Shown here: piece by piece, positions 1 to 64,000 of the stretch
How the letters are laid out: every line of letters begins with the position of its first letter
Position numbering within the stretch: position 1 is the stretch's first letter
Source of the DNA: Mariprofundus sp.
Lineage (GTDB): Bacteria > Pseudomonadota > Zetaproteobacteria > Mariprofundales > Mariprofundaceae
Direction: 5' to 3'
Assembly: GCA_021772775.1 (NCBI GenBank)
Contig: JAJFLH010000010.1
Location: 1 to 64,000, forward strand
DNA length: 64,000 nucleotides
The notes under the pieces: model-generated
What the model was told of the DNA's origin: nothing
Seen by the model: the letters and a program-made list of their open reading frames with translations, nothing else
The model's database searches: none
Made by a program: the position numbers and the translations under genes

Positions 1-140
1 AAATGGTCATGCCTGGCGATAACATCTCTATGGATGTTGAATTAATTACACCAATCGCAATGGATAAGGAACTTCGTTTCGCAATCCGCGAAGGTGGACG
101 TACGGTCGGCGCTGGCGTCGTTACCGACATCACTAAGTAA
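1..140 (+). CDS. tuf: Elongation factor Tu, C-terminal fragment
   Basis: This is the last 45 codons of EF-Tu, the GTPase that delivers aminoacyl-tRNA to the ribosome. The reading frame beginning at base 3 gives [15 protein letters not shown] and ends [17 protein letters not shown] before TAA at 138-140, which is the conserved end of domain III. The gene is cut by the window edge, so its start and GTPase domain are not visible. It is followed by rpmG, tRNA-Trp, secE and nusG, the order usual for tufB in proteobacteria. Confidence 0.97.
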
Positions 141-163
141 AAAAAATAGTACTAAGACGCGTA

Positions 164-189
164 GCGGTGGCAGGTTTTCCTGCTGCCGC
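164..189 (+). terminator. Hairpin between tuf and rpmG, possible terminator or attenuator
   Basis: An 11-bp stem (164-174 with 179-189, two G-U pairs) closed by a TTTT loop lies 24 bases after the tuf stop. Only three T residues follow, so termination would be partial at best. Because rpmG starts 25 bases downstream, it may act as an attenuator or as a processing and stability element in a read-through transcript. The structure was seen by eye; the role is inferred. Confidence 0.5.
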
Positions 190-213
190 TTTGCCGTCAC
201 TGGAGAATAGGAA

Positions 214-372
214 ATGCGTGAATTGCTGGCTTTGGCGTGTGAAGATTGTAAGCGTCGTAATTACACCACGGATAAAAATAAACGTACAATGACTGATAAA
301 TTGTTGTTGAAGAAGTATTGCAACTCTTGTCGTAAGCATACTGCGCACAAGGAAACAAAAATCGGCAAATAG
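214..372 (+). CDS. rpmG: 50S ribosomal protein L33
   Basis: A 52-residue basic protein beginning [20 protein letters not shown]33 is a small protein of the large ribosomal subunit near the E site. Two Cys pairs are visible, CEDC near the start and CNSC in the second half, so this is the zinc-binding (C+) form of L33 rather than the cysteine-free form. The ATG is preceded by GGAGAATAGGAA, a good ribosome binding site. It sits between tuf and tRNA-Trp, as in many proteobacterial tuf-secE-nusG regions. Confidence 0.95.
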
Positions 373-393
373 GTTTTATACCTAATGTCGGAT

Positions 394-469
394 AGGCGAG
401 TAGCTCAATTGGTAGAGTACCGGTCTCCAAAACCGGGTGCTGTGGGTTCGAGTCCCTCCTCGCCTGCCA
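394..469 (+). tRNA. trnW: tRNA-Trp (anticodon CCA)
   Basis: A complete 76-base cloverleaf. The acceptor stem AGGCGAG (394-400) pairs with CTCGCCT (459-465), followed by discriminator G and an encoded CCA end. The anticodon stem CCGGT/ACCGG holds the loop CTCCAAA with anticodon CCA at 427-429. The T arm contains the standard GGTTCGAGTCC. Placement just before secE is the usual location of tRNA-Trp in proteobacteria. Confidence 0.97.
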
Positions 470-504
470 GTTTTTCTGAATGTGTAAGTAAATAGGAGCT
501 TTAT

Positions 505-693
505 ATGGCTAGCGTCGCAGATGTGCGTAAATTCATGAATGAAGTGAAGGTCGAAACCAAAAAGGTTACCTGGCCGGAACGCAAAGAAACGACACAGGCA
601 ACCCTGATGGTGTTTGTCATGGTTATTTTTATTGCCCTATTTTTATGGTTGATCGATACAGGCTTAAGTGCGCTTGTGCAGCAGGTGATCTAG
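505..693 (+). CDS. secE: Protein translocase subunit SecE
   Basis: A 62-residue protein with a short amphipathic N-terminal helix, the conserved motif KKVTWPERKET (residues 19-29), and one membrane segment at about residues 33-58. SecE clamps SecY in the SecYEG protein-export channel of the inner membrane. This is the short single-span form rather than the three-span enterobacterial form. AGGAG lies 8 bases before the ATG. The stop codon TAG is immediately followed by the nusG start, so the two genes are translationally linked. Confidence 0.95.
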   Translation: MASVADVRKFMNEVKVETKKVTWPERKETTQATLMVFVMVIFIALFLWLIDTGLSALVQQVI

Positions 694-1224
694 ATGGCGA
701 AGCAGTGGTTTGCAGTGCAGGTTTATTCTAACTTTGAAGATAAAGTTGAAAGAATGCTGCGAGAAAATATTGAACGTGCAGGTCTCGAAGAGATGTTCGG
801 CGACATTATGGTGCCGCGCGAAGAAGTCGTTGAGTTAAGAGATGGCCAGAAGGTAATCTCTCAGCGTAAGTTCTTTCCAGGTTATGTACTTGTGCAGATG
901 GAAATGAATGATGAGACTTGGCATGTAGTAAAAGATACTCGTCAGGTTAGTGGCTTCCTTGGTTCCGGTGGCAAGCCTCGTGCAATGCCTCAGCGTGAAG
1001 TGGATTCATTAGTGCATCAGATTGCTGAGGGTATTGAGCGTCCGAAACCTAAGGTTATGTTTGATATTGGTGATGCTGTCCGTGTTATTGATGGGCCTTT
1101 TGCATCATTCAATGGTGTGGTTGAAGAGGTGATGGAAGATAAAGCGAAGCTTAAAGTTAGTGTTTCAATCTTCGGCCGTCCGACTCCTGTTGAGTTGGAG
1201 TACATCCAAGTTGAAAAAGGCTAA
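694..1224 (+). CDS. nusG: Transcription termination/antitermination protein NusG
   Basis: A 176-residue protein starting MAKQWFAVQVYSNFEDKVE, the conserved NusG N-terminal (NGN) domain that binds RNA polymerase. A KOW domain begins around residue 125 (GDAVRVIDGPFASFNGVVEE) and contacts Rho or ribosomal protein S10. NusG suppresses pausing and couples transcription with translation or Rho termination. It directly abuts secE. The length is close to the usual 175-185 residues. Confidence 0.97.
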   Translation: MAKQWFAVQVYSNFEDKVERMLRENIERAGLEEMFGDIMVPREEVVELRDGQKVISQRKFFPGYVLVQMEMNDETWHVVKDTRQVSGFLGSGGKPRAMPQREVDSLVHQIAEGIERPKPKVMFDIGDAVRVIDGPFASFNGVVEEVMEDKAKLKVSVSIFGRPTPVELEYIQVEKG

Positions 1225-1362
1225 GGCTGTCGCTTTAGCTTCATAGATTTAACCCAGCACAGGATGTGTTGGGCTCACCGCACAGGCGGTAGCATAGTCA
1301 GGGAATTGGCGTGCGAATAAAGGTAAAAGGCAAGAGGCCTTGAAACCGGTTGGAGATAAATA
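1225..1362 (+). promoter_or_regulatory. Structured leader before rplK-rplA
   Basis: The 138-base spacer between nusG and rplK contains a 9-bp hairpin (1253-1261 with 1265-1273, one G-U pair) followed by a second small one (ACCGC 1277-1281 with GCGGT 1286-1290). In Escherichia coli this spacer carries the L11 operon promoter and the mRNA site through which L1 represses rplK-rplA translation. The hairpins are visible here; equating them with the L1 site is inference. I could not identify a convincing promoter by eye. Confidence 0.5.
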
Positions 1363-1791
1363 ATGGCTAAGAAACTCGTTAAAATTGTGAAGTTGCAGGT
1401 GCCTGCAGGCTCTGCAAACCCAGCTCCACCAGTTGGTCCTGCTCTAGGTCAGGCTGGTGTGAACATCATGGAATTCTGTAAAGGGTTCAATGCTAAGACA
1501 CAGGAAATAGAAAAGGGTCTGACACTACCAGTTGTGATTAGTGTGTATGCAGACCGTTCATTTGATTTTGTAATCAAAACTCCGCCTGCATCAGTATTGC
1601 TATTGAAAGCAGCTGGTCTGAAGAGTGGTAGTGGTGAGCCCAACAAGAAGAAAGTTGGTAAAGTGACCAGCGCTCAAATTCGTGAAATTGCTGAAACTAA
1701 AATGCCGGATCTGAACTGCTACAGTGTTGAAGCTGGTATGAAAATTATTGAAGGCACCGCTGTTTCTATGGGCCTGGTAGTAGAAGGCTAA
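1363..1791 (+). CDS. rplK: 50S ribosomal protein L11
   Basis: A 142-residue protein beginning [20 protein letters not shown], the conserved L11 N-terminal domain with the proline-rich [15 protein letters not shown] stretch. The C-terminal rRNA-binding domain ends [21 protein letters not shown]11 forms the GTPase-associated centre and is needed for RelA activation. It has the standard length and lies 10 bases before rplA, with which it is co-translated. The GGAGATAAATA sequence ahead of the ATG is a good ribosome binding site. Confidence 0.98.
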
Positions 1792-1801
1792 GGGGATAGA
1801 T

Positions 1802-2488
1802 ATGGCAAAATTAACTAAACGTATGAAAGCCAGTCAGGCAGTAGTTCCTGCGCAGGCTGTAAATGTAAAAGATGCTATCGATGCTGTGCTTGCACAACCA
1901 GCTACCAAGTTTGATGAATCTATAGATGTCGCTGTAAAATTAGGTGTTGATCCTCGTCACGCGGATCAGATGGTTCGTGGTTCAATTTCATTGCCACACG
2001 GCACTGGTAAAACAGTGCGTGTTGCTGTGTTTGCTAAGGGTGCGAAAGCTGAAGAAGCGACTGCTGCTGGTGCAGACTTTGTTGGTGCTGATGATCTGGT
2101 TGAAAAAGTACAGGGCGGTTTCATGGATTTCGACCGTGTTGTTGCTACCCCGGACATGATGGCACAAGTTGGCCGCCTTGGTCGTGTGTTGGGCCCACGT
2201 GGTTTGATGCCAAATCCTAAGCTTGGTACAGTAACTATGGATGTTACTAAAGCTGTTGGCGCAATTAAAGCTGGTCAGATTGAAGTGCGTGTTGATAAAG
2301 CTGGTGTTGTCCATGCTCCTATCGGTCGCCGTTCATTTGATGCTGCGAAGATCAACGATAACGTTGAATATCTGCTTTCTGAACTCAATCGCATGAAACC
2401 AGCTGTAGCTAAAGGTCGTTACATGTTAAAAATGTCTATCTCATCAACAATGGGTGCAGGCGTACGTATTGACGAGACAAGCCTTTAA
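1802..2488 (+). CDS. rplA: 50S ribosomal protein L1
   Basis: A 228-residue protein with the L1 signature region [17 protein letters not shown] in the central domain. L1 forms the mobile L1 stalk at the ribosomal E site and is the autogenous translational repressor of its own operon in E. coli. The start ATG follows AGGGGATAGAT, and the length is close to the 230-235 usual for the family. It is the second gene of the rplK-rplA pair. Confidence 0.98.
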
Positions 2489-2718
2489 TAAGGTTTAACA
2501 AGTTTGGTCGGTAGTTCACTACCGGCATGTGTCTACGGACACTCAAAAAATCGACTAAACTGACGTAGCAAGTCTACGAAAGGAACGTCGAATGAACGAT
2601 CCGTCCAAAACTGTCGGAATTAAGCTTAGAACAGTGAGCTTGATTTAATTGGAGAAATTCTTCCAACAGTAGATGGAGTGCAAGCCACTTGCGCGGGTCG
2701 AAAAGCAAGGGGGTAAAT
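2489..2718 (+). promoter_or_regulatory. Ribosomal L10 (rplJ) mRNA leader
   Basis: A 230-base leader separates rplA from rplJ. It contains perfect hairpins at 2509-2524 (CGGTAG, loop TTCA) and 2529-2542 (GTGTC, loop TACG), a further CGTAG/CTACG pair around 2562-2578, and long partly paired segments running to the rplJ ribosome binding site. In bacteria this position holds the leader bound by the L10-L7/L12 complex to repress rplJL translation. The position and folding potential fit that element; a covariance-model match was not tested. Confidence 0.65.
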
Positions 2719-3237
2719 GTGAATAAAAATGACAAACAACGCATTGTCGAAGAACTTCACTCTGCCTGGTCCGAATCAACAGTAGGTATAGTTACACAAT
2801 ATCGCGGTTTGACGGTTTCTCAAATGGGAGATCTTCGTCGCAGTCTGCATGCAGCAGATGTGTCACTACAGGTGGTCAAGAACACTTTGGCTCGCCGCGC
2901 TGCTGAAGGTACGGATTTCAAGGTAGCTGAAGAGCTCTTCACTGGTCCAGTAGCAATTGCATATGGTAATGATCCGGTAGGTATGGCAAAAGCCATCTCC
3001 GAATTTTCCAAAAAGCATGAGCTATTTGAGATCAAAGGTGGAGTACTCGATGGTAAAATGGTTGATGTTGCCGGTGTAAATGCACTAGCGAGTCTTCCAT
3101 CACGCGAAGTTTTACTCGCCAAAATGCTGGGAAGCATGCAATCACCAATTTCCGGATTCGTCCGTACATTGGCAGAAGTACCTGCATCTTTCGTACGTAC
3201 ATTGGCAGCCATTCGCGATCAGAAAGAAACCGCTTAA
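2719..3237 (+). CDS. rplJ: 50S ribosomal protein L10
   Basis: I chose the GTG at 2719 because AAGGGGG lies immediately upstream and the product then begins MNKNDKQRIVEELHS, as in other L10 proteins (172 residues, near the usual 165-175). An in-frame TTG at 2689 would add ten residues but has no better ribosome binding site and lies inside the structured leader. L10 anchors the L7/L12 dimers to the ribosome through its C-terminal helix. It heads the rplJ-rplL pair. Confidence 0.93.
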   Translation: MNKNDKQRIVEELHSAWSESTVGIVTQYRGLTVSQMGDLRRSLHAADVSLQVVKNTLARRAAEGTDFKVAEELFTGPVAIAYGNDPVGMAKAISEFSKKHELFEIKGGVLDGKMVDVAGVNALASLPSREVLLAKMLGSMQSPISGFVRTLAEVPASFVRTLAAIRDQKETA

Positions 3238-3326
3238 TCGAAACTGCGCCACAAGCGCTAAAGTCGATAGCTGTACAAACATTTATCACTAACTTATTAA
3301 ACTAATAGCACAAGGAGCTAAACAAA

Positions 3327-3704
3327 ATGGCAATCACTAAAGATGAACTAATCTCTGCAATCGAAACAATGACCGTACTGGAACTGTCTGAGCTGGTAAC
3401 AGCATTGGAAGACAAATTCGGTGTTTCTGCTGCTGCACCTGTAGCTGTAGCTGCTGGTCCTGCTGCTGGTGGCGAAGCTGCTGCTGCTGAACAGACTGAA
3501 TTCAACGTTGTACTAGCCTCTGCAGGCGAAAAGAAAATTCAGGTAATTAAAGCAGTTCGTGAAATCACTGGCTTGGGCTTGAAAGAAGCTAAAGCAGTAG
3601 TTGATGGCGCACCAGGCAACGTTAAAGAAGGCGTTTCTAAAGATGAAGCAGAAGACGTTAAAGCTAAATTGGAAGCAGCAGGCGCTACAGTAGAACTTAA
3701 GTAA
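3327..3704 (+). CDS. rplL: 50S ribosomal protein L7/L12
   Basis: A 125-residue acidic protein with the typical three parts: an N-terminal dimerisation domain ([17 protein letters not shown]), an Ala-rich hinge at about residues 34-55, and the C-terminal factor-binding domain ([20 protein letters not shown]). Multiple copies form the stalk that recruits EF-Tu, EF-G and other GTPases. AAGGAG precedes the ATG. It is separated from rplJ by 89 bases. Confidence 0.98.
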
Positions 3705-3747
3705 GTTTTACTTGTTGTCCCGCTTTCACAAGCACTGAATCAGGTTG

Positions 3748-3785
3748 ATCCCTGGTGACGAAAGTCACCGGGGATTGGCCTTTTT
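3748..3785 (+). terminator. Attenuator-like hairpin between rplL and rpoB
   Basis: A 12-bp nearly perfect stem (3748-3759 with 3764-3775) capped by a GAAA tetraloop is followed by a five-T run at 3781-3785. In E. coli the rplL-rpoB spacer holds a partial terminator and an RNase III site that lower rpoBC expression relative to the ribosomal genes. The hairpin here is well placed for the same job; the strength of termination is unknown. Confidence 0.75.
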
Positions 3786-3852
3786 CGCGTTTGTGAGTTT
3801 TAAATCAGTAAATAACCAATCAATCTAAAACAGTTTATCGTTCGAGGGTATC

Positions 3853-6800
3853 ATGGCCAAGCAAGCATCATTGAAACGTATCCGTAAGAATTTCGGCACT
3901 ATCAAGTCTCCTATCGACATGCCAAACATGTTGCAGTTGCAGACTGAATCCTACCACGAGTTTGTGGGTTATGGGGAAGCGGTGAATGATTCCCGTCTAT
4001 CCACAGTCTTCCAATCTGTGTTTCCAGTGCGTGATTATGGAGGCAATGCTGAATTGTCTTTTGAAGGCTTGGAATATAGCCCGCCACGTTATGACTTGGA
4101 TGAATGCCGTCGTCGTGACTTGACCTTTGCCCTGCCAGTTAAAGTAAAACTACGTCTGAAAATTTTTGAGCCAGATGGTGATAAACGCAACAAACGCAAA
4201 GTGCGTGAAGTTCGTGATCAGTCTGTTTACATGGGTGAAATCCCATATATGACGGATCATGGTTCTTTTATCATCAACGGTACCGAACGTGCGATCGTAT
4301 CTCAGATGCATCGTTCTCCAGGTGTGTTCTTTGATCATGATAAAGGGAAAACTCACGCCTCCGGAAAATTTCTGTTTAAAGCACGTGTGATTCCTTACCG
4401 TGGTTCTTGGCTTGATTTTGAATTTGATGCCAAAGATAAAGTGAATTTCCGTATCGATTTACGTCGCAAAATGCCATCCGGTATTTTGTTGAAAGCACTG
4501 GGTCTTTCTACCCAGGATATTCTGGATCGTTTTTATCAGCGCCGTACCTATCGTTTTAACAAGAAAGGTATCCAAGTTAAGTTTGATGCTGAGAAGTTCC
4601 TTGGAACCCGCGCTGTTACAAGTATTAAAATTGGCAGCAAAAGTATTGTCGCTGAAGGTAAAAAGTTTACCAAGATGGCAGTTAAACGCCTAACAGAAGC
4701 TGAAGTAGAATGGATTGACGTTCCACTTGAAACTGTGATTGGTGAAGTTGCTGCTGAACCAATTCTGGTTGATGGTGGCGAAATCCTTATTGATCATAAT
4801 CATGAACTGACTGAAGATTCCATCTCTGCTTTGCAGGGTGCAGGCATTAAGAAGTTTGATTGTCTCTTGATCGACGCATCTGTACGTGGCCCTTGGTTGG
4901 CTGATACATTGCGTTTGGACATGGTACAGTCACGTGAAGAAGCACGTGTAGAAATTTATCGCATGATGCGCCCTGGTGAGCCACCAACGGTTGAGACTGC
5001 CAGAGCACTGTTTGAATCACTGTTCTATGATCCATCTCGTTATGACCTCTCCCGTGTTGGTCGTATGAAATTAAACTCTCGTTTGAATATCGATGATGCG
5101 GATGTACCATTGGATCAAGGTACCTTACGTGTTGAAGATATCCTGATGACTCTTGATACCTTGCTTAACCTGCGTGATGGCATTGGTGAAGTGGATGATA
5201 TTGACCACTTGGGTAACCGTCGTCTGCGTTCTGTTGGTGAGTTGCTTGAAAATCAGATTCGTATCGGCCTTGTTCGTATGGAACGAGCGATTCGTGAACG
5301 TCTGACTTCCGGTGATTTGACTGAAATGATGCCGTCTGATGTGGTCAATGCAAAACCATTGATTGCGTCTGTGAAAGAGTTCTTTGGCTCTTCTCAGCTC
5401 TCTCAGTTTATGGATCAGACCAATCCGCTTTCGGAAGTGACGCATAAACGTCGTCTTTCTGCATTGGGCCCCGGTGGTCTATCACGTGAACGTGCCGGCT
5501 TTGAAGTACGTGACGTACATCCAACCCATTACGGTCGTCTCTGCCCAATTGAAACGCCTGAAGGTCCGAATATTGGTCTGATTAACTCATTGGCTACATA
5601 TGCAAAAGTGAATGATTTTGGTTTCCTAGAATCACCATACCGCAAGGTTATTGATGGTAAAGTCACTAATGAAGTTGAATACCTTTCTGCTATTGATGAA
5701 GCCACTCTGGTTATTGCTCAGGCGAACGCTAAATTGGACGAAAATGGTGCTTTTACCGCTGAAATGGTTCAGTGCCGTCAGACTGGTGAATTCGTCATGA
5801 CTCCGCCTGTTGAAATTAACTATATGGATGTATCCCCATCTCAGGTGGTTTCTGTTTGTGCTGGTTTGATTCCATTCCTTGAGCATGATGATGCTAACCG
5901 CGCATTGATGGGCTCTAACATGCAGCGTCAGGCAGTACCGTTGCTTCGTTCAGAAAAACCATTGGTTGGTACTGGCATGGAAGCGCCATTGGCACGTGAC
6001 TCGGGTGTATCTCAGGTTGCTCGTCGTGGTGGTGTTGTTGAGCGTCTGGATGGCGGTCGTATCGTTGTTAAAGTGCATGATGATGAACAAGTTGAAGGTG
6101 AACCTGGTGTTGATATTTATCGTTTGTTCAAATATCGCCGCTCCAACCAAAATACCTGCTTCAATCAGCGTCCACTGGTTAAAACTGGTGAAATCGTAGC
6201 TAAGGGTGACATCATCGCTGATGGACCTTCTACAGATTTGGGAGAATTAGCTCTTGGCCGCAACGTATTGGTAGCACTGATGCCGTGGCGTGGTTACAAC
6301 TTTGAGGATGCGATTGTCATCTCTGAAAAGATTGTAAAAGAAGATGTTTATACTTCAATTCATATTGAAGAATTTGAAGCTGTTGCACGTGATACCAAGT
6401 TGGGTGAAGAAGAGATCACTCGTGATATCCCGAACGTTGGTGAAGAAGCGCTGCGTCATTTGGACGAATGTGGTATTGCTTACATCGGTGCAGAAGTGAA
6501 GCAGGGCGATATTCTGGTGGGTAAGATTACACCTAAAGGTGAAACTCAGCTCTCTCCTGAAGAGAAACTACTGCGTGCGATCTTTGGTGAGAAAGCTTCT
6601 GATGTACGTGATACATCAATGCGCATCAAGCCTGGTAATGAAGGCGTAGTTGTTGATGTACAGGTATTTACCCGTCGTGGCGATGAGAAAGATGATCGTG
6701 CAAAAGTCATTGAAGAGAGCGCAATCGAGCAACTCTACTCTGATAAAGAAGAAGAGCGCCGTATTCTTGAAGCCAATGCTGTAAGCCGACTAGGTAGTCT

Positions 6801-7947
6801 GTTGTTGGGACAAACCTCAGCTCAATTTAAAGGTTTGAGCAAAGGTGAAACCATCAAGGAAACGCATATCGAAGCACTGAATCTGCGTGATCTATCTGGT
6901 GTTTCTGTCGATGATGATGCTATCAATGAACGTGTTGCAGAAATTCATGAGTCCATGGATAAAGAGCGCGCGAAACTGGAATCACGTTTCGAAGAAAAAG
7001 TAGCTAAAGTTCGTGAAGGTTCTGAATTGAAACCTGGCGTCATTAAGGTTGTTAAGGTTTTCGTTGCTGTGAAACGTAAACTTCAGCCGGGTGATAAGAT
7101 GGCTGGTCGTCATGGTAATAAAGGTGTTATTTCGGTCATCGTACCAGAAGAAGATATGCCTTATACCGAAGATGGAACGCCAGTTGATATCTGTTTGAAC
7201 CCACTGGGTGTACCGTCACGTATGAATATCGGACAGATTTTTGAAATTCATATGGGCTGGGCTGCAAGTGGTTTAGGTAAGAAAATTGAAGGCATGCTGC
7301 GTGAAAATGTAGAGCATGATGAGATGAAAGGTTTCTTGCTTGATGCCTATGATGAAGATAAGTCAGCTTGTAAAGATATTGCAGCCATGGATGACGAGTC
7401 TTTGACTGAATTAGCTACTAACCTGAAAGGTGGTATTCCAATTGGTACACCTGTGTTTGATGGTGCCAAAGAACATCATATTTCTCGTATGTTAAAATTG
7501 GCTGGACTTCCTGAAACGGGCCAAACCACATTGTATGATGGACGCACAGGTGAAGCATTTGATCGTCCTGTCACTATTGGTCATATGTATATTATCAAAC
7601 TGCATCATCTGGTTGATGAGAAGATTCATGCACGTTCGACTGGTCCATATTCATTGGTTACTCAGCAGCCATTGGGTGGTAAAGCCCAGTTCGGTGGTCA
7701 GCGTTTTGGTGAGATGGAAGTTTGGGCGCTTGAAGCTTATGGCGCGGCTTACACTTTGCAGGAGATGCTGACTGTGAAGTCGGATGATGTGCAGGGACGA
7801 ACCAAAATGTACGAATCTATTGTACGTGGTGATATGTCGTTTGATGCAGGAATTCCTGAATCATTCAATGTGATGACCAAAGAACTGAATGCACTGGGTA
7901 TTGATCTCTCTATGGTCAAGAAACCTAGCGAAACTGAAGGAGAATAA
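3853..7947 (+). CDS. rpoB: RNA polymerase subunit beta
   Basis: A 1364-residue protein, close to the 1342 residues of E. coli RpoB. It is the second largest catalytic subunit of RNA polymerase and contributes to the active centre and the rifampicin pocket. Landmarks in order include the rifampicin region ([21 protein letters not shown], around residues 515-540), [13 protein letters not shown] near residue 700, and the C-terminal clamp ([20 protein letters not shown]). No disrupting changes are evident. rpoC begins three bases after the stop, so the two subunits are co-translated. Confidence 0.99.
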
Positions 7948-7950
7948 GTC

Positions 7951-10900
7951 ATGCAAGAACTTCTCAGAATGTTCCAGAAGCCGTCGAGCATCGAAGATTT
8001 CGATGGTCTGCGTGTAGGGCTTGCAAGTCCTGAAAAAATCCGTTCTTGGTCTTATGGCGAAGTTAAAAAGCCTGAAACCATCAACTATCGTACGTTTAAA
8101 CCCGAACGTGATGGTCTTTTTTGTGCCAAAATTTTTGGCCCGATCAAAGATTACGAATGTTTGTGTGGTAAATATAAACGCCTGAAACATCGTGGTGTTG
8201 TATGTGAAAAATGTTCGGTTGAAGTTATTCAATCCAAAGTTCGCCGTGAGCGCATGGGTCATATTGATCTGGCTTCACCAGTTGCGCATATCTGGTTCCT
8301 GAAAAGTCTTCCATCCCGTATTGGTCTATTGCTGGATAAAACACTGAAAGAACTAGAGCGTATCCTCTATTTCGAATCTTACATTGTTCTTGACCCTGGT
8401 TTGACTAGTTTGGAACAGTTCCAGCTGATGACCGAAGAAGAATATATTGAAGCATTTGAAGAGTATGGTGAAGAATTCCGTGCCGGTATGGGTGCTGAAG
8501 CACTGCAGGAAATGCTCAAAGATATTAATCTGGAAGAAGAGCGTCAGTCATTGCGTGCTCAAATTCTGGCTACTAAAGCGGTCACTAAGCTCACCAAATT
8601 AACCAAGCGTCTCTCTACTGTTGAAGCGATGCTGGGTTCAGGTAATCGTCCAGAATGGATGGTCTTGAATGTGATTCCGGTACTACCACCAGAAATTCGT
8701 CCGCTGGTGCCATTGGATGGTGGCCGTTTTGCTACCTCTGATTTGAATGATTTGTATCGTCGTGTGATCAACCGTAACAATCGTCTGAAGCGTTTGTTGG
8801 AATTGAATGCACCTGAAATCATTACCCGTAATGAAAAGCGTATGCTACAGGAGTCTGTTGACGCGCTGTTCGATAATGATCGCCGTTCTAAACCAATCAC
8901 TGGTAACAACCGTCGTCCGCTTAAATCACTCTCTGATGTGATCAAGGGTAAACAGGGTCGTTTCCGTCAGAACTTACTTGGTAAACGTGTGGATTATTCC
9001 GGTCGTTCGGTGATCGTTGTTGGTCCTGATTTGAAACTGCATCAGTGTGGTTTACCAAAGAAAATGGCACTGGAGTTGTTCAAGCCGTTTATCTATAACA
9101 AACTTGAAATGCGAGGTTTGTCGAACACTATTAAAGCTTCGAAGAAGCTGGTTGAGCAGGGTATTCCAGAAGTTTGGGATATTTTGGCAGAAGTTATTCA
9201 CCAGCATCCGGTTATGCTTAACCGTGCACCAACACTGCATAGACTTGGTATTCAAGCCTTTGAACCGATTCTGATTGAAGGTAAAGCGATTCAGTTGCAT
9301 CCATTGGTTTGTACTGCATTCAATGCCGATTTCGATGGCGACCAAATGGCAGTTCACGTACCTTTATCCATTGAGGCACAGACTGAATGCCGTGCATTGA
9401 TGATGGCCTCTAATAACGTATTGTCTCCTGCTACTGGTAAACCGGTTATCGTACCAACACAGGATATGGTTTTGGGTATCTATTATCTGACCCGCGAGCG
9501 CCCATTTGAAAAGGGTGAGAATATGGTGTTCTCTTCTCCTGAAGAAGTGTTACGCGCCATGGATGCAGGTTCTGTTGCTCTGCATACACGAATCGTCTGT
9601 CGTATTCGTGGCACCCGTGAAAATACCACAGTTGGTCGTGCTATTCTTTCGACTGTACTGCCGGATGAAATGCCATTCTCAAGCGTTAACCGTGTGTTGA
9701 CCAAGAAAGATGTGGCTGGCCTAATCGAAGATTGTTACCGCGTTGCTGGAAATAAAGCGACGGTATTGTTAGCTGACCATTTGAAAGTATTGGGTTATAC
9801 CTATGCAACTATCTCTGGTGCTTCATTCGCATTGTGCGATGTGGTGGTACCTGACAGTAAAGTACCAACCGTTGCAGCAGCAGAAGCAGAAGTGACTAAA
9901 GTACAGAAGCAGTATGCTGATGGTCTGATCACTGCTGGTGAACGCTACAATAAGGTTGTCGATTTATGGACGCATACCACTGAAAAAGTTGCTCGTGCTA
10001 TGATGGATAACTTGTCGACTGAAACCATGAGCAGTGCTGATGGCACACAGACTGAAGAAGCCAAAACATTTAACCCGGTTTATATGATGGCCGACTCCGG
10101 CGCTCGTGGTTCGGCTCAGCAGATTCGTCAGCTGGCCGGTATGCGTGGTTTGATGGCAAAACCAGATGGCTCCATTATTGAAACACCTATTACAGCAAAC
10201 TTCCGTGAAGGTTTGACCATTCTACAATACTTTATCTCTACCCATGGTGCACGTAAGGGTCTGGCAGATACGGCACTGAAGACAGCGAACTCAGGTTACT
10301 TGACTCGTCGTCTGGTTGACGTGGCGCAAGATGCTGTGGTGCGTATTCAGGACTGTGGTACAGATGGCGGTGTTACTCTGACAGCTCTTGTTGAGGGTGG
10401 TGAAGTGATTGAGCCGTTGTATGAACGTGTTCTTGGTCGTATCCTGTTAGAATCTGCATGTGACCCTATATCCGGTACTGAAATTGCTCCAGCAGGTGCG
10501 ATGGTTAACGAAGAACTAGCCGATATGATTCATGATGCAGAAGTTGAATCTGTACGTATTCGTTCAGTACTGACTTGTGAAGCTGAAGATGGTGTTTGTG
10601 CCAACTGTTATGGCCGCGATCTTGGTCATGGTACTCCGGTAGGTATTGGTGAAGCTGTTGGTGTTATCGCAGCACAGTCAATTGGTGAGCCGGGTACACA
10701 GCTTACCATGCGTACTTTCCATGTTGGTGGTACAGCATCACGTTCTGCTGAGCAGGCTGCTGTTGAAGCCAAATTTGGTGGTATAGCTAAACTGGAAGCG
10801 GCGATTACAGTAACCGATTCACATGGTGCTGAGATTGTTATTAACCGTCATACCGAAGTCATTATCAATACAAGCAATGGTAAAGAGATGGAACGTCATC

Positions 10901-12156
10901 GTATTCCATATGGTGCACATCTGTTGATCAAAGATGGAACAACGCTCAAACCTGGCGCAAAATTGGCTGAATGGGATCCATATACCATGCCATTGATTGC
11001 TGAAACTGATGGTCGCATTCGTTTCGTCGATCTGGAAGAAGGCATCACCATGCGTGAGCAGTCTGATGAAGTGACAGGTTTGTCCAGCCGCATCGTTACA
11101 CAGCAGGCAGATACACGTAAGGATGCGTTGCGCCCTCAGATTCATCTGGTTGATCCTAAAGATCCAGAAGGTGATCCGATTGTATTGGCTCGTACCAATA
11201 CACCGGCACGTTACTTCCTGTCTCCAGGCGCGATTTTGAATGTTGAGAATGAAACTGAACTAAAAGCTGGTGAAGTTTTGGCTCGCATTCCACGTGAAGC
11301 TGGCAAGACCAAGGATATTACCGGTGGTCTGCCACGCGTTGTTGAGCTGTTCGAAGCCCGTAAACCTAAAAATCTGGCATTCATCGCCGGTGCTGATGGT
11401 GTGATTTCGTTTGGTAAAGATATTCGTGGTAAACGCCGTGTGTATGTTGATCCGGCCGATGGTTCTGATCAGCTTGAATATCAGATTCCTAAGGGTTCTC
11501 AGATCCTGGTTCAGGAAGGTGACCGCGTTCGTCGTGGTGAGCGTCTGATGGAAGGTTCTCCAGCTCCTCAGGATATTCTGAAAGTCTTGGGTGTTGAAGC
11601 GCTATCCAACTACCTAACTGATGAGATTCAAGAGGTTTACCGTCTACAGGGTGTGAAGATCAACGATAAACATATCGAAGTGATTGCACGTCAGATGATG
11701 CGTAAGGTTCAGATCAATGATCCGGGTCAATCGCAATACGTTGCTGGTGAGCAGCCAGTGCGTAAACACGTATTGCAGGCGAATCGTAAACTGGTTGCAG
11801 CAGGCAAAGCTCCGGCAACATTCGAACCGATCCTGTTGGGTATCACCAAGTCCTCCTTGAATACTGAGTCGTTCATCTCAGCGGCTTCATTCCAGGAAAC
11901 TACACGTGTGATCACTGAAGCTGCATTGGCAGGTAAAGTCGATTGGCTAACTGGCCTGAAAGAGAATGTGATTCTTGGTCGTCTACTACCTGCTGGTACT
12001 GGCCTTGCATCTCGTTCTGCACCAAGACCAGACTCAGGTGATAGTGCTGAAGAGATTATCGAAGTAGCACCTGATGCGGATATCCTGGAAGAGTTGGGGC
12101 AAGTGATTGATGATGTTGATCCAAGTAATACGGTCAGTATCGAAGACGCAGCTTAA
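7951..12156 (+). CDS. rpoC: RNA polymerase subunit beta-prime
   Basis: A 1401-residue protein, the largest RNA polymerase subunit. The N-terminal zinc-binding Cys residues are at 70, 72, 85 and 88, and the catalytic NADFDGDQ motif begins at residue 458, the same numbering as in E. coli. The second zinc site ([17 protein letters not shown]) and the trigger-loop region are intact. It closes the rplKAJL-rpoBC cluster and is followed by a strong terminator. Confidence 0.99.
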
Positions 12157-12183
12157 GTTTCAACTTAAGTAAGTAATACAAAA

Positions 12184-12210
12184 AAGGGTGCTTTAGGGCA
12201 CCCTTTTTTT
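12184..12210 (+). terminator. Rho-independent terminator of the rpoBC operon
   Basis: A GGGTGC/GCACCC stem extended by flanking A/T pairs, with a short TTTAG loop, leads into a seven-T tract. It lies about 30 bases after the rpoC stop and is a textbook intrinsic terminator for the ribosomal-polymerase cluster. Confidence 0.93.
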
Positions 12211-12473
12211 GTGCCTGCTGAATATCTTTAAGCTTCATTTAGATCTGAATTTGAAGCGCTGAAATTTGGTAGCATTTCGATATGTAAGGTTGATTGAAGA
12301 GTTATAATAGGGCTTGTATAGCTGTTTGAGGGAAGGCCGTTGGTTAGAAGCAGTATCAGAGCCTGAGTTATAGGGGCTCTATGTGGATTCGTTTGACTCT
12401 GAAAGAGGAGTAGTTGTACCTGCTGCCGTTTTCGCACAGCCTTTTATATTGTCAGGCATACACTATTTGCATT
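12211..12473. other. Spacer between rpoC and sulP without a recognisable gene
   Basis: This spacer lies between two convergent transcription units. An open frame on the minus strand at 12228-12437 has no recognisable protein features and no clear ribosome binding site, so I did not call it. I see no RNA gene, repeat or regulatory motif in the stretch. Confidence 0.5.
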
Positions 12474-12495
12474 AAAAAAGGGCGCATAAGCGCCC
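12474..12495 (-). terminator. Rho-independent terminator of the SulP gene
   Basis: Read on the minus strand, GGGCGC (12495-12490) pairs with GCGCCC (12485-12480) around a TTAT loop and runs into six T residues. It sits 25 bases after the stop of the SulP gene and ends that transcript. Confidence 0.9.
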
Positions 12496-12519
12496 CTAAT
12501 GTTTTTAGATGCTGCTATA

Positions 12520-14049
12520 TTATGCCAATTTATCATCCGCAACATGGTAACGCGGGTCTTCTTTAATATTGACTTCGACGAGGTCACCAGCAGTCGTTAA
12601 TAGCTTGGTACATTCTGAACTCAAATGGATCAGGTGCAGATGTTTGCCGGCTTTTTTATAACGTTCAGCCAGGTTATCAATGGCTTCAATAGCGGAGTGA
12701 TCGGCGAGGCGAGACATGGCACAATCAATATAGACTTCTTCAGGGTCATTCTCTGGGTCAAACAACTCACCGAAGCGATGAACTGAGGCAAAGAATAAGG
12801 GGCCATGTACTTTATGAACTCTTGAGCCGTCTGTGCGATCTTCTGTCGTAATGTAGATATGGCGAGCCTGTTTCCATGCAAAAACCAGCGCTGTGGCGAT
12901 TACACCAACGATGACAGCCGTCGCCAGGTCAGTGAATACGGTAACGACCGCAACGAGGATGCCGACAAAAGCATCTTCATGTGGGACTTTATTGAGAAGG
13001 TTAAAGCTGCCCCATTCAAAGGTGCCGATCACAACCATAAACATTAGGCCAACCAGTGCAGCAACAGGTACCAATGCAATCAGATCAGACGCAAACATGA
13101 TAAAGATAAGTAGAAAAAGAGCCGCAGAAATGCCGGATAGATTACGTAGACCGCCAGAGGAGACATTGATCATGGTTTGTCCAATCATGGCACAACCACC
13201 CATACCACCAAAGAAGCCGTTGATGGTGTTGGCCAGGCCCTGTCCCATGGATACGCGATTACCATGGCCACGTGTGTTGGTCATTTCATCGACAACTGTC
13301 ATGGTAAGGAGTGATTCAATCAGACCGACACCGGCCAAAATTATGGCATAAGGCAGAATGATGTAGAGCGTTTCCAGGGTGAACGGTACCTCTGGAATAT
13401 GCAAAGTTGGAAAACCACCACTAATATCAGCGATATCTCCGACTGATTTGGTATCCAAACCACCAAAAATAACGATGGCACTGATAGCGATAATAGCAGC
13501 CAGGCCAGCTGGTATTGCGCGAGTGATTTTTGGTAAGAAATACATAATAGCCATGGTCAATAAGACCAGCCCAAGCATGGTGAACAGAGGATTACCACCG
13601 AGCCAATGCATCACACCATCAGCCCCCTCAACTTTGAAGTGATCCATTTGAGCCAGAAAAATCACGATAGCTAAACCATTCACAAAACCAAGCATAACCG
13701 GATAGGGAACCATACGAATGTATTTACCAAACTTGGCTGCACCAAACATCATTTGAAACAAACCAGTCAAAATAATAGTGATAAAGAGATATTCAACACC
13801 GTGCATCGCAACAAGAGAGACCATAACAACCGCCATGGCACCTGTAGCGCCTGAGATCATGCCCGGACGCCCGCCCACAAGTGACGTAACCAAACCCATC
13901 ATAAAGGCTCCATAGAGGCCAACCAATGGGTTCACACCAGCAACAAATGCAAAGGCAACGGCTTCGGGCACCAGTGCAAAGGCAACGGTTAGGCCAGAAA
14001 GAACATCATCTTTGGTTTTGGCGGCATGGTCATAATAGAGTTGAAACAT
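12520..14049 (-). CDS. SulP-family anion transporter with STAS domain
   Basis: A 509-residue polytopic inner-membrane protein starting MFQLYYDHAAKTKDDVLSGL. The N-terminal segment with AFALVPEAVAFAFVAGVNPLVGLYGA is the SulP transport-domain signature, followed by about ten hydrophobic segments. A cytoplasmic STAS domain fills roughly residues 400-500, with MSRLADHSAIEAID at its conserved loop. SulP proteins move sulfate, bicarbonate or other anions, usually with Na+ or H+. In an autotroph a bicarbonate role like that of cyanobacterial BicA is possible, but substrate cannot be read from the sequence. It is a single-gene unit divergent from hemD. Confidence 0.9.
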   Translation of the reverse strand: MFQLYYDHAAKTKDDVLSGLTVAFALVPEAVAFAFVAGVNPLVGLYGAFMMGLVTSLVGGRPGMISGATGAMAVVMVSLVAMHGVEYLFITIILTGLFQMMFGAAKFGKYIRMVPYPVMLGFVNGLAIVIFLAQMDHFKVEGADGVMHWLGGNPLFTMLGLVLLTMAIMYFLPKITRAIPAGLAAIIAISAIVIFGGLDTKSVGDIADISGGFPTLHIPEVPFTLETLYIILPYAIILAGVGLIESLLTMTVVDEMTNTRGHGNRVSMGQGLANTINGFFGGMGGCAMIGQTMINVSSGGLRNLSGISAALFLLIFIMFASDLIALVPVAALVGLMFMVVIGTFEWGSFNLLNKVPHEDAFVGILVAVVTVFTDLATAVIVGVIATALVFAWKQARHIYITTEDRTDGSRVHKVHGPLFFASVHRFGELFDPENDPEEVYIDCAMSRLADHSAIEAIDNLAERYKKAGKHLHLIHLSSECTKLLTTAGDLVEVNIKEDPRYHVADDKLA

Positions 14050-14171
14050 GTAAACTCCTCGTCAATCTTGGGGCCAGCATGCTAGTGCAGAGGCGTGGTA
14101 GCGCAAGGCGTAAACATTGATCCTGCTATTTAGAATAGAATTTTAAATTAACTTGCTGCACTATTGCTTAT

Positions 14172-14948
14172 ATGTCGATAAAAAACCTTGAACATAAACG
14201 TATCCTGTTAACCCGTGCAGAGGAGTGTTTGCCGGCATTGGATGCTTCCGTGCAGGCAAGAGGTGCACAGCCTTTTCATCTTCCCTGTTTAGGCGTTGAA
14301 GCGATATATGAAACCTTACTTGAAGCGATGTCATCACTTCACGCCTATAGTGATGTTGTGTTCACCAGTACCAACGGCGTAAATGTACTCAAGGAAGCGA
14401 TGGATAGTCAGGGCTTCTGCATAAAGAATATGTTAGAGGGTAAACGGATTGCAGCAGTTGGACAGGCAACAGCAGATGCTTTGCGACGACATGGCGTAAA
14501 CGTTGATATTATCCCCTATATATCATCACAAGATGGTTTGCTGGCGGCTTATGGCGTACATGGTCTGCCCCGCTCGCTGCTGTTTTTCCGCGCTGAAGAG
14601 GGGCGTGATACGCTTAGTTCTGTCTTAGAATCAAAAGGTGTGCAGGTGACGATGGTGTTTACATATCGCACCATTTGCCCACAAACTGAGGCCGCTGAGG
14701 TTATTCAGTGCGTCCAGAAAAATGAGATTGATGCAGTATTGCTAGGTAGTCCGAAAACGGCCCGCTATTACATTCGACGTGTAGGTTCTCTTGTTCTTGC
14801 GGATCAACCAGTAGTGGCTGTGATCTCTGAATCAATGGCGGTGGCAGTGCGAAGTCTGGGCTTGAGCGTGCAGGTTGTTGCTAAACGCGCTAGTTTTGAG
14901 GCTATGCTCGACGCTTTAGACGAGTATTTTGAAAGCCACCCTTCCTGA
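14172..14948 (+). CDS. hemD: Uroporphyrinogen-III synthase
   Basis: A 258-residue protein of the HemD family, which closes and inverts ring D of hydroxymethylbilane to make uroporphyrinogen III. Sequence conservation in this family is low; the visible supports are the N-terminal KRILLTRAEECLPALDASVQARGAQPFHLPC, the FTSTNGVNVL segment, and DAVLLGSPKTARYYIR in the C-terminal half, plus its position directly before hemB, hemX and hemY. hemC, which often precedes hemD, is not in this window; a divergent transporter gene occupies that place. Confidence 0.9.
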   Translation: MSIKNLEHKRILLTRAEECLPALDASVQARGAQPFHLPCLGVEAIYETLLEAMSSLHAYSDVVFTSTNGVNVLKEAMDSQGFCIKNMLEGKRIAAVGQATADALRRHGVNVDIIPYISSQDGLLAAYGVHGLPRSLLFFRAEEGRDTLSSVLESKGVQVTMVFTYRTICPQTEAAEVIQCVQKNEIDAVLLGSPKTARYYIRRVGSLVLADQPVVAVISESMAVAVRSLGLSVQVVAKRASFEAMLDALDEYFESHPS

Positions 14949-14960
14949 TGGAGTCTTTGT

Positions 14961-15962
14961 ATGTCCCTGCTACCTGATTTAACTGTTCGTCCGCGCCGCT
15001 TGCGCGCTAATGCAACGATGCGCCGCATGGTGCGTGAAACCAGCCTGTCGGTGGACGATCTGATTTATCCGCTGTTTGTTGATGAAGCGATTACTGAATC
15101 TATTGAAGTAGTAAGTATGCCAGGTGTATGGCGTATTCCGCTTTCACAGGTAGGTACGGTCGTCAAAGAGGTGCAGGCACTGGGTATTCCGGGGGTGATT
15201 TTATTCGGTATTCCAGCTGAAAAAGATGCGATTGGTTCATCCGGTTGGGATGATAGTGGTATTGTGCAGCAGGCTATTCGAGCGGCTAAGCAGGCGTGTC
15301 CTGATATGAGTGTGATTGCCGATACCTGTTTCTGTGAATATACCGACCATGGTCACTGTGGTGTGTTGTGTGGTGAAGAGGTGGATAACGATGCCACGCT
15401 GGCCAATCTGCAAAAAGAAGCGGTTTCTTATGCTCAAGCCGGTGTCGATATCGTCGCGCCATCGGGGATGATGGATGGTACCATTGCTGCAATACGCAGC
15501 GCCTTGGATGCCGCTGGCTTTACACAGATTCCGATTATGTCCTATGCCGTTAAATATGCTTCGGGTTATTTTGGACCGTTCCGTGATGCAGCTGATTCAG
15601 CACCAAGTTTTGGTGATCGCGCCACTTATCAGATGGATCCGGCTAATCGTCGTGAAGCTTTGAAGGAAGCCGAGTTAGATGTCAAAGAAGGTGCTGATAT
15701 GCTGATGGTTAAGCCGGCACTGGCTTATATGGATATTATCCGAGAAGTGAAAGATGCCACACAACTGCCGATGGCGGTTTATAATGTGTCGGGTGAATAT
15801 GCTATGGTTAAAGCAGCAGCAGCGAACGGCTGGATTGATGAGAAACGTGTGGTGCTGGAAACGATGCTTAGTTTTAAGCGTGCGGGTGCAGATCTCATTC
15901 TTACCTATCATGCCATGGATGTGGCACGTTGGTTGCGAGAAGACGGGCTTAATGAGGCTTAA
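14961..15962 (+). CDS. hemB: Delta-aminolevulinic acid dehydratase (porphobilinogen synthase)
   Basis: A 333-residue cytoplasmic enzyme joining two 5-aminolevulinate molecules into porphobilinogen. The metal-site segment [14 protein letters not shown] contains three Cys residues, indicating the zinc-type active site. The Schiff-base lysine regions [16 protein letters not shown] and [12 protein letters not shown] are intact. Its insertion between hemD and hemX differs from the enterobacterial hemCDXY order. It starts 12 bases after hemD. Confidence 0.98.
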
Positions 15963-15967
15963 TTGTC

Positions 15968-17140
15968 ATGAGTGACACGATTGCCAAGGCGGGCGATGAT
16001 AAAGTGATTGATAAGCAGATTGACGAATCCATTGAAGAAATTGAAGCAGAGATAGCTGCAGGCAAGGGGCGTGATAAAGCGGCTGCAAGCAAAGCTGTTA
16101 AGCCCAAAACATCGAAGCTCGGCTTCTATCTTTTGATGCTGCTGTTGTTTGTCGCAGCTATTATTGGTGGTCTAACATTAACGGGCCAACTGCGGCCATT
16201 CTATGATGCGTTCACAGGTGATGTGGGCAGCACGGTGGCTGTAAAGGCTGAAGTTACTGAGCGAGCCGAGGTTCCTCAAAGTCAGCCGGATCCCATAGTT
16301 CGTTCACCTCAAACAAAGAAATTGGCACAACAGCCTACGTCTGTCGCAGAGAATCAGGCTGTAGCCATAGTTCCGGCAGATATAACACGAAATAAACTGG
16401 CGATTGATCAAGCACTGGAGCGTCAAGCCAGCAATCAGCTTAATGATCTGCTGATCAGTATGGAGAGCTTACGCACTGTACTGGGGAGTTTGGAAGAATC
16501 ACAAAAGGCATTGAAGAGCAGTTTAACTGAGCAACAGCGAGTGAATTTGCAGGCGCGTTTGCGTTGGATCGCTGATCCGGATAGTCGTTTGCCTCAGATG
16601 CAGCTGGCGTGGGAAGAGATTGCTCTATTACCAGGTTTGACTGAACAGCAACTACAGCAGGCTGCTGATATGCATGCCTTGGCTCGCACTAATGTGCAAA
16701 GGCTTAAGCGGTGGAAGGGTAATCTGCATAAATGGGCGGATGCTTTAACCACTCCAATCCATAAAAACATTTTACCGCAGCCTGAACATCCATGGTTAGC
16801 CTGGATCGTCGGTCAGTTCCAATTGCGTCAGGCACCTTCGGATGAAGCACGTCATCTGGCCGACTTGAGAGGTCGACTACTCGATGCTTCGCGTCAGCTG
16901 ACATTGGAGTTATGGCCACATCAAGGGCCATGGCAGAGCCTGCATGCAGAGCTGTTATTGCAAGTTAAAGCGATGCAAGATCGTGATGCTGATCTTAAGG
17001 TTGAAATGGGTCTACCGGCCGACTTTACAGCGGTCCAGAATGATATCACCGCGCTAAGGCAGACCGCACTTCAGTGGGCCGATGAGGTTCAACAAGGAGA
17101 TGTCGAAGGTGGCGAAGTTCAGCAGGAGGGGATGTTATGA
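15968..17140 (+). CDS. hemX: HemX-like membrane protein
   Basis: A 390-residue protein with an acidic, helical cytoplasmic N terminus, one transmembrane segment at about residues 51-72, and a long extracytoplasmic helical region containing QARLRWIADPDSRLPQMQLAWEE. This is the layout of proteobacterial HemX proteins, whose precise role in tetrapyrrole metabolism is unsettled; the name uroporphyrinogen-III C-methyltransferase sometimes attached to them is not supported. It lies 5 bases after hemB and overlaps the following hemY by 4 bases (ATGA), so the genes form one operon. Confidence 0.8.
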   Translation: MSDTIAKAGDDKVIDKQIDESIEEIEAEIAAGKGRDKAAASKAVKPKTSKLGFYLLMLLLFVAAIIGGLTLTGQLRPFYDAFTGDVGSTVAVKAEVTERAEVPQSQPDPIVRSPQTKKLAQQPTSVAENQAVAIVPADITRNKLAIDQALERQASNQLNDLLISMESLRTVLGSLEESQKALKSSLTEQQRVNLQARLRWIADPDSRLPQMQLAWEEIALLPGLTEQQLQQAADMHALARTNVQRLKRWKGNLHKWADALTTPIHKNILPQPEHPWLAWIVGQFQLRQAPSDEARHLADLRGRLLDASRQLTLELWPHQGPWQSLHAELLLQVKAMQDRDADLKVEMGLPADFTAVQNDITALRQTALQWADEVQQGDVEGGEVQQEGML

Positions 17141-18285
17141 GAATAATATTGGCACTCATCGCTGTTCTTGCGATCAGTATTTCGCTGATTGTATTCCCTG
17201 ATATTGCTGATCAGGCGCTACGGGTCGAAGCGTTTGGGTGGATGTTTGAAACGCGGCAGGGTGCATTCATTGTCGCTTTGTTAGCATTACTCTTTGCGCT
17301 TTGGTTGGTGCGAAGTTTGCTCAGTGCTCTATTGGCAGGGCCAGGTGTGGCATGGCGCTCATTACGTATGGGCAGCCGTAAGCGTCGTGAAAAGAGTCTG
17401 AAAGAGGCATTGGCTCAATGTCTGGATCAACGAGGTGACGCTGGCATCAAGGCATTTAAACGTAGTAGAGGCCTTTTACCTAGCTGGGGGCTGGATATGT
17501 TGCGCACATTGGCAACACCTGCACATAGGCAGCCGACGCCGGCCGATCAACTGGCTAAAGATCCGTTAAATATGGTTTTGGCAGCGCGTATAGCGACCAA
17601 TCCGCATGCCCATTCGAAGTCTGATTTGGCCAATCGAAAAGCACATTTGGACGCATGGTTGGCGGCACATCCCGGTGCCCCGCTTGCGGTCAGCCGCATG
17701 GCCGATCTGGTGGAAGAAGAGGGTGATTGGCTGAAATGCGTTGAACTGCTTGAGGCAGAGCTGAAGCACGGGCATCGCTCTGCGCAATCACTACAGCCAC
17801 GTCTCGTGCATGCTTACCTTGAGCTAAGTAAACAAGACCCTGAAAATGCCGTGGTATTTCTAAAAAAAGCATATCAGTTAGAAGTAGAAAATGAGGAGCT
17901 GTTGCTGGCATACGGTGCTGCTTTGCTTGCTTCTGATGATGCAAAAACAGCTCAGCGCATGTGGTCAGATCATCTGCAGCGTATTAGCAGTGACAGTATT
18001 GCCGCAGCTTTGCTGGAGTTGCTACTGCGTGATGATGCCATGCGCGCTTATCGTAAAATGGAAGCTAAAAAAGAGAGTGCAATGAATGATGCACAGCGCT
18101 GGTTGCGTGCCGAGCTGGCTCATGCAGCGCATCTCGATGGTTTGGCATTTGAACAGATGCAAAAGTTGGCCGATGAAAGCTCTGGTTCGAAGGCATGGCA
18201 AAGCCTTGGCTGCTGGTATCAGGCTATCTCGAAACATGAAAAAGCTGCGGCTTGTTTTAGAGCCGCCTGTGAGAGCAATAGCTAG
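17137..18285 (+). CDS. hemY: HemY-type TPR membrane protein
   Basis: A 382-residue protein with two N-terminal membrane segments (about residues 1-20 and 42-67) enclosing the motif RVEAFGWMFETRQG, followed by helical TPR-like repeats. This is the proteobacterial HemY found after hemX, distinct from the unrelated oxygen-dependent protoporphyrinogen oxidase also named HemY. Its proposed role is as a scaffold for heme or porphyrin handling at the inner membrane. It is the last gene of the hem operon. Confidence 0.85.
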   Translation: MRIILALIAVLAISISLIVFPDIADQALRVEAFGWMFETRQGAFIVALLALLFALWLVRSLLSALLAGPGVAWRSLRMGSRKRREKSLKEALAQCLDQRGDAGIKAFKRSRGLLPSWGLDMLRTLATPAHRQPTPADQLAKDPLNMVLAARIATNPHAHSKSDLANRKAHLDAWLAAHPGAPLAVSRMADLVEEEGDWLKCVELLEAELKHGHRSAQSLQPRLVHAYLELSKQDPENAVVFLKKAYQLEVENEELLLAYGAALLASDDAKTAQRMWSDHLQRISSDSIAAALLELLLRDDAMRAYRKMEAKKESAMNDAQRWLRAELAHAAHLDGLAFEQMQKLADESSGSKAWQSLGCWYQAISKHEKAAACFRAACESNS

Positions 18286-18416
18286 CTAGCTCAGAAGCTC
18301 AACGCTAATTCAGAGATCAAACCTCCCAGCTTTTAAGCTGTGATGAGAGTATTACGATATCTCATGGCATAGGAATGTGTTCATAAATTTAAAGCAAAAC
18401 AAACTCAACTTGTGAA

Positions 18417-18902
18417 TTAAGTTTGTTGAATACGCTTAATTAGCTTGGAGCTGGAATAGCCTTCTACGAAAGGGATGATCAGCACTTCGCCACCACTACT
18501 GCGAACTTCAGGGGCACCAACAATATCATTAGCCTGGTAATCCCCCCCCTTAATAAGGATGTCAGGCATTAAGCTTGTGATAAGGTTTAGTGGGGTATCT
18601 TCTGAAAAAGGCACAACCAGATCCACGGCGCGAAGAGCTGCCAGCATAATGCTGCGATCCTTCAATGGGGAGATAGGGCGTGTGTTTCCCTTTAGGCGAC
18701 GTATGGAATCATCATCGTTGAGGCCGATAATGAAGATGTCACCATGGACAGCTGCTTTTTCCAGGTAATCAATGTGGCCCGGATGCAATAGATCGAAGCA
18801 GCCATTGGTAAATACGATTTTTTTACCTTCTGACTTCCATACTTCAACCTGTTTTATAGCTTCGAGAAGAGCGCTTTGATGCGACACTGGAGAGTGACTC
18901 AC
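18417..18902 (-). CDS. hldE: D-glycero-beta-D-manno-heptose 1-phosphate adenylyltransferase
   Basis: A 161-residue nucleotidyltransferase with the HPGH motif at residues 40-43 in VFTNGCFDLLHPGHIDYLEKA. It corresponds only to the C-terminal half of enterobacterial HldE (RfaE domain II) and makes ADP-heptose for the lipopolysaccharide inner core. The kinase half is not fused and is not in this window, so it must be a separate gene elsewhere (an RfaE1-type kinase). It is the last gene of the operon and overlaps the BON lipoprotein gene by 4 bases. Confidence 0.93.
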   Translation of the reverse strand: MSHSPVSHQSALLEAIKQVEVWKSEGKKIVFTNGCFDLLHPGHIDYLEKAAVHGDIFIIGLNDDDSIRRLKGNTRPISPLKDRSIMLAALRAVDLVVPFSEDTPLNLITSLMPDILIKGGDYQANDIVGAPEVRSSGGEVLIIPFVEGYSSSKLIKRIQQT

Positions 18903-19492
18903 GAGCCGTTGGGTTGTTCAGTACCGGATTGCATCATATCGACAATAGCTGTGACACCCTCTGTTTTGCGAGCAATATCCTTGGCGCGTTGACGTTCAAC
19001 CAGCTTATGCACAATGCCTTGCAAATAGACTTTACCGTTCACTGTCTCGACATGAATTTTATAACCGGATACTAGTTTATCATTCCAAAACTGTCGTTTT
19101 ATATCGGTGGTAATCCAGCTATCAGACATGATGGTCTTTAATTTTGGTTTACCGATTTCAAGTTTGTTATTTACTTTCACAACACCGTTTACCTGTTTGG
19201 TGATATAAATAGCACGCTCAATATGCATTTTGCTTGGCAAGCTTCCGATTAAAGTAACCTGGCCATTGAATACTTCAACGCTGATCCAGCGTGAAGGCAT
19301 GTCTCGCTCGGCAAGAAGCCGGGCATCAATTTTGGATGCGATGATATTATCATCAAACAGCCGCCCAATAGTACGTTCATCTTGAACAGTATTACCAACC
19401 GTAGCAACGCCACCAACGATAGCGCTGGCTAAACAGCCGGATAAAGAGAGTAAGATAAAGATCAAGGTGAAAAGTTTTAGCAAAGGCATCAA
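18899..19492 (-). CDS. BON-domain outer-membrane lipoprotein, DolP-like
   Basis: A 197-residue lipoprotein with lipobox LSGC (Cys20). Two BON domains follow: the first around residues 48-112 (IASKIDARLLAERDMPSRWISVE) and the second around 120-188 (TTDIKRQFWNDKLVSGYKIHVE). DolP (YraP) in E. coli is a twin-BON outer-membrane lipoprotein that binds anionic lipids and supports envelope integrity. The neighbourhood rsmI-yraN-SIS gene-BON lipoprotein matches the E. coli yraL-yraM-yraN-diaA-yraP region except for the extra gene between the SIS gene and this one. Confidence 0.88.
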   Translation of the reverse strand: MMPLLKLFTLIFILLSLSGCLASAIVGGVATVGNTVQDERTIGRLFDDNIIASKIDARLLAERDMPSRWISVEVFNGQVTLIGSLPSKMHIERAIYITKQVNGVVKVNNKLEIGKPKLKTIMSDSWITTDIKRQFWNDKLVSGYKIHVETVNGKVYLQGIVHKLVERQRAKDIARKTEGVTAIVDMMQSGTEQPNGS

Positions 19493-19545
19493 AGCTCCTG
19501 TTTATCTGTTTATAATGAAATAGCTTTATCAAGTAATGTGAATGA

Positions 19546-20499
19546 TTACATCACTTCATCACCCAGGACTTCCAATACCGAGGCGAACAGTAAGGGGAGA
19601 AGAATTTCATCTGGGCCAGAGAGCCAATATCCAGCCCCCTTGGGCATGGAAAGTCGGGTGACGACATCTGTAATGGCGGCAGAGCTGGCGGCTGGGTCAA
19701 TCACTGCAGTGGTGACAGCTTCGACTGTTTTGCCGACATTGCGGGCGGCATCAACGGCTTGCAACAGCACGCGTGGCATGATGACGCTGGAAGCAATATT
19801 AATGACAACGCCATGGCTGGATTCTGCCATCATGCCTGCGAGCAATCTGAAATCTCTGATACTGGTTTCCCCCAGCGCTTCACCGCGTGCAGCAGGGTGG
19901 AAACAGAAAGCGTCAGCTCCAATGGCAGGATGCACTGAAACAGGAACGCCATAACGGAATGCCGTGGCTAGGACGCTATGATCAAGATGTTCAAACTCAG
20001 AGTCGTTCAAGCGCTTACCTACGCTGTTGCCAATGCCCCAATTTTCAAGAGCGCCGCAATTGATGGCATCGTTAATCAAGCAGCCAGTCTCTTCAGTAAT
20101 GCAATAACGTCCGTCACTGAGTTCACGTTCGCGAGCTGTGACTGTGCGACCTGACATGGCAATTTCAACATCCTGTTCAAGTGCGGCACCCGTGATTGCC
20201 AGCCCTGAAATGATCTTTTGTTCAATCAAACGGCAGATCAATGGCCCTAAACCGGCATCGAGTACATGGCCGCCACAGGCGAGAATAATGGCATGTTTGT
20301 TACGGTAGGCTGATACCATGGCATCACGTAAACGAAACAGGTCGCCGGCACAGCCGAGGTTCGGCAGACTACAAAGGAAGTCTTCTAGGCTGCTGCCTGC
20401 TTTGTAAGGTGCTCCGAAATCTTTGCTATCACTGTCAACTTTACGTTGAGCCAGTGGTACGGTTTTAAGCTTTTTCAAAGATAGGGGTTTGATGGTCAT
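19546..20499 (-). CDS. Conserved protein of unknown function in the heptose operon
   Basis: A 317-residue soluble protein with no signal peptide or membrane segment. A glycine-rich segment IILACGGHVLDAGLGPLICR at about residues 73-92 looks like a nucleotide-binding loop, and SVHPAIGADAFCFHPAA in the second half carries conserved-looking His and Asp residues. I recall similar uncharacterised proteins next to sugar-nucleotide genes in other bacteria, and the overall pattern suggests a Rossmann-like or deoxyhypusine-synthase-like fold, but this is a guess. It overlaps the upstream GmhA-like gene by 4 bases (ATGA), so it is co-translated with it, and precedes the BON lipoprotein and heptose adenylyltransferase genes. 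Confidence 0.7.
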   Translation of the reverse strand: MTIKPLSLKKLKTVPLAQRKVDSDSKDFGAPYKAGSSLEDFLCSLPNLGCAGDLFRLRDAMVSAYRNKHAIILACGGHVLDAGLGPLICRLIEQKIISGLAITGAALEQDVEIAMSGRTVTARERELSDGRYCITEETGCLINDAINCGALENWGIGNSVGKRLNDSEFEHLDHSVLATAFRYGVPVSVHPAIGADAFCFHPAARGEALGETSIRDFRLLAGMMAESSHGVVINIASSVIMPRVLLQAVDAARNVGKTVEAVTTAVIDPAASSAAITDVVTRLSMPKGAGYWLSGPDEILLPLLFASVLEVLGDEVM

Positions 20500-21134
20500 T
20501 TTGTGCCTCCAAACATTTTTTTATCGATCAGTGTACAGAGAATATGCAGGCAAGTGATGTGCATCTCCTGAATTCGCGCGGTGGAAGGGTGGTTAATATT
20601 AAGGTGATTGTTGACGTGGCGGCTCTGTCCAAGAACGCCACCATCATGGCCGCCTGTCAGGGCGATGGTTTGCATATTGCCTGTACTGGCCGCTGCTGCA
20701 GCGAGAACTACATTTTCAGAATTACCGCTGGTTGAAATCGCCAGTAGGAGATCGCCTGGGCGTCCGAGTGCTTCCACCTGGCGGGAAAAAACCTGTGCAA
20801 AAGAGAAGTCATTGGCGATGCTAGTAATAACAGATGCATCGTGGGTCAGTGCAACCGCTGCTAATCCAGGTCTGTTTATTTCAAAGCGATTGACCAATTC
20901 AGCCGCAAAATGTTGTGCATCGGCAGCTGAACCACCATTGCCGCAAGCCAGTATTTTGCCGCCACGTTGGAGGCATTGGATCATCACGGTGGCGGCATCG
21001 AGTAAGGGTTCAGTAAGCTCAGCCATGCATTGCTGGCGCAATGCTATGCCATCTGCAAAAGCCTGCTGAATCAATGCCTGTGAATCTGTTTGTGTAGAGT
21101 CTGTCTGTTTGGGCACAACCGCTTCAGAACTCAC
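20496..21134 (-). CDS. gmhA: Phosphoheptose isomerase-like SIS protein (GmhA/DiaA family)
   Basis: A 212-residue protein with the SIS-domain motif ILACGNGGSAADAQHFAAEL and DLLLAISTSGNSENV. GmhA converts sedoheptulose 7-phosphate to D-glycero-D-manno-heptose 7-phosphate, the first step to ADP-heptose; DiaA is a close relative that binds DnaA. The presence of a heptose adenylyltransferase gene in the same operon favours GmhA, while the yraN/rsmI neighbours are those of E. coli diaA. It overlaps yraN upstream and the unknown gene downstream by 4 bases each. Confidence 0.85.
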   Translation of the reverse strand: MSSEAVVPKQTDSTQTDSQALIQQAFADGIALRQQCMAELTEPLLDAATVMIQCLQRGGKILACGNGGSAADAQHFAAELVNRFEINRPGLAAVALTHDASVITSIANDFSFAQVFSRQVEALGRPGDLLLAISTSGNSENVVLAAAAASTGNMQTIALTGGHDGGVLGQSRHVNNHLNINHPSTARIQEMHITCLHILCTLIDKKMFGGTK

Positions 21135-21493
21135 CTGATAATATCCTCCATATGCTCAATGCGGGGTGAAACCCACCGAGGCAAGCCGATTCTAGGGGTG
21201 AGGATCATTAAATCAAAGCGGCACTGTAAATGGGAGTAATCCGGATGGATACTTAACCAGGTTTCAGCCGCTGATTGTAAACGGGAACATTTATCCGGGT
21301 GTAGGGCCAGAAGAGCAGATTCACGCGACTTATGTGCTTTGACTTCGACAAATATCAGCAGCTCATGGCGCAAGGCAATAATATCAAGTTCACCGCGACC
21401 GAGGCGAACATTGCGTGCTAAGATGCTGTAACCTCTGTGTTGCAGATAATGGGCTGCGTGTTCTTCACCGCTTTGCCCCTTTTTTGTGCTCAC
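21131..21493 (-). CDS. yraN: UPF0102 endonuclease-like protein YraN
   Basis: A 120-residue protein of the YraN family, with the PD-(D/E)XK-like core GRGELDIIALRHELLIFVEVKAHKS around residues 32-56. The visible acidic residues and the EVK triad suit a restriction-endonuclease-like fold, but the cellular role is not established. It sits in its usual place between rsmI and the SIS-domain gene. The start is the ATG at 21493. Confidence 0.92.
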   Translation of the reverse strand: MSTKKGQSGEEHAAHYLQHRGYSILARNVRLGRGELDIIALRHELLIFVEVKAHKSRESALLALHPDKCSRLQSAAETWLSIHPDYSHLQCRFDLMILTPRIGLPRWVSPRIEHMEDIIR

Positions 21494-21520
21494 GAGAGAG
21501 GTGTGATCATGCGCTTCTAC

Positions 21521-22378
21521 TTAATTATTGGCTGTGATCAGCGCATAAGCTCGTGATTTGGCAATGCCGAGCATATTTGCGATAGCTTTAGCGCGAGCTG
21601 AAGGTGGCAGAGCCTGCATGGCAGGGCTGGCAAGACATTCGAGAATGTTCTGGTCGGTCAGTTCGATGGCTGTTTCAGTGGCAGGGCCAATGAGCAGGAC
21701 AATTTCACCACGTGGCGTCTGTTCTTCAAAATGGGCGATGAGTTCACTACTTGTACCTGCCACAAACTCTTCAAACATCTTGGTAAGTTCGCGCGCTACA
21801 ACAAGCTCCCGTGTTGCATCCATGCAATCTTGAATGTTGTGCAGTGTGGCTAGCAGTCGGTGCGGTGATTCCAATAAAACGATGGTTTCGTCGGATCCAT
21901 TGATACGGTTTAATGCTTGTTGACGGGCTTTTCCACTGCGAGGTAAAAAACCTGCAAAACGGAAATGATCGGTGGGTAGCCCTGCGGCACAGAGCGAAGT
22001 GAGTACACTGCTGGCACCAGGTATGGGGACGATACGAATGTTCTTAGCACGTAAACCACGTACCAGTCGATAACCGGGATCAGAAATTAACGGTGTGCCC
22101 GCATCTGAAATAAGCGCGATATTTTCACCCTTTTGCAGGCGAGGCAGCAGTGAATCTATCATAGCTTCCTCATTGTGTTCATGCACTGCGATCATTGAGG
22201 TTGTGATACCATAGTGCTGCAAAAGTTTACGGCTGGTGCGCGTATCTTCAGCGGCAATGATGTGGGCGGTTTTCAATGTTTCGACGGCGCGGTAAGTCAT
22301 ATCGGAGAGATTTCCAATAGGAGTGGCGACGACGAATAGTTGGCCGCATGTCGATTGATGTTTAGGCTGCGAATCCAT
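21521..22378 (-). CDS. rsmI: 16S rRNA 2'-O-ribose C1402 methyltransferase
   Basis: A 285-residue tetrapyrrole-methylase-fold enzyme that methylates the ribose of C1402 in 16S rRNA using S-adenosylmethionine. Recognisable blocks are LFVVATPIGNLSDMTYRAV, IIAAEDTRTSRKLLQHYGI and LISDAGTPLISDPGYRLV. The start codon overlaps the divergent lpoA-like start codon by two bases on opposite strands. It is the first gene of the minus-strand operon running to the heptose adenylyltransferase gene. Confidence 0.96.
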   Translation of the reverse strand: MDSQPKHQSTCGQLFVVATPIGNLSDMTYRAVETLKTAHIIAAEDTRTSRKLLQHYGITTSMIAVHEHNEEAMIDSLLPRLQKGENIALISDAGTPLISDPGYRLVRGLRAKNIRIVPIPGASSVLTSLCAAGLPTDHFRFAGFLPRSGKARQQALNRINGSDETIVLLESPHRLLATLHNIQDCMDATRELVVARELTKMFEEFVAGTSSELIAHFEEQTPRGEIVLLIGPATETAIELTDQNILECLASPAMQALPPSARAKAIANMLGIAKSRAYALITANN

Positions 22379-24332
22379 GTTGTGGACACGTTATCTTCCT
22401 ACCCTGCCGGCTGCAATGCCTATTATGTTGCTGGCAACAATTGGCGGGCTGTTATTTCTTAGCGGCTGCCAGCCTAAAACACCAATTGAGACAGTCATAG
22501 ATCGTGCTGAACCGCTCTCTGAGGCTACACCTCATATGCAACAAGCGCCGGATAGTGTATCCGAAATTCGGGAGTTGATGCAGCTGGCGCGCGATGGCGG
22601 TGATATCGATCTTATTTTTCAAGAGCTGGAACGATTGATGCTGGACCCTTCTACGGTTGTGCATCAGGAAGCAGCCTTTCGCAGAGCTCAATTGCTGCTG
22701 GCGGGTAATATTCGCGATGCAGCTTACATCATGCAGGAGACGATGAAGATTTATCCGGAGCATGCTTTAGTGCCGTATGCGCATGTCTGGTTAGCACGCT
22801 GGTGGCAGCAACGTGAAGAGGCTGGTCAGGCTCTCAATAGCTTGGGTCAGGCCTTGGTTCATTCTAGATTAACGCGTGAATTGGTCGATGAAGTATTCGA
22901 TATTGGCCCTGCTATTGTACAAGAAGCAGATGAACGTGAGGCAGTGAATTGGCTGCTGGCAGCGGCTCAGATTGATGCGGCTGGACGCGATAGCTGGCTG
23001 CGCATGGCTGCTCGGCGGGCTTCACTGGATACCATTGAACAGTTGATGAGGAATGGTTCTTTATCGGTTGAGGTTTTACCTGCTTTTTCACTCTATGCCG
23101 GACGAGCGCATTTAATGAGTGGAGATATGGTTGCCGTGAGCAAAATTGCGAATCTTCTGTCTACGCTAATACCTGGCAGTCAGGAGAGTCTACAGTTGCA
23201 GGCCTGGGCAGCTGGAGAAATCAGCGCAGCAACGATTGGTGTGATGTTGCCGTTGACGGGTAAATATGCGCGTTTTGGAGAGCAGGCTTTGCGTGGAATT
23301 CGCTTGGCCCTGTCGGCACTCGAATTCGATAAATATATTACGCTGCGGGTGGAAGATACGGCTTCAGATGGGGCTATGGCCGTTAAAGCTTACCGGCAGC
23401 TGGCTGATGAGTCGGTTAATATTATTGTAGGACCGTTAATCGCTGAAACAACCGAAGCTATTGCACCTTATCTCGATCCTGCGATACCCGTTATTAGTTT
23501 GACCGGTAGAACTCACTTGGCTCACGAATCTGCAGCACTGTTTGTGCATACCCTTTCACCTTTGGCACAGATCAATGTGATGGCGAATTATGCATGGAAT
23601 CATGATGTTAAAAAAATGGTGGTGATTACAGCCGATGGCGAAAGCCAGAAAGAAGCCGATATGTTTGTTGCTTCTTTTGAGTCGCTCGGTGGTGAGGTGT
23701 TGCAAACACTAGAAATGGAGCCTGGAACATTGGACTTTCGTAGTTTTTTACATCAACTGCGCTTTGAGACCGATGATGATGTTTTATTGGCCGAGTTGGA
23801 TGAAGATTTAAACGTTTTCCTGCCTGAGATGGAGATGGAGATTCGCTCACCAGTGAATTTTGATGCCATGTATTTGGCATTAAATGGTAAACAGGTTGCT
23901 TTGCTGGCTGGTCAATTGGCTTATGCAGATGTTTCGGGTATTCCTCTTTATGGCAGCAGCCGATGGCAGGATGGCCATCTGCTGGATGACCGGGGGCGGT
24001 ATTTGTCACGGGCACGATTCGCTACCTCGAATCTGTCAAAAAAAATGAATCATGAAGACCCGGTGATTCGTCAGTTTAATGTTGCCCATCGCAACACCTG
24101 GGGTAATGAGAAAACATCTCAATTGATGAGTCTTGCATACGATACGATGCGCATTGCGACGATGATGACCAGTCGTTTAGGCTTGGAAAAGCATGCTCTT
24201 TTCCAGGAGCTGCGGGACCCCGATGGTTTTCCTGGTATGACCGGTCATGTGCTGTTTGATGCCTCGGGCATTGGTCAAAAACAGTTGGATATTTTTAGCA
24301 TAAAAAAGGGAAAAATTGTTCCCGCAGGATAA
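22377..24332 (+). CDS. lpoA: LpoA-like outer-membrane lipoprotein (penicillin-binding protein activator)
   Basis: A 651-residue lipoprotein with lipobox LSGC (Cys31). The N-terminal half is helical with TPR-like repeats; the C-terminal half, from about residue 285 (TIGVMLPLTGKYARFGEQAL), is a periplasmic-binding-protein-like (LppC) domain. LpoA activates PBP1A from the outer membrane in gammaproteobacteria. Divergent placement from rsmI-yraN matches the yraL-yraM-yraN locus of E. coli. Starts at 22416 or 22425 would give a shorter signal peptide and are possible alternatives. Confidence 0.88.
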   Translation: MLWTRYLPTLPAAMPIMLLATIGGLLFLSGCQPKTPIETVIDRAEPLSEATPHMQQAPDSVSEIRELMQLARDGGDIDLIFQELERLMLDPSTVVHQEAAFRRAQLLLAGNIRDAAYIMQETMKIYPEHALVPYAHVWLARWWQQREEAGQALNSLGQALVHSRLTRELVDEVFDIGPAIVQEADEREAVNWLLAAAQIDAAGRDSWLRMAARRASLDTIEQLMRNGSLSVEVLPAFSLYAGRAHLMSGDMVAVSKIANLLSTLIPGSQESLQLQAWAAGEISAATIGVMLPLTGKYARFGEQALRGIRLALSALEFDKYITLRVEDTASDGAMAVKAYRQLADESVNIIVGPLIAETTEAIAPYLDPAIPVISLTGRTHLAHESAALFVHTLSPLAQINVMANYAWNHDVKKMVVITADGESQKEADMFVASFESLGGEVLQTLEMEPGTLDFRSFLHQLRFETDDDVLLAELDEDLNVFLPEMEMEIRSPVNFDAMYLALNGKQVALLAGQLAYADVSGIPLYGSSRWQDGHLLDDRGRYLSRARFATSNLSKKMNHEDPVIRQFNVAHRNTWGNEKTSQLMSLAYDTMRIATMMTSRLGLEKHALFQELRDPDGFPGMTGHVLFDASGIGQKQLDIFSIKKGKIVPAG

Positions 24333-24335
24333 AGC

Positions 24336-25976
24336 ATGTCATCTCATCTTGTGCAAGCTGATCCGTTGATACGCGAAAAAACTTCATCTGATAGAGCGGC
24401 ATGCAAACAATTGCAGACCGACTATTTGATCATAGGCAGTGGTGCAGCCGGACTGTTAGCGGCAAATCGACTTGCCCAGCATGGTCGGGTACTATTGGTG
24501 AACAAGGGAAGATTTCAAGATTCCAGCACCTGGAATGCGCAAGGTGGCATTGCTGGTGTTATGTCTGACACCGACTCGATTGAATCACATGTGCAGGATA
24601 CTTTGGCTGCGGGTGTAGGGCTGTGTCATGAGAAGGTAGTACGGACTATCGTGCATCATGGCTGTGATATAATTAAGGAATTAATAGAGATAGGCACCAA
24701 TTTTGATGAAAAGGATGGTGCTTTGCATCTGACTCAGGAGGGGGGGCATAGCAGTCGACGTGTTGCCCATGTACAGGATGCGACGGGTCGCGCCATAGGT
24801 GAAGCACTGCTCTCACAAGTGGCGCCACAAGCCAATGTTACACGCCTAGAACAGCATACCGTTATTGACCTGATTACTTCAGAAAGATTAACCCATGGTG
24901 AGGAGAGTCGCTGTGTAGGTGCTTATGTGCTAAATCCGGATGGTGATGTAGTGACGGTCTCTGCCAGCCAGACTATTTTGGCTACGGGTGGTGTTGGCAA
25001 AGTATACCTCTATACCTCGAATCCGCATGCCGCGACGGGGGATGGTATAGCGATGGCCTGGCGTGCCGGATGTGCGATGATGAATCTTGAACATATTCAG
25101 TTTCATCCGACTTGCCTGTTTCATCGGCAGGGCTCAAATATGCTGATATCGGAAGCATTGCGGGGTGAGGGTGCTCATGTAGTAGATGCGCACGGGCGGC
25201 GTTTTTTGTTTGATTACGATGAGCGTGGTGAACTGGCTCCACGTGATATTGTTGCGCGTGCGATTGATTATGAAATAAAAAAACAGGGTGTGGATTGCAT
25301 GTATATTGATGCGCGCCCATTAGGTGATGATCTTATTGGTGATCATTTCCGCAACATTCATGCGCGCTTGTTGAAGCTGGGACTGGATATGAAACAGGAG
25401 CCTGTTCCTGTCGTGCCCGCGGCTCATTATATTTGTGGCGGTGTTCAAACCGATGTGAATGGTAAAACGAATATTGAAGGGCTTTATGTGATTGGTGAGG
25501 CGGCCTGCACCGGACTGCATGGTGCCAACAGGTTGGCCAGTAATTCACTGCTGGAATGTCTGGTGATGGCTGATCATTGCGCTGCTGATGTTATTAAACA
25601 GGCCGCAGCTGCAGATTATCATATTCCGGCATGGGATGAGTCGGGTATTGTGCCTGAAACTGAGCGTATCCAGATCAAGCAAAACTGGGATGAAATTCGT
25701 GCTACCATGTCGCATTATGTTGGCATTGTTCGTTCCGATGAGAGATTGCGTCGGGCGAGGCGTCGTTTGCGTATCATTCAGGATGAGATTTCATCCTATT
25801 ATTGGAAACATCCAGTCAGTCAGGATCTATTGGAGCTGAGAAATCTGGCTTTGATGGCTGAATTGATTGTGCGCAGCGCGCAACAGCGCAAAGAGTCCCG
25901 TGGTTTGCACTATTCAACGGACTATCCAGAGCGCTCAGCTAGGGTGCTAGACACTATTCTCAGGCCTGATATATAG
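24336..25976 (+). CDS. nadB: L-aspartate oxidase
   Basis: A 546-residue flavoprotein that oxidises L-aspartate to iminoaspartate, the first step of de novo NAD synthesis. An FAD-binding motif LIIGSGAAGLLAANRLA begins at residue 31, and the conserved active-site and flavin segments include STWNAQGGIAG, EGGHSSRRVAHVQDATGR and YICGGVQTD. The first 28 residues extend beyond the usual start and carry no recognisable signal. It follows lpoA by three bases and shares its final base with the acylphosphatase start. Confidence 0.96.
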   Translation: MSSHLVQADPLIREKTSSDRAACKQLQTDYLIIGSGAAGLLAANRLAQHGRVLLVNKGRFQDSSTWNAQGGIAGVMSDTDSIESHVQDTLAAGVGLCHEKVVRTIVHHGCDIIKELIEIGTNFDEKDGALHLTQEGGHSSRRVAHVQDATGRAIGEALLSQVAPQANVTRLEQHTVIDLITSERLTHGEESRCVGAYVLNPDGDVVTVSASQTILATGGVGKVYLYTSNPHAATGDGIAMAWRAGCAMMNLEHIQFHPTCLFHRQGSNMLISEALRGEGAHVVDAHGRRFLFDYDERGELAPRDIVARAIDYEIKKQGVDCMYIDARPLGDDLIGDHFRNIHARLLKLGLDMKQEPVPVVPAAHYICGGVQTDVNGKTNIEGLYVIGEAACTGLHGANRLASNSLLECLVMADHCAADVIKQAAAADYHIPAWDESGIVPETERIQIKQNWDEIRATMSHYVGIVRSDERLRRARRRLRIIQDEISSYYWKHPVSQDLLELRNLALMAELIVRSAQQRKESRGLHYSTDYPERSARVLDTILRPDI

Positions 25977-26254
25977 TGTCAGAGATATGTCTGTTAGCTC
26001 AAATTGAGGGTCATGTTCAAGGTGTAGGCTTTCGTTATTATACTCAGCTTAAAGCACAGCAGTTGGGTATTCGAGGCTGGGTAAGGAATCTCCCTGATGG
26101 TAGCGTGGAGAGCTCTATTTGTGGTGACGAGGATCAAATTCAAAATATGCAGCTCTGGTTTACGCATGGGCCAAGTGGTGCCAATGTCACCAATGTTGAG
26201 TATTCGAGCAGTGGTTTAGCTGAGCGGCAGCAAGATTTTAGCGTGCGATATTGA
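25976..26254 (+). CDS. acyP: Acylphosphatase
   Basis: A 92-residue protein containing the acylphosphatase signature EGHVQGVGFRYYTQLKAQQLG, with the catalytic Arg in GFRYY and the conserved GWVRNLPDGSVE segment carrying the catalytic Asn. These enzymes hydrolyse acyl phosphates; the physiological substrate is usually unknown. The GTG start at 25976 overlaps the nadB stop by one base, giving translational coupling. Confidence 0.94.
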   Translation: MSEICLLAQIEGHVQGVGFRYYTQLKAQQLGIRGWVRNLPDGSVESSICGDEDQIQNMQLWFTHGPSGANVTNVEYSSSGLAERQQDFSVRY

Positions 26255-26278
26255 AGGGTATAGGTATCGAGGGGTTAT

Positions 26279-27295
26279 ATGAATTTTAGTGCACAACATG
26301 ATTTTGATCATGAAAGTTCTACATCGGTTGGAATATTACTCACAAACCTTGGCACGCCGGATGCACCTACAAAAAAAGCATTGCGTGCGTATCTGAAAGA
26401 GTTTCTTTGGGATCCACGTGTAGTAGAACAGCCTCGCTGGTTATGGTGGCTGGCGCTCAATGGTGTGATTCTCAATTTACGTCCTGCCAAGTCGGCAGAG
26501 GCTTATCGAAAAGTATGGACAGATGAAGGCTCGCCGCTGTTGGCGATTAGCAAAAAGCAGCGGCATAAACTCGACCATGTTTTACACCAAAAGCTTGGGG
26601 ATCAGGTGCACGTTGAGCTTGCGATGCGTTATGGTAATCCGTCTATTGAGTCGGGCCTTGAAGCATTGCGAGCAAAGAATTGTAGCAAAATTATTGTTTT
26701 ACCGCTTTATCCTCAATATTCAGCAACCACAACAGGCTCTACTTTTGATGCGGTGGCAGATGTGCTGAAAACATGGCGACGCATTCCCGCTCTGCAGCTG
26801 ATTGATTCCTATTATGATCATCCTGCTTACATTCAGGCGCTAAGTCAGAGTGTGCAGCAATATTGGCAGCAACATGGTGAACCAGAGCGTTTGCTTATGA
26901 GCTATCATGGTATCCCTGAGCGCTATGTTAATAGTGGAGACCCTTACTCCTCTCATTGTCATAAAACTGCAAGTCTGCTGCGTGAGCGGCTTGGGCTGGG
27001 CGAAGATAGAGCTTATATGACATTTCAGTCGCGATTTGGACGGGAGCCATGGTTGCAGCCTTATACCGATTCGACGTTAAAAGCCTGGGGAGAAGAGGGG
27101 GTGTCGTCTGTAGATGTGATCTGTCCGGGATTCTCTGCCGATTGTCTGGAGACTATCGAAGAGGTTGCGATGGAGAATCGTGATTATTTCCTTGAGGCGG
27201 GAGGACAACAGTATCGTTATATCCCTGCTCTAAATGATGATGATGCTCATATTGAAGCTTTGAGTCAGATTGTGATGGATCATTTGGGTCGGTAG
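26279..27295 (+). CDS. hemH: Ferrochelatase
   Basis: A 338-residue enzyme that inserts ferrous iron into protoporphyrin IX, the last step of protoheme synthesis. Family blocks are GILLTNLGTPDAPTKKALRAYL near the N terminus, LMSYHGIPERYVNSGDPY with the metal-binding His, and FQSRFGREPWLQPYTD. The final segment is short and has no membrane anchor. It lies 24 bases after acyP, apparently in the same transcript as nadB. Confidence 0.98.
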   Translation: MNFSAQHDFDHESSTSVGILLTNLGTPDAPTKKALRAYLKEFLWDPRVVEQPRWLWWLALNGVILNLRPAKSAEAYRKVWTDEGSPLLAISKKQRHKLDHVLHQKLGDQVHVELAMRYGNPSIESGLEALRAKNCSKIIVLPLYPQYSATTTGSTFDAVADVLKTWRRIPALQLIDSYYDHPAYIQALSQSVQQYWQQHGEPERLLMSYHGIPERYVNSGDPYSSHCHKTASLLRERLGLGEDRAYMTFQSRFGREPWLQPYTDSTLKAWGEEGVSSVDVICPGFSADCLETIEEVAMENRDYFLEAGGQQYRYIPALNDDDAHIEALSQIVMDHLGR

Positions 27296-27318
27296 TCTTT
27301 TTTGTACTGTACGGGTGA

Positions 27319-28080
27319 TTACTGTCCAATTAGGTGGACAATGATTTTATTATTGGAGTAGGGGCTAACACCCTTTCTTAAAATAACTTCGCCGATATCG
27401 CTTGCAATGAGTACATTCGCCAACTTGGCTGCAACCTTTTGGTAGTTATCATGATAATAAAAAACAGTCGTCTTCTTGGTTAGCGACATTGACGCCAGAA
27501 GCTTCGGAAACTTTGGCTTAAAACCTTTGGCTTGGATGGCATTGGTGATGCTGTGTTGTAGAGAAGGGCCCATCTGTTTTGTGTAAATATCGATATTGGC
27601 AGATGCGTTTGTTGCTGTTGATGAGCCAGCCTTGGAAGCTACGTTTTTCGGTGTTTTCTTTTTCGTAGCGTTGGCTTTGTTTATTTTTCTTTTTGCTGCT
27701 CTTAAAGCCGACTTTTGTGACGTGATCTTATGATCCATACGCCTGATTTGGCGTTCCAGTTCTTTCATGCGAATGTTTGATTCATTTAGTTTTTCGGTGA
27801 GTTTGCTATTTTGCTGTTTTAATTGGCCCTGATTTTTCAAGGCAATTTCAGCTTCAACCAGCTGCTGAACTGTTGTTGTTCTAATGTCCGTGATGTCATT
27901 TTTAGCCAACTGCAGTTGATCACGAGTGTCTCTCAGACTGCTCTCAAGGTTGGAGAGGTTGTTCTGCCTGTAGTTTACGATGCCAGATGTAAGCGAAAGG
28001 ATGAGTGCCGTGATGGCAATGATCATCGGGAAGCTCAGTCCATTTGTTAGGTTCAATCCGCTGTTATTATCTTCTGACAT
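27319..28080 (-). CDS. Membrane-anchored coiled-coil protein with LytR_C-like C-terminal domain
   Basis: A 253-residue protein with one hydrophobic segment at about residues 16-36, a long predicted coiled coil at about 40-125 (many Leu/Lys/Glu heptads), a low-complexity Lys/Ala/Thr linker, and a C-terminal globular domain from about residue 168. That last domain, with TTVFYYHDNYQKVAAKLANVL and GVSPYSNNKIIVHLIG, resembles the LytR_C fold found in envelope proteins. I cannot assign a function. It is convergent with hemH and followed upstream by an OmpA-like lipoprotein gene on the same strand, separated by a terminator. Confidence 0.75.
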   Translation of the reverse strand: MSEDNNSGLNLTNGLSFPMIIAITALILSLTSGIVNYRQNNLSNLESSLRDTRDQLQLAKNDITDIRTTTVQQLVEAEIALKNQGQLKQQNSKLTEKLNESNIRMKELERQIRRMDHKITSQKSALRAAKRKINKANATKKKTPKNVASKAGSSTATNASANIDIYTKQMGPSLQHSITNAIQAKGFKPKFPKLLASMSLTKKTTVFYYHDNYQKVAAKLANVLIASDIGEVILRKGVSPYSNNKIIVHLIGQ

Positions 28081-28134
28081 CTTTTCCCCTCATGGCATTG
28101 TTCTGCAAACATAACTTTTAACAGGCACAAAAAA

Positions 28135-28158
28135 ACAGCCCGACTTTCATGGGGCTGT
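28135..28158 (-). terminator. Rho-independent terminator after the OmpA-like gene
   Basis: On the minus strand ACAGCCC (28158-28152) pairs with GGGCTGT (28141-28135) around a ten-base loop and continues into a T tract (28134-28129). It lies 20 bases after the stop of the OmpA-like gene, so the downstream coiled-coil gene probably has its own promoter. Confidence 0.88.
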
Positions 28159-28177
28159 TATTTGTTCAAATGCCTAT

Positions 28178-28906
28178 TTAGCGACTAACCAGATGTATTT
28201 CTGCGCGACGGTTTTTTTGACGTCCTGCTTCTGATCTGTTGTCAGCAGCAAAATCTGTGGCGCCAAAACCACGTGCCTGCACAACGTTTGCTGATATGCC
28301 GGCTGCAATGAGAGCATCGGCAACATTGTGGGCGCGTGCATTACTTAAAGCTAAGTTGGTCTTATAGGGGTGGCGTGGAGTGTGGCGACTACGGGCATAA
28401 CCACCAATAGGTTCATCATCGGTATAACCACGTACTTCAATGGTCTGCTGACGCTGCTTGGATAAAAATTTTGCCGCCAGTCGTTTCAATGCTTTGCTGG
28501 AGTCTGAAGTTAGCTCCATATAACCGGAACGAAAAGAGACGGTAACCCACAAGCGGTCGGTACGAGCTGATGGCTGTCTATTTTGAGTTGCAGGGGCTTG
28601 AGTGGTGGGTTGAGCTGATGGCCATCTTGTCGATTGAGCTGGTTGACGAGGGTTTGATTGAGCAAGTTCACGAGCTTTCATGGCTTTTTTGCGATCAAGG
28701 TCTGTTTTGAGCTGCTGTAAGGAACCACGCAGAGCGGCAATCTCGGTTTCCAGTTGATTATTGTCAGTTACGACTGTCTCGCTGCTCACTTCTTTGCTTG
28801 CAGCAGTGGCTAATTCGGGTTCTTCGGGGCCAAAAATCGCATCAACAGTGCTACACGAAGAAATCATAAACAGTAAAGTAAATAGCAAAAATCTTAATTT
28901 GTACAT
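28178..28906 (-). CDS. OmpA-family peptidoglycan-associated lipoprotein
   Basis: A 242-residue protein with lipobox ISSC (Cys18), a predicted coiled coil around residues 48-80, a Pro/Gln/Ser-rich linker, and a C-terminal OmpA-like domain from about residue 120. In that domain the segments TIEVRGYTDDEPIGG, LALSNARAHNVADALIAAGI and KNRRAEIHLV correspond to the peptidoglycan-binding region. It probably tethers the outer membrane or an envelope complex to peptidoglycan. It is a Pal- or MotB-type domain but lacks Tol neighbours, so it is not called Pal. Confidence 0.88.
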   Translation of the reverse strand: MYKLRFLLFTLLFMISSCSTVDAIFGPEEPELATAASKEVSSETVVTDNNQLETEIAALRGSLQQLKTDLDRKKAMKARELAQSNPRQPAQSTRWPSAQPTTQAPATQNRQPSARTDRLWVTVSFRSGYMELTSDSSKALKRLAAKFLSKQRQQTIEVRGYTDDEPIGGYARSRHTPRHPYKTNLALSNARAHNVADALIAAGISANVVQARGFGATDFAADNRSEAGRQKNRRAEIHLVSR

Positions 28907-29080
28907 TGGAGAACTCCCTTTTACATCCCTGCTTGCGGATAGTAGGGATGTAAATTAATGCGATCAAGATAAATTATTCAATGATTGAGAGGTTTTGTCC
29001 TCATCCGTTGATAAAATATATTAAGTGTCCGATGGTTTATGTTACTATGCCGAGCTCATTTTAAGGTAATGGAGAGACTT

Positions 29081-29710
29081 ATGAAAGCTTTAATGATCAT
29101 CTTGGCGTTGTTCAGTTGTACTGCTTTGGCGCAAGCTGAAACACGGTATATTGTTGATCAGGCAAAACTACCTTTGCGGGCAGGGCAGGGCACTAACTTT
29201 GCAATCGTGCGTATGCTGCCCAGTGGTGTCGCAGTAGAGGTGCTGGAACAGTCGGCAGCTGGTTATACACGTGTTCGCACTAAGTTGGGTAAAGAAGGCT
29301 GGATATTGAGTCGATATCTTATGAAATCTCCGGCCGCTAGGGATCGTCTAGCCTGGGCAGAAAAGGAGTTGAGTAAGCTTGCCCGTTTAAAACAGGATAA
29401 GAAATCGCTTGAGCAAGAGCGGGCCCTCTTAGAGAAAGAGAATTCAAAACTTCAAAAAGAGCTGGAGCATATTCGCAAAACGGCCGCCAATGCTGTCATT
29501 ATTGCCGAGGAGAACAGGGCGCTGAAGGTCAAGGCAAATAATGCTGAAAGCGCTTTTGAAGAGTTACGTCTGGAAACCCAGGATATTCATAGTGGCGCTC
29601 AGCAGCGCTGGTTTTTGCTCGGTGCCGGAGCCATTTTGCTGGGTATCATTTTAGGTTTTATTCTGCCTCATTTACGTTTTCGTCGTAAAGAGCGTTGGTC
29701 TAGGTACTAG
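29081..29710 (+). CDS. SH3-domain membrane protein (YgiM/TIGR04211-like)
   Basis: The ATG at 29081 is chosen over an in-frame ATG-type start at 29039 because GGAGAG lies just upstream and the product then starts with a clean signal peptide (MKALMIILALFSCTALAQA). The 209-residue protein has an SH3b domain at about residues 22-85, a Lys/Glu-rich coiled coil at about 95-180, and a C-terminal membrane anchor followed by a basic tail. This signal-SH3-coiled coil-anchor layout is that of YgiM-type proteins, whose role at the cell wall is not defined. Confidence 0.85.
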   Translation: MKALMIILALFSCTALAQAETRYIVDQAKLPLRAGQGTNFAIVRMLPSGVAVEVLEQSAAGYTRVRTKLGKEGWILSRYLMKSPAARDRLAWAEKELSKLARLKQDKKSLEQERALLEKENSKLQKELEHIRKTAANAVIIAEENRALKVKANNAESAFEELRLETQDIHSGAQQRWFLLGAGAILLGIILGFILPHLRFRRKERWSRY

Positions 29711-29711
29711 C

Positions 29712-29980
29712 CTAGTACACAACCACCTCATATTGTCTGCATCAGCATTACAGTAGTGCTTCGCAACAAGGCATCGCTTGTAGGTAATGACCGTAGCCAT
29801 TGTCAAAAGCTATAATGCCGTGGCGGAGTGCTACTGTATCGCCCGAAGGGTTGACCTGTCAGCACCCATGGCTGCGTTACGCCTCTTGCCAAGGGCTACG
29901 TCATTCGCTGCGAGCCCTGCCTTGCCATGACTCTGACAGGCTACTGATGCCGACAATATGAGGTGGTTGGTGTACACTAG
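29712..29980. repeat. 269-bp inverted-repeat element with nested hairpins (MITE-like)
   Basis: The ends form a long imperfect inverted repeat: 29712-29745 matches the reverse complement of 29944-29980, both beginning CTAG. Inside are two further inverted pairs, CAGTAGTGCTTCGC (29751-29764) with 29823-29836 and CCTGTCAG (29855-29862) with CTGACAGG (29933-29940), plus a small AGGGCT/AGCCCT pair (29892-29897, 29913-29918). The result could fold into a three-way structure. It encodes no protein. This looks like a non-autonomous miniature transposable element or a large REP/ERIC-type sequence; no flanking target duplication was found by eye. Confidence 0.8.
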
Positions 29981-30006
29981 ATATTCGTTTGGGTTAGCAT
30001 TCAGCT

Positions 30007-30447
30007 ATGGCTATAGTGAATCGTCGCGCGCGACATGAATATCAAATTTTAGAAACCTTTGAAGCAGGGATGATTCTGCTAGGCCCTGAGGTGAAGTCGA
30101 TTCGTCTTGGTCAGGCGAGCCTGTCTGAAGCCCACTGCATTATTCGCAAAGATCATCTGTTGTTGATTGGTTGTCATATCAATCCTTATAAACCTGCTGC
30201 TATGAATAACCCATCTGACCCTACTCGATCACGTGCGCTACTATTAAACCATAAAGAAATTCAGCGTTTAATGGGCAAGATCAAGGAAAAAGGGCTTACA
30301 GTTGTACCGCTAAAGCTGTATTTTAATGCACGGAATTTTGTGAAGTTAGAAATTGGCTTGGCGCGCGGTAAAAAGGCACATGATAAACGCCATGACCTGA
30401 AAGAGCGGGATGTTGCACGCAACCTGCAACGTCAATATAAAGTTTAA
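30007..30447 (+). CDS. smpB: SsrA-binding protein
   Basis: A 146-residue basic protein that binds tmRNA and is essential for trans-translation rescue of stalled ribosomes. Recognisable family blocks are VNRRARHEYQILETFEAGM, VKSIRLGQASLSEAHC and GKKAHDKRHDLKERDVAR, the last being the C-terminal tail that enters the mRNA channel. No tmRNA gene is visible nearby. The start codon lies 27 bases after a repeat element, so the promoter may be inside it. Confidence 0.97.
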   Translation: MAIVNRRARHEYQILETFEAGMILLGPEVKSIRLGQASLSEAHCIIRKDHLLLIGCHINPYKPAAMNNPSDPTRSRALLLNHKEIQRLMGKIKEKGLTVVPLKLYFNARNFVKLEIGLARGKKAHDKRHDLKERDVARNLQRQYKV

Positions 30448-30501
30448 TTGAGCCGTAAAAGTCATCCGTGTTTTTTTTGCGAAGTTGTTAACGTTCAGCT
30501 G

Positions 30502-30912
30502 TTAAACAAAAGCTAAAGCGAGCACCGAATAGCGGCAAAGCTTGCCGATTGTGACCAGTATGAGAAAGGTCAGAAGATGACAGCGTAGCAATCCTGCAAT
30601 AAGGCATAGTGGGTCACCGACGATGGGTAACCAGGCCAGCAGTAAGGAAGCTTTACCATAACGATTAAACCAGGACTCTGCTCGTGCAGTCTGTTCACTT
30701 GAGATGCGCAACCACTTTTTATGCACAGCTTCATTGCCAGCGCGGCCTATAGCGTAGGTGATCAGGCTGCCTAAGACGTTACCCGTTGTTGCAATCAGTA
30801 TGAGGCTTATGACATGGCCGCCCTCATTTAAGCGGTAGATCAGTAGTGCTTCCGAGCCACCGGGAAGTAATGTTGAAGAAATCAATGCAGAGAAGAAGAG
30901 TGCCCAATCCAT
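30502..30912 (-). CDS. yqaA: YqaA/DedA-like inner-membrane protein
   Basis: A 136-residue protein with about four hydrophobic segments and the block TTGNVLGSLITYAIGRAGNEA followed by RYGKASLLLAWLPIVGDPLCLIAGLL, characteristic of the small YqaA branch of the DedA/SNARE-associated superfamily. Relatives are thought to act in lipid or proton-linked membrane homeostasis, but YqaA itself is uncharacterised. It is convergent with smpB and divergent from ogt. Confidence 0.85.
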   Translation of the reverse strand: MDWALFFSALISSTLLPGGSEALLIYRLNEGGHVISLILIATTGNVLGSLITYAIGRAGNEAVHKKWLRISSEQTARAESWFNRYGKASLLLAWLPIVGDPLCLIAGLLRCHLLTFLILVTIGKLCRYSVLALAFV

Positions 30913-30961
30913 TTTATAACAAATCCATGCCCATAAGCTAATCGTCTGTTATGTTTACTGC

Positions 30962-31405
30962 ATGATTTATCTCTTTTCTACCCCCTTCGGGCCCATTCGC
31001 TATGATTGGGATGGAGTGGTTTGTCGGAAGATTGAGCTGCAGGAAGAGCCATTGAACAGAGATAAGATGACTTTGCCTCCGCATGATGACCCTGTGTCGG
31101 TATGGCTGGAGAGCTATTTTAGAGGCCAGGTCAAAGAGCTACCGCCTTTACAGCAGGCAGCGACACCTTTTCAACAGGCTATGCGTGAGGCATTGCAAAA
31201 AATACCCGTCGGAAGTGCCTGTAGTTATGGTGAGATTGCAACTGTTTTGCATAGCTCCCCGCGCGGTCTGGGTCAGGCTTTAAAAGCCAACCGATTGCCA
31301 ATATTGATCCCTTGCCATCGGATTATTGCGGCGAATGGGCTGGGTGGTTTTACGGGTGGGTTGATATGGAAGCAGCGCTTGTTGAGGCTCGAAGGGTTTC
31401 TCTGA
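30962..31405 (+). CDS. ogt: Methylated-DNA--protein-cysteine methyltransferase
   Basis: A 147-residue DNA-repair protein with the active-site block LPILIPCHRIIAANGLGGFTGG, in which the Cys of PCHR accepts the alkyl group from O6-methylguanine. The helix-turn-helix part is at PVGSACSYGEIATVL. The N-terminal domain is shorter than in typical Ogt or AdaB (about 170 residues), but no catalytic residue is missing. It is divergent from yqaA and upstream of argG. Confidence 0.94.
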   Translation: MIYLFSTPFGPIRYDWDGVVCRKIELQEEPLNRDKMTLPPHDDPVSVWLESYFRGQVKELPPLQQAATPFQQAMREALQKIPVGSACSYGEIATVLHSSPRGLGQALKANRLPILIPCHRIIAANGLGGFTGGLIWKQRLLRLEGFL

Positions 31406-31520
31406 TAAGGTGCTGATGACAATGGGCTTGGAAAGCTGCTGGCGGCGCGTGTAGTCTCTGCAACCTGCCTGCCCTTTGTGTTGTAGGGCTTGAAAATAAT
31501 GATTGAGATAAGGATTTATC

Positions 31521-32738
31521 ATGGCGCATTCAGATGTAACAAAAGCAGTACTGGCTTATTCCGGAGGTTTGGATACCTCTATTATTTTGAAGTGGTTACA
31601 GGATACCTACGATTGTGAGGTGGTGACCTTCACTGCTGACTTGGGTCAGGGTGACGAAGTGGAAGATGCGCGCAGCAAGGCAGTCGCCGGTGGTGTGTCA
31701 TCGATTTATATCGAAGATATTCGTGAAGAGTTTGTACGTGACTACGTTTATCCTATGTTCCGTGCTAACGCTATTTATGAGGGTGAATATCTCTTAGGTA
31801 CTTCGATTGCCCGTCCTTTGATTGCTAAGCGTATGATTGAGATCGCCGCAGCCGAAGGGGCGAATGCGGTTTCGCATGGTGCGACAGGTAAGGGTAACGA
31901 TCAGGTGCGTTTCGAGTTTGGTTTTTATGCATTGAAACCTGATGTGAAAGTGATTGCCCCCTGGCGTGAGTGGGATCTGGTGTCGCGTAAAGATATGCTG
32001 GATTATGCAGAGAAACACGGTATTCCCGTTGAACGCAAGCGTGAAGGTTCTAAATCACCTTATTCAATGGATGCCAACCTGCTACACATCTCTTATGAGG
32101 GATACGATCTGGAAGACCCATGGTGTGAACCATCTGAAGAGATGTGGCGCTGGAGTGTGTCGCCTGAAAATGCACCGGACGTGGCAGAATATCTCGAGCT
32201 GAGCTATCAGGGTGGAGATATTGTCGCCATCAATGGTGTGGCGATGACGCCTGCTGAGGTGCTTACTGAACTTAATCGTGTGGGTGGTAAACACGGTATT
32301 GGCCGCATTGATATTGTTGAAAATAGATTTGTTGGCATGAAATCACGTGGTTGTTACGAGACTCCGGGTGGTACAATTATGCTTAAAGCCCATCGTGCCA
32401 TCGAGTCGATTACTTTAGATCGTGAAGCTGCTCACCTCAAAGATGAGCTGATGCCACGTTATGCCAAGCTTGTTTATAATGGTTACTGGTTTGCGCCGGA
32501 GCGTGTGATGCTGCAGCAGGCTATTGATGCGTCTCAAGTTACAGTCAATGGCGATGTTCGTCTTAAATTGTATAAGGGTAATGTCGATGTCGTGGGTCGT
32601 CGCTCAGATCAATCGTTGTTTGATGAACGTCTCTGTACCTTTGAAGATGATGAAGGCGCTTATGATCAAAAAGATGCCGGTGGTTTCATTAAGCTCAATG
32701 CGCTACGCCTACGCATGAATCAAATAGCAGGTAAATAA
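31521..32738 (+). CDS. argG: Argininosuccinate synthase
   Basis: A 405-residue enzyme that joins citrulline and aspartate with ATP in arginine synthesis. The ATP-binding P-loop [17 protein letters not shown] starts at residue 10, and [14 protein letters not shown] and [16 protein letters not shown] are the citrulline and aspartate contact regions. Length is typical for the type I enzyme. AGGA precedes the ATG, and the b-type cytochrome gene starts one base after the stop. Confidence 0.98.
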
Positions 32739-32739
32739 G

Positions 32740-33402
32740 GTGACTGAGCAGGCTTATGCTAAACCGATTCGGATTTTACATAGCCTGCTAGCGTTAAGCA
32801 TGCTGACACAGCTGGCCATTGGTGAGCTGATGGATGTACCCGAAGTTGCGATGCCTGTGGTTGCTGAAACACATTGGATTGCGCCGGCTATTGCGCATGA
32901 GGCGCATAAGCATGCTGTTCCCGGTGTAGCTGTTGAAGAGACACTCGGTTTCGAAGTGCATGAGCTATTGGGTCTATTTATCGCTGGTCTTTTATTGATT
33001 CGCATTATGCTGGCGATGACATCGCTGCCCGGTGCCAACTGGCGACATTTGGTGCCGTGGATGTTTGCAGATGGGCGAAAGCAGTTGCAGGGTGAAATTA
33101 AGGCTCAAGTCGATGGTTGGAAACAGGCTAAGCTTGCGGCACCTGAGGATGGGGAAGCCGTAGCGCGTAGTGTGCATGGTTTGATTATCCTAGCCGGCAT
33201 CGGTATGGCTATTACCGGCACAGTGCTGTTTTTCGGCTGGAGTCAAACTGTGCCCCAGACTGATTTGATTGATATGGTTGCGGAAACACATGAACTGATT
33301 GTTGTAGGTTTGGAAGCCTTACTAGTGGCGCATATTCTGGCTGTTATTTTACATCAAAGGCAGGGACATAATATCATTGCACGGATCAAACCAACGGCTT
33401 GA
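32740..33402 (+). CDS. Cytochrome b561-family membrane protein
   Basis: A 220-residue integral membrane protein with about four hydrophobic segments and His residues suited to heme binding: His14 in the first segment, HELLGLFIAGLLLIRI, VHGLIILAGIGMAITG, and THELIVVGLEALLVAHILAVILH. This matches the diheme b-type cytochromes that pass electrons between quinol and periplasmic carriers. The loop between segments one and two is His- and Val-rich and longer than usual. A GTG start follows argG by one base, so it is probably cotranscribed although unrelated in function. Confidence 0.85.
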   Translation: MTEQAYAKPIRILHSLLALSMLTQLAIGELMDVPEVAMPVVAETHWIAPAIAHEAHKHAVPGVAVEETLGFEVHELLGLFIAGLLLIRIMLAMTSLPGANWRHLVPWMFADGRKQLQGEIKAQVDGWKQAKLAAPEDGEAVARSVHGLIILAGIGMAITGTVLFFGWSQTVPQTDLIDMVAETHELIVVGLEALLVAHILAVILHQRQGHNIIARIKPTA

Positions 33403-33429
33403 GCAGGGGTTGGCTCAGGGGAAAGTTAA

Positions 33430-33897
33430 GTGATTAAGCATAATAAAATTTTAGTCCCAACGGATTTTTCTGAACAATCCACCGAATCACTGCGCCGGGC
33501 GGCGGTGTTAGCACAAAAGTTTGATGCTGAAGTGCATCTGTTACATGTGATGAAACCCTCAATGTATTTTGAAATAGATATGGTAATTGCACCTTCTTTG
33601 GACGATGTTGATTCTGCCAATCAGAAAATTGAATTAAGCCAGCTGAAAGCGCAGGCGGCCGCTTGTGATTTCGAAATAGTCTTACATCTTGAAGAGTCAG
33701 TTGGTGACCACTCACGTAATATTTGTGATTTTGCGAAATCATTGCCGGCTGATTTGATTGTGATTGGGCGACATGATGAAAAGAAAGTCTTGAGACATAT
33801 GTTTGTGGGTGCAACTGTAGAGCGAGTTGTGGCACATGCTCCCTGTTCTGTGTTGGTGACTGCGCCGCATGACTTGATAAGAGCTGCAGAGAGCTGA
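33430..33897 (+). CDS. Universal stress protein, UspA family
   Basis: A 155-residue single-domain Usp with N-terminal KILVPTDFSEQSTESLRRAA and the C-terminal ATP-loop-like segment VIGRHDEKKVLRHMFVGAT. The region resembles the G-x2-G-x9-G-S/T motif of nucleotide-binding members, though the second Gly is replaced, so ATP binding is uncertain. Start GTG at 33430 is supported by AGGGGAAAG upstream. It follows the b-type cytochrome gene by 27 bases. Confidence 0.92.
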   Translation: MIKHNKILVPTDFSEQSTESLRRAAVLAQKFDAEVHLLHVMKPSMYFEIDMVIAPSLDDVDSANQKIELSQLKAQAAACDFEIVLHLEESVGDHSRNICDFAKSLPADLIVIGRHDEKKVLRHMFVGATVERVVAHAPCSVLVTAPHDLIRAAES

Positions 33898-33909
33898 TTT
33901 ACTTTAATC

Positions 33910-34211
33910 ATGTCAAAAGGTATTCTGTTTCTATGTACTGGTAACTCGTGCCGTTCACAGATGGCTGAAGGCTGGTTGCGTGAGTTGGGTGGAGAGGGAT
34001 ATCAATCCTTTTCAGCCGGTATTGAGGCCCATGGCAAAAATCTTTGTGCGATTGCAGTCATGCAGATGAACATTGTCCGTCTATTCCGAGCTCCTGTAAA
34101 AAAGAACACTGGCCCTTTGATGATCCTGCCAAAGCGGTTGGTTCTGAGCAGGCTATTATGGCTGAATTTCGTCGTGTGCGGGATCAGATAAAAAATCGTA
34201 TCGAGTTGTAA
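33910..34211 (+). pseudogene. arsC: ArsC-type arsenate reductase, internally deleted
   Basis: The first 50 codons encode the N terminus of a thioredoxin-coupled arsenate reductase of the low-molecular-weight phosphatase fold, with the P-loop [13 protein letters not shown]. After AIAVM (near 34060) the frame changes: bases 34062-34211, in the +2 frame, encode [21 protein letters not shown] and end [13 protein letters not shown], the normal ArsC C terminus. About 30-40 codons in the middle are missing, including the region that normally carries the first redox Cys. The open frame continuing out of phase to 34191 is nonsense. The gene is inactive. Confidence 0.88.
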
Positions 34212-34235
34212 CTGAGCACTCAGTAGAGGCTCACT

Positions 34236-35219
34236 TTACTGAGCTAAAATAGATAACCCCTGTTGTTCTGATGGCAATAGCGCATGCCTACCCTGCATCC
34301 ATAAGAGTATATCTTGCCAGACTATATCGGCCTGCAGATCACGCAGCAGCATGTGATAACCATTATTATAGAGCTGTAAACGTTGAGTATCTGATCTGTT
34401 CTCAGGTTTGCCGAAGGTGTCCAGTACCGGCTTTTTGGGGATAACTTCATCTTTCTCACCATATAACACCAATGCTGGAATCTGTACTTTTTCTACCGCA
34501 TCGAACCCTGCCTGCATCAGATTTACTAGGCCGTAAATCGTATCGACACGGGTGGCTTTGATGATCAAAGGGTCGCGGGAGAGGGCGATGAGCATGTCGC
34601 GGTTGTCAGAAGCCATCACATGCAGTGATTCTCCGGTAAATGTTGTCGAAGGCATGGTGTGTGCTGCCAACGTTAATCCCCAGCGTTGCCAGAATGGCAT
34701 GCTGCTCCAGCCCCATACCGCTGGGGCTGCAAGTATCAGGCCATCAACATCAATCGAATGGCTAGCCGCTGTATGCAGCACTACAGCAGCCCCCATGCTT
34801 TCCCCAAGCAGGAATAGCGGTTGCTCGGGAAAGCGCTGCTCTATCAGTGACACAAAAGTTTGTAAGTCCCGAGCCATGGTTTGTTTGCCAGGCCAGAGCC
34901 CTCTGTTGAGTGCGTTTCCAAAGCCGCGCTGATCATAGGCATAAACAGCAATGCCCTGTTTGGCAAAATGGCTTGCCGTATCGTGAATGAAATAGCTGTA
35001 ATCATTAAAGCCGTGCACAGCAATCATCACGCTATGAACGCTCTCTTCAGGAAGCCAGTTGCGTAGTGGCAGCTCAGTGCCATCAAAGGAGATAAAGGTG
35101 GAGGGCGTTATTGCAGCTGGTCGGCTTGTTTGCTGCATTTTCTGGGTGATGAGAGTAGGGCTGCAAGCGCTCATGTTTAATATGAGAAATAGATAAAAAA
35201 TAGTGTTTGATAGCTTCAT
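34236..35219 (-). CDS. Alpha/beta hydrolase lipoprotein, monoacylglycerol-lipase-like
   Basis: I start at the ATG at 35219, which gives a lipoprotein signal MKLSNTIFYLFLILNMSAC with Cys19 as the lipidated residue; an upstream start at 35258 would add 13 unlikely residues. The 327-residue product has the hydrolase fold with FLLGESMGAAV (nucleophile Ser141), an oxyanion HGFND segment and LVLYGEKDEVIP near the acid residue. The family acts on lipid or other esters; the substrate is unknown. It is convergent with the arsC remnant. Confidence 0.85.
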   Translation of the reverse strand: MKLSNTIFYLFLILNMSACSPTLITQKMQQTSRPAAITPSTFISFDGTELPLRNWLPEESVHSVMIAVHGFNDYSYFIHDTASHFAKQGIAVYAYDQRGFGNALNRGLWPGKQTMARDLQTFVSLIEQRFPEQPLFLLGESMGAAVVLHTAASHSIDVDGLILAAPAVWGWSSMPFWQRWGLTLAAHTMPSTTFTGESLHVMASDNRDMLIALSRDPLIIKATRVDTIYGLVNLMQAGFDAVEKVQIPALVLYGEKDEVIPKKPVLDTFGKPENRSDTQRLQLYNNGYHMLLRDLQADIVWQDILLWMQGRHALLPSEQQGLSILAQ

Positions 35220-35325
35220 ATTGATGAATTCGGACTCTGTGCATGCAAGCTCATGCATGAAAAACTATCACGCAGATGCAAAACTACCCATTACCAATTT
35301 CTATTTTCAGCGCTATACTACTTGC

Positions 35326-35742
35326 ATGCATACTTCTCCTTTATCCCTCCCTATTTTGCTTTCTATTCTGTGTGGACTGTTTCTCATGCCAGCCTTTGCG
35401 ATGGCCGGTGATGATGCGATGGCACCACCTAAGGTGACAGTCTCTGAGGCTGCCACGCTGGGCAGTGCTGCGGAAGAGAGTGAGCCATCGCCCAATTTAT
35501 ATGATGAACTGGGTGCGCCTGATGATGGCACTGCGGTGGATGTTCGCTCATATCAACGCAAAGATGGTACGACAGTGACTGAATATGGTGCAAAAGGGCA
35601 GGTTACTCATGTTAAGGTTCAGCCACCCGGTGGTTTGCCTGCGTATTATCTCTATCGCAATGCCGAGGGGCAGTTTGAACGACGTTTGCCGGGTGGTGGT
35701 AAGCGCGTGATTCCACCAAGTTGGATTATAAAAGAGTTCTAG
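35326..35742 (+). CDS. DUF2782-family exported protein
   Basis: The ATG at 35326 begins a signal peptide (MHTSPLSLPILLSILCG...AFAMA); an in-frame start at 35203 would precede this with an unlikely 41-residue extension. The mature part has an acidic N-terminal stretch and the conserved C-terminal DUF2782 block RKDGTTVTEYGAKGQVTHVKV and PPGGLPAYYLYRNAEGQ. Such proteins are periplasmic and uncharacterised, and often lie near polA or hom in proteobacteria. It precedes thiE by 28 bases. Confidence 0.85.
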   Translation: MHTSPLSLPILLSILCGLFLMPAFAMAGDDAMAPPKVTVSEAATLGSAAEESEPSPNLYDELGAPDDGTAVDVRSYQRKDGTTVTEYGAKGQVTHVKVQPPGGLPAYYLYRNAEGQFERRLPGGGKRVIPPSWIIKEF

Positions 35743-35770
35743 ACGACTTTAGCTTTGTAGAGCAATCCTA

Positions 35771-36433
35771 ATGCATGATGATCTGGCCACTTCGTTTATT
35801 CAGCCTCCTAAACTTACCCTGATTACAAATGGATCTAGGCTTTCCGGCGAAGCGTTTTTTGATCTGCTAGAACAGGCCTTAAGTGGTGGATTAGATGCAG
35901 TTCTGGTTAGGGAGAAAACACTTACTTCAGCTAAACTTTTGGCTCTGGCTTCACGTCTCCGGCAGATGACAGATCATTATAAAGCTCGTTTAATCATCCA
36001 TTCTCAGGCTGATATTGCAGCTGCCGTAGGAGCTGATGGGGTGCACTTGGCGAGTAGTGATATCAATACTATCACATCGGTTCGACAATGGTTGATGCAG
36101 CCTGAAATGAGTGTGTCTGTTTCATGTCATAATGCGGATGAACTAAAGCTGGCGTATGACAACGGTGCCGATTACGCCATGTTGTCACCTGTTTTTCCAA
36201 CTCAGACACATCCAGGAGCAGCGCATTTGGGTGTGAGTGAGTTTGATCGGCTGACCGCTGCTGCTAAATTGCCGGTGATTGCCTTGGGCGGTGTCTCATT
36301 GGATAGTTGTGTTGCTTTGCAGGGTAAAAGTCTAGCTGTGATTGGTGCGATACTTGCTGCTGATGATGCAAAAAAAGCGACACAACAACTTCTTAATGCG
36401 GCTGTGGCCAGTGATAGGGTAGGTGCTTCATGA
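35771..36433 (+). CDS. thiE: Thiamine-phosphate synthase family protein
   Basis: A 220-residue TIM-barrel protein that in ThiE joins the pyrimidine and thiazole units of thiamine. The blocks LVREKTLTSAKLLALA, DGVHLASSD, YAMLSPVFPTQTHPGAAH and ALGGVS are all present. TenI-type homologues share this fold, and the residue set at the phosphate site was not tested, so ThiE versus TenI is not fully settled. It overlaps sixA by 4 bases (ATGA). Confidence 0.88.
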   Translation: MHDDLATSFIQPPKLTLITNGSRLSGEAFFDLLEQALSGGLDAVLVREKTLTSAKLLALASRLRQMTDHYKARLIIHSQADIAAAVGADGVHLASSDINTITSVRQWLMQPEMSVSVSCHNADELKLAYDNGADYAMLSPVFPTQTHPGAAHLGVSEFDRLTAAAKLPVIALGGVSLDSCVALQGKSLAVIGAILAADDAKKATQQLLNAAVASDRVGAS

Positions 36434-36930
36434 AAACATTGATATTAATTCGTCATGCTAAATCGGCTTGGGATGTGGAGGCGCAGAGTGATTATGATCG
36501 GACGCTTAATGCGCGTGGTTTAGCTGATGCCCCGGTGATGGGGGAGCGTTTATCCCAGCGTCTTGCCCAAAATGACCAAAAGCTGGATGCATTGATCAGT
36601 AGCTCAGCGGTGCGGGCAGAGCAGACAACATGTTTATTGGCACAGGCTTTATGCTTCCCTGAGCAATCCATTGATTGGCGTAGAGAGCTCTACTTGGCAA
36701 GCCCTCGCACGATGCAGGATCTGGTTCGTGAATTGCCTGAAGATGTGAAAACTGTCGCATTGGTGGCCCATAATCCGGGTGTTTCAGATCTAGTAGAGAA
36801 ATTGACCGGCGAGTTTTTTGGCGATGTGCCGACCTGTTCTGTTATCACGATTGCTTTCCCGGTGAGTCATTGGTTGGACACAGGTAGCTGGGCTGATTTT
36901 GTGGATTACGATTATCCGAAGAAAGTCTAA
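36430..36930 (+). CDS. sixA: SixA-type phosphohistidine phosphatase
   Basis: A 166-residue histidine phosphatase with the N-terminal catalytic motif LIRHAKSAW and a second catalytic His in ALVAHNPGVSDLVEKL. SixA proteins dephosphorylate phosphohistidine, for example in the nitrogen phosphotransferase system or in two-component relays. It overlaps thiE by four bases. Confidence 0.92.
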   Translation: MKTLILIRHAKSAWDVEAQSDYDRTLNARGLADAPVMGERLSQRLAQNDQKLDALISSSAVRAEQTTCLLAQALCFPEQSIDWRRELYLASPRTMQDLVRELPEDVKTVALVAHNPGVSDLVEKLTGEFFGDVPTCSVITIAFPVSHWLDTGSWADFVDYDYPKKV

Positions 36931-37023
36931 TGCTCTTTTAATGAATGGGGGGCTGTACAATCAGGCTAATGCCGTATTTTGTAATTTATGGCAGAAATGA
37001 AATCTTAGTCTACACTGCGGATT

Positions 37024-38361
37024 ATGAGTTCTGATAAATTAAGAATATTTGTACCTGGTATCATCGTGGCTTTGCTGGGATTTGTGATCGCTTTCCAATT
37101 TGTTGATCCAGCGCCACCGAAGACACTGACGTTTTCAGCCGGACAACCAGGCGGTGCATATTACGCTTATGCAGAAGCTTTTCGTGATTATCTTCAGAAG
37201 CGCGGTGTAACTGTTCAAATCCTGGAATCAGCTGGCTCAATGGAGAATATTGGACGGCTTAAGAAAGGCTCAGCAGATGTTGCCTTCGTGCAAAGTGGGC
37301 TTGTATCTCCTGAAGTGGCTCAGTCTGGAGTATTGCAATCGCTTGGCAGCATGTACTATGAACCACTGTGGGTATTTTTACGGCAAGGTGTAAATGTTCA
37401 GCTACTAAGTGAGCTGAAAGGCAAACGTATCGCAGTGGGTCTGCCGGGTAGTGGTACAAGAGCATTGGCACTGCAACTGCTGCGCGATAACGGTATTGAT
37501 GAACAGAACAGTACGCTATTACCACTATCCTCATTAAATTCCGCCAAGTCACTGCAGGCTGGAGAAGTTGATGCGCTGTTTGTTGTCTCTGCAGCTAGCA
37601 GTAAAACAGTGCAAACCCTACAACAGAGTGCGAAAGTTCATTTGATGCCAATCAAACGCGCTACAGCTTACACACGGCGTATGGATTCGATTTCATCGGT
37701 GGTATTGCCTCAAGGCGCTTTGAATCTTGCTCTGAATGTTCCGCCGGCGAATACAGCTCTACTGGCAAGCACAGCAACACTGATAGTGAACGAAAATATG
37801 CATCCCGCTCTGCAGGCGCTGATGATGCTGGCAGCGAAAGAAGTTCATGCTGGTAAGAGTCTGTTTGCATCAGCTGCACTGTTTCCTACTGCACAGTATA
37901 CTGGCATGCCCTTGAGCATTGTGGCGGATAATTATTACAAATCGGGACCGCCTTTTTTACAGCGTTATCTGCCATTCTGGGCTGCGACGATGATAGATCG
38001 ATTGAAAGTGATGTTGTTCCCTTTTATCGCGTTGTTATTGCCACTCTCCAAAGTCATGCCACCACTGTATCGCTGGCGTATCCGTTCGCGCATTTATCGC
38101 TGGTATAAGAAGTTGAGTGATATTGATGCGTCGACTCTTGATGGATATTCACCGGAGCTCTTTGCAGAACTGGAACGTATGGAGATGGAAATTCGAAAGG
38201 TGAAAGTGCCGCTTCCTTATGCTGAGGAGCTCTATCATCTGCGCGTACACCTGGCTTTGGTACGAGATCAGTTTCAGAGGACAAAAGAAATTGAGTTGGA
38301 TCATACTGGATTGGAACAAACTGGGGCTAATCAAACCCAGCAGACAGAGACTAAGGGTTAA
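37024..38361 (+). CDS. Membrane-anchored TAXI-family solute-binding protein
   Basis: A 445-residue protein with an N-terminal membrane segment (about residues 8-27), a TAXI-type periplasmic binding domain (TFSAGQPGGAYYAYAEAFRDYL, SAGSMENIGRLKKGSADVAFVQSG), a second hydrophobic segment at about residues 318-343, and a basic helical C-terminal tail. TAXI proteins normally deliver solutes to TRAP permeases, but no permease gene is near, so this is an orphan, membrane-tethered type whose ligand is unknown. It is followed two bases later by trhP. Confidence 0.85.
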   Translation: MSSDKLRIFVPGIIVALLGFVIAFQFVDPAPPKTLTFSAGQPGGAYYAYAEAFRDYLQKRGVTVQILESAGSMENIGRLKKGSADVAFVQSGLVSPEVAQSGVLQSLGSMYYEPLWVFLRQGVNVQLLSELKGKRIAVGLPGSGTRALALQLLRDNGIDEQNSTLLPLSSLNSAKSLQAGEVDALFVVSAASSKTVQTLQQSAKVHLMPIKRATAYTRRMDSISSVVLPQGALNLALNVPPANTALLASTATLIVNENMHPALQALMMLAAKEVHAGKSLFASAALFPTAQYTGMPLSIVADNYYKSGPPFLQRYLPFWAATMIDRLKVMLFPFIALLLPLSKVMPPLYRWRIRSRIYRWYKKLSDIDASTLDGYSPELFAELERMEMEIRKVKVPLPYAEELYHLRVHLALVRDQFQRTKEIELDHTGLEQTGANQTQQTETKG

Positions 38362-38363
38362 TC

Positions 38364-39734
38364 ATGAAGAGAAGTAATATAGAACTACTGGCTCCAGCCG
38401 GAACGATTCGCAATATGCATTATGCATTTGCCTATGGCGCAGATGCCGTTTATGCCGGCCAGCCGCGTTATTCTTTGCGTGTACGCAATAATGATTTTCA
38501 GCTGGATAACCTGAAAACAGGCATTGATGAAGCGCATGCACAGGGTAAAAAATTCTTTGTGGCGAGTAATTTACTGCCACATAATAATAAGCTCAAACGT
38601 TATCTGGAGCATATGCAGCCGGTGATTGATATGCAGCCGGATGCGTTGATTATGGCAGACCCGGGTCTGATTATGATGGTGCGCGAGCGTTGGCCGGATA
38701 TGCCAATTCACCTGTCGGTGCAGGCCAACACAATGAACTGGGCAGCAGTAAAATTTTGGCAGTCGATGGGTGTGAGCCGGATTATCTTATCGCGTGAATT
38801 GAGTCTCGATGAAGTTGAAGAGATACGTCAGCGCTGCCCGGATATTGAGCTCGAAGTGTTTGTGCATGGCGCTTTGTGCATGGCCTATTCGGGCCGTTGC
38901 CTGCTGTCTGGTTATTTTAATCATCGGGATGCCAATCAGGGTAGCTGTACCAATGCCTGCCGCTGGGATTATGGCATAGAAAAAGCTGCAGAAGATATCT
39001 CAGGTGACATTATTCCAATTCAGATACTTGATGGCATGAATGCCCAGCCCTTTGCAGATACCGGCAGTGTTGAGCGCCATCCGTTGGCTGATGAGGTCTA
39101 TACCTTGACTGAACCGAACCGTCCCGATGAACAGATACCGATATTTGAAGATGAACATGGCACTTATATCATGAACTCGAAAGATCTGCGTGCGGTGCAA
39201 CATGTAGAGCGACTCGTAAATATCGGAGTTGATTCGCTGAAGATCGAGGGGCGCACCAAATCCCACTATTATGTCGCTCGCACAGCACAAGCTTATCGCA
39301 AAGCCATTGATGATGCGGTGGCAGGAAGACCGTTTGATGAATCACTTATGTTCCAGCTCGATGCTTTGGCTAATCGTGGTTACACCGATGGTTTTTATAC
39401 CCGTAAACGCAGCTCAGCCACGCAGAACTATGAAACAGGCAATTCAAAGTTTGATGTGCAGCGTTTTGTCGGTGAAGTCGTGGCTTATGATGAAGAGACG
39501 AAACTGGCCGAGATTATCGTGAAAAATAAATTTTCAGTGGGTGATTCCATTGAACTGGTTAATCCGGGTGGGAACGTCACGTTCATTGTCGAGTCGATCA
39601 ATGACGCTCGTTATGGCCGTCCGATGGATGTGGCACCAGGAAGTGGTCATCAGGTGAAAATACCTATGCCAGTAAAACCAGATATGCATGCGCTGCTGGC
39701 TGTTAATCTGCATAGTCAGGACTTGGAAAAATGA
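38364..39734 (+). CDS. trhP: U32 peptidase-family tRNA hydroxylation protein TrhP
   Basis: A 456-residue protein of the YegQ branch of the U32 family, which uses prephenate to introduce 5-hydroxyuridine at tRNA position 34. Features include the N-terminal LLAPAGTIRNMHYAFAYGAD, the signature EVFVHGALCMAYSGRCLLS, Cys residues in SCTNACRWDYG that bind an iron-sulfur cluster, and a C-terminal beta-barrel domain (VGEVVAYDEETKLAEIIVKNK). Length matches E. coli YegQ (453). Confidence 0.93.
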   Translation: MKRSNIELLAPAGTIRNMHYAFAYGADAVYAGQPRYSLRVRNNDFQLDNLKTGIDEAHAQGKKFFVASNLLPHNNKLKRYLEHMQPVIDMQPDALIMADPGLIMMVRERWPDMPIHLSVQANTMNWAAVKFWQSMGVSRIILSRELSLDEVEEIRQRCPDIELEVFVHGALCMAYSGRCLLSGYFNHRDANQGSCTNACRWDYGIEKAAEDISGDIIPIQILDGMNAQPFADTGSVERHPLADEVYTLTEPNRPDEQIPIFEDEHGTYIMNSKDLRAVQHVERLVNIGVDSLKIEGRTKSHYYVARTAQAYRKAIDDAVAGRPFDESLMFQLDALANRGYTDGFYTRKRSSATQNYETGNSKFDVQRFVGEVVAYDEETKLAEIIVKNKFSVGDSIELVNPGGNVTFIVESINDARYGRPMDVAPGSGHQVKIPMPVKPDMHALLAVNLHSQDLEK

Positions 39735-39751
39735 GCTGATTGTTTTGATAA

Positions 39752-39778
39752 GGAAGGGCTGATTTATTCAGCACTTCC
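39752..39778 (+). terminator. Hairpin after trhP
   Basis: An 11-bp stem with one mismatch (39752-39762 with 39768-39778) around a TTTAT loop lies 17 bases after the trhP stop. It has no T tract, so it is a weak terminator or transcript-end stabiliser. The remaining spacer to aroG (39779-40008) contains another short GC-rich palindrome near 39954-39968 but no gene. Confidence 0.5.
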
Positions 39779-40008
39779 GAGCAGTCCATGGGCGGGCTGC
39801 CAAAGCTGGAATGTAAGTGGCTAGTTTGTAAGTCAAAGTAAAATGACGCTTTCGCTTTCACAGCCTGATTGCGTGCAAAACTCCTGAATCAGGGCGGCTT
39901 AAAATAGCGGTCTGTTTCAAGGACTAACAGTTTTTATCGTTTTCTGCGATACTGCGCGCCGCTGGCGCGAGCTGGTGGTGATTAAGGTTCAGGAAGGTAT
40001 CAAGAATC

Positions 40009-41073
40009 ATGGCAATGAAATATAACACTGACGACATCCGCATTAGTGGTATGAGTGAAATCGCAGCACCCGAACAGGTGCATGCTGAACACCAGATTAC
40101 CGATGCTGCTGCACGCACTACGCATGATACGCGTGTTGCAATTCATGATATTTTGCAGGGTGAAGATGATCGCCTTTTGGTCATTGTTGGGCCGTGTTCG
40201 ATTCATAATCCGGATGCTGCACTTGAATATGCCAAACATATTCATCGTATGCGCAATGAACTGGGGCGGGATTTATTGATCGTGATGCGGGTCTATTTTG
40301 AGAAGCCGCGTACCACAGTCGGTTGGAAAGGCCTGATCAATGATCCTAATCTGGATAACTCCTTTGAAATCAATAAAGGCATTCGATTGGCGCGGAAGCT
40401 GTTATTAGATGTCAATGAGATGGGCGTGCCAGCCGGTACCGAATTCCTTGATCTGATTAGCCCGCAATATGTCGCTGATCTGGTCAGTTGGGGGGCTATT
40501 GGAGCGCGTACGACTGAGTCTCAGGGGCATCGTGAGTTAGCCAGTGGCCTCTCTTGCCCGGTTGGTTTCAAAAATGGTACCAATGGTGGCTTCCGCATTG
40601 CGATTGATGCGATTCATGCTGCTCGCCATCCACATGTGTTTTTGTCGTTAACCAAATCAGGAAAATCAGCCATCTTCTCTACTGCTGGTAATGAAGATTG
40701 CCATATTATTTTACGTGGTGGTAACGATGAGCCTAATTACGATGCTGCGAGTATCGCTCGGGCTTCGGCTGAATTGGAAGCGGCCAGTCTGTCCGGCAAT
40801 TTAATGGTAGATTGTAGCCATGCTAATTCACGCAAACAGTTCAAGCGTCAGATAGAAGTGGGCGAAGACTTGGCAGACCAAGTTTCAGCAGGTAACCGTG
40901 CGATCACAGGTGTGATGATTGAGTCTCATTTGAATGAAGGCAGACAGGATATTGTGGTTGGTGAAAAACCTGCTTTTGGTATCAGCGTTACGGATGCATG
41001 TTTGGGTTGGGATGATACTGAAGCCTTGTTAAATACATTGGCAGAGGCTGTACGCAAACGTCGCGAAAGATAA
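40009..41073 (+). CDS. aroG: 3-deoxy-7-phosphoheptulonate synthase (DAHP synthase, type I)
   Basis: A 354-residue enzyme catalysing the first step of the shikimate pathway, condensing phosphoenolpyruvate with erythrose 4-phosphate. Conserved blocks are LLVIVGPCSIHNPDAALEYA, MRVYFEKPRTTVGWKGLIND, GARTTESQGHRELASGLS and DCSHANSRKQ. The N-terminal segment present in feedback-regulated isoenzymes is retained, but which aromatic amino acid inhibits it cannot be read. A GC-rich palindrome and a possible promoter precede it. Confidence 0.97.
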   Translation: MAMKYNTDDIRISGMSEIAAPEQVHAEHQITDAAARTTHDTRVAIHDILQGEDDRLLVIVGPCSIHNPDAALEYAKHIHRMRNELGRDLLIVMRVYFEKPRTTVGWKGLINDPNLDNSFEINKGIRLARKLLLDVNEMGVPAGTEFLDLISPQYVADLVSWGAIGARTTESQGHRELASGLSCPVGFKNGTNGGFRIAIDAIHAARHPHVFLSLTKSGKSAIFSTAGNEDCHIILRGGNDEPNYDAASIARASAELEAASLSGNLMVDCSHANSRKQFKRQIEVGEDLADQVSAGNRAITGVMIESHLNEGRQDIVVGEKPAFGISVTDACLGWDDTEALLNTLAEAVRKRRER

Positions 41074-41075
41074 TA

Positions 41076-41122
41076 GTAAGCTTAGCAGTCAGGTGGGATA
41101 ATCCACTGACTGCTAAGCTTAC
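41076..41122. terminator. Long perfect inverted repeat between convergent aroG and RRM genes
   Basis: A 17-bp perfect stem (41076-41092 with 41106-41122) with a 13-base loop starts three bases after the aroG stop and ends eight bases before the RRM gene stop. There is no T run on either side. It is well placed as a shared bidirectional transcript end or RNA 3' stabiliser for the two convergent genes. Confidence 0.75.
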
Positions 41123-41129
41123 AGCTTAC

Positions 41130-41603
41130 TTATGAATCTTGGTCGTCTTTCTTTTTAGCTTCGTTGATACGCAGTGTGCGCCCGGCGTAATCAGTACCAT
41201 CAAGATGCTCAATGGCTGCTTTGGCTCCGGCGCTGTTCATTTCAACAAAACCATAACCTTTAAAGCGTTTGCTGCGACGATCTTTAACCAGACGAATATC
41301 GAGTACATCGCCGTATGGTGAGAAAATGTTTTTTACATCATCTTCACCTGCATTAAACGGTAAATTGCCCACGTAGATATTGCTGCTCTCTCCACTGCTA
41401 GCATCTGATCCTGCTGCTTTTGCCCCTGATTTTGGCACCAGAGCAACCAATAAACCGCCGAATACAGAGCCAATGAATAGACCTGTTGCCAAGACGGAGC
41501 CTGCAGGTACACCTGTAAAACCAAAGCTGTTACCTAGAAAGTAACCCACTAATGCAACAGCTGTGGACACGGCCAATAATTTTATAAAACAAGAACTTGT
41601 CAT
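41130..41603 (-). CDS. Membrane-anchored RRM RNA-binding protein
   Basis: I start at the ATG at 41603, preceded by GGAGAGATAGT; an upstream start at 41693 has no such site. The 157-residue product has two hydrophobic segments at about residues 7-24 and 36-58, a Gly/Ser/Ala linker, then a single RRM at about 73-152 with RNP2 IYVGNL and RNP1 KGYGFVEM. The tail is charged (NEAKKKDDQDS). Stand-alone bacterial RRM proteins are common, but an N-terminal membrane hairpin is less so. A role in membrane-associated RNA metabolism is inference. Confidence 0.88.
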   Translation of the reverse strand: MTSSCFIKLLAVSTAVALVGYFLGNSFGFTGVPAGSVLATGLFIGSVFGGLLVALVPKSGAKAAGSDASSGESSNIYVGNLPFNAGEDDVKNIFSPYGDVLDIRLVKDRRSKRFKGYGFVEMNSAGAKAAIEHLDGTDYAGRTLRINEAKKKDDQDS

Positions 41604-41786
41604 ACTATCTCTCCCTGCTGCAGAAAGACGCAGCTTCAAGAGCGAAGAATGCCAAGAATGTTGATGAAAAGCACGGCTTATCCATGAGATCACCGCGTGA
41701 ATATAAATTGTTAAAAGAAACAGTGCTTGATTTACTTGTTTTGCCCTTATTTATTGTAGGATGCAATAAAATCAGCATCTCATAGA

Positions 41787-42713
41787 ATGGGCGACATGAG
41801 CCGTAAAATTATCCCTATCCAAACAGAATCACAAGGCAAACCGATGGTGGGTAAACCATCATGGCTGAAAGTACGCGCGCCGATGTCCAAAGAGTACAAA
41901 GACATTGTTAGCATGATGCGCGAATTGAAGCTGAACACGGTTTGTGAAGAGGCATCCTGCCCTAATATTGGCGGCTGCTGGAAACAGGGTTCGGCCACGT
42001 TCATGATTTTAGGTCGGGTGTGTACGCGCACCTGTGCTTTTTGTGATGTTGAAACAGGTCGTCCTGATCCCGTTGACGCTGCTGAACCGATCAATCTGGC
42101 CAAAGCTGTGGCGAAGATTGGCTTGAAACATGTGGTGATCACATCGGTAGATCGTGATGATCTCAAAGATGGTGGCGCTGGCCACTATGCGACAGTGATT
42201 CGTGAGTTAAAGGCGCGTCAGCCCGAAGTGACGATTGAAATTCTTACTCCTGATTTTCAGCGTAAAGCGGATTCATGTTTGAATACGATCATGGATGCCA
42301 AACCGGATATCTTTAATCACAATCTTGAAACCGTGCCTCGTCTGTATCGTTCCGTTCGCCCCGGAGCACGTTATTTCACCAGTTTACGTCTGTTGCAGCG
42401 TGCCAAAGAGATTGATCCAACAGTGGTCACTAAATCGGGCATTATGCTTGGCTTGGGTGAAGAGCGTGATGAAGTATTACAGGTCTTGGATGATATGCGT
42501 GAAGCGAATATCGATATCCTCACCATTGGCCAATATCTACGTCCCAGTGAAAAACATCATCCGGTGATGAAATACTGGACGCCGGAAGAGTTTGACGATT
42601 TCAAATACATCGCCGAGAAAAAAGGTTTTGGTATGGTTGCGTCTGGCCCGTTGGTGCGTTCCTCTTTCCATGCCGATGAAGTATTTCAAGGCCTGAAGTT
42701 GCGAGGCAAATAA
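41787..42713 (+). CDS. lipA: Lipoyl synthase
   Basis: A 308-residue radical-SAM enzyme inserting two sulfurs into protein-bound octanoate. The N-terminal auxiliary cluster motif [12 protein letters not shown] and the radical-SAM motif [11 protein letters not shown] are intact, as is the C-terminal serine-containing RSSFHADE block. lipB is not adjacent. The spacer before it (41604-41786) is AT-rich and contains no other gene. Confidence 0.97.
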
Positions 42714-42743
42714 TTTTCTTCTGTGGTTGTGGATGCACCTTGA

Positions 42744-42986
42744 ATGCAGATTAAACATCATATATCTCTGGCCCGAGCTGTGCGCATCTTTGAGCTGACC
42801 AGGCGAAAACGATTCTCTAAAGCAGCTTTGAGTGAGCTGGTTGATGGCGATCCCGATCCAACAGGCATCGACATGATAATAGAGCAGTACGGCATCAAGC
42901 CACCAAAGACCCAGTACAGTAAAAAGATGATTGCTCTGGCCTATAAAAGAGCCCTACAAAGCGCCAAAGAATCTGGGCTGGTTTGA
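42744..42986 (+). CDS. Small basic protein of unknown function
   Basis: An 80-residue Lys/Arg-rich, probably helical protein (MQIKHHISLARAVRIFELTRR). No domain, signal peptide or membrane segment is recognised, and the ribosome binding site is poor. It lies 30 bases after lipA on the same strand and before a degraded region. It may be a real small gene or a relic; I give it modest confidence. Confidence 0.45.
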   Translation: MQIKHHISLARAVRIFELTRRKRFSKAALSELVDGDPDPTGIDMIIEQYGIKPPKTQYSKKMIALAYKRALQSAKESGLV

Positions 42987-43317
42987 TTCATTGACCAATG
43001 ACCTCAGCATCGGATACTCATTACTTAGTGTGTAACTAAATAGTGTGTTCTTGGGTTTAAGTAGCTCAATGGCATAGGCTTTGAGTGTTTTGTTCATGTC
43101 TTGCTTGGCTGAACTGTTGCAGAGAGTTGCTATGTTAGTGATCGAGGGCTTGTTCTTTCTTTGACGGAAAAGAACGAAAGATAATTCATCAGGATAGCTG
43201 AATTAGACGCCTGGAAAGGCGGGGTGAAACACTGAGGGCTAGACAGCCCTAATCAAGGGAACGCTTATGTTGATTCGAGCTATCCATAGCTCTCACCCTG
43301 CGGGTTAGCTAAAGCTA
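42987..43317. other. Gene-poor spacer upstream of the IS3 remnant
   Basis: No protein or RNA gene is supported here. Small inverted repeats are visible, including AGGGCT/AGCCCT around 43228-43245 and the palindrome GAGCTATCCATAGCTC around 43277-43292. These look like remnants of dispersed repeats rather than gene parts. Confidence 0.5.
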
Positions 43318-43509
43318 GTCCACAATTGTACAGGGTAGTACACAACACGCCCAAGCGCCCTAAACATCGGCAACTGAATAACCTCGTTCGGTCACCTGCT
43401 TTACTGCTTCAACCTTAAATTCTTCCGTAAATCTCCGTCTCATAAACACCTCTCATGTCATTCCACTTTGGAGCTAGATTTGTGTCTACTGTTTTGAGGG
43501 TAGTCCACC
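43318..43509 (-). mobile_element. IS3-family insertion sequence remnant
   Basis: On the minus strand, codons from ATG at 43443 to TAG at 43360 read MRRRFTEEFKVEAVKQVTERG and then YSVADV before the stop. This is the start of an IS3-family OrfA helix-turn-helix transposase. The sequence upstream of it, ending around 43509 with TGGACTACCCTCAAAACAGT on the minus strand, resembles an IS3-type terminal end. Nearly all of OrfA and all of OrfB (DDE catalytic domain) are gone, and the opposite end near 43318 only loosely resembles the first, so the outer bounds are approximate. Confidence 0.7.
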
Positions 43510-43733
43510 CCATTTTCGAAGTTTAACTTCCATATATTCACCTGAGAGTCATGCCATAAGTTATTGGCAACAGCATACTGCCAAAGTTCGCTTTGGGTCG
43601 GAAGCAGTCACTAATGCGATACTTTATAGCCTATAATTTGTTTCGCATCATCAATATTTCCATCGTTTGGAGGCAATCTTGCTTCACTGTAGCGGAATCG
43701 TTTCTGGGGCGACTACTCGATTGAGGTGCAAGA

Positions 43734-45185
43734 ATGCGAAGAATTATCCATTACGCTATTGCGATGGCGATTATTCCTATCTATGGGGTTCAGGTTTGCC
43801 CCTTTATTGAAGGGCTATCGCCGCTCTGGGTGGTGATGCCTACTGTTATGCTGTTTGTGCTGCAATACGGCATTGGCATTCCATTGTGGGCACGCTTTGT
43901 AAAACAACAAACACTGTCAAAACAGGTGCGCTTAGCATTTGTGCTGGAGATGAGTCTGTTTGTCTCTGCCGGTATTTTGTTGGCGCTGTTCAATACTCTG
44001 CTATACGACTTTCCACTGATGAGTGGGTTTAAGATTATCGTTGGTTTTGCAGGGCTTGGTTTCTTTGCTGCAATTGATCTGGCGCTCGAGGCAGAGCGCA
44101 GTGTGGCTGATACTGTGATGACACAGGGGATCAGCATTGATCCGACGCAGGGTTATTTTCCGATGACATCCAAAATGGTTCTGTTTGCTACGGCGAGTGT
44201 GGTGCTGGTGGTCGGCATCTTTATTCTGCTGGTGATCAAAGATTTGGATTGGTTGGTTCAAGTGGGTAGCAGCATTACTCTGGCTGAAGGGCGCCTTTCT
44301 ATTCTCAAAGAGTTTTTGTTTGTTATGGCGGTGATTCTTCCTCATATGTTAAATATCATTTTTTCCTATTCGCGTAATATACGAGCGGCTTTTGATGCTC
44401 AGAACATTTTACTGACTCAAGCCTGTGGTGGCGATTACTCAGGCTCTATCGCTGTCAGTTCTACCGATGAATTTGGTATCATGGCCAAACAGAGCAATGA
44501 AGTGGTCAAAACGATTCGTGATCGAACCGAGGAGCTACGGCGTACCCGAGATGTGAGTATTCTGGCCCTTGCAACGTTGGCTGAAACTCGCGATAACGAG
44601 ACCGGTGCACATATTTTACGTACCCAACGTTATGTTCGGGCACTGGCATTGCAGTTAAAGAGTCATCCTCGATTTTCGGCATATCTTGATGATGAAACCA
44701 TTGATCTTTTATATAAATCAGCACCACTGCATGATGTCGGTAAAGTGGGTATCCCCGACGCAATACTGCTAAAGCCCGGCAAACTGAGTTTTGAAGAGTT
44801 TGTGATTATGAAGGCCCATGCCCAAATCGGTGCAGATGCGCTTGCCATTGCAGAAGATGAGTTGGGTGGCAGTTCATTTTTGCTTATCGCTCAGGAGATT
44901 TCGCTCACTCATCATGAAAAGTGGGACGGTAGTGGTTATCCGTCCGGGTTGAGTGGAGAAACGATCCCGTGTTCGGGGCGACTTATGGCTGTTGCTGATG
45001 TCTATGATGCGCTGATCTCAAAACGGGTCTATAAACCCGCATTCTCACATGAGAAAGCACGGGAAATTATTATGGAAGGTAGAGGAACGCATTTCGATCC
45101 GGATATTGTAGATGCCTTTATTGCTGCTGAGGTTGTATTTTGCTCAATTGCCAAACAATATGGTGATAATCAACCGAGTGAGTAA
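43734..45185 (+). CDS. Membrane-bound HD-GYP domain protein
   Basis: A 483-residue protein with about six N-terminal membrane segments (residues 1-220), a short linker region and a C-terminal HD-GYP domain. His333-Asp334 form the HD metal motif in PLHDVGKVGIPDAILLK, and Gly401-Tyr402-Pro403 the GYP motif in DGSGYPSG. HD-GYP proteins hydrolyse cyclic di-GMP, so this is a candidate membrane-sensing c-di-GMP phosphodiesterase controlling surface or biofilm behaviour. There is no receiver domain, and the input signal is unknown. It stands alone between a degraded region and the convergent YyaL gene. Confidence 0.9.
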   Translation: MRRIIHYAIAMAIIPIYGVQVCPFIEGLSPLWVVMPTVMLFVLQYGIGIPLWARFVKQQTLSKQVRLAFVLEMSLFVSAGILLALFNTLLYDFPLMSGFKIIVGFAGLGFFAAIDLALEAERSVADTVMTQGISIDPTQGYFPMTSKMVLFATASVVLVVGIFILLVIKDLDWLVQVGSSITLAEGRLSILKEFLFVMAVILPHMLNIIFSYSRNIRAAFDAQNILLTQACGGDYSGSIAVSSTDEFGIMAKQSNEVVKTIRDRTEELRRTRDVSILALATLAETRDNETGAHILRTQRYVRALALQLKSHPRFSAYLDDETIDLLYKSAPLHDVGKVGIPDAILLKPGKLSFEEFVIMKAHAQIGADALAIAEDELGGSSFLLIAQEISLTHHEKWDGSGYPSGLSGETIPCSGRLMAVADVYDALISKRVYKPAFSHEKAREIIMEGRGTHFDPDIVDAFIAAEVVFCSIAKQYGDNQPSE

Positions 45186-45299
45186 CAGCCTGAAGGTTTC
45201 AGAGGAAAGTTTTAAAGCAGCTAAATGGCTTTGCTGGTTGTGCGTAGGATAGAGTAATCGCCCACATTTCTTTTCTGTAAGGCTCACTACTTGAGTTCA

Positions 45300-47423
45300 T
45301 TATTCCAAATATTTTTTCAACTCATCGAGATCGTTGGTGGGGCGATTGCATTGGAAGTTTTCGCAGACGTAAGCAGTAACTTTGCCATCAATAGCTGTTT
45401 GACCTTGCGTGAAAGGGGCCAGTTTTTCGATCTCTTTATCATGCCATAGTACTACGGTGTTGGGGCGATAGTGTTGTTCGATAATCTCTAACATGCTGGT
45501 GGCAGCGGCGGAATTACGGTCTCCAGCTAAAACGATCTCCCGTCCGCTGCTTTCAGCCAATAGCACAGCAGAAAGCATATGCAACACGCCACTTGGCGCC
45601 GCTTTGGCGGTCGAGCTAAAATGATTGGCCAGATCGGCAGCTTCTTTTTCCAACTCTGCGTTACCGGTCAGGCGCGAGAGGCGCAGCAGATTGTGCATGG
45701 CAACGCCATTGCCGGAGGGTAGTGCTGCATCGAAGATCTCCATCGGACGTGCAATTAGCTCATCACTCTCTTCAACCAGATAAAAACCACCGCCTTTACC
45801 CTTAAACTTTTTGAGCATGGTGTTGTTTAACAGGAGAGCAGACTCAAGCCAGCGCGATTCAAAGCTGGCTTCATAGAGCTCTGTTAAGCCCCAAACCATA
45901 GAGCTGTAATCTTCCAGTTGCCCATTGATGGCTGCTTTGCCAAGCCGCCAGCGATGCAGTAAGAGGCCATCATTGTGCAGATTATTAAGGATGAAATCCG
46001 CAGCTTGTGCTGCTGCTTCGATATAACGCGGCTCATTCAAAATGCGTCCGGTCATGGCGAGTGCTGCAATGCTTAAGCCGTTCCAGTCGGTTAATACTTT
46101 ATCATCAAGAAATGGGCGAATACGTTTCTCGCGCAGGGCAAACAACTTCGTCCTGTCCGCTGCAAAGCGTTCTATATCGGCCGAGCCTGGACGATGTAGG
46201 ATATTGTCGCCTGTTTTGTTGTGACTGGTTTCATCAATGAAATTGCCGTCCTTTTCAACGCCATAGGCCTGCATGAATGCATCTGCACGTTTACCCAAAA
46301 GCACTTTTATCTCTGCTGCACTCCAAACATAAAACTTGCCTTCCACGCCTTCTGAATCGGCATCTTCAGCAGAATAGAGTCCACCATTGGCATGGCGCAT
46401 ATCGCGCAATAGATAATCGGCAATGTCACGGGCCGTATCACCAAGATCGCTGTTGCGCGTGGCTGCAAACGCTTCGCTATAGGCCATCATCAACATGGCC
46501 TGGTCATAGAGCATTTTCTCAAAGTGCGGCAGTAACCACTTTTCATCAGTGGAGTAACGATGGAAGCCACCGCCTAATTGATCGTGAATACCGCCGCGTT
46601 GCATCGCTAACAGCGTTTTTTCAACCATGGAGAAGGCTTCGGGTTCCTCTTTGAGAACAGCATAACGCAGCAGAAATAGTAAGCGTTGGGCAGAAGGGAA
46701 TTTGGGTGCAGCTCCAAAACCACCATAGCTGACATCAAACTCTTTGGCGGTTGCAATATAGGCTTGATCAATCAGCCCCATATTCATTTCACCACTCTCT
46801 CCATTTGGTGAAATCGAAGAGCTGCTCACAAGAATACTGCGTTTGAGTGCGGCCTGTATGGATTCGGCTGATGCTTCGATTTTCTGGCGATCCTGCTGCC
46901 ACATCGTTCCCACCCTCTCGGCTAGCTCAATCAGCCCCAGGCGTCCAAAACGTCCATGTTTGGGTAAATAGGTGGCTGCATAAAAAGGCTTTTTATCGGC
47001 TGTGAGTAATAGGTTTAACGGCCAGCCACCGCTGCCATTCATCAGCTGAGCGGCACGCATATAGACTGCATCGATGTCCGGGCGTTCCTCTCGGTCCACT
47101 TTGATGCTGATAAAATAGCGGTTGAGTACTTCTGCAACATCAGGATCTTCGAAGGATTCATTCTCCATCACATGACACCAGTGACAGGTTGAGTAGCCGA
47201 TGGATAGAAGTACTGGTTTGTTCTGTAAGCGTGCTAAGGCAAAAGCATCTTCACCCCATGGTAACCAGTTGACGGGATTGTGAGCATGCTGCTGTAGATA
47301 GGGGCTGGATTCGTGAATCAGGGCATTGGTGTATGCATGATGATCATTCACGCTGGCCTCCTGACTATGTGCTGTAGAAATTATCATGCCTGAGATCAGG
47401 CATGATAATATAGCTTTAAGCAT
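45300..47423 (-). CDS. Thioredoxin-domain protein, YyaL/SSP411 family
   Basis: I start at the ATG at 47423 ([20 protein letters not shown]), which gives a signal-like N terminus and an 8-base overlap with the upstream gene; a start at 47558 would run far into that gene in another frame. The 707-residue product has an N-terminal DUF255 thioredoxin-like domain with [20 protein letters not shown], including the CxxC pair, followed by an alpha/alpha barrel related to N-acylglucosamine 2-epimerases. The exported location would be unusual, since many relatives are cytosolic. Function is unknown. Confidence 0.88.
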
Positions 47424-48555
47424 GCGCCTCTTTTCGAATTGCAAAAGATACTGCTTCACCCGGCTCATCTCCCAGACAACAGACCGAATGCCAAACACAG
47501 GTTTCGAGATCGCGTTGTGGCATGAGCAGCACATCTCCGGCATGCAGGATATAAGCAAAGCCCTGCGTAATTAAATATTCGATAAAAGCAGGGCATCTAT
47601 CCATGATGGCTTCGACAAGCTCATGGTCGTTTTCATCCAGGTAGTCAGCCAAACGCGTTTGATCTTGCAACAGTTGATGCAAAGAAGCCTGGTCGCTCTG
47701 GCTTGGGATCACTGATGCAATATCCGCTGTGTGTTCAGGATTATTGGCAAAATTAATCAGTTCATCCATTAGGGTAGGTTTAGTCAAGGCTAGCCAGAAG
47801 GTGCTACCTGAAAGTTGAGCATAGACTACGCCATCATGGCCGCGTTCAACATCGTGGTGCATCTGTGCACCACCACCGGGAGCATTGAAATAGACGATAC
47901 GTTCTACAAAGGCAGCTGCGCCATCGAGCATATCGTGCAGTAGTGGCTGCAGTTGGGCATTTTGAGTCAAGGCGGCTGATTCTGGAAACAGCGCATCACA
48001 TAACTTTCCAGCCCATAACTGGCGCACTGGATCAGCGGCGACATCTTCCAAACATTCCATGCCAAAGGAGAAACGGAACCGCAGTGATGCATCATCTTCA
48101 AGGAATGAGAGCCATGAAGCTTTGCACCATAAATCTTCGGCTAGGGCCTGATCATTTTGGGCTAAAGCAGCACCATCAGAGTCGACAGCAACAGCATCAA
48201 AATAAACTTTTTCGATGGCCTGCTCATCGTGTTCTTCCATCGACGACGCTACGAGCGGAAACTGATCAGCTAAACGGTCTGTATAGGGTGGTAGATCAAG
48301 ACTGGGCGTGATCTCGCCGGATGAGAGAGTCGATTGCATCAATTGGTGCGATTGCTCGATGTCGGCCTGCCACTCTTTGACGGATAGCAGGGCAGGCAGC
48401 ATACAGGCCTTGTCCTGTTGCCAGAGGGATACAATATCTGCATGTGCGGGCATGGCAGGGCGTTTATCTTCGCTTACCCAGCCAAGCTGGAAACCACGGC
48501 GTATTAATGGTTTATGTTCATTCGAATCTGTTTGTTTTAGGTATTGAATAGCCAT
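47416..48555 (-). CDS. Cupin/JmjC-like protein between pckA and the YyaL gene
   Basis: A 379-residue soluble protein. The core [20 protein letters not shown] puts a His-His-Asp group at residues 233-235, and [12 protein letters not shown] with His356 in VWHSVCCL lies in the C-terminal quarter. This spacing suits the H-x-D...H metal triad of cupin or JmjC-like dioxygenases. I do not recognise a specific family and infer the fold only from these motifs. It overlaps pckA by one base and the following gene by 8 bases. Confidence 0.7.
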
Positions 48556-50135
48556 TAGCGCGGTCCTGAGCTTAATACAGCAGCTGGGACGTGTTCTTCA
48601 AATGCGGCGAAGGCTTGTTTGAATTTTGCGGCTAAATCTTTGGCGGCAGCGGTATAGCTGTCTGGGTTCTCTTGATCGTGCCATGTTGCTATGGGATCGA
48701 GTTGGTCAGGCATTTGCATACCAAGAATGGGGTGTGCCTGATAGCTCAGGTCATCCAGGTTACCATTTAATGCAGCAGACAGAAGTGTGCGTGTTAATTC
48801 GATCTTCATACGATCACCGGTGCCTGCAGGGCCACCACTCCAGCCAGTATTGAGCAACCAGCACTGTACTTTTCCTTTGCGAACTTTTGCGCCCAGGATT
48901 TTTGCATAAAGCGATGGATGATGTGCCATCAATGGCATGCCACAGCAGGGCTTGAATGTCGCTTCGGGTGCAATGTTTTCACCATCAACATCAGTAATAG
49001 ATGAGCCATAACCGAGTAGATAATAGTACATGACCTGTTCAGGTGATAATTTTGAAATGGCGGGTAATACACCAAAAGCATCGGATGCCAGTATGATAAG
49101 GTGTTTAGGGCTGCTTATCATGCGGGGTAGTTCAGCGTCAGATATTGCGCGAACAGGGTAAGCAGCACGGGTGTTATCCGTCAGCGTTATATTATCAAAA
49201 TCAATATGTCGGCCTCGTGTATCCATGGCTACATTTTCTAAAATTGAGCCAAAAGATTGACATGCATTGTGTATAACGGGCTCTTTGTCCTGATCCAGAT
49301 GATTTACTCTGGCGTAACAGCCTGCTTCAAAGTTGAATACCTGTTTGTCGTTCCAGCCATGGATATCATCACCAAGTAATCGGCGTGCTGGATCAGATGC
49401 CAATGTGGTTTTGCCGCTGCCATCGGGGCCAAGGAACAGGACCGTGTCGTCATTCTCGCCGCTGTTGATGGCGGCATGCAGAGGCAGCACATCTGATTTG
49501 ATCAGCAGATGGTTCATAATCGCGAAAACGGTATTTTTGATTTCACCAGCGTAGGCCGTACCACCTATTAAGGCAATGCGCAGGCCCAAATGCAATACCA
49601 CGAATGTCTCTGCATGGGTGCCATCACGACTTGGTACGGCATGAAAATGAGGCGCGTGGATGATGGTGAATTCCGGCTCTTTGAAATCTGTTTTTTGGCC
49701 AAGGTCGGAGGGGCGAACAAACATGGTTTTGGCGAACAGACAATGCCAGGCATCTTGAGTGATGATTCTTATCGGTTTGTCGTAACCTGACTCGGCTGCA
49801 ACGAGGCAGTCTTCAACATAGAGCTGTCGTCCTTCAAGGTAACCACGGACACGATTGAACAGAGCCTCAAACTGTTGCTCGGATAGGGGACGGTCGAATT
49901 CACCATGGTAACTACCCGAGTTATCTACAATATATTTATCTTTCACTGTTTGGCCGCTAAAATGACCATTGCGCACCACTAAAGCGCCCTGATGCGCCAT
50001 CTGTCCTTCATGGTTACGCAGAGCGTGTTCATAAAGTCTTGGTGTAGGCATGTTCCAGAATACATCCTCAAGGTTTTTTAAACCCAGGTGGCTCATGGCT
50101 AATTCTTCACTGATCTGTTTGGTTGTATAAGGCAT
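48555..50135 (-). CDS. pckA: Phosphoenolpyruvate carboxykinase (ATP)
   Basis: A 526-residue enzyme converting oxaloacetate to phosphoenolpyruvate with ATP. The nucleotide P-loop LGPDGSGKTTLASDP and the GGTAYAGEIKNTVF segment before it are present, as are the nearby metal-binding residues in LLGDDIHGWND. Length matches the ATP-dependent family. It is the first gene of a three-gene operon and shares one base (TAATG) with the next gene. In an autotroph it may work in either direction around PEP and oxaloacetate. Confidence 0.96.
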   Translation of the reverse strand: MPYTTKQISEELAMSHLGLKNLEDVFWNMPTPRLYEHALRNHEGQMAHQGALVVRNGHFSGQTVKDKYIVDNSGSYHGEFDRPLSEQQFEALFNRVRGYLEGRQLYVEDCLVAAESGYDKPIRIITQDAWHCLFAKTMFVRPSDLGQKTDFKEPEFTIIHAPHFHAVPSRDGTHAETFVVLHLGLRIALIGGTAYAGEIKNTVFAIMNHLLIKSDVLPLHAAINSGENDDTVLFLGPDGSGKTTLASDPARRLLGDDIHGWNDKQVFNFEAGCYARVNHLDQDKEPVIHNACQSFGSILENVAMDTRGRHIDFDNITLTDNTRAAYPVRAISDAELPRMISSPKHLIILASDAFGVLPAISKLSPEQVMYYYLLGYGSSITDVDGENIAPEATFKPCCGMPLMAHHPSLYAKILGAKVRKGKVQCWLLNTGWSGGPAGTGDRMKIELTRTLLSAALNGNLDDLSYQAHPILGMQMPDQLDPIATWHDQENPDSYTAAAKDLAAKFKQAFAAFEEHVPAAVLSSGPR

Positions 50136-50262
50136 AACATGCCCTCCCTCTCCACTCTGAAATGCAGCAGGGATGTTGTACTAGCAGGGATGACTTTGCC
50201 ATTGTTTTTTTAGAAAATATTTTGAAGTGGCTTAGTAGGTTCCCATTCTTGTTTTGTGGTTT

Positions 50263-50703
50263 CTATTGAGAGGGGGGCTTTGCAGTAAAGCAGCGTTGCT
50301 CGACCATCAAGTAGCCGTGGGTGGAAGGCAGTTGTTGATAAGTGACCTGAATAGGCTTTGTTGAATCGAAGCTTTGGCTGGTGCCAAAAACTACGGTTTC
50401 CTGATGTGTGAGTGTGGAGTCCAGCGGATATATAATGCGCATGGCTTGATCGGTGTCCCAGTGAATAATGGCATCAAAGCCATCTTTAAATGTGAAGCTG
50501 GACATGTCATCATCAAAAGCACTGTTCGTATGACGAATATTGATTTTCATTTCGTGATTGATCGGATTGTCACCATGCGATACGCGGTAAAAAGTTGCGA
50601 GCTTTGAACCGGAAGGTGAGGGGCATTCAAACATCACATCGATTTTTTCATTGGAGCTACATGCCGTGAGTAGCGCTATTGCGGCGAGCAACAGAATCCT
50701 CAT
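50263..50703 (-). CDS. Small lipoprotein of unknown function
   Basis: I start at the ATG at 50703, which begins a lipoprotein signal MRILLLAAIALLTAC (lipid Cys15) and overlaps the stop of the upstream flavoprotein gene by 4 bases; an upstream start at 50751 lies inside that gene. The 146-residue product is acidic and Ser/Asp-rich, with FKDGFDAIIHWDTDQAMRI near the middle. No family is recognised. The tight coupling to the protoporphyrinogen-oxidase-like gene is the only functional hint. Confidence 0.65.
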   Translation of the reverse strand: MRILLLAAIALLTACSSNEKIDVMFECPSPSGSKLATFYRVSHGDNPINHEMKINIRHTNSAFDDDMSSFTFKDGFDAIIHWDTDQAMRIIYPLDSTLTHQETVVFGTSQSFDSTKPIQVTYQQLPSTHGYLMVEQRCFTAKPPSQ

Positions 50704-51893
50704 GCGGACTGGGAGATGCGGATGAACTCTTTTTCGACACGTTCCAGACAATCTTCCACGGCGACTCCATTGAAATAGTTGCCGACCAATGCCAGCGATC
50801 TGTCTGTCAGGGCTGAATCAAGTGCTTCAATAAGCTGGAGGTGGCCCATGTCCGGTGCGGGCAAGCGGTTGGTCTTGTGAAAAACGTGTTTAAAGTCTGA
50901 AAGAGATACATTGAGAACATCACAAATACGCAGCATTTTCTCATCATGATTGAGCAGACCTGGTTTGAAATGAAAGGTAAATGCACGTAAATCAGGGTGA
51001 TCAATATAGTCACGCGAGACCGCCGAATAAAAATCACCATCGACAGCAATTACTCCGGCAATGCTGTCCAGCAATAGATCTTCTTTATTGATGACCACAC
51101 CGACCGACTCAATCTCCACTTCATTCACCCAGTTTAACTGTTCGGCAATTTCAGGATGGGCATCCATAAGCAAGCGCGAAGCAGCCAAGGCGGGAGTCGC
51201 ACAAACCAGTGTGTCGCAGTGATATGTGGTTTCGTCGGTTTGAACTGCATACAGCTCATAGTTGTAGCGAACAGACTGGATGCACTGATCTGTTTTTACG
51301 AGCAGTTGCGCTTCCAGGGCTTGAATAATATCGCTTAGGCCGCCGGGGAAGGTGTAGCTACGAGTGATAGATTTATTTCGTGGCCGTTTTCTAAACAGCA
51401 TATCAGCGGGCACATTGCTGGCCGGCTGACAGATAACCGCAGCAAAAGCGTGTTTAAACACATCGTTGTAATTTTTTGGGCCTACTAGAGCGCTATAATA
51501 AGCGGCAATAGACTGATCTTTTTTGCTTAATGAAAAAATACGCCATGCACGGGTGAATAGTTCAAGAAAGTGAAGTTGTGAAGGAATTGAGCATATCGAA
51601 CGCTCAGCGAACAGGCGGTAGCGCAGTTTTTTACGCGGCTGCAGTTGATCAATCATGCCAAGTTGATGCAAAACCTTTATCAGGCGAGCGTATGAGTTAA
51701 AGCAGGTGTGTGTACCCATTTCGAGCCAGAAGTTCTGCTCACTGTCAGGCACGCTTGCGGAGTGGAAGCATCCGCCACTGCGTGCTTCTTTTTCCAGTAC
51801 CAGTACATTTTTTCCGGCTTGTTTGGCTTCAAATGCCATTGCCAGTCCGCTAATGCCGGCGCCAATTACAACCATGTCATAGTGTCTATTCAT
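50700..51893 (-). CDS. Protoporphyrinogen-oxidase-like FAD-dependent amine oxidase family protein
   Basis: A 397-residue flavoprotein with the dinucleotide-binding motif GAGISGLAMAFEAKQAGK at residues 11-28 and the C-terminal flavin segment LALVGNYFNGVAVEDCLERV, which closely resembles oxygen-dependent protoporphyrinogen oxidases (HemY/PpoX type, not the TPR HemY at 17 kb). A heme role would fill the step between HemB/D and HemH, but related phytoene or amine oxidases share this fold. It is co-translated with a lipoprotein gene. Confidence 0.75.
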   Translation of the reverse strand: MNRHYDMVVIGAGISGLAMAFEAKQAGKNVLVLEKEARSGGCFHSASVPDSEQNFWLEMGTHTCFNSYARLIKVLHQLGMIDQLQPRKKLRYRLFAERSICSIPSQLHFLELFTRAWRIFSLSKKDQSIAAYYSALVGPKNYNDVFKHAFAAVICQPASNVPADMLFRKRPRNKSITRSYTFPGGLSDIIQALEAQLLVKTDQCIQSVRYNYELYAVQTDETTYHCDTLVCATPALAASRLLMDAHPEIAEQLNWVNEVEIESVGVVINKEDLLLDSIAGVIAVDGDFYSAVSRDYIDHPDLRAFTFHFKPGLLNHDEKMLRICDVLNVSLSDFKHVFHKTNRLPAPDMGHLQLIEALDSALTDRSLALVGNYFNGVAVEDCLERVEKEFIRISQSA

Positions 51894-52142
51894 AAGGGGA
51901 CTCCATCACCTCATATGTGTGAGTGCAATAGTTGGTTTGATATTTCTGTTATGTGTGGACCTGTGTTGTCTATTTTGATTGATGCTGCAGAGATATTGCA
52001 TGGTGAGATGATTACTCAGACATGGATTAAGTAGTGTTATTCATTGTTATTAGGGTAGCAAAAACAATATTTGTATCAGTCTGTTGTATGAAATGCAGTC
52101 TGCAACTGGCAGCGAGATGATCAATTGATTAGTGTTTTGGCT

Positions 52143-53090
52143 ATGAAAAGTCCGACACAGTGCTGTGACCTTTGTGGTTGCGATAATATCGAAATTATTT
52201 CTCAAGCCGATCGACATCGGCAAGCCTTGAATACCGGCCTCTGTTTAGGCTGTGGTTTGGTGATGCATGTGCCGGTGCCGAGTGAAGCTGAGGTGACTGA
52301 ATATTATGCCTCAAGATACCGGCAGGATTATCATGGCGAGTGTCAGCCATCCGAGCGGCGTATTATGCGGGCCTGGAAAAATGCAGAGCGTATTCATAAG
52401 CAGCTTGAGCCTGCATTGTCGGGTGTAGAGACTGTTTTTGAAGTTGGTGCTGGCATTGGCTGTACGGTTAAGCTGTTTGAAACAGAAGGCTTTAAAGCAT
52501 CTGGTATTGAACCGAATTATGATTTTAATGCATTTACGAAGCAGAGCCTGTTTGCTCATGTCGATAATGTTAATCTATTCAGTTTGGAAACCACACCTCG
52601 GACAGACCTGTTGTTATTGATTCATGTCATAGAGCATTTTTCATCACCGCAAAGAGCGCTGCGCCATATTCGTGAGTTGATCCATGATGATGGTCTGTTT
52701 TATGTCGAGTGCCCTAATATTACAGGCCCTTTTGCGACCTATGATCGTATGTTTCATTATGCTCATATTTATAACTTTTCACCGCAAACGTTGCAGGCAA
52801 CCGTGGAACAGTGTGGTTTTGAGTTGGTGCAATGTTTTTCAGGCGACAATGACCCGGACATTCACATGCTGTTTAAAAAATGTGATGAAGCAAAAGCAGC
52901 GGCGGTCTCCTCTGACCATGCCTACTGGGTACGAGAGCGTATCAATCAATATAATGTCGTTAGTTATCATGCGCGGCCATCATATCTATCGAAACGGGCG
53001 CGTAAGGTATCCTCTTATTTGATGGAGTATATGAAGGCTAAAGATTTTGTGGCGGATTTGCTGGGACGTTTGGCAAGGGCTGGTAGCTAA
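52143..53090 (+). CDS. Class I SAM-dependent methyltransferase with N-terminal zinc motif
   Basis: The ATG at 52143 follows a weak upstream TTG in frame; I chose it because the product then begins MKSPTQCCDLCGCDN. Cys residues in CDLC and CLGC near the N terminus look like a zinc knuckle, followed by SAM-binding VFEVGAGIGCTVKLFE and the catalytic-domain block LLLLIHVIEHFSSPQRALRH. Such proteins often modify sugars or lipids, frequently near polysaccharide genes. No such genes are adjacent here, so the substrate is open. Confidence 0.85.
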   Translation: MKSPTQCCDLCGCDNIEIISQADRHRQALNTGLCLGCGLVMHVPVPSEAEVTEYYASRYRQDYHGECQPSERRIMRAWKNAERIHKQLEPALSGVETVFEVGAGIGCTVKLFETEGFKASGIEPNYDFNAFTKQSLFAHVDNVNLFSLETTPRTDLLLLIHVIEHFSSPQRALRHIRELIHDDGLFYVECPNITGPFATYDRMFHYAHIYNFSPQTLQATVEQCGFELVQCFSGDNDPDIHMLFKKCDEAKAAAVSSDHAYWVRERINQYNVVSYHARPSYLSKRARKVSSYLMEYMKAKDFVADLLGRLARAGS

Positions 53091-53101
53091 ACTCAAAAGC
53101 A

Positions 53102-53347
53102 TTCACCGCAGTCCCCCAGGGTGCCTTCTCTCTCGCAAGCTCGACAATTCACTTTCAGGACGCGGAGTTCACCCTAGGGTGCCTTCTCTTGCGCTAGCGC
53201 AATTCTCCTTGACGCAGAGGAAAAACAGATAATCGTCATTCAGTCCTCATTATTTATAAATAGATCAAAGCCTTCGATTTTCCCTGCGACCTTTGCGTCC
53301 CCAGCGTTAAAAAGCCTTTGACTATACTCTGCGAAACTCTGCGGTGA
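53102..53347. repeat. Intergenic repeat with ACCGCAG-type inverted ends
   Basis: The region between the methyltransferase and gshA genes has ends TTCACCGCAG (53102-53111) and CTGCGGTGAA (53338-53347) in inverted orientation. Inside, AGGGTGCCTTCTCT occurs twice, at 53118-53131 and 53176-53189, marking an imperfect 58-bp direct repeat. Related sequence appears inverted at 57705-57768 and shorter copies near 61.6 and 63.0 kb. No gene is present. Confidence 0.7.
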
Positions 53348-53366
53348 AAATGTTTAGAATGTTTTT

Positions 53367-54719
53367 TTAGTGCATAGCCTCAAGAAATGCTCGATCAATA
53401 TCTTCGTTCCATTCATGGTGATATTGCTTGAGCCAGTGATCGGCTTGCGTCTGACCTGATTCGACAGCTTGAATGACAGGTGTTAAGAATTTACTCTCAT
53501 CTTCACCGGCTTTATTTCGCTGGTTTAAACGCTCTAGTCCTGATTTGGCAATCTCTAAAAACTGTTCGCATAATTTAATAACAGAAGTCTGCCGAAATGG
53601 TGTCTGTAGAGCCGTACGGGGTACCGCCTGGCGCAGTGCATTCACTTCATCAAAAGACCAGTCAGCAATGAGATCAAAGGCCGCAGATTCTGCCTGTTCA
53701 TCATATAACAGCCCTTTCCACAGGGCGGGCAGGGAGCAGATCCACGGCCATGCACCGGCATCGGCACCACGCATTTCTAGATATTGTTTCAATCGTACAT
53801 CAGGAAACAGAGTGGAAAGGTGCAGCTCCCAATCATCCATGTCAGGAAGCTCACCGGGCAGTTGTGGCAATTTGCCATGCATGAAATCCCGGAAGCTACT
53901 TCCGGCGCAATCGATAAAGGCGCCATTACGCATGATGAAATACATCGGCGCATCGAGTGCCCACTGGGTATAAGAGTCAAAACCGAAATCATCGTCGAAT
54001 GCACATTTTAGGATGCCGGTACGATGCGGATCGGTATCAAGCCAGCAGGCTGCACGGCGGGAGAGATAGCCGCTCGGTTTACCCTCTTCAAAGGGGCTTG
54101 CGGCATACATGGCGGTGATCAATGGTTGTAAGCATAGCGATATGCGCATCTTTCTGGCCATGTCGGCTTCCGATGCAAAATCGAGATTGGCCTGCACCGT
54201 TGTGGTGCGGAGCATCATGTCGAGGCCGCCACTGCCAACACGCGGCATATAATTGCGCATGACAGCATAACGCGATTTTGGCATCCATGGGATATCATCA
54301 CGTTTCCATTTGGGCTGAAAGCCAAGTGTGAGAAAACCAATGCGTAACTCATCCGAGATGCTGCGAACCAGCTTATGATATTCGGTGGTTTCGCTGCAGG
54401 TCTGATGGATGGTCTGCAAAGGTGCGCCGGAAAGTTCTAACTGTCCGCCAGGCTCCAGAGTGATGGAAGCCAGACCGCGCTTAAGTGCAATGATATTTTT
54501 TGATTCAAGAACAGGCTCCCAGCCATGACCAGCCAGCATATCCAGTAGACCTTTAATGCTACGTTGGCCTGCATAGGGAATAGGTCTGAATGAATCCATG
54601 CAGAAACCAATTTTTTCGTGTTCGGTGCCAATGCGCCAGCTATCGCGAGGCTTACAGCCTTCAGCGAACCAGGTAGGTAGATCATCAAAACTCAAACGTG
54701 GGGATAAGGAGGTGGACAT
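53367..54719 (-). CDS. gshA: Glutamate--cysteine ligase (plant/proteobacterial type)
   Basis: A 450-residue enzyme starting glutathione synthesis by joining glutamate and cysteine. The sequence RIGTEHEKIGFCM and PGGQLELSGAPLQTIHQTC match the plant-type GCL family found in many alpha- and other proteobacteria rather than E. coli GshA. The RNYMPRVGSGGLDMMLRTTTVQ segment supports the same family. gshB is not in this window. It is divergent from acnA. Confidence 0.92.
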   Translation of the reverse strand: MSTSLSPRLSFDDLPTWFAEGCKPRDSWRIGTEHEKIGFCMDSFRPIPYAGQRSIKGLLDMLAGHGWEPVLESKNIIALKRGLASITLEPGGQLELSGAPLQTIHQTCSETTEYHKLVRSISDELRIGFLTLGFQPKWKRDDIPWMPKSRYAVMRNYMPRVGSGGLDMMLRTTTVQANLDFASEADMARKMRISLCLQPLITAMYAASPFEEGKPSGYLSRRAACWLDTDPHRTGILKCAFDDDFGFDSYTQWALDAPMYFIMRNGAFIDCAGSSFRDFMHGKLPQLPGELPDMDDWELHLSTLFPDVRLKQYLEMRGADAGAWPWICSLPALWKGLLYDEQAESAAFDLIADWSFDEVNALRQAVPRTALQTPFRQTSVIKLCEQFLEIAKSGLERLNQRNKAGEDESKFLTPVIQAVESGQTQADHWLKQYHHEWNEDIDRAFLEAMH

Positions 54720-54867
54720 GGAGCAACTCTAACTTGCTATATTGCTAAGGAATACAGAAAAACTTTAAGTCTATATATAGTATATAAACATTGCTTTGAT
54801 GCTGAGGCTTTAGAAATGACCTGAGTATGGCTAGCTTGCGGCCTCTTTTCTGCAACAGGAGCCCTAT

Positions 54868-57534
54868 ATGACTGATAGTATGAGCAATAGTTTTAACGCC
54901 AAGCAAAGCCTTCAGGTCGGCGACAAGGTCTACACATATTACCAGCTGGATGCCGCAGGAGATGTATCTCGTCTTCCTTACGCGATGAAAGTGTTGTTGG
55001 AAAACCAACTTCGCCGTGAAGATGGTGTGAATGTCACCGCCGACGACATCAAGGCGCTGGCTAACTGGGATGAGAAAGCTGAGCCCAATCATGAGATCGC
55101 TTATATGCCTGCACGTGTATTGATGCAGGACTTCACAGGGGTGCCTGCTGTTGTTGATCTGGCTGCAATGCGTGATGCGATGGCAGCTCTTGGTGGGGAT
55201 ACCAAAAAGATTGAACCTCTGGCTCCGGCTGAGCTGGTGATCGACCACTCGGTGCAGGTAGACAATTTCGGCAGTGCTGATGCAGCCTCCAAAAATACTG
55301 CGATTGAGTTCCAGCGTAATCGTGAGCGTTATAACTTTCTGAAATGGGGACAGAATGCATTTGAGACATTCAAAGCAGTACCTCCTGGTTGCGGCATTGT
55401 GCATCAGGTAAATCTAGAGTTCCTGGCCCGCACTGTATTCGTTAATGATGGAGGCGTGGCCTATCCGGATACACTGGTTGGTACTGACTCTCACACTACA
55501 ATGATCAATGGCCTTGGCGTATTGGGTTGGGGTGTTGGTGGTATCGAAGCAGAAGCTGCGATGCTGGGTCAGCCTGTTTCAATGCTGGTGCCAAAAGTAG
55601 TTGGTTTCAAACTGACTGGAGAACTGCCTGAGGGCGCAACTGCAACTGATCTGGTTCTGACCATTGTTGAGATGCTGCGCAAACACGGTGTGGTAGGAAA
55701 ATTCGTTGAGTTTCATGGTGAAGGCCTGAACAGCCTGCCGCTGGCAGATCGTGCAACGATTGCCAATATGGCGCCTGAATATGGCGCAACCTGCGGCATC
55801 TTCCCAATTGATGAAGAGACTTTGAACTTCCTGCGCCTCTCTAACCGCTCTGAAGAGAATGTCGCACTGGTTGAAGCTTATGCCAAAGCACAGGGCATGT
55901 TCCGTACAGCAGACAGCGTGGAAGCGATCTACAGCGAAAACGTTGAACTGGACATGTCGACTATCGTGCCATCACTGGCTGGTCACAAACGTCCGCAGGA
56001 CCGTATTGCTTTGACTGAATCCAAAGTGAAATATGCAGAGACTGTAGCCGCTGTAAAAGCAGAAGCAGGTCTTAGCTCCAAAGCAGTAACCACAACCATT
56101 AAAGGTAAGGAAGTGACCATTGATGATGGTGCCGTTGTCATTGCAGCGATCACCTCATGCACCAATACCTCTAACCCATCGGTCATGCTTGGCGCGGGTC
56201 TTGTGGCTCGTAAAGCAGCAGCCCTTGGTCTTAACGCCGCTCCTTGGGTGAAAACATCTCTCGGCCCCGGCTCAAAGGTAGTGACAGAGTATTTGAACAA
56301 AGCAGGCCTTTCCAATGATCTGGATGCGCTTGGTTTTAATACCGTCGGTTATGGTTGCACAACATGTATTGGTAACTCAGGCCCACTTCGTGCTGAAGTA
56401 TCCGCAGCCATTAGCGAAGGTGATCTGGCAGTAACTTCGGTACTATCAGGTAACCGTAACTTTGAAGGCCGTGTTCACGCAGAAGTACGCATGAACTATC
56501 TGGCATCTCCACCTCTGGTTGTGGCTTATGCCATTGCCGGCACGATGAATATTGATCTCTATAACGATGCCATTGGTCAGGACAGCAATGGCAACGATGT
56601 CTTCCTGAAAGATATCTGGCCAACACAGAAAGAAGTTGCTGATGTAGTGGCTTCTTGTGTGACTGCTGAGCAGTTCGAAGCCTCTTATGGCAATGTCTAT
56701 GCAGGTGATGAAAGCTGGCAGAACCTTGAAGCACCAACAGGTGATCGTTTCGACTGGGATGATAACTCTACCTACATCCAGCATCCACCATACTTTGAAG
56801 GCATGACCTTTGATCTTGATCCAATCACCGATATCAAAGGCGCACGTGTTTTGGCGCTGTTAGGTGATTCGGTGACTACAGACCACATCTCCCCAGCTGG
56901 TGCGATCAAGGCTGACTCTCCAGCGGGTCGTTATCTGAAAGAGAACGGAGTTGAAGCCAAAGACTTCAACTCCTACGGCTCCCGTCGTGGTAATCACCAG
57001 ATCATGATGCGCGGCACTTTCGCAAACATCCGCCTGCGTAACCTTCTGGCTCCAGGTACTGAAGGTGGTGTAACTATTCACCAGCCATCGGGTCTGCAGA
57101 TGAGCATCTATGATGCAGCCATGAAATACAAAGACGAGAGCGTCGCCAGCATTATTCTGGCAGGTAAAGAGTATGGTTCCGGTTCATCGCGAGACTGGGC
57201 AGCCAAAGGTCCAAGACTACAGGGGGTTCAGGCAGTCATTGCTGAAACCTATGAGCGTATCCATCGCTCCAACCTTGTTGGCATGGGTATTCTGCCACTG
57301 CAGTTCAAAGCAGGGGAATCTGCCGAAACACTGGGTCTGACAGGTCAGGAGTCTTACGACTTCGCAGGTGTCAACGAAGGTGCTGCTAAAGAGTTGGCTG
57401 TAACAGCAACGGCATCTGATGGTTCTGTGAAATCTTTCACCGTTGATGTTCGCATCGATACGCCTAAGGAAGTGGAGTACTACCAGCACGGTGGTATTTT
57501 GCATTATGTCCTGCGTCAGTTGGCGTCAGAGTAA
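54868..57534 (+). CDS. acnA: Aconitate hydratase A
   Basis: An 888-residue enzyme converting citrate to isocitrate. The [4Fe-4S] ligands are Cys431 ([11 protein letters not shown]) and Cys497 and Cys500 ([13 protein letters not shown]). The C-terminal swivel domain with [16 protein letters not shown] is complete. Length matches the AcnA/IRP type. An iron-sulfur enzyme of this kind depends on iron supply, which is not limiting for an iron oxidiser. It is a single-gene unit followed by repeats. Confidence 0.98.
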
Positions 57535-57545
57535 AGTCAAAGGCA

Positions 57546-57768
57546 TTTTACCACAGAGCTCGCAGAGTAAGGTAGGGTAAAGTCAAAATATTTTTACCGC
57601 AGAGTTACGCAAGGTAAAAGCAAGCAATAAAAGAACTAGATCGCGTTTCTTTCGCCACTCTCTTGCATCCATAATGAATAATCTCAATGAAATGCATTTG
57701 ATTTACTCTGCGTACTGAAGGTGAATTGTGTTCACACAAGAGAGACTCCCCTGGGGGATTGCGGTAAA
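57546..57768. repeat. Intergenic repeat with CTGCGGTA-type inverted ends
   Basis: The spacer between acnA and folA begins TTTTACCACAGAGCTCGCAGAG and ends TTGCGGTAAA, again an inverted pair. The segment TTTTTACCGCAGAGTTACGC repeats the left end 44 bases inside. The right third (57705-57768) is an inverted copy of the 53108-53165 segment, sharing CCCCC-AGGG, TCTCTC, AATTCAC and ACGC-AGT blocks. No gene is present. Confidence 0.7.
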
Positions 57769-57791
57769 TAGTTTATAAGTTGGTGAGGATC

Positions 57792-58280
57792 ATGAAAATA
57801 TCTTTGATTTGGGCGATGGACAGGAATCGCCTGATTGGTTGCGATAACGCTTTACCATGGAAGCTGCCTGCTGACATGGCATGGTTTAAGAGGAATACCA
57901 TGGCTAAACCCATTTTGATGGGGCGCAAAACCTATGAATCCATCGGACGACCACTGCCCGGTCGTGTAAACCTTATATTAAGCCGCCAGACTGATTTGAA
58001 GATTGATGGCTGTATCGTTGTGCATTCGCTTGCAGAAGCTCAAGCGGCCGTGCTCGATGCAGGTGAAATCATGGTGATGGGGGGGGCTGAAATCTATGCT
58101 CTATCATTAGATCAGGCTGATCGTCTGTATATTACACAAATCGATGCTGAATTCGAAGGTGATGCCTGGTTCCCTGAATTTGATCGTAGCGACTGGCAAG
58201 AAGCCTCACGCCAAAGCGGTGTGGTGGATGAGAAGAGTGTATATCCCCATGAGTTTATCATCCTAGAACGAAAAAACTGA
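57792..58280 (+). CDS. folA: Dihydrofolate reductase
   Basis: I start at ATG 57792, with GGTGAGG upstream; a GTG four codons earlier lacks a better site. The 162-residue enzyme reduces dihydrofolate to tetrahydrofolate. Blocks AMDRNRLIGCDNALPWKLPAD, LMGRKTYESIGRPLPGR and EIMVMGGAEIYAL are the substrate and NADPH sites. It is the last gene before cyc2 and is apparently unrelated to it. Confidence 0.96.
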   Translation: MKISLIWAMDRNRLIGCDNALPWKLPADMAWFKRNTMAKPILMGRKTYESIGRPLPGRVNLILSRQTDLKIDGCIVVHSLAEAQAAVLDAGEIMVMGGAEIYALSLDQADRLYITQIDAEFEGDAWFPEFDRSDWQEASRQSGVVDEKSVYPHEFIILERKN

Positions 58281-58300
58281 AAAAATAGGTTTTTGAGCAT

Positions 58301-58319
58301 GTGTGTTAAAAAGACACAC
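58301..58319 (+). terminator. Hairpin after folA
   Basis: GTGTGT (58301-58306) pairs with ACACAC (58314-58319) around a seven-base loop, 20 bases after the folA stop. It lacks a T tract, so it is a weak candidate transcript end separating folA from cyc2. Confidence 0.4.
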
Positions 58320-58342
58320 GTCTAAGTGTGGCGCATTGACCC

Positions 58343-58358
58343 AGTGATGTGGATCACA
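58343..58358. promoter_or_regulatory. CRP/FNR-type palindrome upstream of cyc2
   Basis: AGTGATGTGGATCACA fits the TGTGA-N6-TCACA pattern of CRP-family regulators with one mismatch, centred about 130 bases before the cyc2 start. A TTGACC hexamer at 58336-58341 overlaps its edge, and no convincing -10 box is visible 17 bases later. A second perfect small inverted repeat, GACTC/GAGTC, lies near 58437-58449. Role in redox or carbon control of cyc2 is inference. Confidence 0.4.
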
Positions 58359-58480
58359 TTAGTGTTCAGCCATCCCGTCTGGATAACGAGTGAGTTTCTT
58401 TGAACTTACTGGTGATGACAGAGAGGTATTTGCACTGACTCTACGGAGTCAAATTTATTGATTAATAGGAATCTAACAAC

Positions 58481-59734
58481 ATGAAAAAAATCATTTTTTC
58501 TGCTGCTGCTTTCGCTGTTGTAGCTGTATCTACTGCTGTAGTTGCACCAACCACTTCTGAAGCTGTTCCAGCATTCGCACGTCAGACTGGCGCTGCTTGT
58601 GCTTCTTGCCATTTCCAGGCATTCCCAACTTTGACATCTTTCGGTGCTGCATTTAAACATGGCGCATTCACTGATGTTGGTGAGCAGGCTCTAACTGAAG
58701 ATGACGGTCTGTCTATCACTTCAGTATTGAATATGTCTATCAACAGCCGTATCCGTTTCATCAAAGAGCAGACTACAACTGTAACTGGTGGCGTTAATGC
58801 ATCTGCAACTCTGAATATGTTACAGATGCCTGATGAGACTCCAGTCTTCATCGGTGGTCGTATCGGCACAAACACTGGTGCATTCTTTGAATACACTGGT
58901 GGCGTTGCTGGTGGTTGGCAGTTGTTCAACAGCTTCGATGCTGGTGACTACAAAGTTGGTCTGAACATGTTTAACGGTGGTTTCGGTTGGACTTGGGGTC
59001 TGGAAACATCTAACGTCTACTCTCAGCATGGTGGTATGCATCAGGGTAAAAACATCGCTGCTGAAGAGCAGGTAATGGCTGCTGCTAACGGCAACCAAGG
59101 TGTAACTGCATATATTGCTAATGATTTGATCGCTGCTTCAGTTGTATTGACTACTGATGGTGGTAACGGTCTTAATGGTGCTAACGCACTGACTACTCTT
59201 ATCCCTGGTTTGCGTGTTTGGTTCACTCCTGAAGTTGCTGGCTGGAACTTGGGTATGGGTGTTGGTGTAATTAAAGGTAGTAAAGCTGTAGCTGCTACTG
59301 GTACTGGCGCTGCGACCACAACTGTTCAAGCAAACAACACATTTGTCGATTTCCAGGCAATGGGTGAAGTTGGCGACATGAGTGTTGGTATCTTTGCTGA
59401 TTATGCAACTGCTAAAGCAACAGCTGCAGTTGGCTTGATTAGCTTGAATAGTCTAACTGCTGGTCAGAAATATGATGGTTATTCAGTACGTACATCTATT
59501 GAGCCTGTACATGGCGTAATCATGTCACTGGGTTATGGTAGCCAGACTATTGCTGTTGCAGCATCTCCTGATCAGAACACTACTTGGGTAACTACTGGTA
59601 TCAGCTACTCTATCTACCAGAACTTTGAAGTTGCACTGACTCATCAGATTCAGAGCATCAACAACAACGGTAACGTTGCTGGCGATACTTCTAAAGTCAA
59701 AACAACTATGTTGCAGGTTGAAGCTGTAATGTAA
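58481..59734 (+). CDS. cyc2: Cyc2-type outer-membrane iron oxidase (cytochrome-porin fusion)
   Basis: A 417-residue secreted protein with signal peptide (about residues 1-28), the block AVPAFARQTGAACASCHFQA carrying a single heme-c motif at residues 40-44, then the conserved FPTLTSFGAAFKHGAF and a beta-strand-rich region of about 350 residues ending at the C terminus, consistent with an outer-membrane barrel. This order, including the ARQTG-CxxCHF-P-L-FG-FK signature, is that of Cyc2, which oxidises Fe(II) at the cell surface in neutrophilic iron oxidisers. Codon use is strongly biased to GCT/GTT/ACT, as in the ribosomal genes here, suggesting high expression. It has its own promoter region and a strong terminator. 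Confidence 0.9.
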   Translation: MKKIIFSAAAFAVVAVSTAVVAPTTSEAVPAFARQTGAACASCHFQAFPTLTSFGAAFKHGAFTDVGEQALTEDDGLSITSVLNMSINSRIRFIKEQTTTVTGGVNASATLNMLQMPDETPVFIGGRIGTNTGAFFEYTGGVAGGWQLFNSFDAGDYKVGLNMFNGGFGWTWGLETSNVYSQHGGMHQGKNIAAEEQVMAAANGNQGVTAYIANDLIAASVVLTTDGGNGLNGANALTTLIPGLRVWFTPEVAGWNLGMGVGVIKGSKAVAATGTGAATTTVQANNTFVDFQAMGEVGDMSVGIFADYATAKATAAVGLISLNSLTAGQKYDGYSVRTSIEPVHGVIMSLGYGSQTIAVAASPDQNTTWVTTGISYSIYQNFEVALTHQIQSINNNGNVAGDTSKVKTTMLQVEAVM

Positions 59735-59738
59735 AATC

Positions 59739-59787
59739 AAATCCTTCGGGATTTATGGAAAGGGGCTCTTCGGAGCCCCTTTTTTTT
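59739..59787 (+). terminator. Two tandem UUCG hairpins ending cyc2, the second a strong terminator
   Basis: AAATCC-TTCG-GGATTT (59739-59754) begins five bases after the cyc2 stop. Eight bases later GGGGCTC-TTCG-GAGCCCC (59762-59779) leads into eight T residues. Both have the very stable UUCG tetraloop. The second is a textbook intrinsic terminator; the first may protect the 3' end of an abundant mRNA. Confidence 0.93.
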
Positions 59788-59880
59788 GGTTTAAATTTCG
59801 TGACTGCTCAGTTAAAAGCATTTTAATGCGATTGCCCTGGGGTAACTCTGCGGTGAGTGATTCTGTTCCTCAAGTTCGTC

Positions 59881-59905
59881 ATTCCGGTATGGTTTTAGCC
59901 GGAAT
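59881..59905. repeat. Short dispersed-type palindrome ATTCCGG...CCGGAAT
   Basis: ATTCCGG (59881-59887) and CCGGAAT (59899-59905) form a hairpin with an 11-base loop in the context GTCATTCC...GGAATCCATGG. This resembles the small REP-like or dRS3-like repeats scattered in many proteobacterial genomes. A single fragment ACTCTGCGGTGA at 59845-59856 nearby belongs to the other repeat family of this region. Confidence 0.6.
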
Positions 59906-59987
59906 CCATGGTGCGACTTATACAAGGATCTACGTGATTTTAAATAAATGATTGACCCGCATGGGCTGTACCGCTTGAATCCCGTCC

Positions 59988-60689
59988 ATGAAAAAATCAA
60001 TAGCTCTAATTCTCTCTCTTGCTGCACTTTCACTGACTTCCTGTGGTGGTGCTATGCCACAAATGTTTTGGGATGATGGTGATGAAAAATCCCCTCGCAG
60101 TAGCAGCGTCATAGAGAAAGGTGCTGAAAAACGTGCCCCATTGGATATTCCTCCCGACTTACGGGCTGAAATGGAACTGCCCGCCGCAAATGAGGTGGCA
60201 ACACATGCAGACAATAAGCTGTTGCCTAAAGCTTATGCTAAGGCTGTAGCAGGTAAGCATGTCTCGTTGGATGCGCGTGTTTATCCAGCTACAGCAGACA
60301 AGGTGTTCTCTGCCGTTGTTGATGCAATGACATCGCTAAACTTTCCAGTGAGCTCAGTAGACTCGCGCAGTGGTATCATTACAACAGATTGGGTTCGTAA
60401 GGGTTCAAACTCTTCGAGTGTCGCTACAGTTTTAGGTGGCATTGTAGGGGTAGGCGGAAGCAATATGGTACAGCACCGTTATGTTGTACGCGTATTTCGT
60501 ATGAAGAGTGGTGAAAAGGTGTCGACTAAGCTAGAGATTCGTGTGTTATTGCAAGAGTTTATTGCAAAACATTGGGTAAACAAACCACCGAAGCGTAAGG
60601 TTACATTAGAGTTGTTTAGTTCAATTGAGGAGCAGTTAACGCGGATGCAAGCGAATGCTCCACTGGCGGAAGAGCAGCAATTACATTGA
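59988..60689 (+). CDS. bamC: BamC-like outer-membrane lipoprotein
   Basis: A 233-residue lipoprotein with lipobox LTSC (Cys19). An unstructured N-terminal stretch contains PLDIPPDLRAEMELPAA, the typical BamC motif that contacts BamD, followed by a helix-grip-like domain with VDSRSGIITTDWV. BamC assists the BAM complex in outer-membrane protein folding. Its place just after cyc2, itself an outer-membrane barrel, is suggestive, but the two are separated by a terminator. Similarity is to the general BamC pattern, so the assignment is moderate. Confidence 0.75.
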   Translation: MKKSIALILSLAALSLTSCGGAMPQMFWDDGDEKSPRSSSVIEKGAEKRAPLDIPPDLRAEMELPAANEVATHADNKLLPKAYAKAVAGKHVSLDARVYPATADKVFSAVVDAMTSLNFPVSSVDSRSGIITTDWVRKGSNSSSVATVLGGIVGVGGSNMVQHRYVVRVFRMKSGEKVSTKLEIRVLLQEFIAKHWVNKPPKRKVTLELFSSIEEQLTRMQANAPLAEEQQLH

Positions 60690-60703
60690 GTTCTATAGAT
60701 GGC

Positions 60704-61495
60704 TCATTTGTTCATCATTAACTGTTGTAAGGCCAGTTCCACGTCGCTTTGGCGCATTAAAGACTCTCCAATCAGGAATCCATAAACACCATTTTCATTC
60801 ATAAGTTGAATATCACTTTGATTAAAGATACCAGATTCGGTGATGATCGTTTTATCATCACTAATTTGATTCAGCAATTCGATAGTTGTTTGTAACGTTA
60901 TTTCAAAATTGTGCAGATTGCGGTTGTTGATGCCCATGAGCTGAGTGTTGAGTAGCAATGCGCGCTCTAACTCTGCTGCGTTATGCACTTCCGGTAGCAC
61001 TGAAAGCCCTATCTCATGCGCGCATGCCGTTAACTCGGATGTCTGTACATCATCCAACATGGCTAGAATGATCAGGATAGCATCAGCACCCATGGCTTTG
61101 GCTTCAATGATTTGATACGGCTCAAGCATAAAGTCTTTGCGCAGAATGGGTAGATCAACAGCTTTGCGAATTACAGTGACATAAGCATCGTCGCCCTGGA
61201 AATATTTCACATCGGTAAGTACGGATAGGCAGCTTGCCCCACCAGCCTCATACGATTTGGCAATGGCGACCGGATCAAAATCTGCTCGAATAATTCCTTT
61301 TGACGGACTGGCCTTTTTAACTTCAGCAATGACAGCGTTTTGTTTGCTGGAGATCCTGTTTGTTAATGCCCCAGCAAAGTCCAAAGGGGTGGCTTGCTTA
61401 GCCAATGTCAGTAATTCAGCTTCAGAGCGTCGTGCCTTACAGCTGGCAACCCACTCACGTTTATATGCAGCGATTTCATTTAAAATTGAGCTCAT
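60704..61495 (-). CDS. trpC: Indole-3-glycerol phosphate synthase
   Basis: A 263-residue TIM-barrel enzyme of tryptophan synthesis. Conserved blocks VIAEVKKASPSKGIIRADFDP, LRKDFMLEPYQIIEAKAMGAD, GINNRNLHNFEI and ITESGI are present. trpF is not fused, so phosphoribosylanthranilate isomerase must be encoded elsewhere. It is the last trp gene in this unit, separated from trpD by a 451-base spacer containing a pseudogene. Confidence 0.97.
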   Translation of the reverse strand: MSSILNEIAAYKREWVASCKARRSEAELLTLAKQATPLDFAGALTNRISSKQNAVIAEVKKASPSKGIIRADFDPVAIAKSYEAGGASCLSVLTDVKYFQGDDAYVTVIRKAVDLPILRKDFMLEPYQIIEAKAMGADAILIILAMLDDVQTSELTACAHEIGLSVLPEVHNAAELERALLLNTQLMGINNRNLHNFEITLQTTIELLNQISDDKTIITESGIFNQSDIQLMNENGVYGFLIGESLMRQSDVELALQQLMMNK

Positions 61496-61556
61496 GAGCT
61501 TTCACCGGCCGCGCCTGCGCATCCATGCGCCTGCGGCATTTGTGCATCCTGCACGT

Positions 61557-61946
61557 CACAGAGGACGCTAAGGTACGCAAAGTTTAAATCAGAAATCATT
61601 GACCATCCTTTTGATGCCATGTCGTAATTGGCTAACATTAAAATTTATGAGTAACCCCAAACGCTTATCCGCTAATTTAAGGTAGGAGAGTAGTTGGGCT
61701 TCATGCACGGGCAATAGCCGTTCGACTACTTTCAATTCCACAATAATCCTATTTTCGATTAATATATCAATGCGGTATGAACAATCATCGCTGCATCCAA
61801 GACCTTTCGATTTAATACATTGATTTGTTGCGCTTCATTATCGCTTTGATTGGAAGGCATGCGATCTCGTTAATGCATGTAGAAAAAAGACAAAAAAGAA
61901 ACCTTCTTGCCTTTTTTTCTTTGCGAAACTTGGCGTCCTTTGCGGT
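61557..61946. repeat. Imperfect inverted repeats flanking a decayed GxxExxY gene
   Basis: CACAGAGGACGCTAAGGTACGC (61557-61578) and, on the other side, the reverse complement pattern CTTTGCGAAACTTGGCGTCC (61919-61938) continuing TTTGCGGTTC form an inverted pair around the pseudogene at 61589-61860. Both carry the same AGGACGC-AAG and CGCAAAG blocks. The structure looks like an insertion into the trpC-trpD spacer. Confidence 0.65.
61589..61860 (-). pseudogene. GxxExxY-family protein, internally deleted
   Basis: On the minus strand, ATG at 61860 opens 33 codons ending VLDAAMIVHTALIY at a stop; these match the N terminus of GxxExxY proteins. In another frame the sequence YRIDILIENRIIVELKVVER and then LAAD-like KLADKRLGLLINFNVSQL continue to TGA at 61589-61591, matching the C-terminal half. 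Bases ACCGCATTG at the junction (near 61768) are shared by both parts, and the middle, including the G-x-x-E-x-x-Y motif itself, is missing. The gene is dead. The intact family has a PD-(D/E)XK-like fold and unknown function. Confidence 0.85.
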
Positions 61947-62978
61947 TCAAGTAGAAGCCTGTTGTGTGAAATTAATCAGTGCATCGAGTGTCTGTTGCAC
62001 TTTTCCGGAGTCTAAGGCGTGAGCTGCGAAAGAGATGCCTTCGCCTATGCCATTGACCTTACCTGCAACCCATAGCGCTGCGGCGGCATTGAGCAACACG
62101 ATGTCGCGCCCGGCTCCGGGCTGACCGGCAAAGATGTGTTTGAGAATTTCAGCGTTGGTAGCGGCATCATCACCGCCCAATGCTTCTGGCGTGGCATATG
62201 GCATGCCGAATGCGGCAGGATCGATTTCAAAGTGAATGGGGGCTTGCCCAGCCTGAATAAGGATGGCATCGGTGATGTCAGTTGTGGTGATTTCATCCAA
62301 ACCATCGCGGCCGTGTACAATCAGAGCGCGTTTGCTGCCGAGCTGAAGCAGTGCGTTGGCGACCAGGTCCAGTTTCTCTTTGCTGTAGACTCCCAATACT
62401 TGGTAATCAGCACCGGCAGGATTGGTTAGGGGGCCGAGAATATTGAATATGGTACGTATGCCTAACTCACGGCGAACAGGGCCTGCATGACGCATGGCCG
62501 GGTGAAGGTGTTGGGCAAAGAGAAAGCCAATGCCCGTTGTATCAATGCAATCAGCGACTTGCTTAGGCGTTATATCCAGCTTAACGCCGAGAGCTTCTAA
62601 GACATCAGCAGCACCCGATTTGGAGGACATGGCACGATTGCCATGTTTGGCGACCGGCAGGCCGCAAGCCGCAACTACGATAGAGACAGCTGTAGAGATG
62701 TTAAATGTTTTTGCACCATCGCCGCCAGTGCCACAGGTATCAATAAGGCCAGTTGCTTTAGGGCTGATTCTGGTCGAGGCAGCACGCATTGCTTTGGCTG
62801 CGCCGGCAATAATATCGGCGCTCTCTCCACGGATAGATAGTCCCATCAAGATTGCAGAAATTTGAGAGGGGCTGACTTCTCCTTTCATGATAGAGCCAAA
62901 TACAGCCTCTGTTGCTTCGCCTGTAATTGCATTGCCCAGCAGCAAATCCCTGATCATTTGAATCACGTGTTCGCTCAT
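61947..62978 (-). CDS. trpD: Anthranilate phosphoribosyltransferase
   Basis: A 343-residue enzyme that transfers phosphoribose to anthranilate. The PRPP-binding motif DTCGTGGDGAKTFNISTAV and KHGNRAMSSKSGAADVLEALG are intact. The protein is not fused to TrpG, unlike in E. coli. The stop codon lies within the inverted repeat bordering the GxxExxY pseudogene, suggesting that the insertion came in very close to the gene end. Confidence 0.97.
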   Translation of the reverse strand: MSEHVIQMIRDLLLGNAITGEATEAVFGSIMKGEVSPSQISAILMGLSIRGESADIIAGAAKAMRAASTRISPKATGLIDTCGTGGDGAKTFNISTAVSIVVAACGLPVAKHGNRAMSSKSGAADVLEALGVKLDITPKQVADCIDTTGIGFLFAQHLHPAMRHAGPVRRELGIRTIFNILGPLTNPAGADYQVLGVYSKEKLDLVANALLQLGSKRALIVHGRDGLDEITTTDITDAILIQAGQAPIHFEIDPAAFGMPYATPEALGGDDAATNAEILKHIFAGQPGAGRDIVLLNAAAALWVAGKVNGIGEGISFAAHALDSGKVQQTLDALINFTQQAST

Positions 62979-62994
62979 TGCATGCCCCTTTTTT

Positions 62995-63100
62995 GAACCG
63001 CAGAGTAGCGCGGAGTAAAGTCTAAAGAGCGTTGAGAATTGAGCGCTGAATGATCAGCCGATTCTCTATTAAAAAAAAACTCTGCGTCACTCTGCGGTGC
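62995..63100. repeat. Short intergenic element with ACCGCAGAG-type inverted ends
   Basis: The 127-base trpD-trpG spacer contains GAACCGCAGAGTAGCGCGGAGT at its upstream end and ACTCTGCGTCACTCTGCGGTG at the other, an inverted pair about 60 bases apart with only AT-rich sequence between. It shares its ends with the elements at 53.1, 57.5 and 61.6 kb. Confidence 0.7.
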
Positions 63101-63105
63101 AATAC

Positions 63106-63672
63106 TCATACTTTGATTTCCAGGAAACTTTTTAGCATCTGATGGCCATGTTCTGTCAGAATAGATTCAGGGTGAAATTGCAGCCCAAAGGTTGGGTGCT
63201 CACGATGCCTTAATCCCATCAGTTCTCCTTCGTCTGTCCAAGCCGTGCGCTCAAGGCAATCAGGCAGTGGCTCGGGCACGATTAATGAATGATAGCGTGT
63301 GGCAGTGAAAGGTGATGGTAAATCTGCAAAGACACCAGTCCCATCATGATGAATTAAGCTGGTTTTGCCATGCATCAAACGCGGTGCACGAATGACCTGG
63401 CCGCCAAATACTGCCGAAATAGATTGATGACCAAGGCAGACACCAAGAATAGGGATTTGGCCAGAAAACTGACTTATCACCTGCATCGAAATGCCTGCCT
63501 CAAAAGGTGTGCGCGGGCCGGGGGAGATCAAAATATTGTCAGGCTGCATATCTGCAATTTCATCTAGGGTGATTTTATCGTTACGGAAGATTTGAGGCGT
63601 TTCTCCCAGCTCACCTAAATATTGGACCAGATTGAAGGTGAATGAGTCGTAGTTATCAATGACCAAAATCAT
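63106..63672 (-). CDS. trpG: Anthranilate synthase component II (glutamine amidotransferase)
   Basis: A 188-residue class I glutamine amidotransferase supplying ammonia to TrpE. The catalytic nucleophile is Cys79 in GVCLGHQSI, and the His-Glu pair is in [13 protein letters not shown] near the C terminus. The ATPGPRTP-like oxyanion region [14 protein letters not shown] is present. It overlaps trpE by four bases (ATGA). PabA is the close alternative, but the trp neighbours favour TrpG; it may serve both. Confidence 0.96.
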
Positions 63673-64000
63673 GATGTTTTTCCTTGGGCTTGTGCTTCAG
63701 CCAGAGCTACTGCGCGAAACATCGCTGTGGCTTTGTTGACGCACTCCTGATGTTCTTTTTCAGGTATGGAGTCTGCCACAATACCGGCACCAGCTTGAAT
63801 ATGTACCTGCCCATCGTGAATGACAGCCGTGCGAATGGCGATAGCTGTGTCCATGCGCTGACCGCCAAAGCCGATATAGCCGACAGTGCCAGCGTAGGGG
63901 CCGCGAGCAACAGGCTCCAGTTCATGAATGATTTCCATCGCACGCACTTTGGGTGCACCGGATACTGTGCCGGCGGGGAAGGTTGCGGCCAATAGATCCA
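63669..64000 (-). CDS. trpE: Anthranilate synthase component I, C-terminal fragment
   Basis: The visible 110 residues are the chorismate-binding C terminus: [43 protein letters not shown] and [21 protein letters not shown]. TrpE makes anthranilate from chorismate with TrpG. The gene continues beyond the window edge, so its start and the tryptophan-binding region are not visible. It heads the minus-strand trpEGDC unit. Confidence 0.96.

Follow-up and report, generated by a model that had tools for sequence, protein, structure and literature searches.

A cyc2 locus of Mariprofundus with an order-wide upstream control region, a 5'UTR hairpin and apparent barrel exchange

The window considered here, that is, the entire analysed stretch of 64,000 nucleotides from Mariprofundus sp., contains a gene for a monoheme cytochrome fused to a porin-like domain, preceded by a set of putative control elements and followed by an intrinsic terminator (Table 1). 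Proteins of this kind, known as Cyc2, reside in the outer membrane and are believed to accept electrons from iron in solution, and their gene serves as the foremost marker of neutrophilic iron oxidation. The open reading frame starts with ATG and has AGGA ahead of it.

Table 1. Features of the cyc2 locus and its surroundings (positions refer to the window)
Feature	Position	Strand	Remarks
acnA	54868-57534		Ahead of folA; name by sequence reading
folA, dihydrofolate reductase-like	57792..58280	+	Upstream neighbour; name by sequence reading; shared with G014
Putative operator site 1, TGTGTTAAAAAGACACA	58302..58318		Consensus TGTGTCA-N3-TGACACA; centre about 62 bp before inferred transcription start
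Putative operator site 2, TGTGGCGCATTGACCCA	58327..58343		25 bp from site 1; overlaps -35 box
-35 box TTGACC	58336..58341	+	TGAC at fixed distance from site 1 in 49/55 leaders
Crp/Fnr-type palindrome, GTGATGTGGATCAC	58344..58357		Within promoter spacer
Inferred -10 box TAGTGT	58360..58365	+	Weak; family pattern YANNGT
5'UTR hairpin UGACUC-UACG-GAGUCA, then AAT	58436..58451	+	30 nt before ATG
Ribosome-binding site AGGA	58467..58470	+
cyc2	58481..59734	+	417 aa, stop codon included in the coordinates; monoheme c-type cytochrome fused to porin-like domain
Signal peptide, MKKIIFSAAAFAVVAVSTAVVAPTTSEA	58481..58564	+	Cleavage site judged by eye
Cytochrome (heme plug) domain, aa 29-66	58565..58678	+	Motif definition PMC8406198
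CASCH heme site, aa 40-44	58598-58612	+
PTL, aa 49-51	58625-58633	+
Porin-like domain, aa 77-417	58709..59731	+	Fast-changing; 14 alternating-hydrophobicity peaks
Intrinsic terminator	59757..59784	+	12-pair stem, UUCG loop, then T run
BamC/NlpB-like lipoprotein gene	59988..60689	+	Downstream neighbour; name by sequence reading
trpC, trpD, trpG	past lipoprotein gene	opposite strand	Conserved cyc2 neighbourhood

According to the published criteria, a Cyc2 protein is recognised by the motif AXPXFAR[QK][TY], a CXXCH heme site, a PXL motif four residues further on, and a length of at least 365 aa (PMC8406198). The window protein begins with MKKIIFSAAAFAVVAVSTAVVAPTTSEA, followed by VPAFARQTGAACASCHFQAFPTL; judged by eye, this is MKK and a hydrophobic stretch ending in SEA-VP. 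AVPAFARQT occupies aa 28-36, three residues ahead of CASCH (five are given in PMC8406198), and the core of this motif is invariant across 23 orthologues. CASCH is the single CXXCH of the protein, there being no further cysteine or heme site, and in the spacing CASCH-FQAF-PTL the PXL motif follows at the expected four residues. The length of 417 aa includes a variable domain of ~340 residues. The preliminary description, which put the gene at 58481-59734 and recognised Cyc2 in the N-terminal signature and the single heme ahead of a barrel-sized domain, is borne out as to the identification: the open reading frame of 417 aa has exactly these coordinates on the forward strand, all of the published sequence features are present, and synteny shows the gene to be orthologous to the order's cyc2 (see below). 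Searches of Pfam, NCBIfam and PDB sequences gave no match, these libraries apparently having no Cyc2 model. Past aa 76, hydrophobicity alternates above the level of shuffled sequences (z 3.1, 14 peaks); AlphaFold2 returned a mean pLDDT of 30 for the single protein and of 27 with a two-sequence alignment, values at which both models were discarded, and OMP_b-brl gave a weak match in one of 23 relatives. Cyc2 is expected to have a 16-strand barrel behind its cytochrome domain; for the window protein, it is thus the alternation of residues that suggests a barrel fold.

The gene is present in a single copy in its own genome, as determined by a whole-genome search, and relatives at E<=1e-10 were found in 62 of the 78 genomes of the order. 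Full-length matches in a phylum-wide sample were confined to the order, the viral contigs searched contained no relative, and a scan of genome contigs yielded a single locus (L002). In most genomes with assembled flanks, the gene order cyc2-bamC-trpC-trpD-trpG is kept, with gshA upstream; judged from this conserved neighbourhood, the window gene is the vertical cyc2 locus of the group. Motif set, orthology and synteny together place it firmly in the Cyc2 family. The same genome carries ccoN, which encodes a subunit of cbb3 oxidase and scores above the curated cut-off, together with two genes for the RuBisCO large subunit, a combination that would be expected in a microaerophilic autotroph. This helps the earlier view of the organism as a probable neutrophilic iron oxidiser, which is a reasonable one.

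Several known Cyc2 systems can be compared with this locus. The Cyc2 of M. ferrooxydans PV-1 (Cluster 1; AKN78226), a member of the same order, has the plan that is read here in the window protein, with a signal peptide, a single heme, and a cytochrome fused to a porin-like domain, and it oxidises Fe(II) (PMC8406198). Both Cluster 1 and Cluster 3 have been reported in Zetaproteobacteria (PMC7029218). Cluster 1, the neutrophilic one, brings together proteins of Zetaproteobacteria, Gallionellaceae and Chlorobi. The window gene probably belongs there, judging from its being an orthologue of the order's canonical cyc2 in a syntenic position and from its difference from the FARKYG proteins. These zetaproteobacterial FARKYG proteins (AIPVFARKYG...CNSCH), which we infer to be Cluster 3 (PMC7029218), come from the same order and follow the same two-domain plan, being encoded either alone or beside the canonical gene, but they differ in having FARKYG in place of FARQTG, a different barrel and no operator. 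The window protein lacks the FARKYG...CNSCH signature of Cluster 3 and carries FARQTGAACASCH, and the second Cyc2 of the FARKYG type that is present in several relatives was not found in this genome. The Cluster 2 protein of Acidithiobacillus ferrooxidans shares both the two-domain plan and the iron-oxidising role proposed for the window protein. That organism is an acidophile with its cyc2 located within the rus operon, whereas the window cyc2 stands alone between folA and the lipoprotein gene.

Iron oxidation and a cyc2 gene have been described for M. aestuarium CP-5 and M. ferrinatatus CP-8. In the two congeners taken as these strains, cyc2 is syntenic and agrees with the window gene in its leader elements, signal peptide and heme domain, but the barrels are only 36-37% identical to that of the window, as against 70-85% for the neighbouring trp and gshA genes. 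Averaged over all pairs, identity declines from 81% in the signal peptide to 74% in the cytochrome and 37% in the barrel. Set against G011, a genome with 86% identity in the core genes, the window sequence matches at 71% of nucleotides in the leader, 92% in codons 1-33 and 78% in codons 34-66, after which the value drops to 49-62%. How similar two barrels are shows no correlation with how similar the core genes are (Spearman 0.11, p 0.19): pairs with 81-86% core identity have barrels anywhere from 23 to 70% identical. In a tree of 48 orthologues, the genus (g1) requires at least six label changes forced by well-supported branches, its members being nested with other genera (G010 with g5, G013 with G094, and G001 and G015 with g3 and g9), and the window Cyc2 forms a lone branch of 0.82 changes per column. 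Since barrel identity does not follow the core genes and the genus is scattered, whereas the leader, signal peptide and plug are conserved, replacement of the barrel by recombination seems to be the simplest reading of these sequences.

A different explanation is that there was no exchange and that selection, being either relaxed or diversifying, has merely let the barrel change very rapidly, with the result that identity saturates and the tree becomes unreliable. Outer-membrane barrels in general do change fast, many barrel pairs are near 35-45% identity, and the bamC-like neighbour likewise diverges quickly; nevertheless, the wide spread of barrel identities at nearly constant core identity, the forced label changes with nesting among other genera, and the abrupt fall of identity at aa ~66 make this explanation unlikely, albeit one to be taken seriously. 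The thought that strain differences cause assemblies to break inside cyc2 was set aside, the count of such breaks (11, one of them doubtful, versus 5.7 expected; P roughly 0.03) being too weak.

The codon usage and the terminator indicate how strongly the gene may be expressed. Scored against the four ribosomal protein genes with which the window opens (each ribosomal gene itself being scored leave-one-out), cyc2 has a codon adaptation index of 0.841, the highest among the window genes of at least 120 aa, compared to 0.775 for rplL, 0.715 for rpoB, 0.688 for rplA and 0.686 for rplK. GCT accounts for 35 of 55 alanine codons, GTT for 19 of 38 valine codons and ACT for 34 of 45 threonine codons, and GGA, GGG, GCC, GTG and ACG are never used. 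In published metatranscriptomes, the most abundant transcript of Mariprofundaceae is frequently a Cluster 1 cyc2; cyc2 levels become up to 3.6-fold higher after addition of Fe(II), and the regulation of the gene is said still to need testing (PMC7029218). The narrow GCT/GTT/ACT usage and the strong terminator that had been noticed at the outset were both recovered, and the proposal of a major protein fits the codon bias along with the published metatranscriptomes (PMC7029218); the regulatory region of its own that had been attributed to the gene is present as well and is more elaborate than first described.

The alignment of 57 leaders, 55 of them long enough for scoring, reveals a block ahead of cyc2 that is conserved throughout the order. 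The best match to the site 1 palindrome averages 12.05 of 14 positions in the 55 leaders, versus 8.6 +/- 0.8 in shuffled ones; a site 2 copy follows 24-25 bp further on in about 30 of the 55, including all those of the genus. TGAC, contained both in site 2 and in the -35 box, keeps a distance of 34 or 35 bases to the beginning of site 1 in 49 of the 55 leaders (chance, 0.8%). When the 64-kb window is scanned, site 1 is the best match (12/14, with two departures from the consensus), and site 2 is one of three places that score 11/14. With at most one mismatch, the palindrome occurs 13 times in 23 congeneric genomes, eight times ahead of cyc2 and five times in coding or unrelated sequence. The operator is absent from the FARKYG-type (Cluster-3-like) cyc2 genes and from one nitrosomonadal cyc2. 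A palindrome of another type, GTGAN6TCAC, is found in all 15 leaders of the genus, always 8 bp past the start of TTGAC (chance, 0.45% per leader), with fixed arms and a variable middle, and has the sequence form of a site for the Crp/Fnr family. No regulator gene adjoining cyc2 was seen in eight relatives, and no bacterial regulator matching TGTGTCA/TGACACA was recognised in the literature searched. A sigma-70 promoter scan did not report the cyc2 promoter; readings of the leader as a sigma-54 promoter or a Fur box were rejected by eye. A wider regulon was likewise dismissed: imperfect sites in G000 numbered six, versus four in a reversed control, and the congeneric sites elsewhere than at cyc2 were the coding or unrelated ones mentioned above.

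Between the promoter and the start codon, a stem of at least six pairs at an AAAT-type anchor, ~25-30 nt before ATG, is found in 69% of 54 leaders, compared to 10% of shuffled ones. In the 16 leaders with a 6-pair, 4-base-loop hairpin, 96 of 96 cells are paired and four of the six pairs are altered on both sides in a compensatory manner, although this alignment was chosen for the 6-pair form and therefore flatters the pair counts, whereas the 69% figure made use of all leaders. None of 500 shuffles reached this level of pairing, and no slid register came near it. A search of the leader with Rfam gave nothing near threshold, so that the hairpin does not belong to a known family. The order-wide control region is apparently undescribed, and neither the hairpin nor the apparent barrel exchange was found described in the literature searched, which comprised open-licence papers only.

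These elements can be combined in a tentative regulatory model. Expression would be set by a promoter specific to cyc2; a regulator would bind TGTGTCA-N3-TGACACA at about -62, a position which, relative to the inferred start, would be that of a class I activator, and also the site 2 copy that extends into the -35 box; within the genus, a regulator of the Crp/Fnr family would act at GTGAN6TCAC, where a protein bound between -35 and -10 would more likely repress; and the message would be protected or exposed by the stable hairpin that lies in the 5'UTR close to the ribosome-binding site. Taken as a whole, with operators, Crp/Fnr regulator and hairpin, this model appears to us about evenly poised between right and wrong; in it, the regulators and whether they activate or repress, the transcription start and the role of the hairpin are inferred. 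Alternatively, no dedicated regulator might be involved, the conserved upstream elements amounting to nothing more than a strong, constitutively active promoter and a hairpin that stabilises the message, as would suit the codon bias and the high expression under all conditions studied (PMC7029218). Such a constitutive arrangement seems rather improbable, given that two similar palindromes at a fixed 24-25 bp look like sites for a dimeric protein, that GTGAN6TCAC, with its invariant arms and variable middle, again resembles such a site and not a core promoter, and that cyc2 does respond to the addition of Fe(II).

As for the function, the gene would encode a Cyc2 of the Cluster-1 type, from a Mariprofundus-like zetaproteobacterium, made in very large amounts; the protein would be exported, its N-terminal heme domain would plug the periplasmic mouth of an outer-membrane barrel, and electrons would be taken singly from dissolved Fe(II) and passed to periplasmic carriers. 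We put the probability that the protein is a Cyc2 iron oxidase at about 0.85; it is an unremarkable addition to a known family and probably a neutrophilic iron oxidase. That this cytochrome-porin has some other natural donor (e.g. a different metal, a solid surface or some small redox-active compound) is very improbable: just three Cyc2 proteins have been assayed and homologues exist in organisms not known to oxidise iron (PMC8406198), and the window barrel forms a lineage by itself, with no more than ~35% identity to its relatives, but the gene is a single copy with the most strongly biased codons in the window, it is the syntenic orthologue of cyc2 from iron-oxidising isolates, and autotrophy and cbb3 oxidase genes are found in the same genome.

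With the protein itself belonging to a known family, the added interest lies in the control region, the hairpin and the apparent barrel exchange. An operator found order-wide and almost only before cyc2, together with a covarying hairpin, defines precisely which bases could be mutated or could serve to capture the regulator, and opens the question of how cyc2 is switched on to direct testing. If barrels are indeed exchanged behind an unchanging plug, this would account for the disagreement between Cyc2 trees and species trees, and it cautions against relying on the barrel when cyc2 transcripts or reads are attributed to species. A more far-reaching possibility, with the odds somewhat against it, is that the locus is a cassette in which the control region, signal peptide and plug stay constant, a tandem operator is served by a dedicated regulator, and the barrel has been repeatedly swapped between lineages, perhaps to escape phages or to suit the local iron chemistry, with the iron-oxidising part kept constant.

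Several minor observations were made on related loci. Small stand-alone secreted monoheme cytochromes of ~90 aa, with a Cyc2-like heme domain (e.g. PSFSRQINADCRTCHFQSMHALNKFGRDFK) and no barrel, are encoded in several genomes of the order: L065 at ~5635 (-), L066 at ~5382 (-), L067 at ~6204 (+), L068 at ~6032 (-), L069 at ~5166 (+) and L070 at ~3564 (+). They are possibly periplasmic partners of Cyc2 or relics; a search of the window's own genome did not find one. In five congeners (G003, with 3.0 Mb in 4 contigs, G005, G007, G017 and G022; loci L054, L058, L059 and L071), Cyc2 of the FARKYG type was found and canonical cyc2 was not, and these may oxidise iron differently. Tandem cyc2 copies occur in L106 (G066:C314), where the two have equal scores and are ~1 kb apart, and in L117 (G097:C23), where the second is cut by the contig end. 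The cyc2 of a nitrosomonadal MAG (L002:604-1952) has a frameshift near codon 50, just past the heme site, which is either an assembly error or a real pseudogene. Finally, where the window has acnA and folA, several congeners have large TPR genes beside cyc2 (L035 9324-12940, L044 9733-13327, L050 3866-7378 and L051 5677-7374), one of which includes a sulfotransferase-like part.
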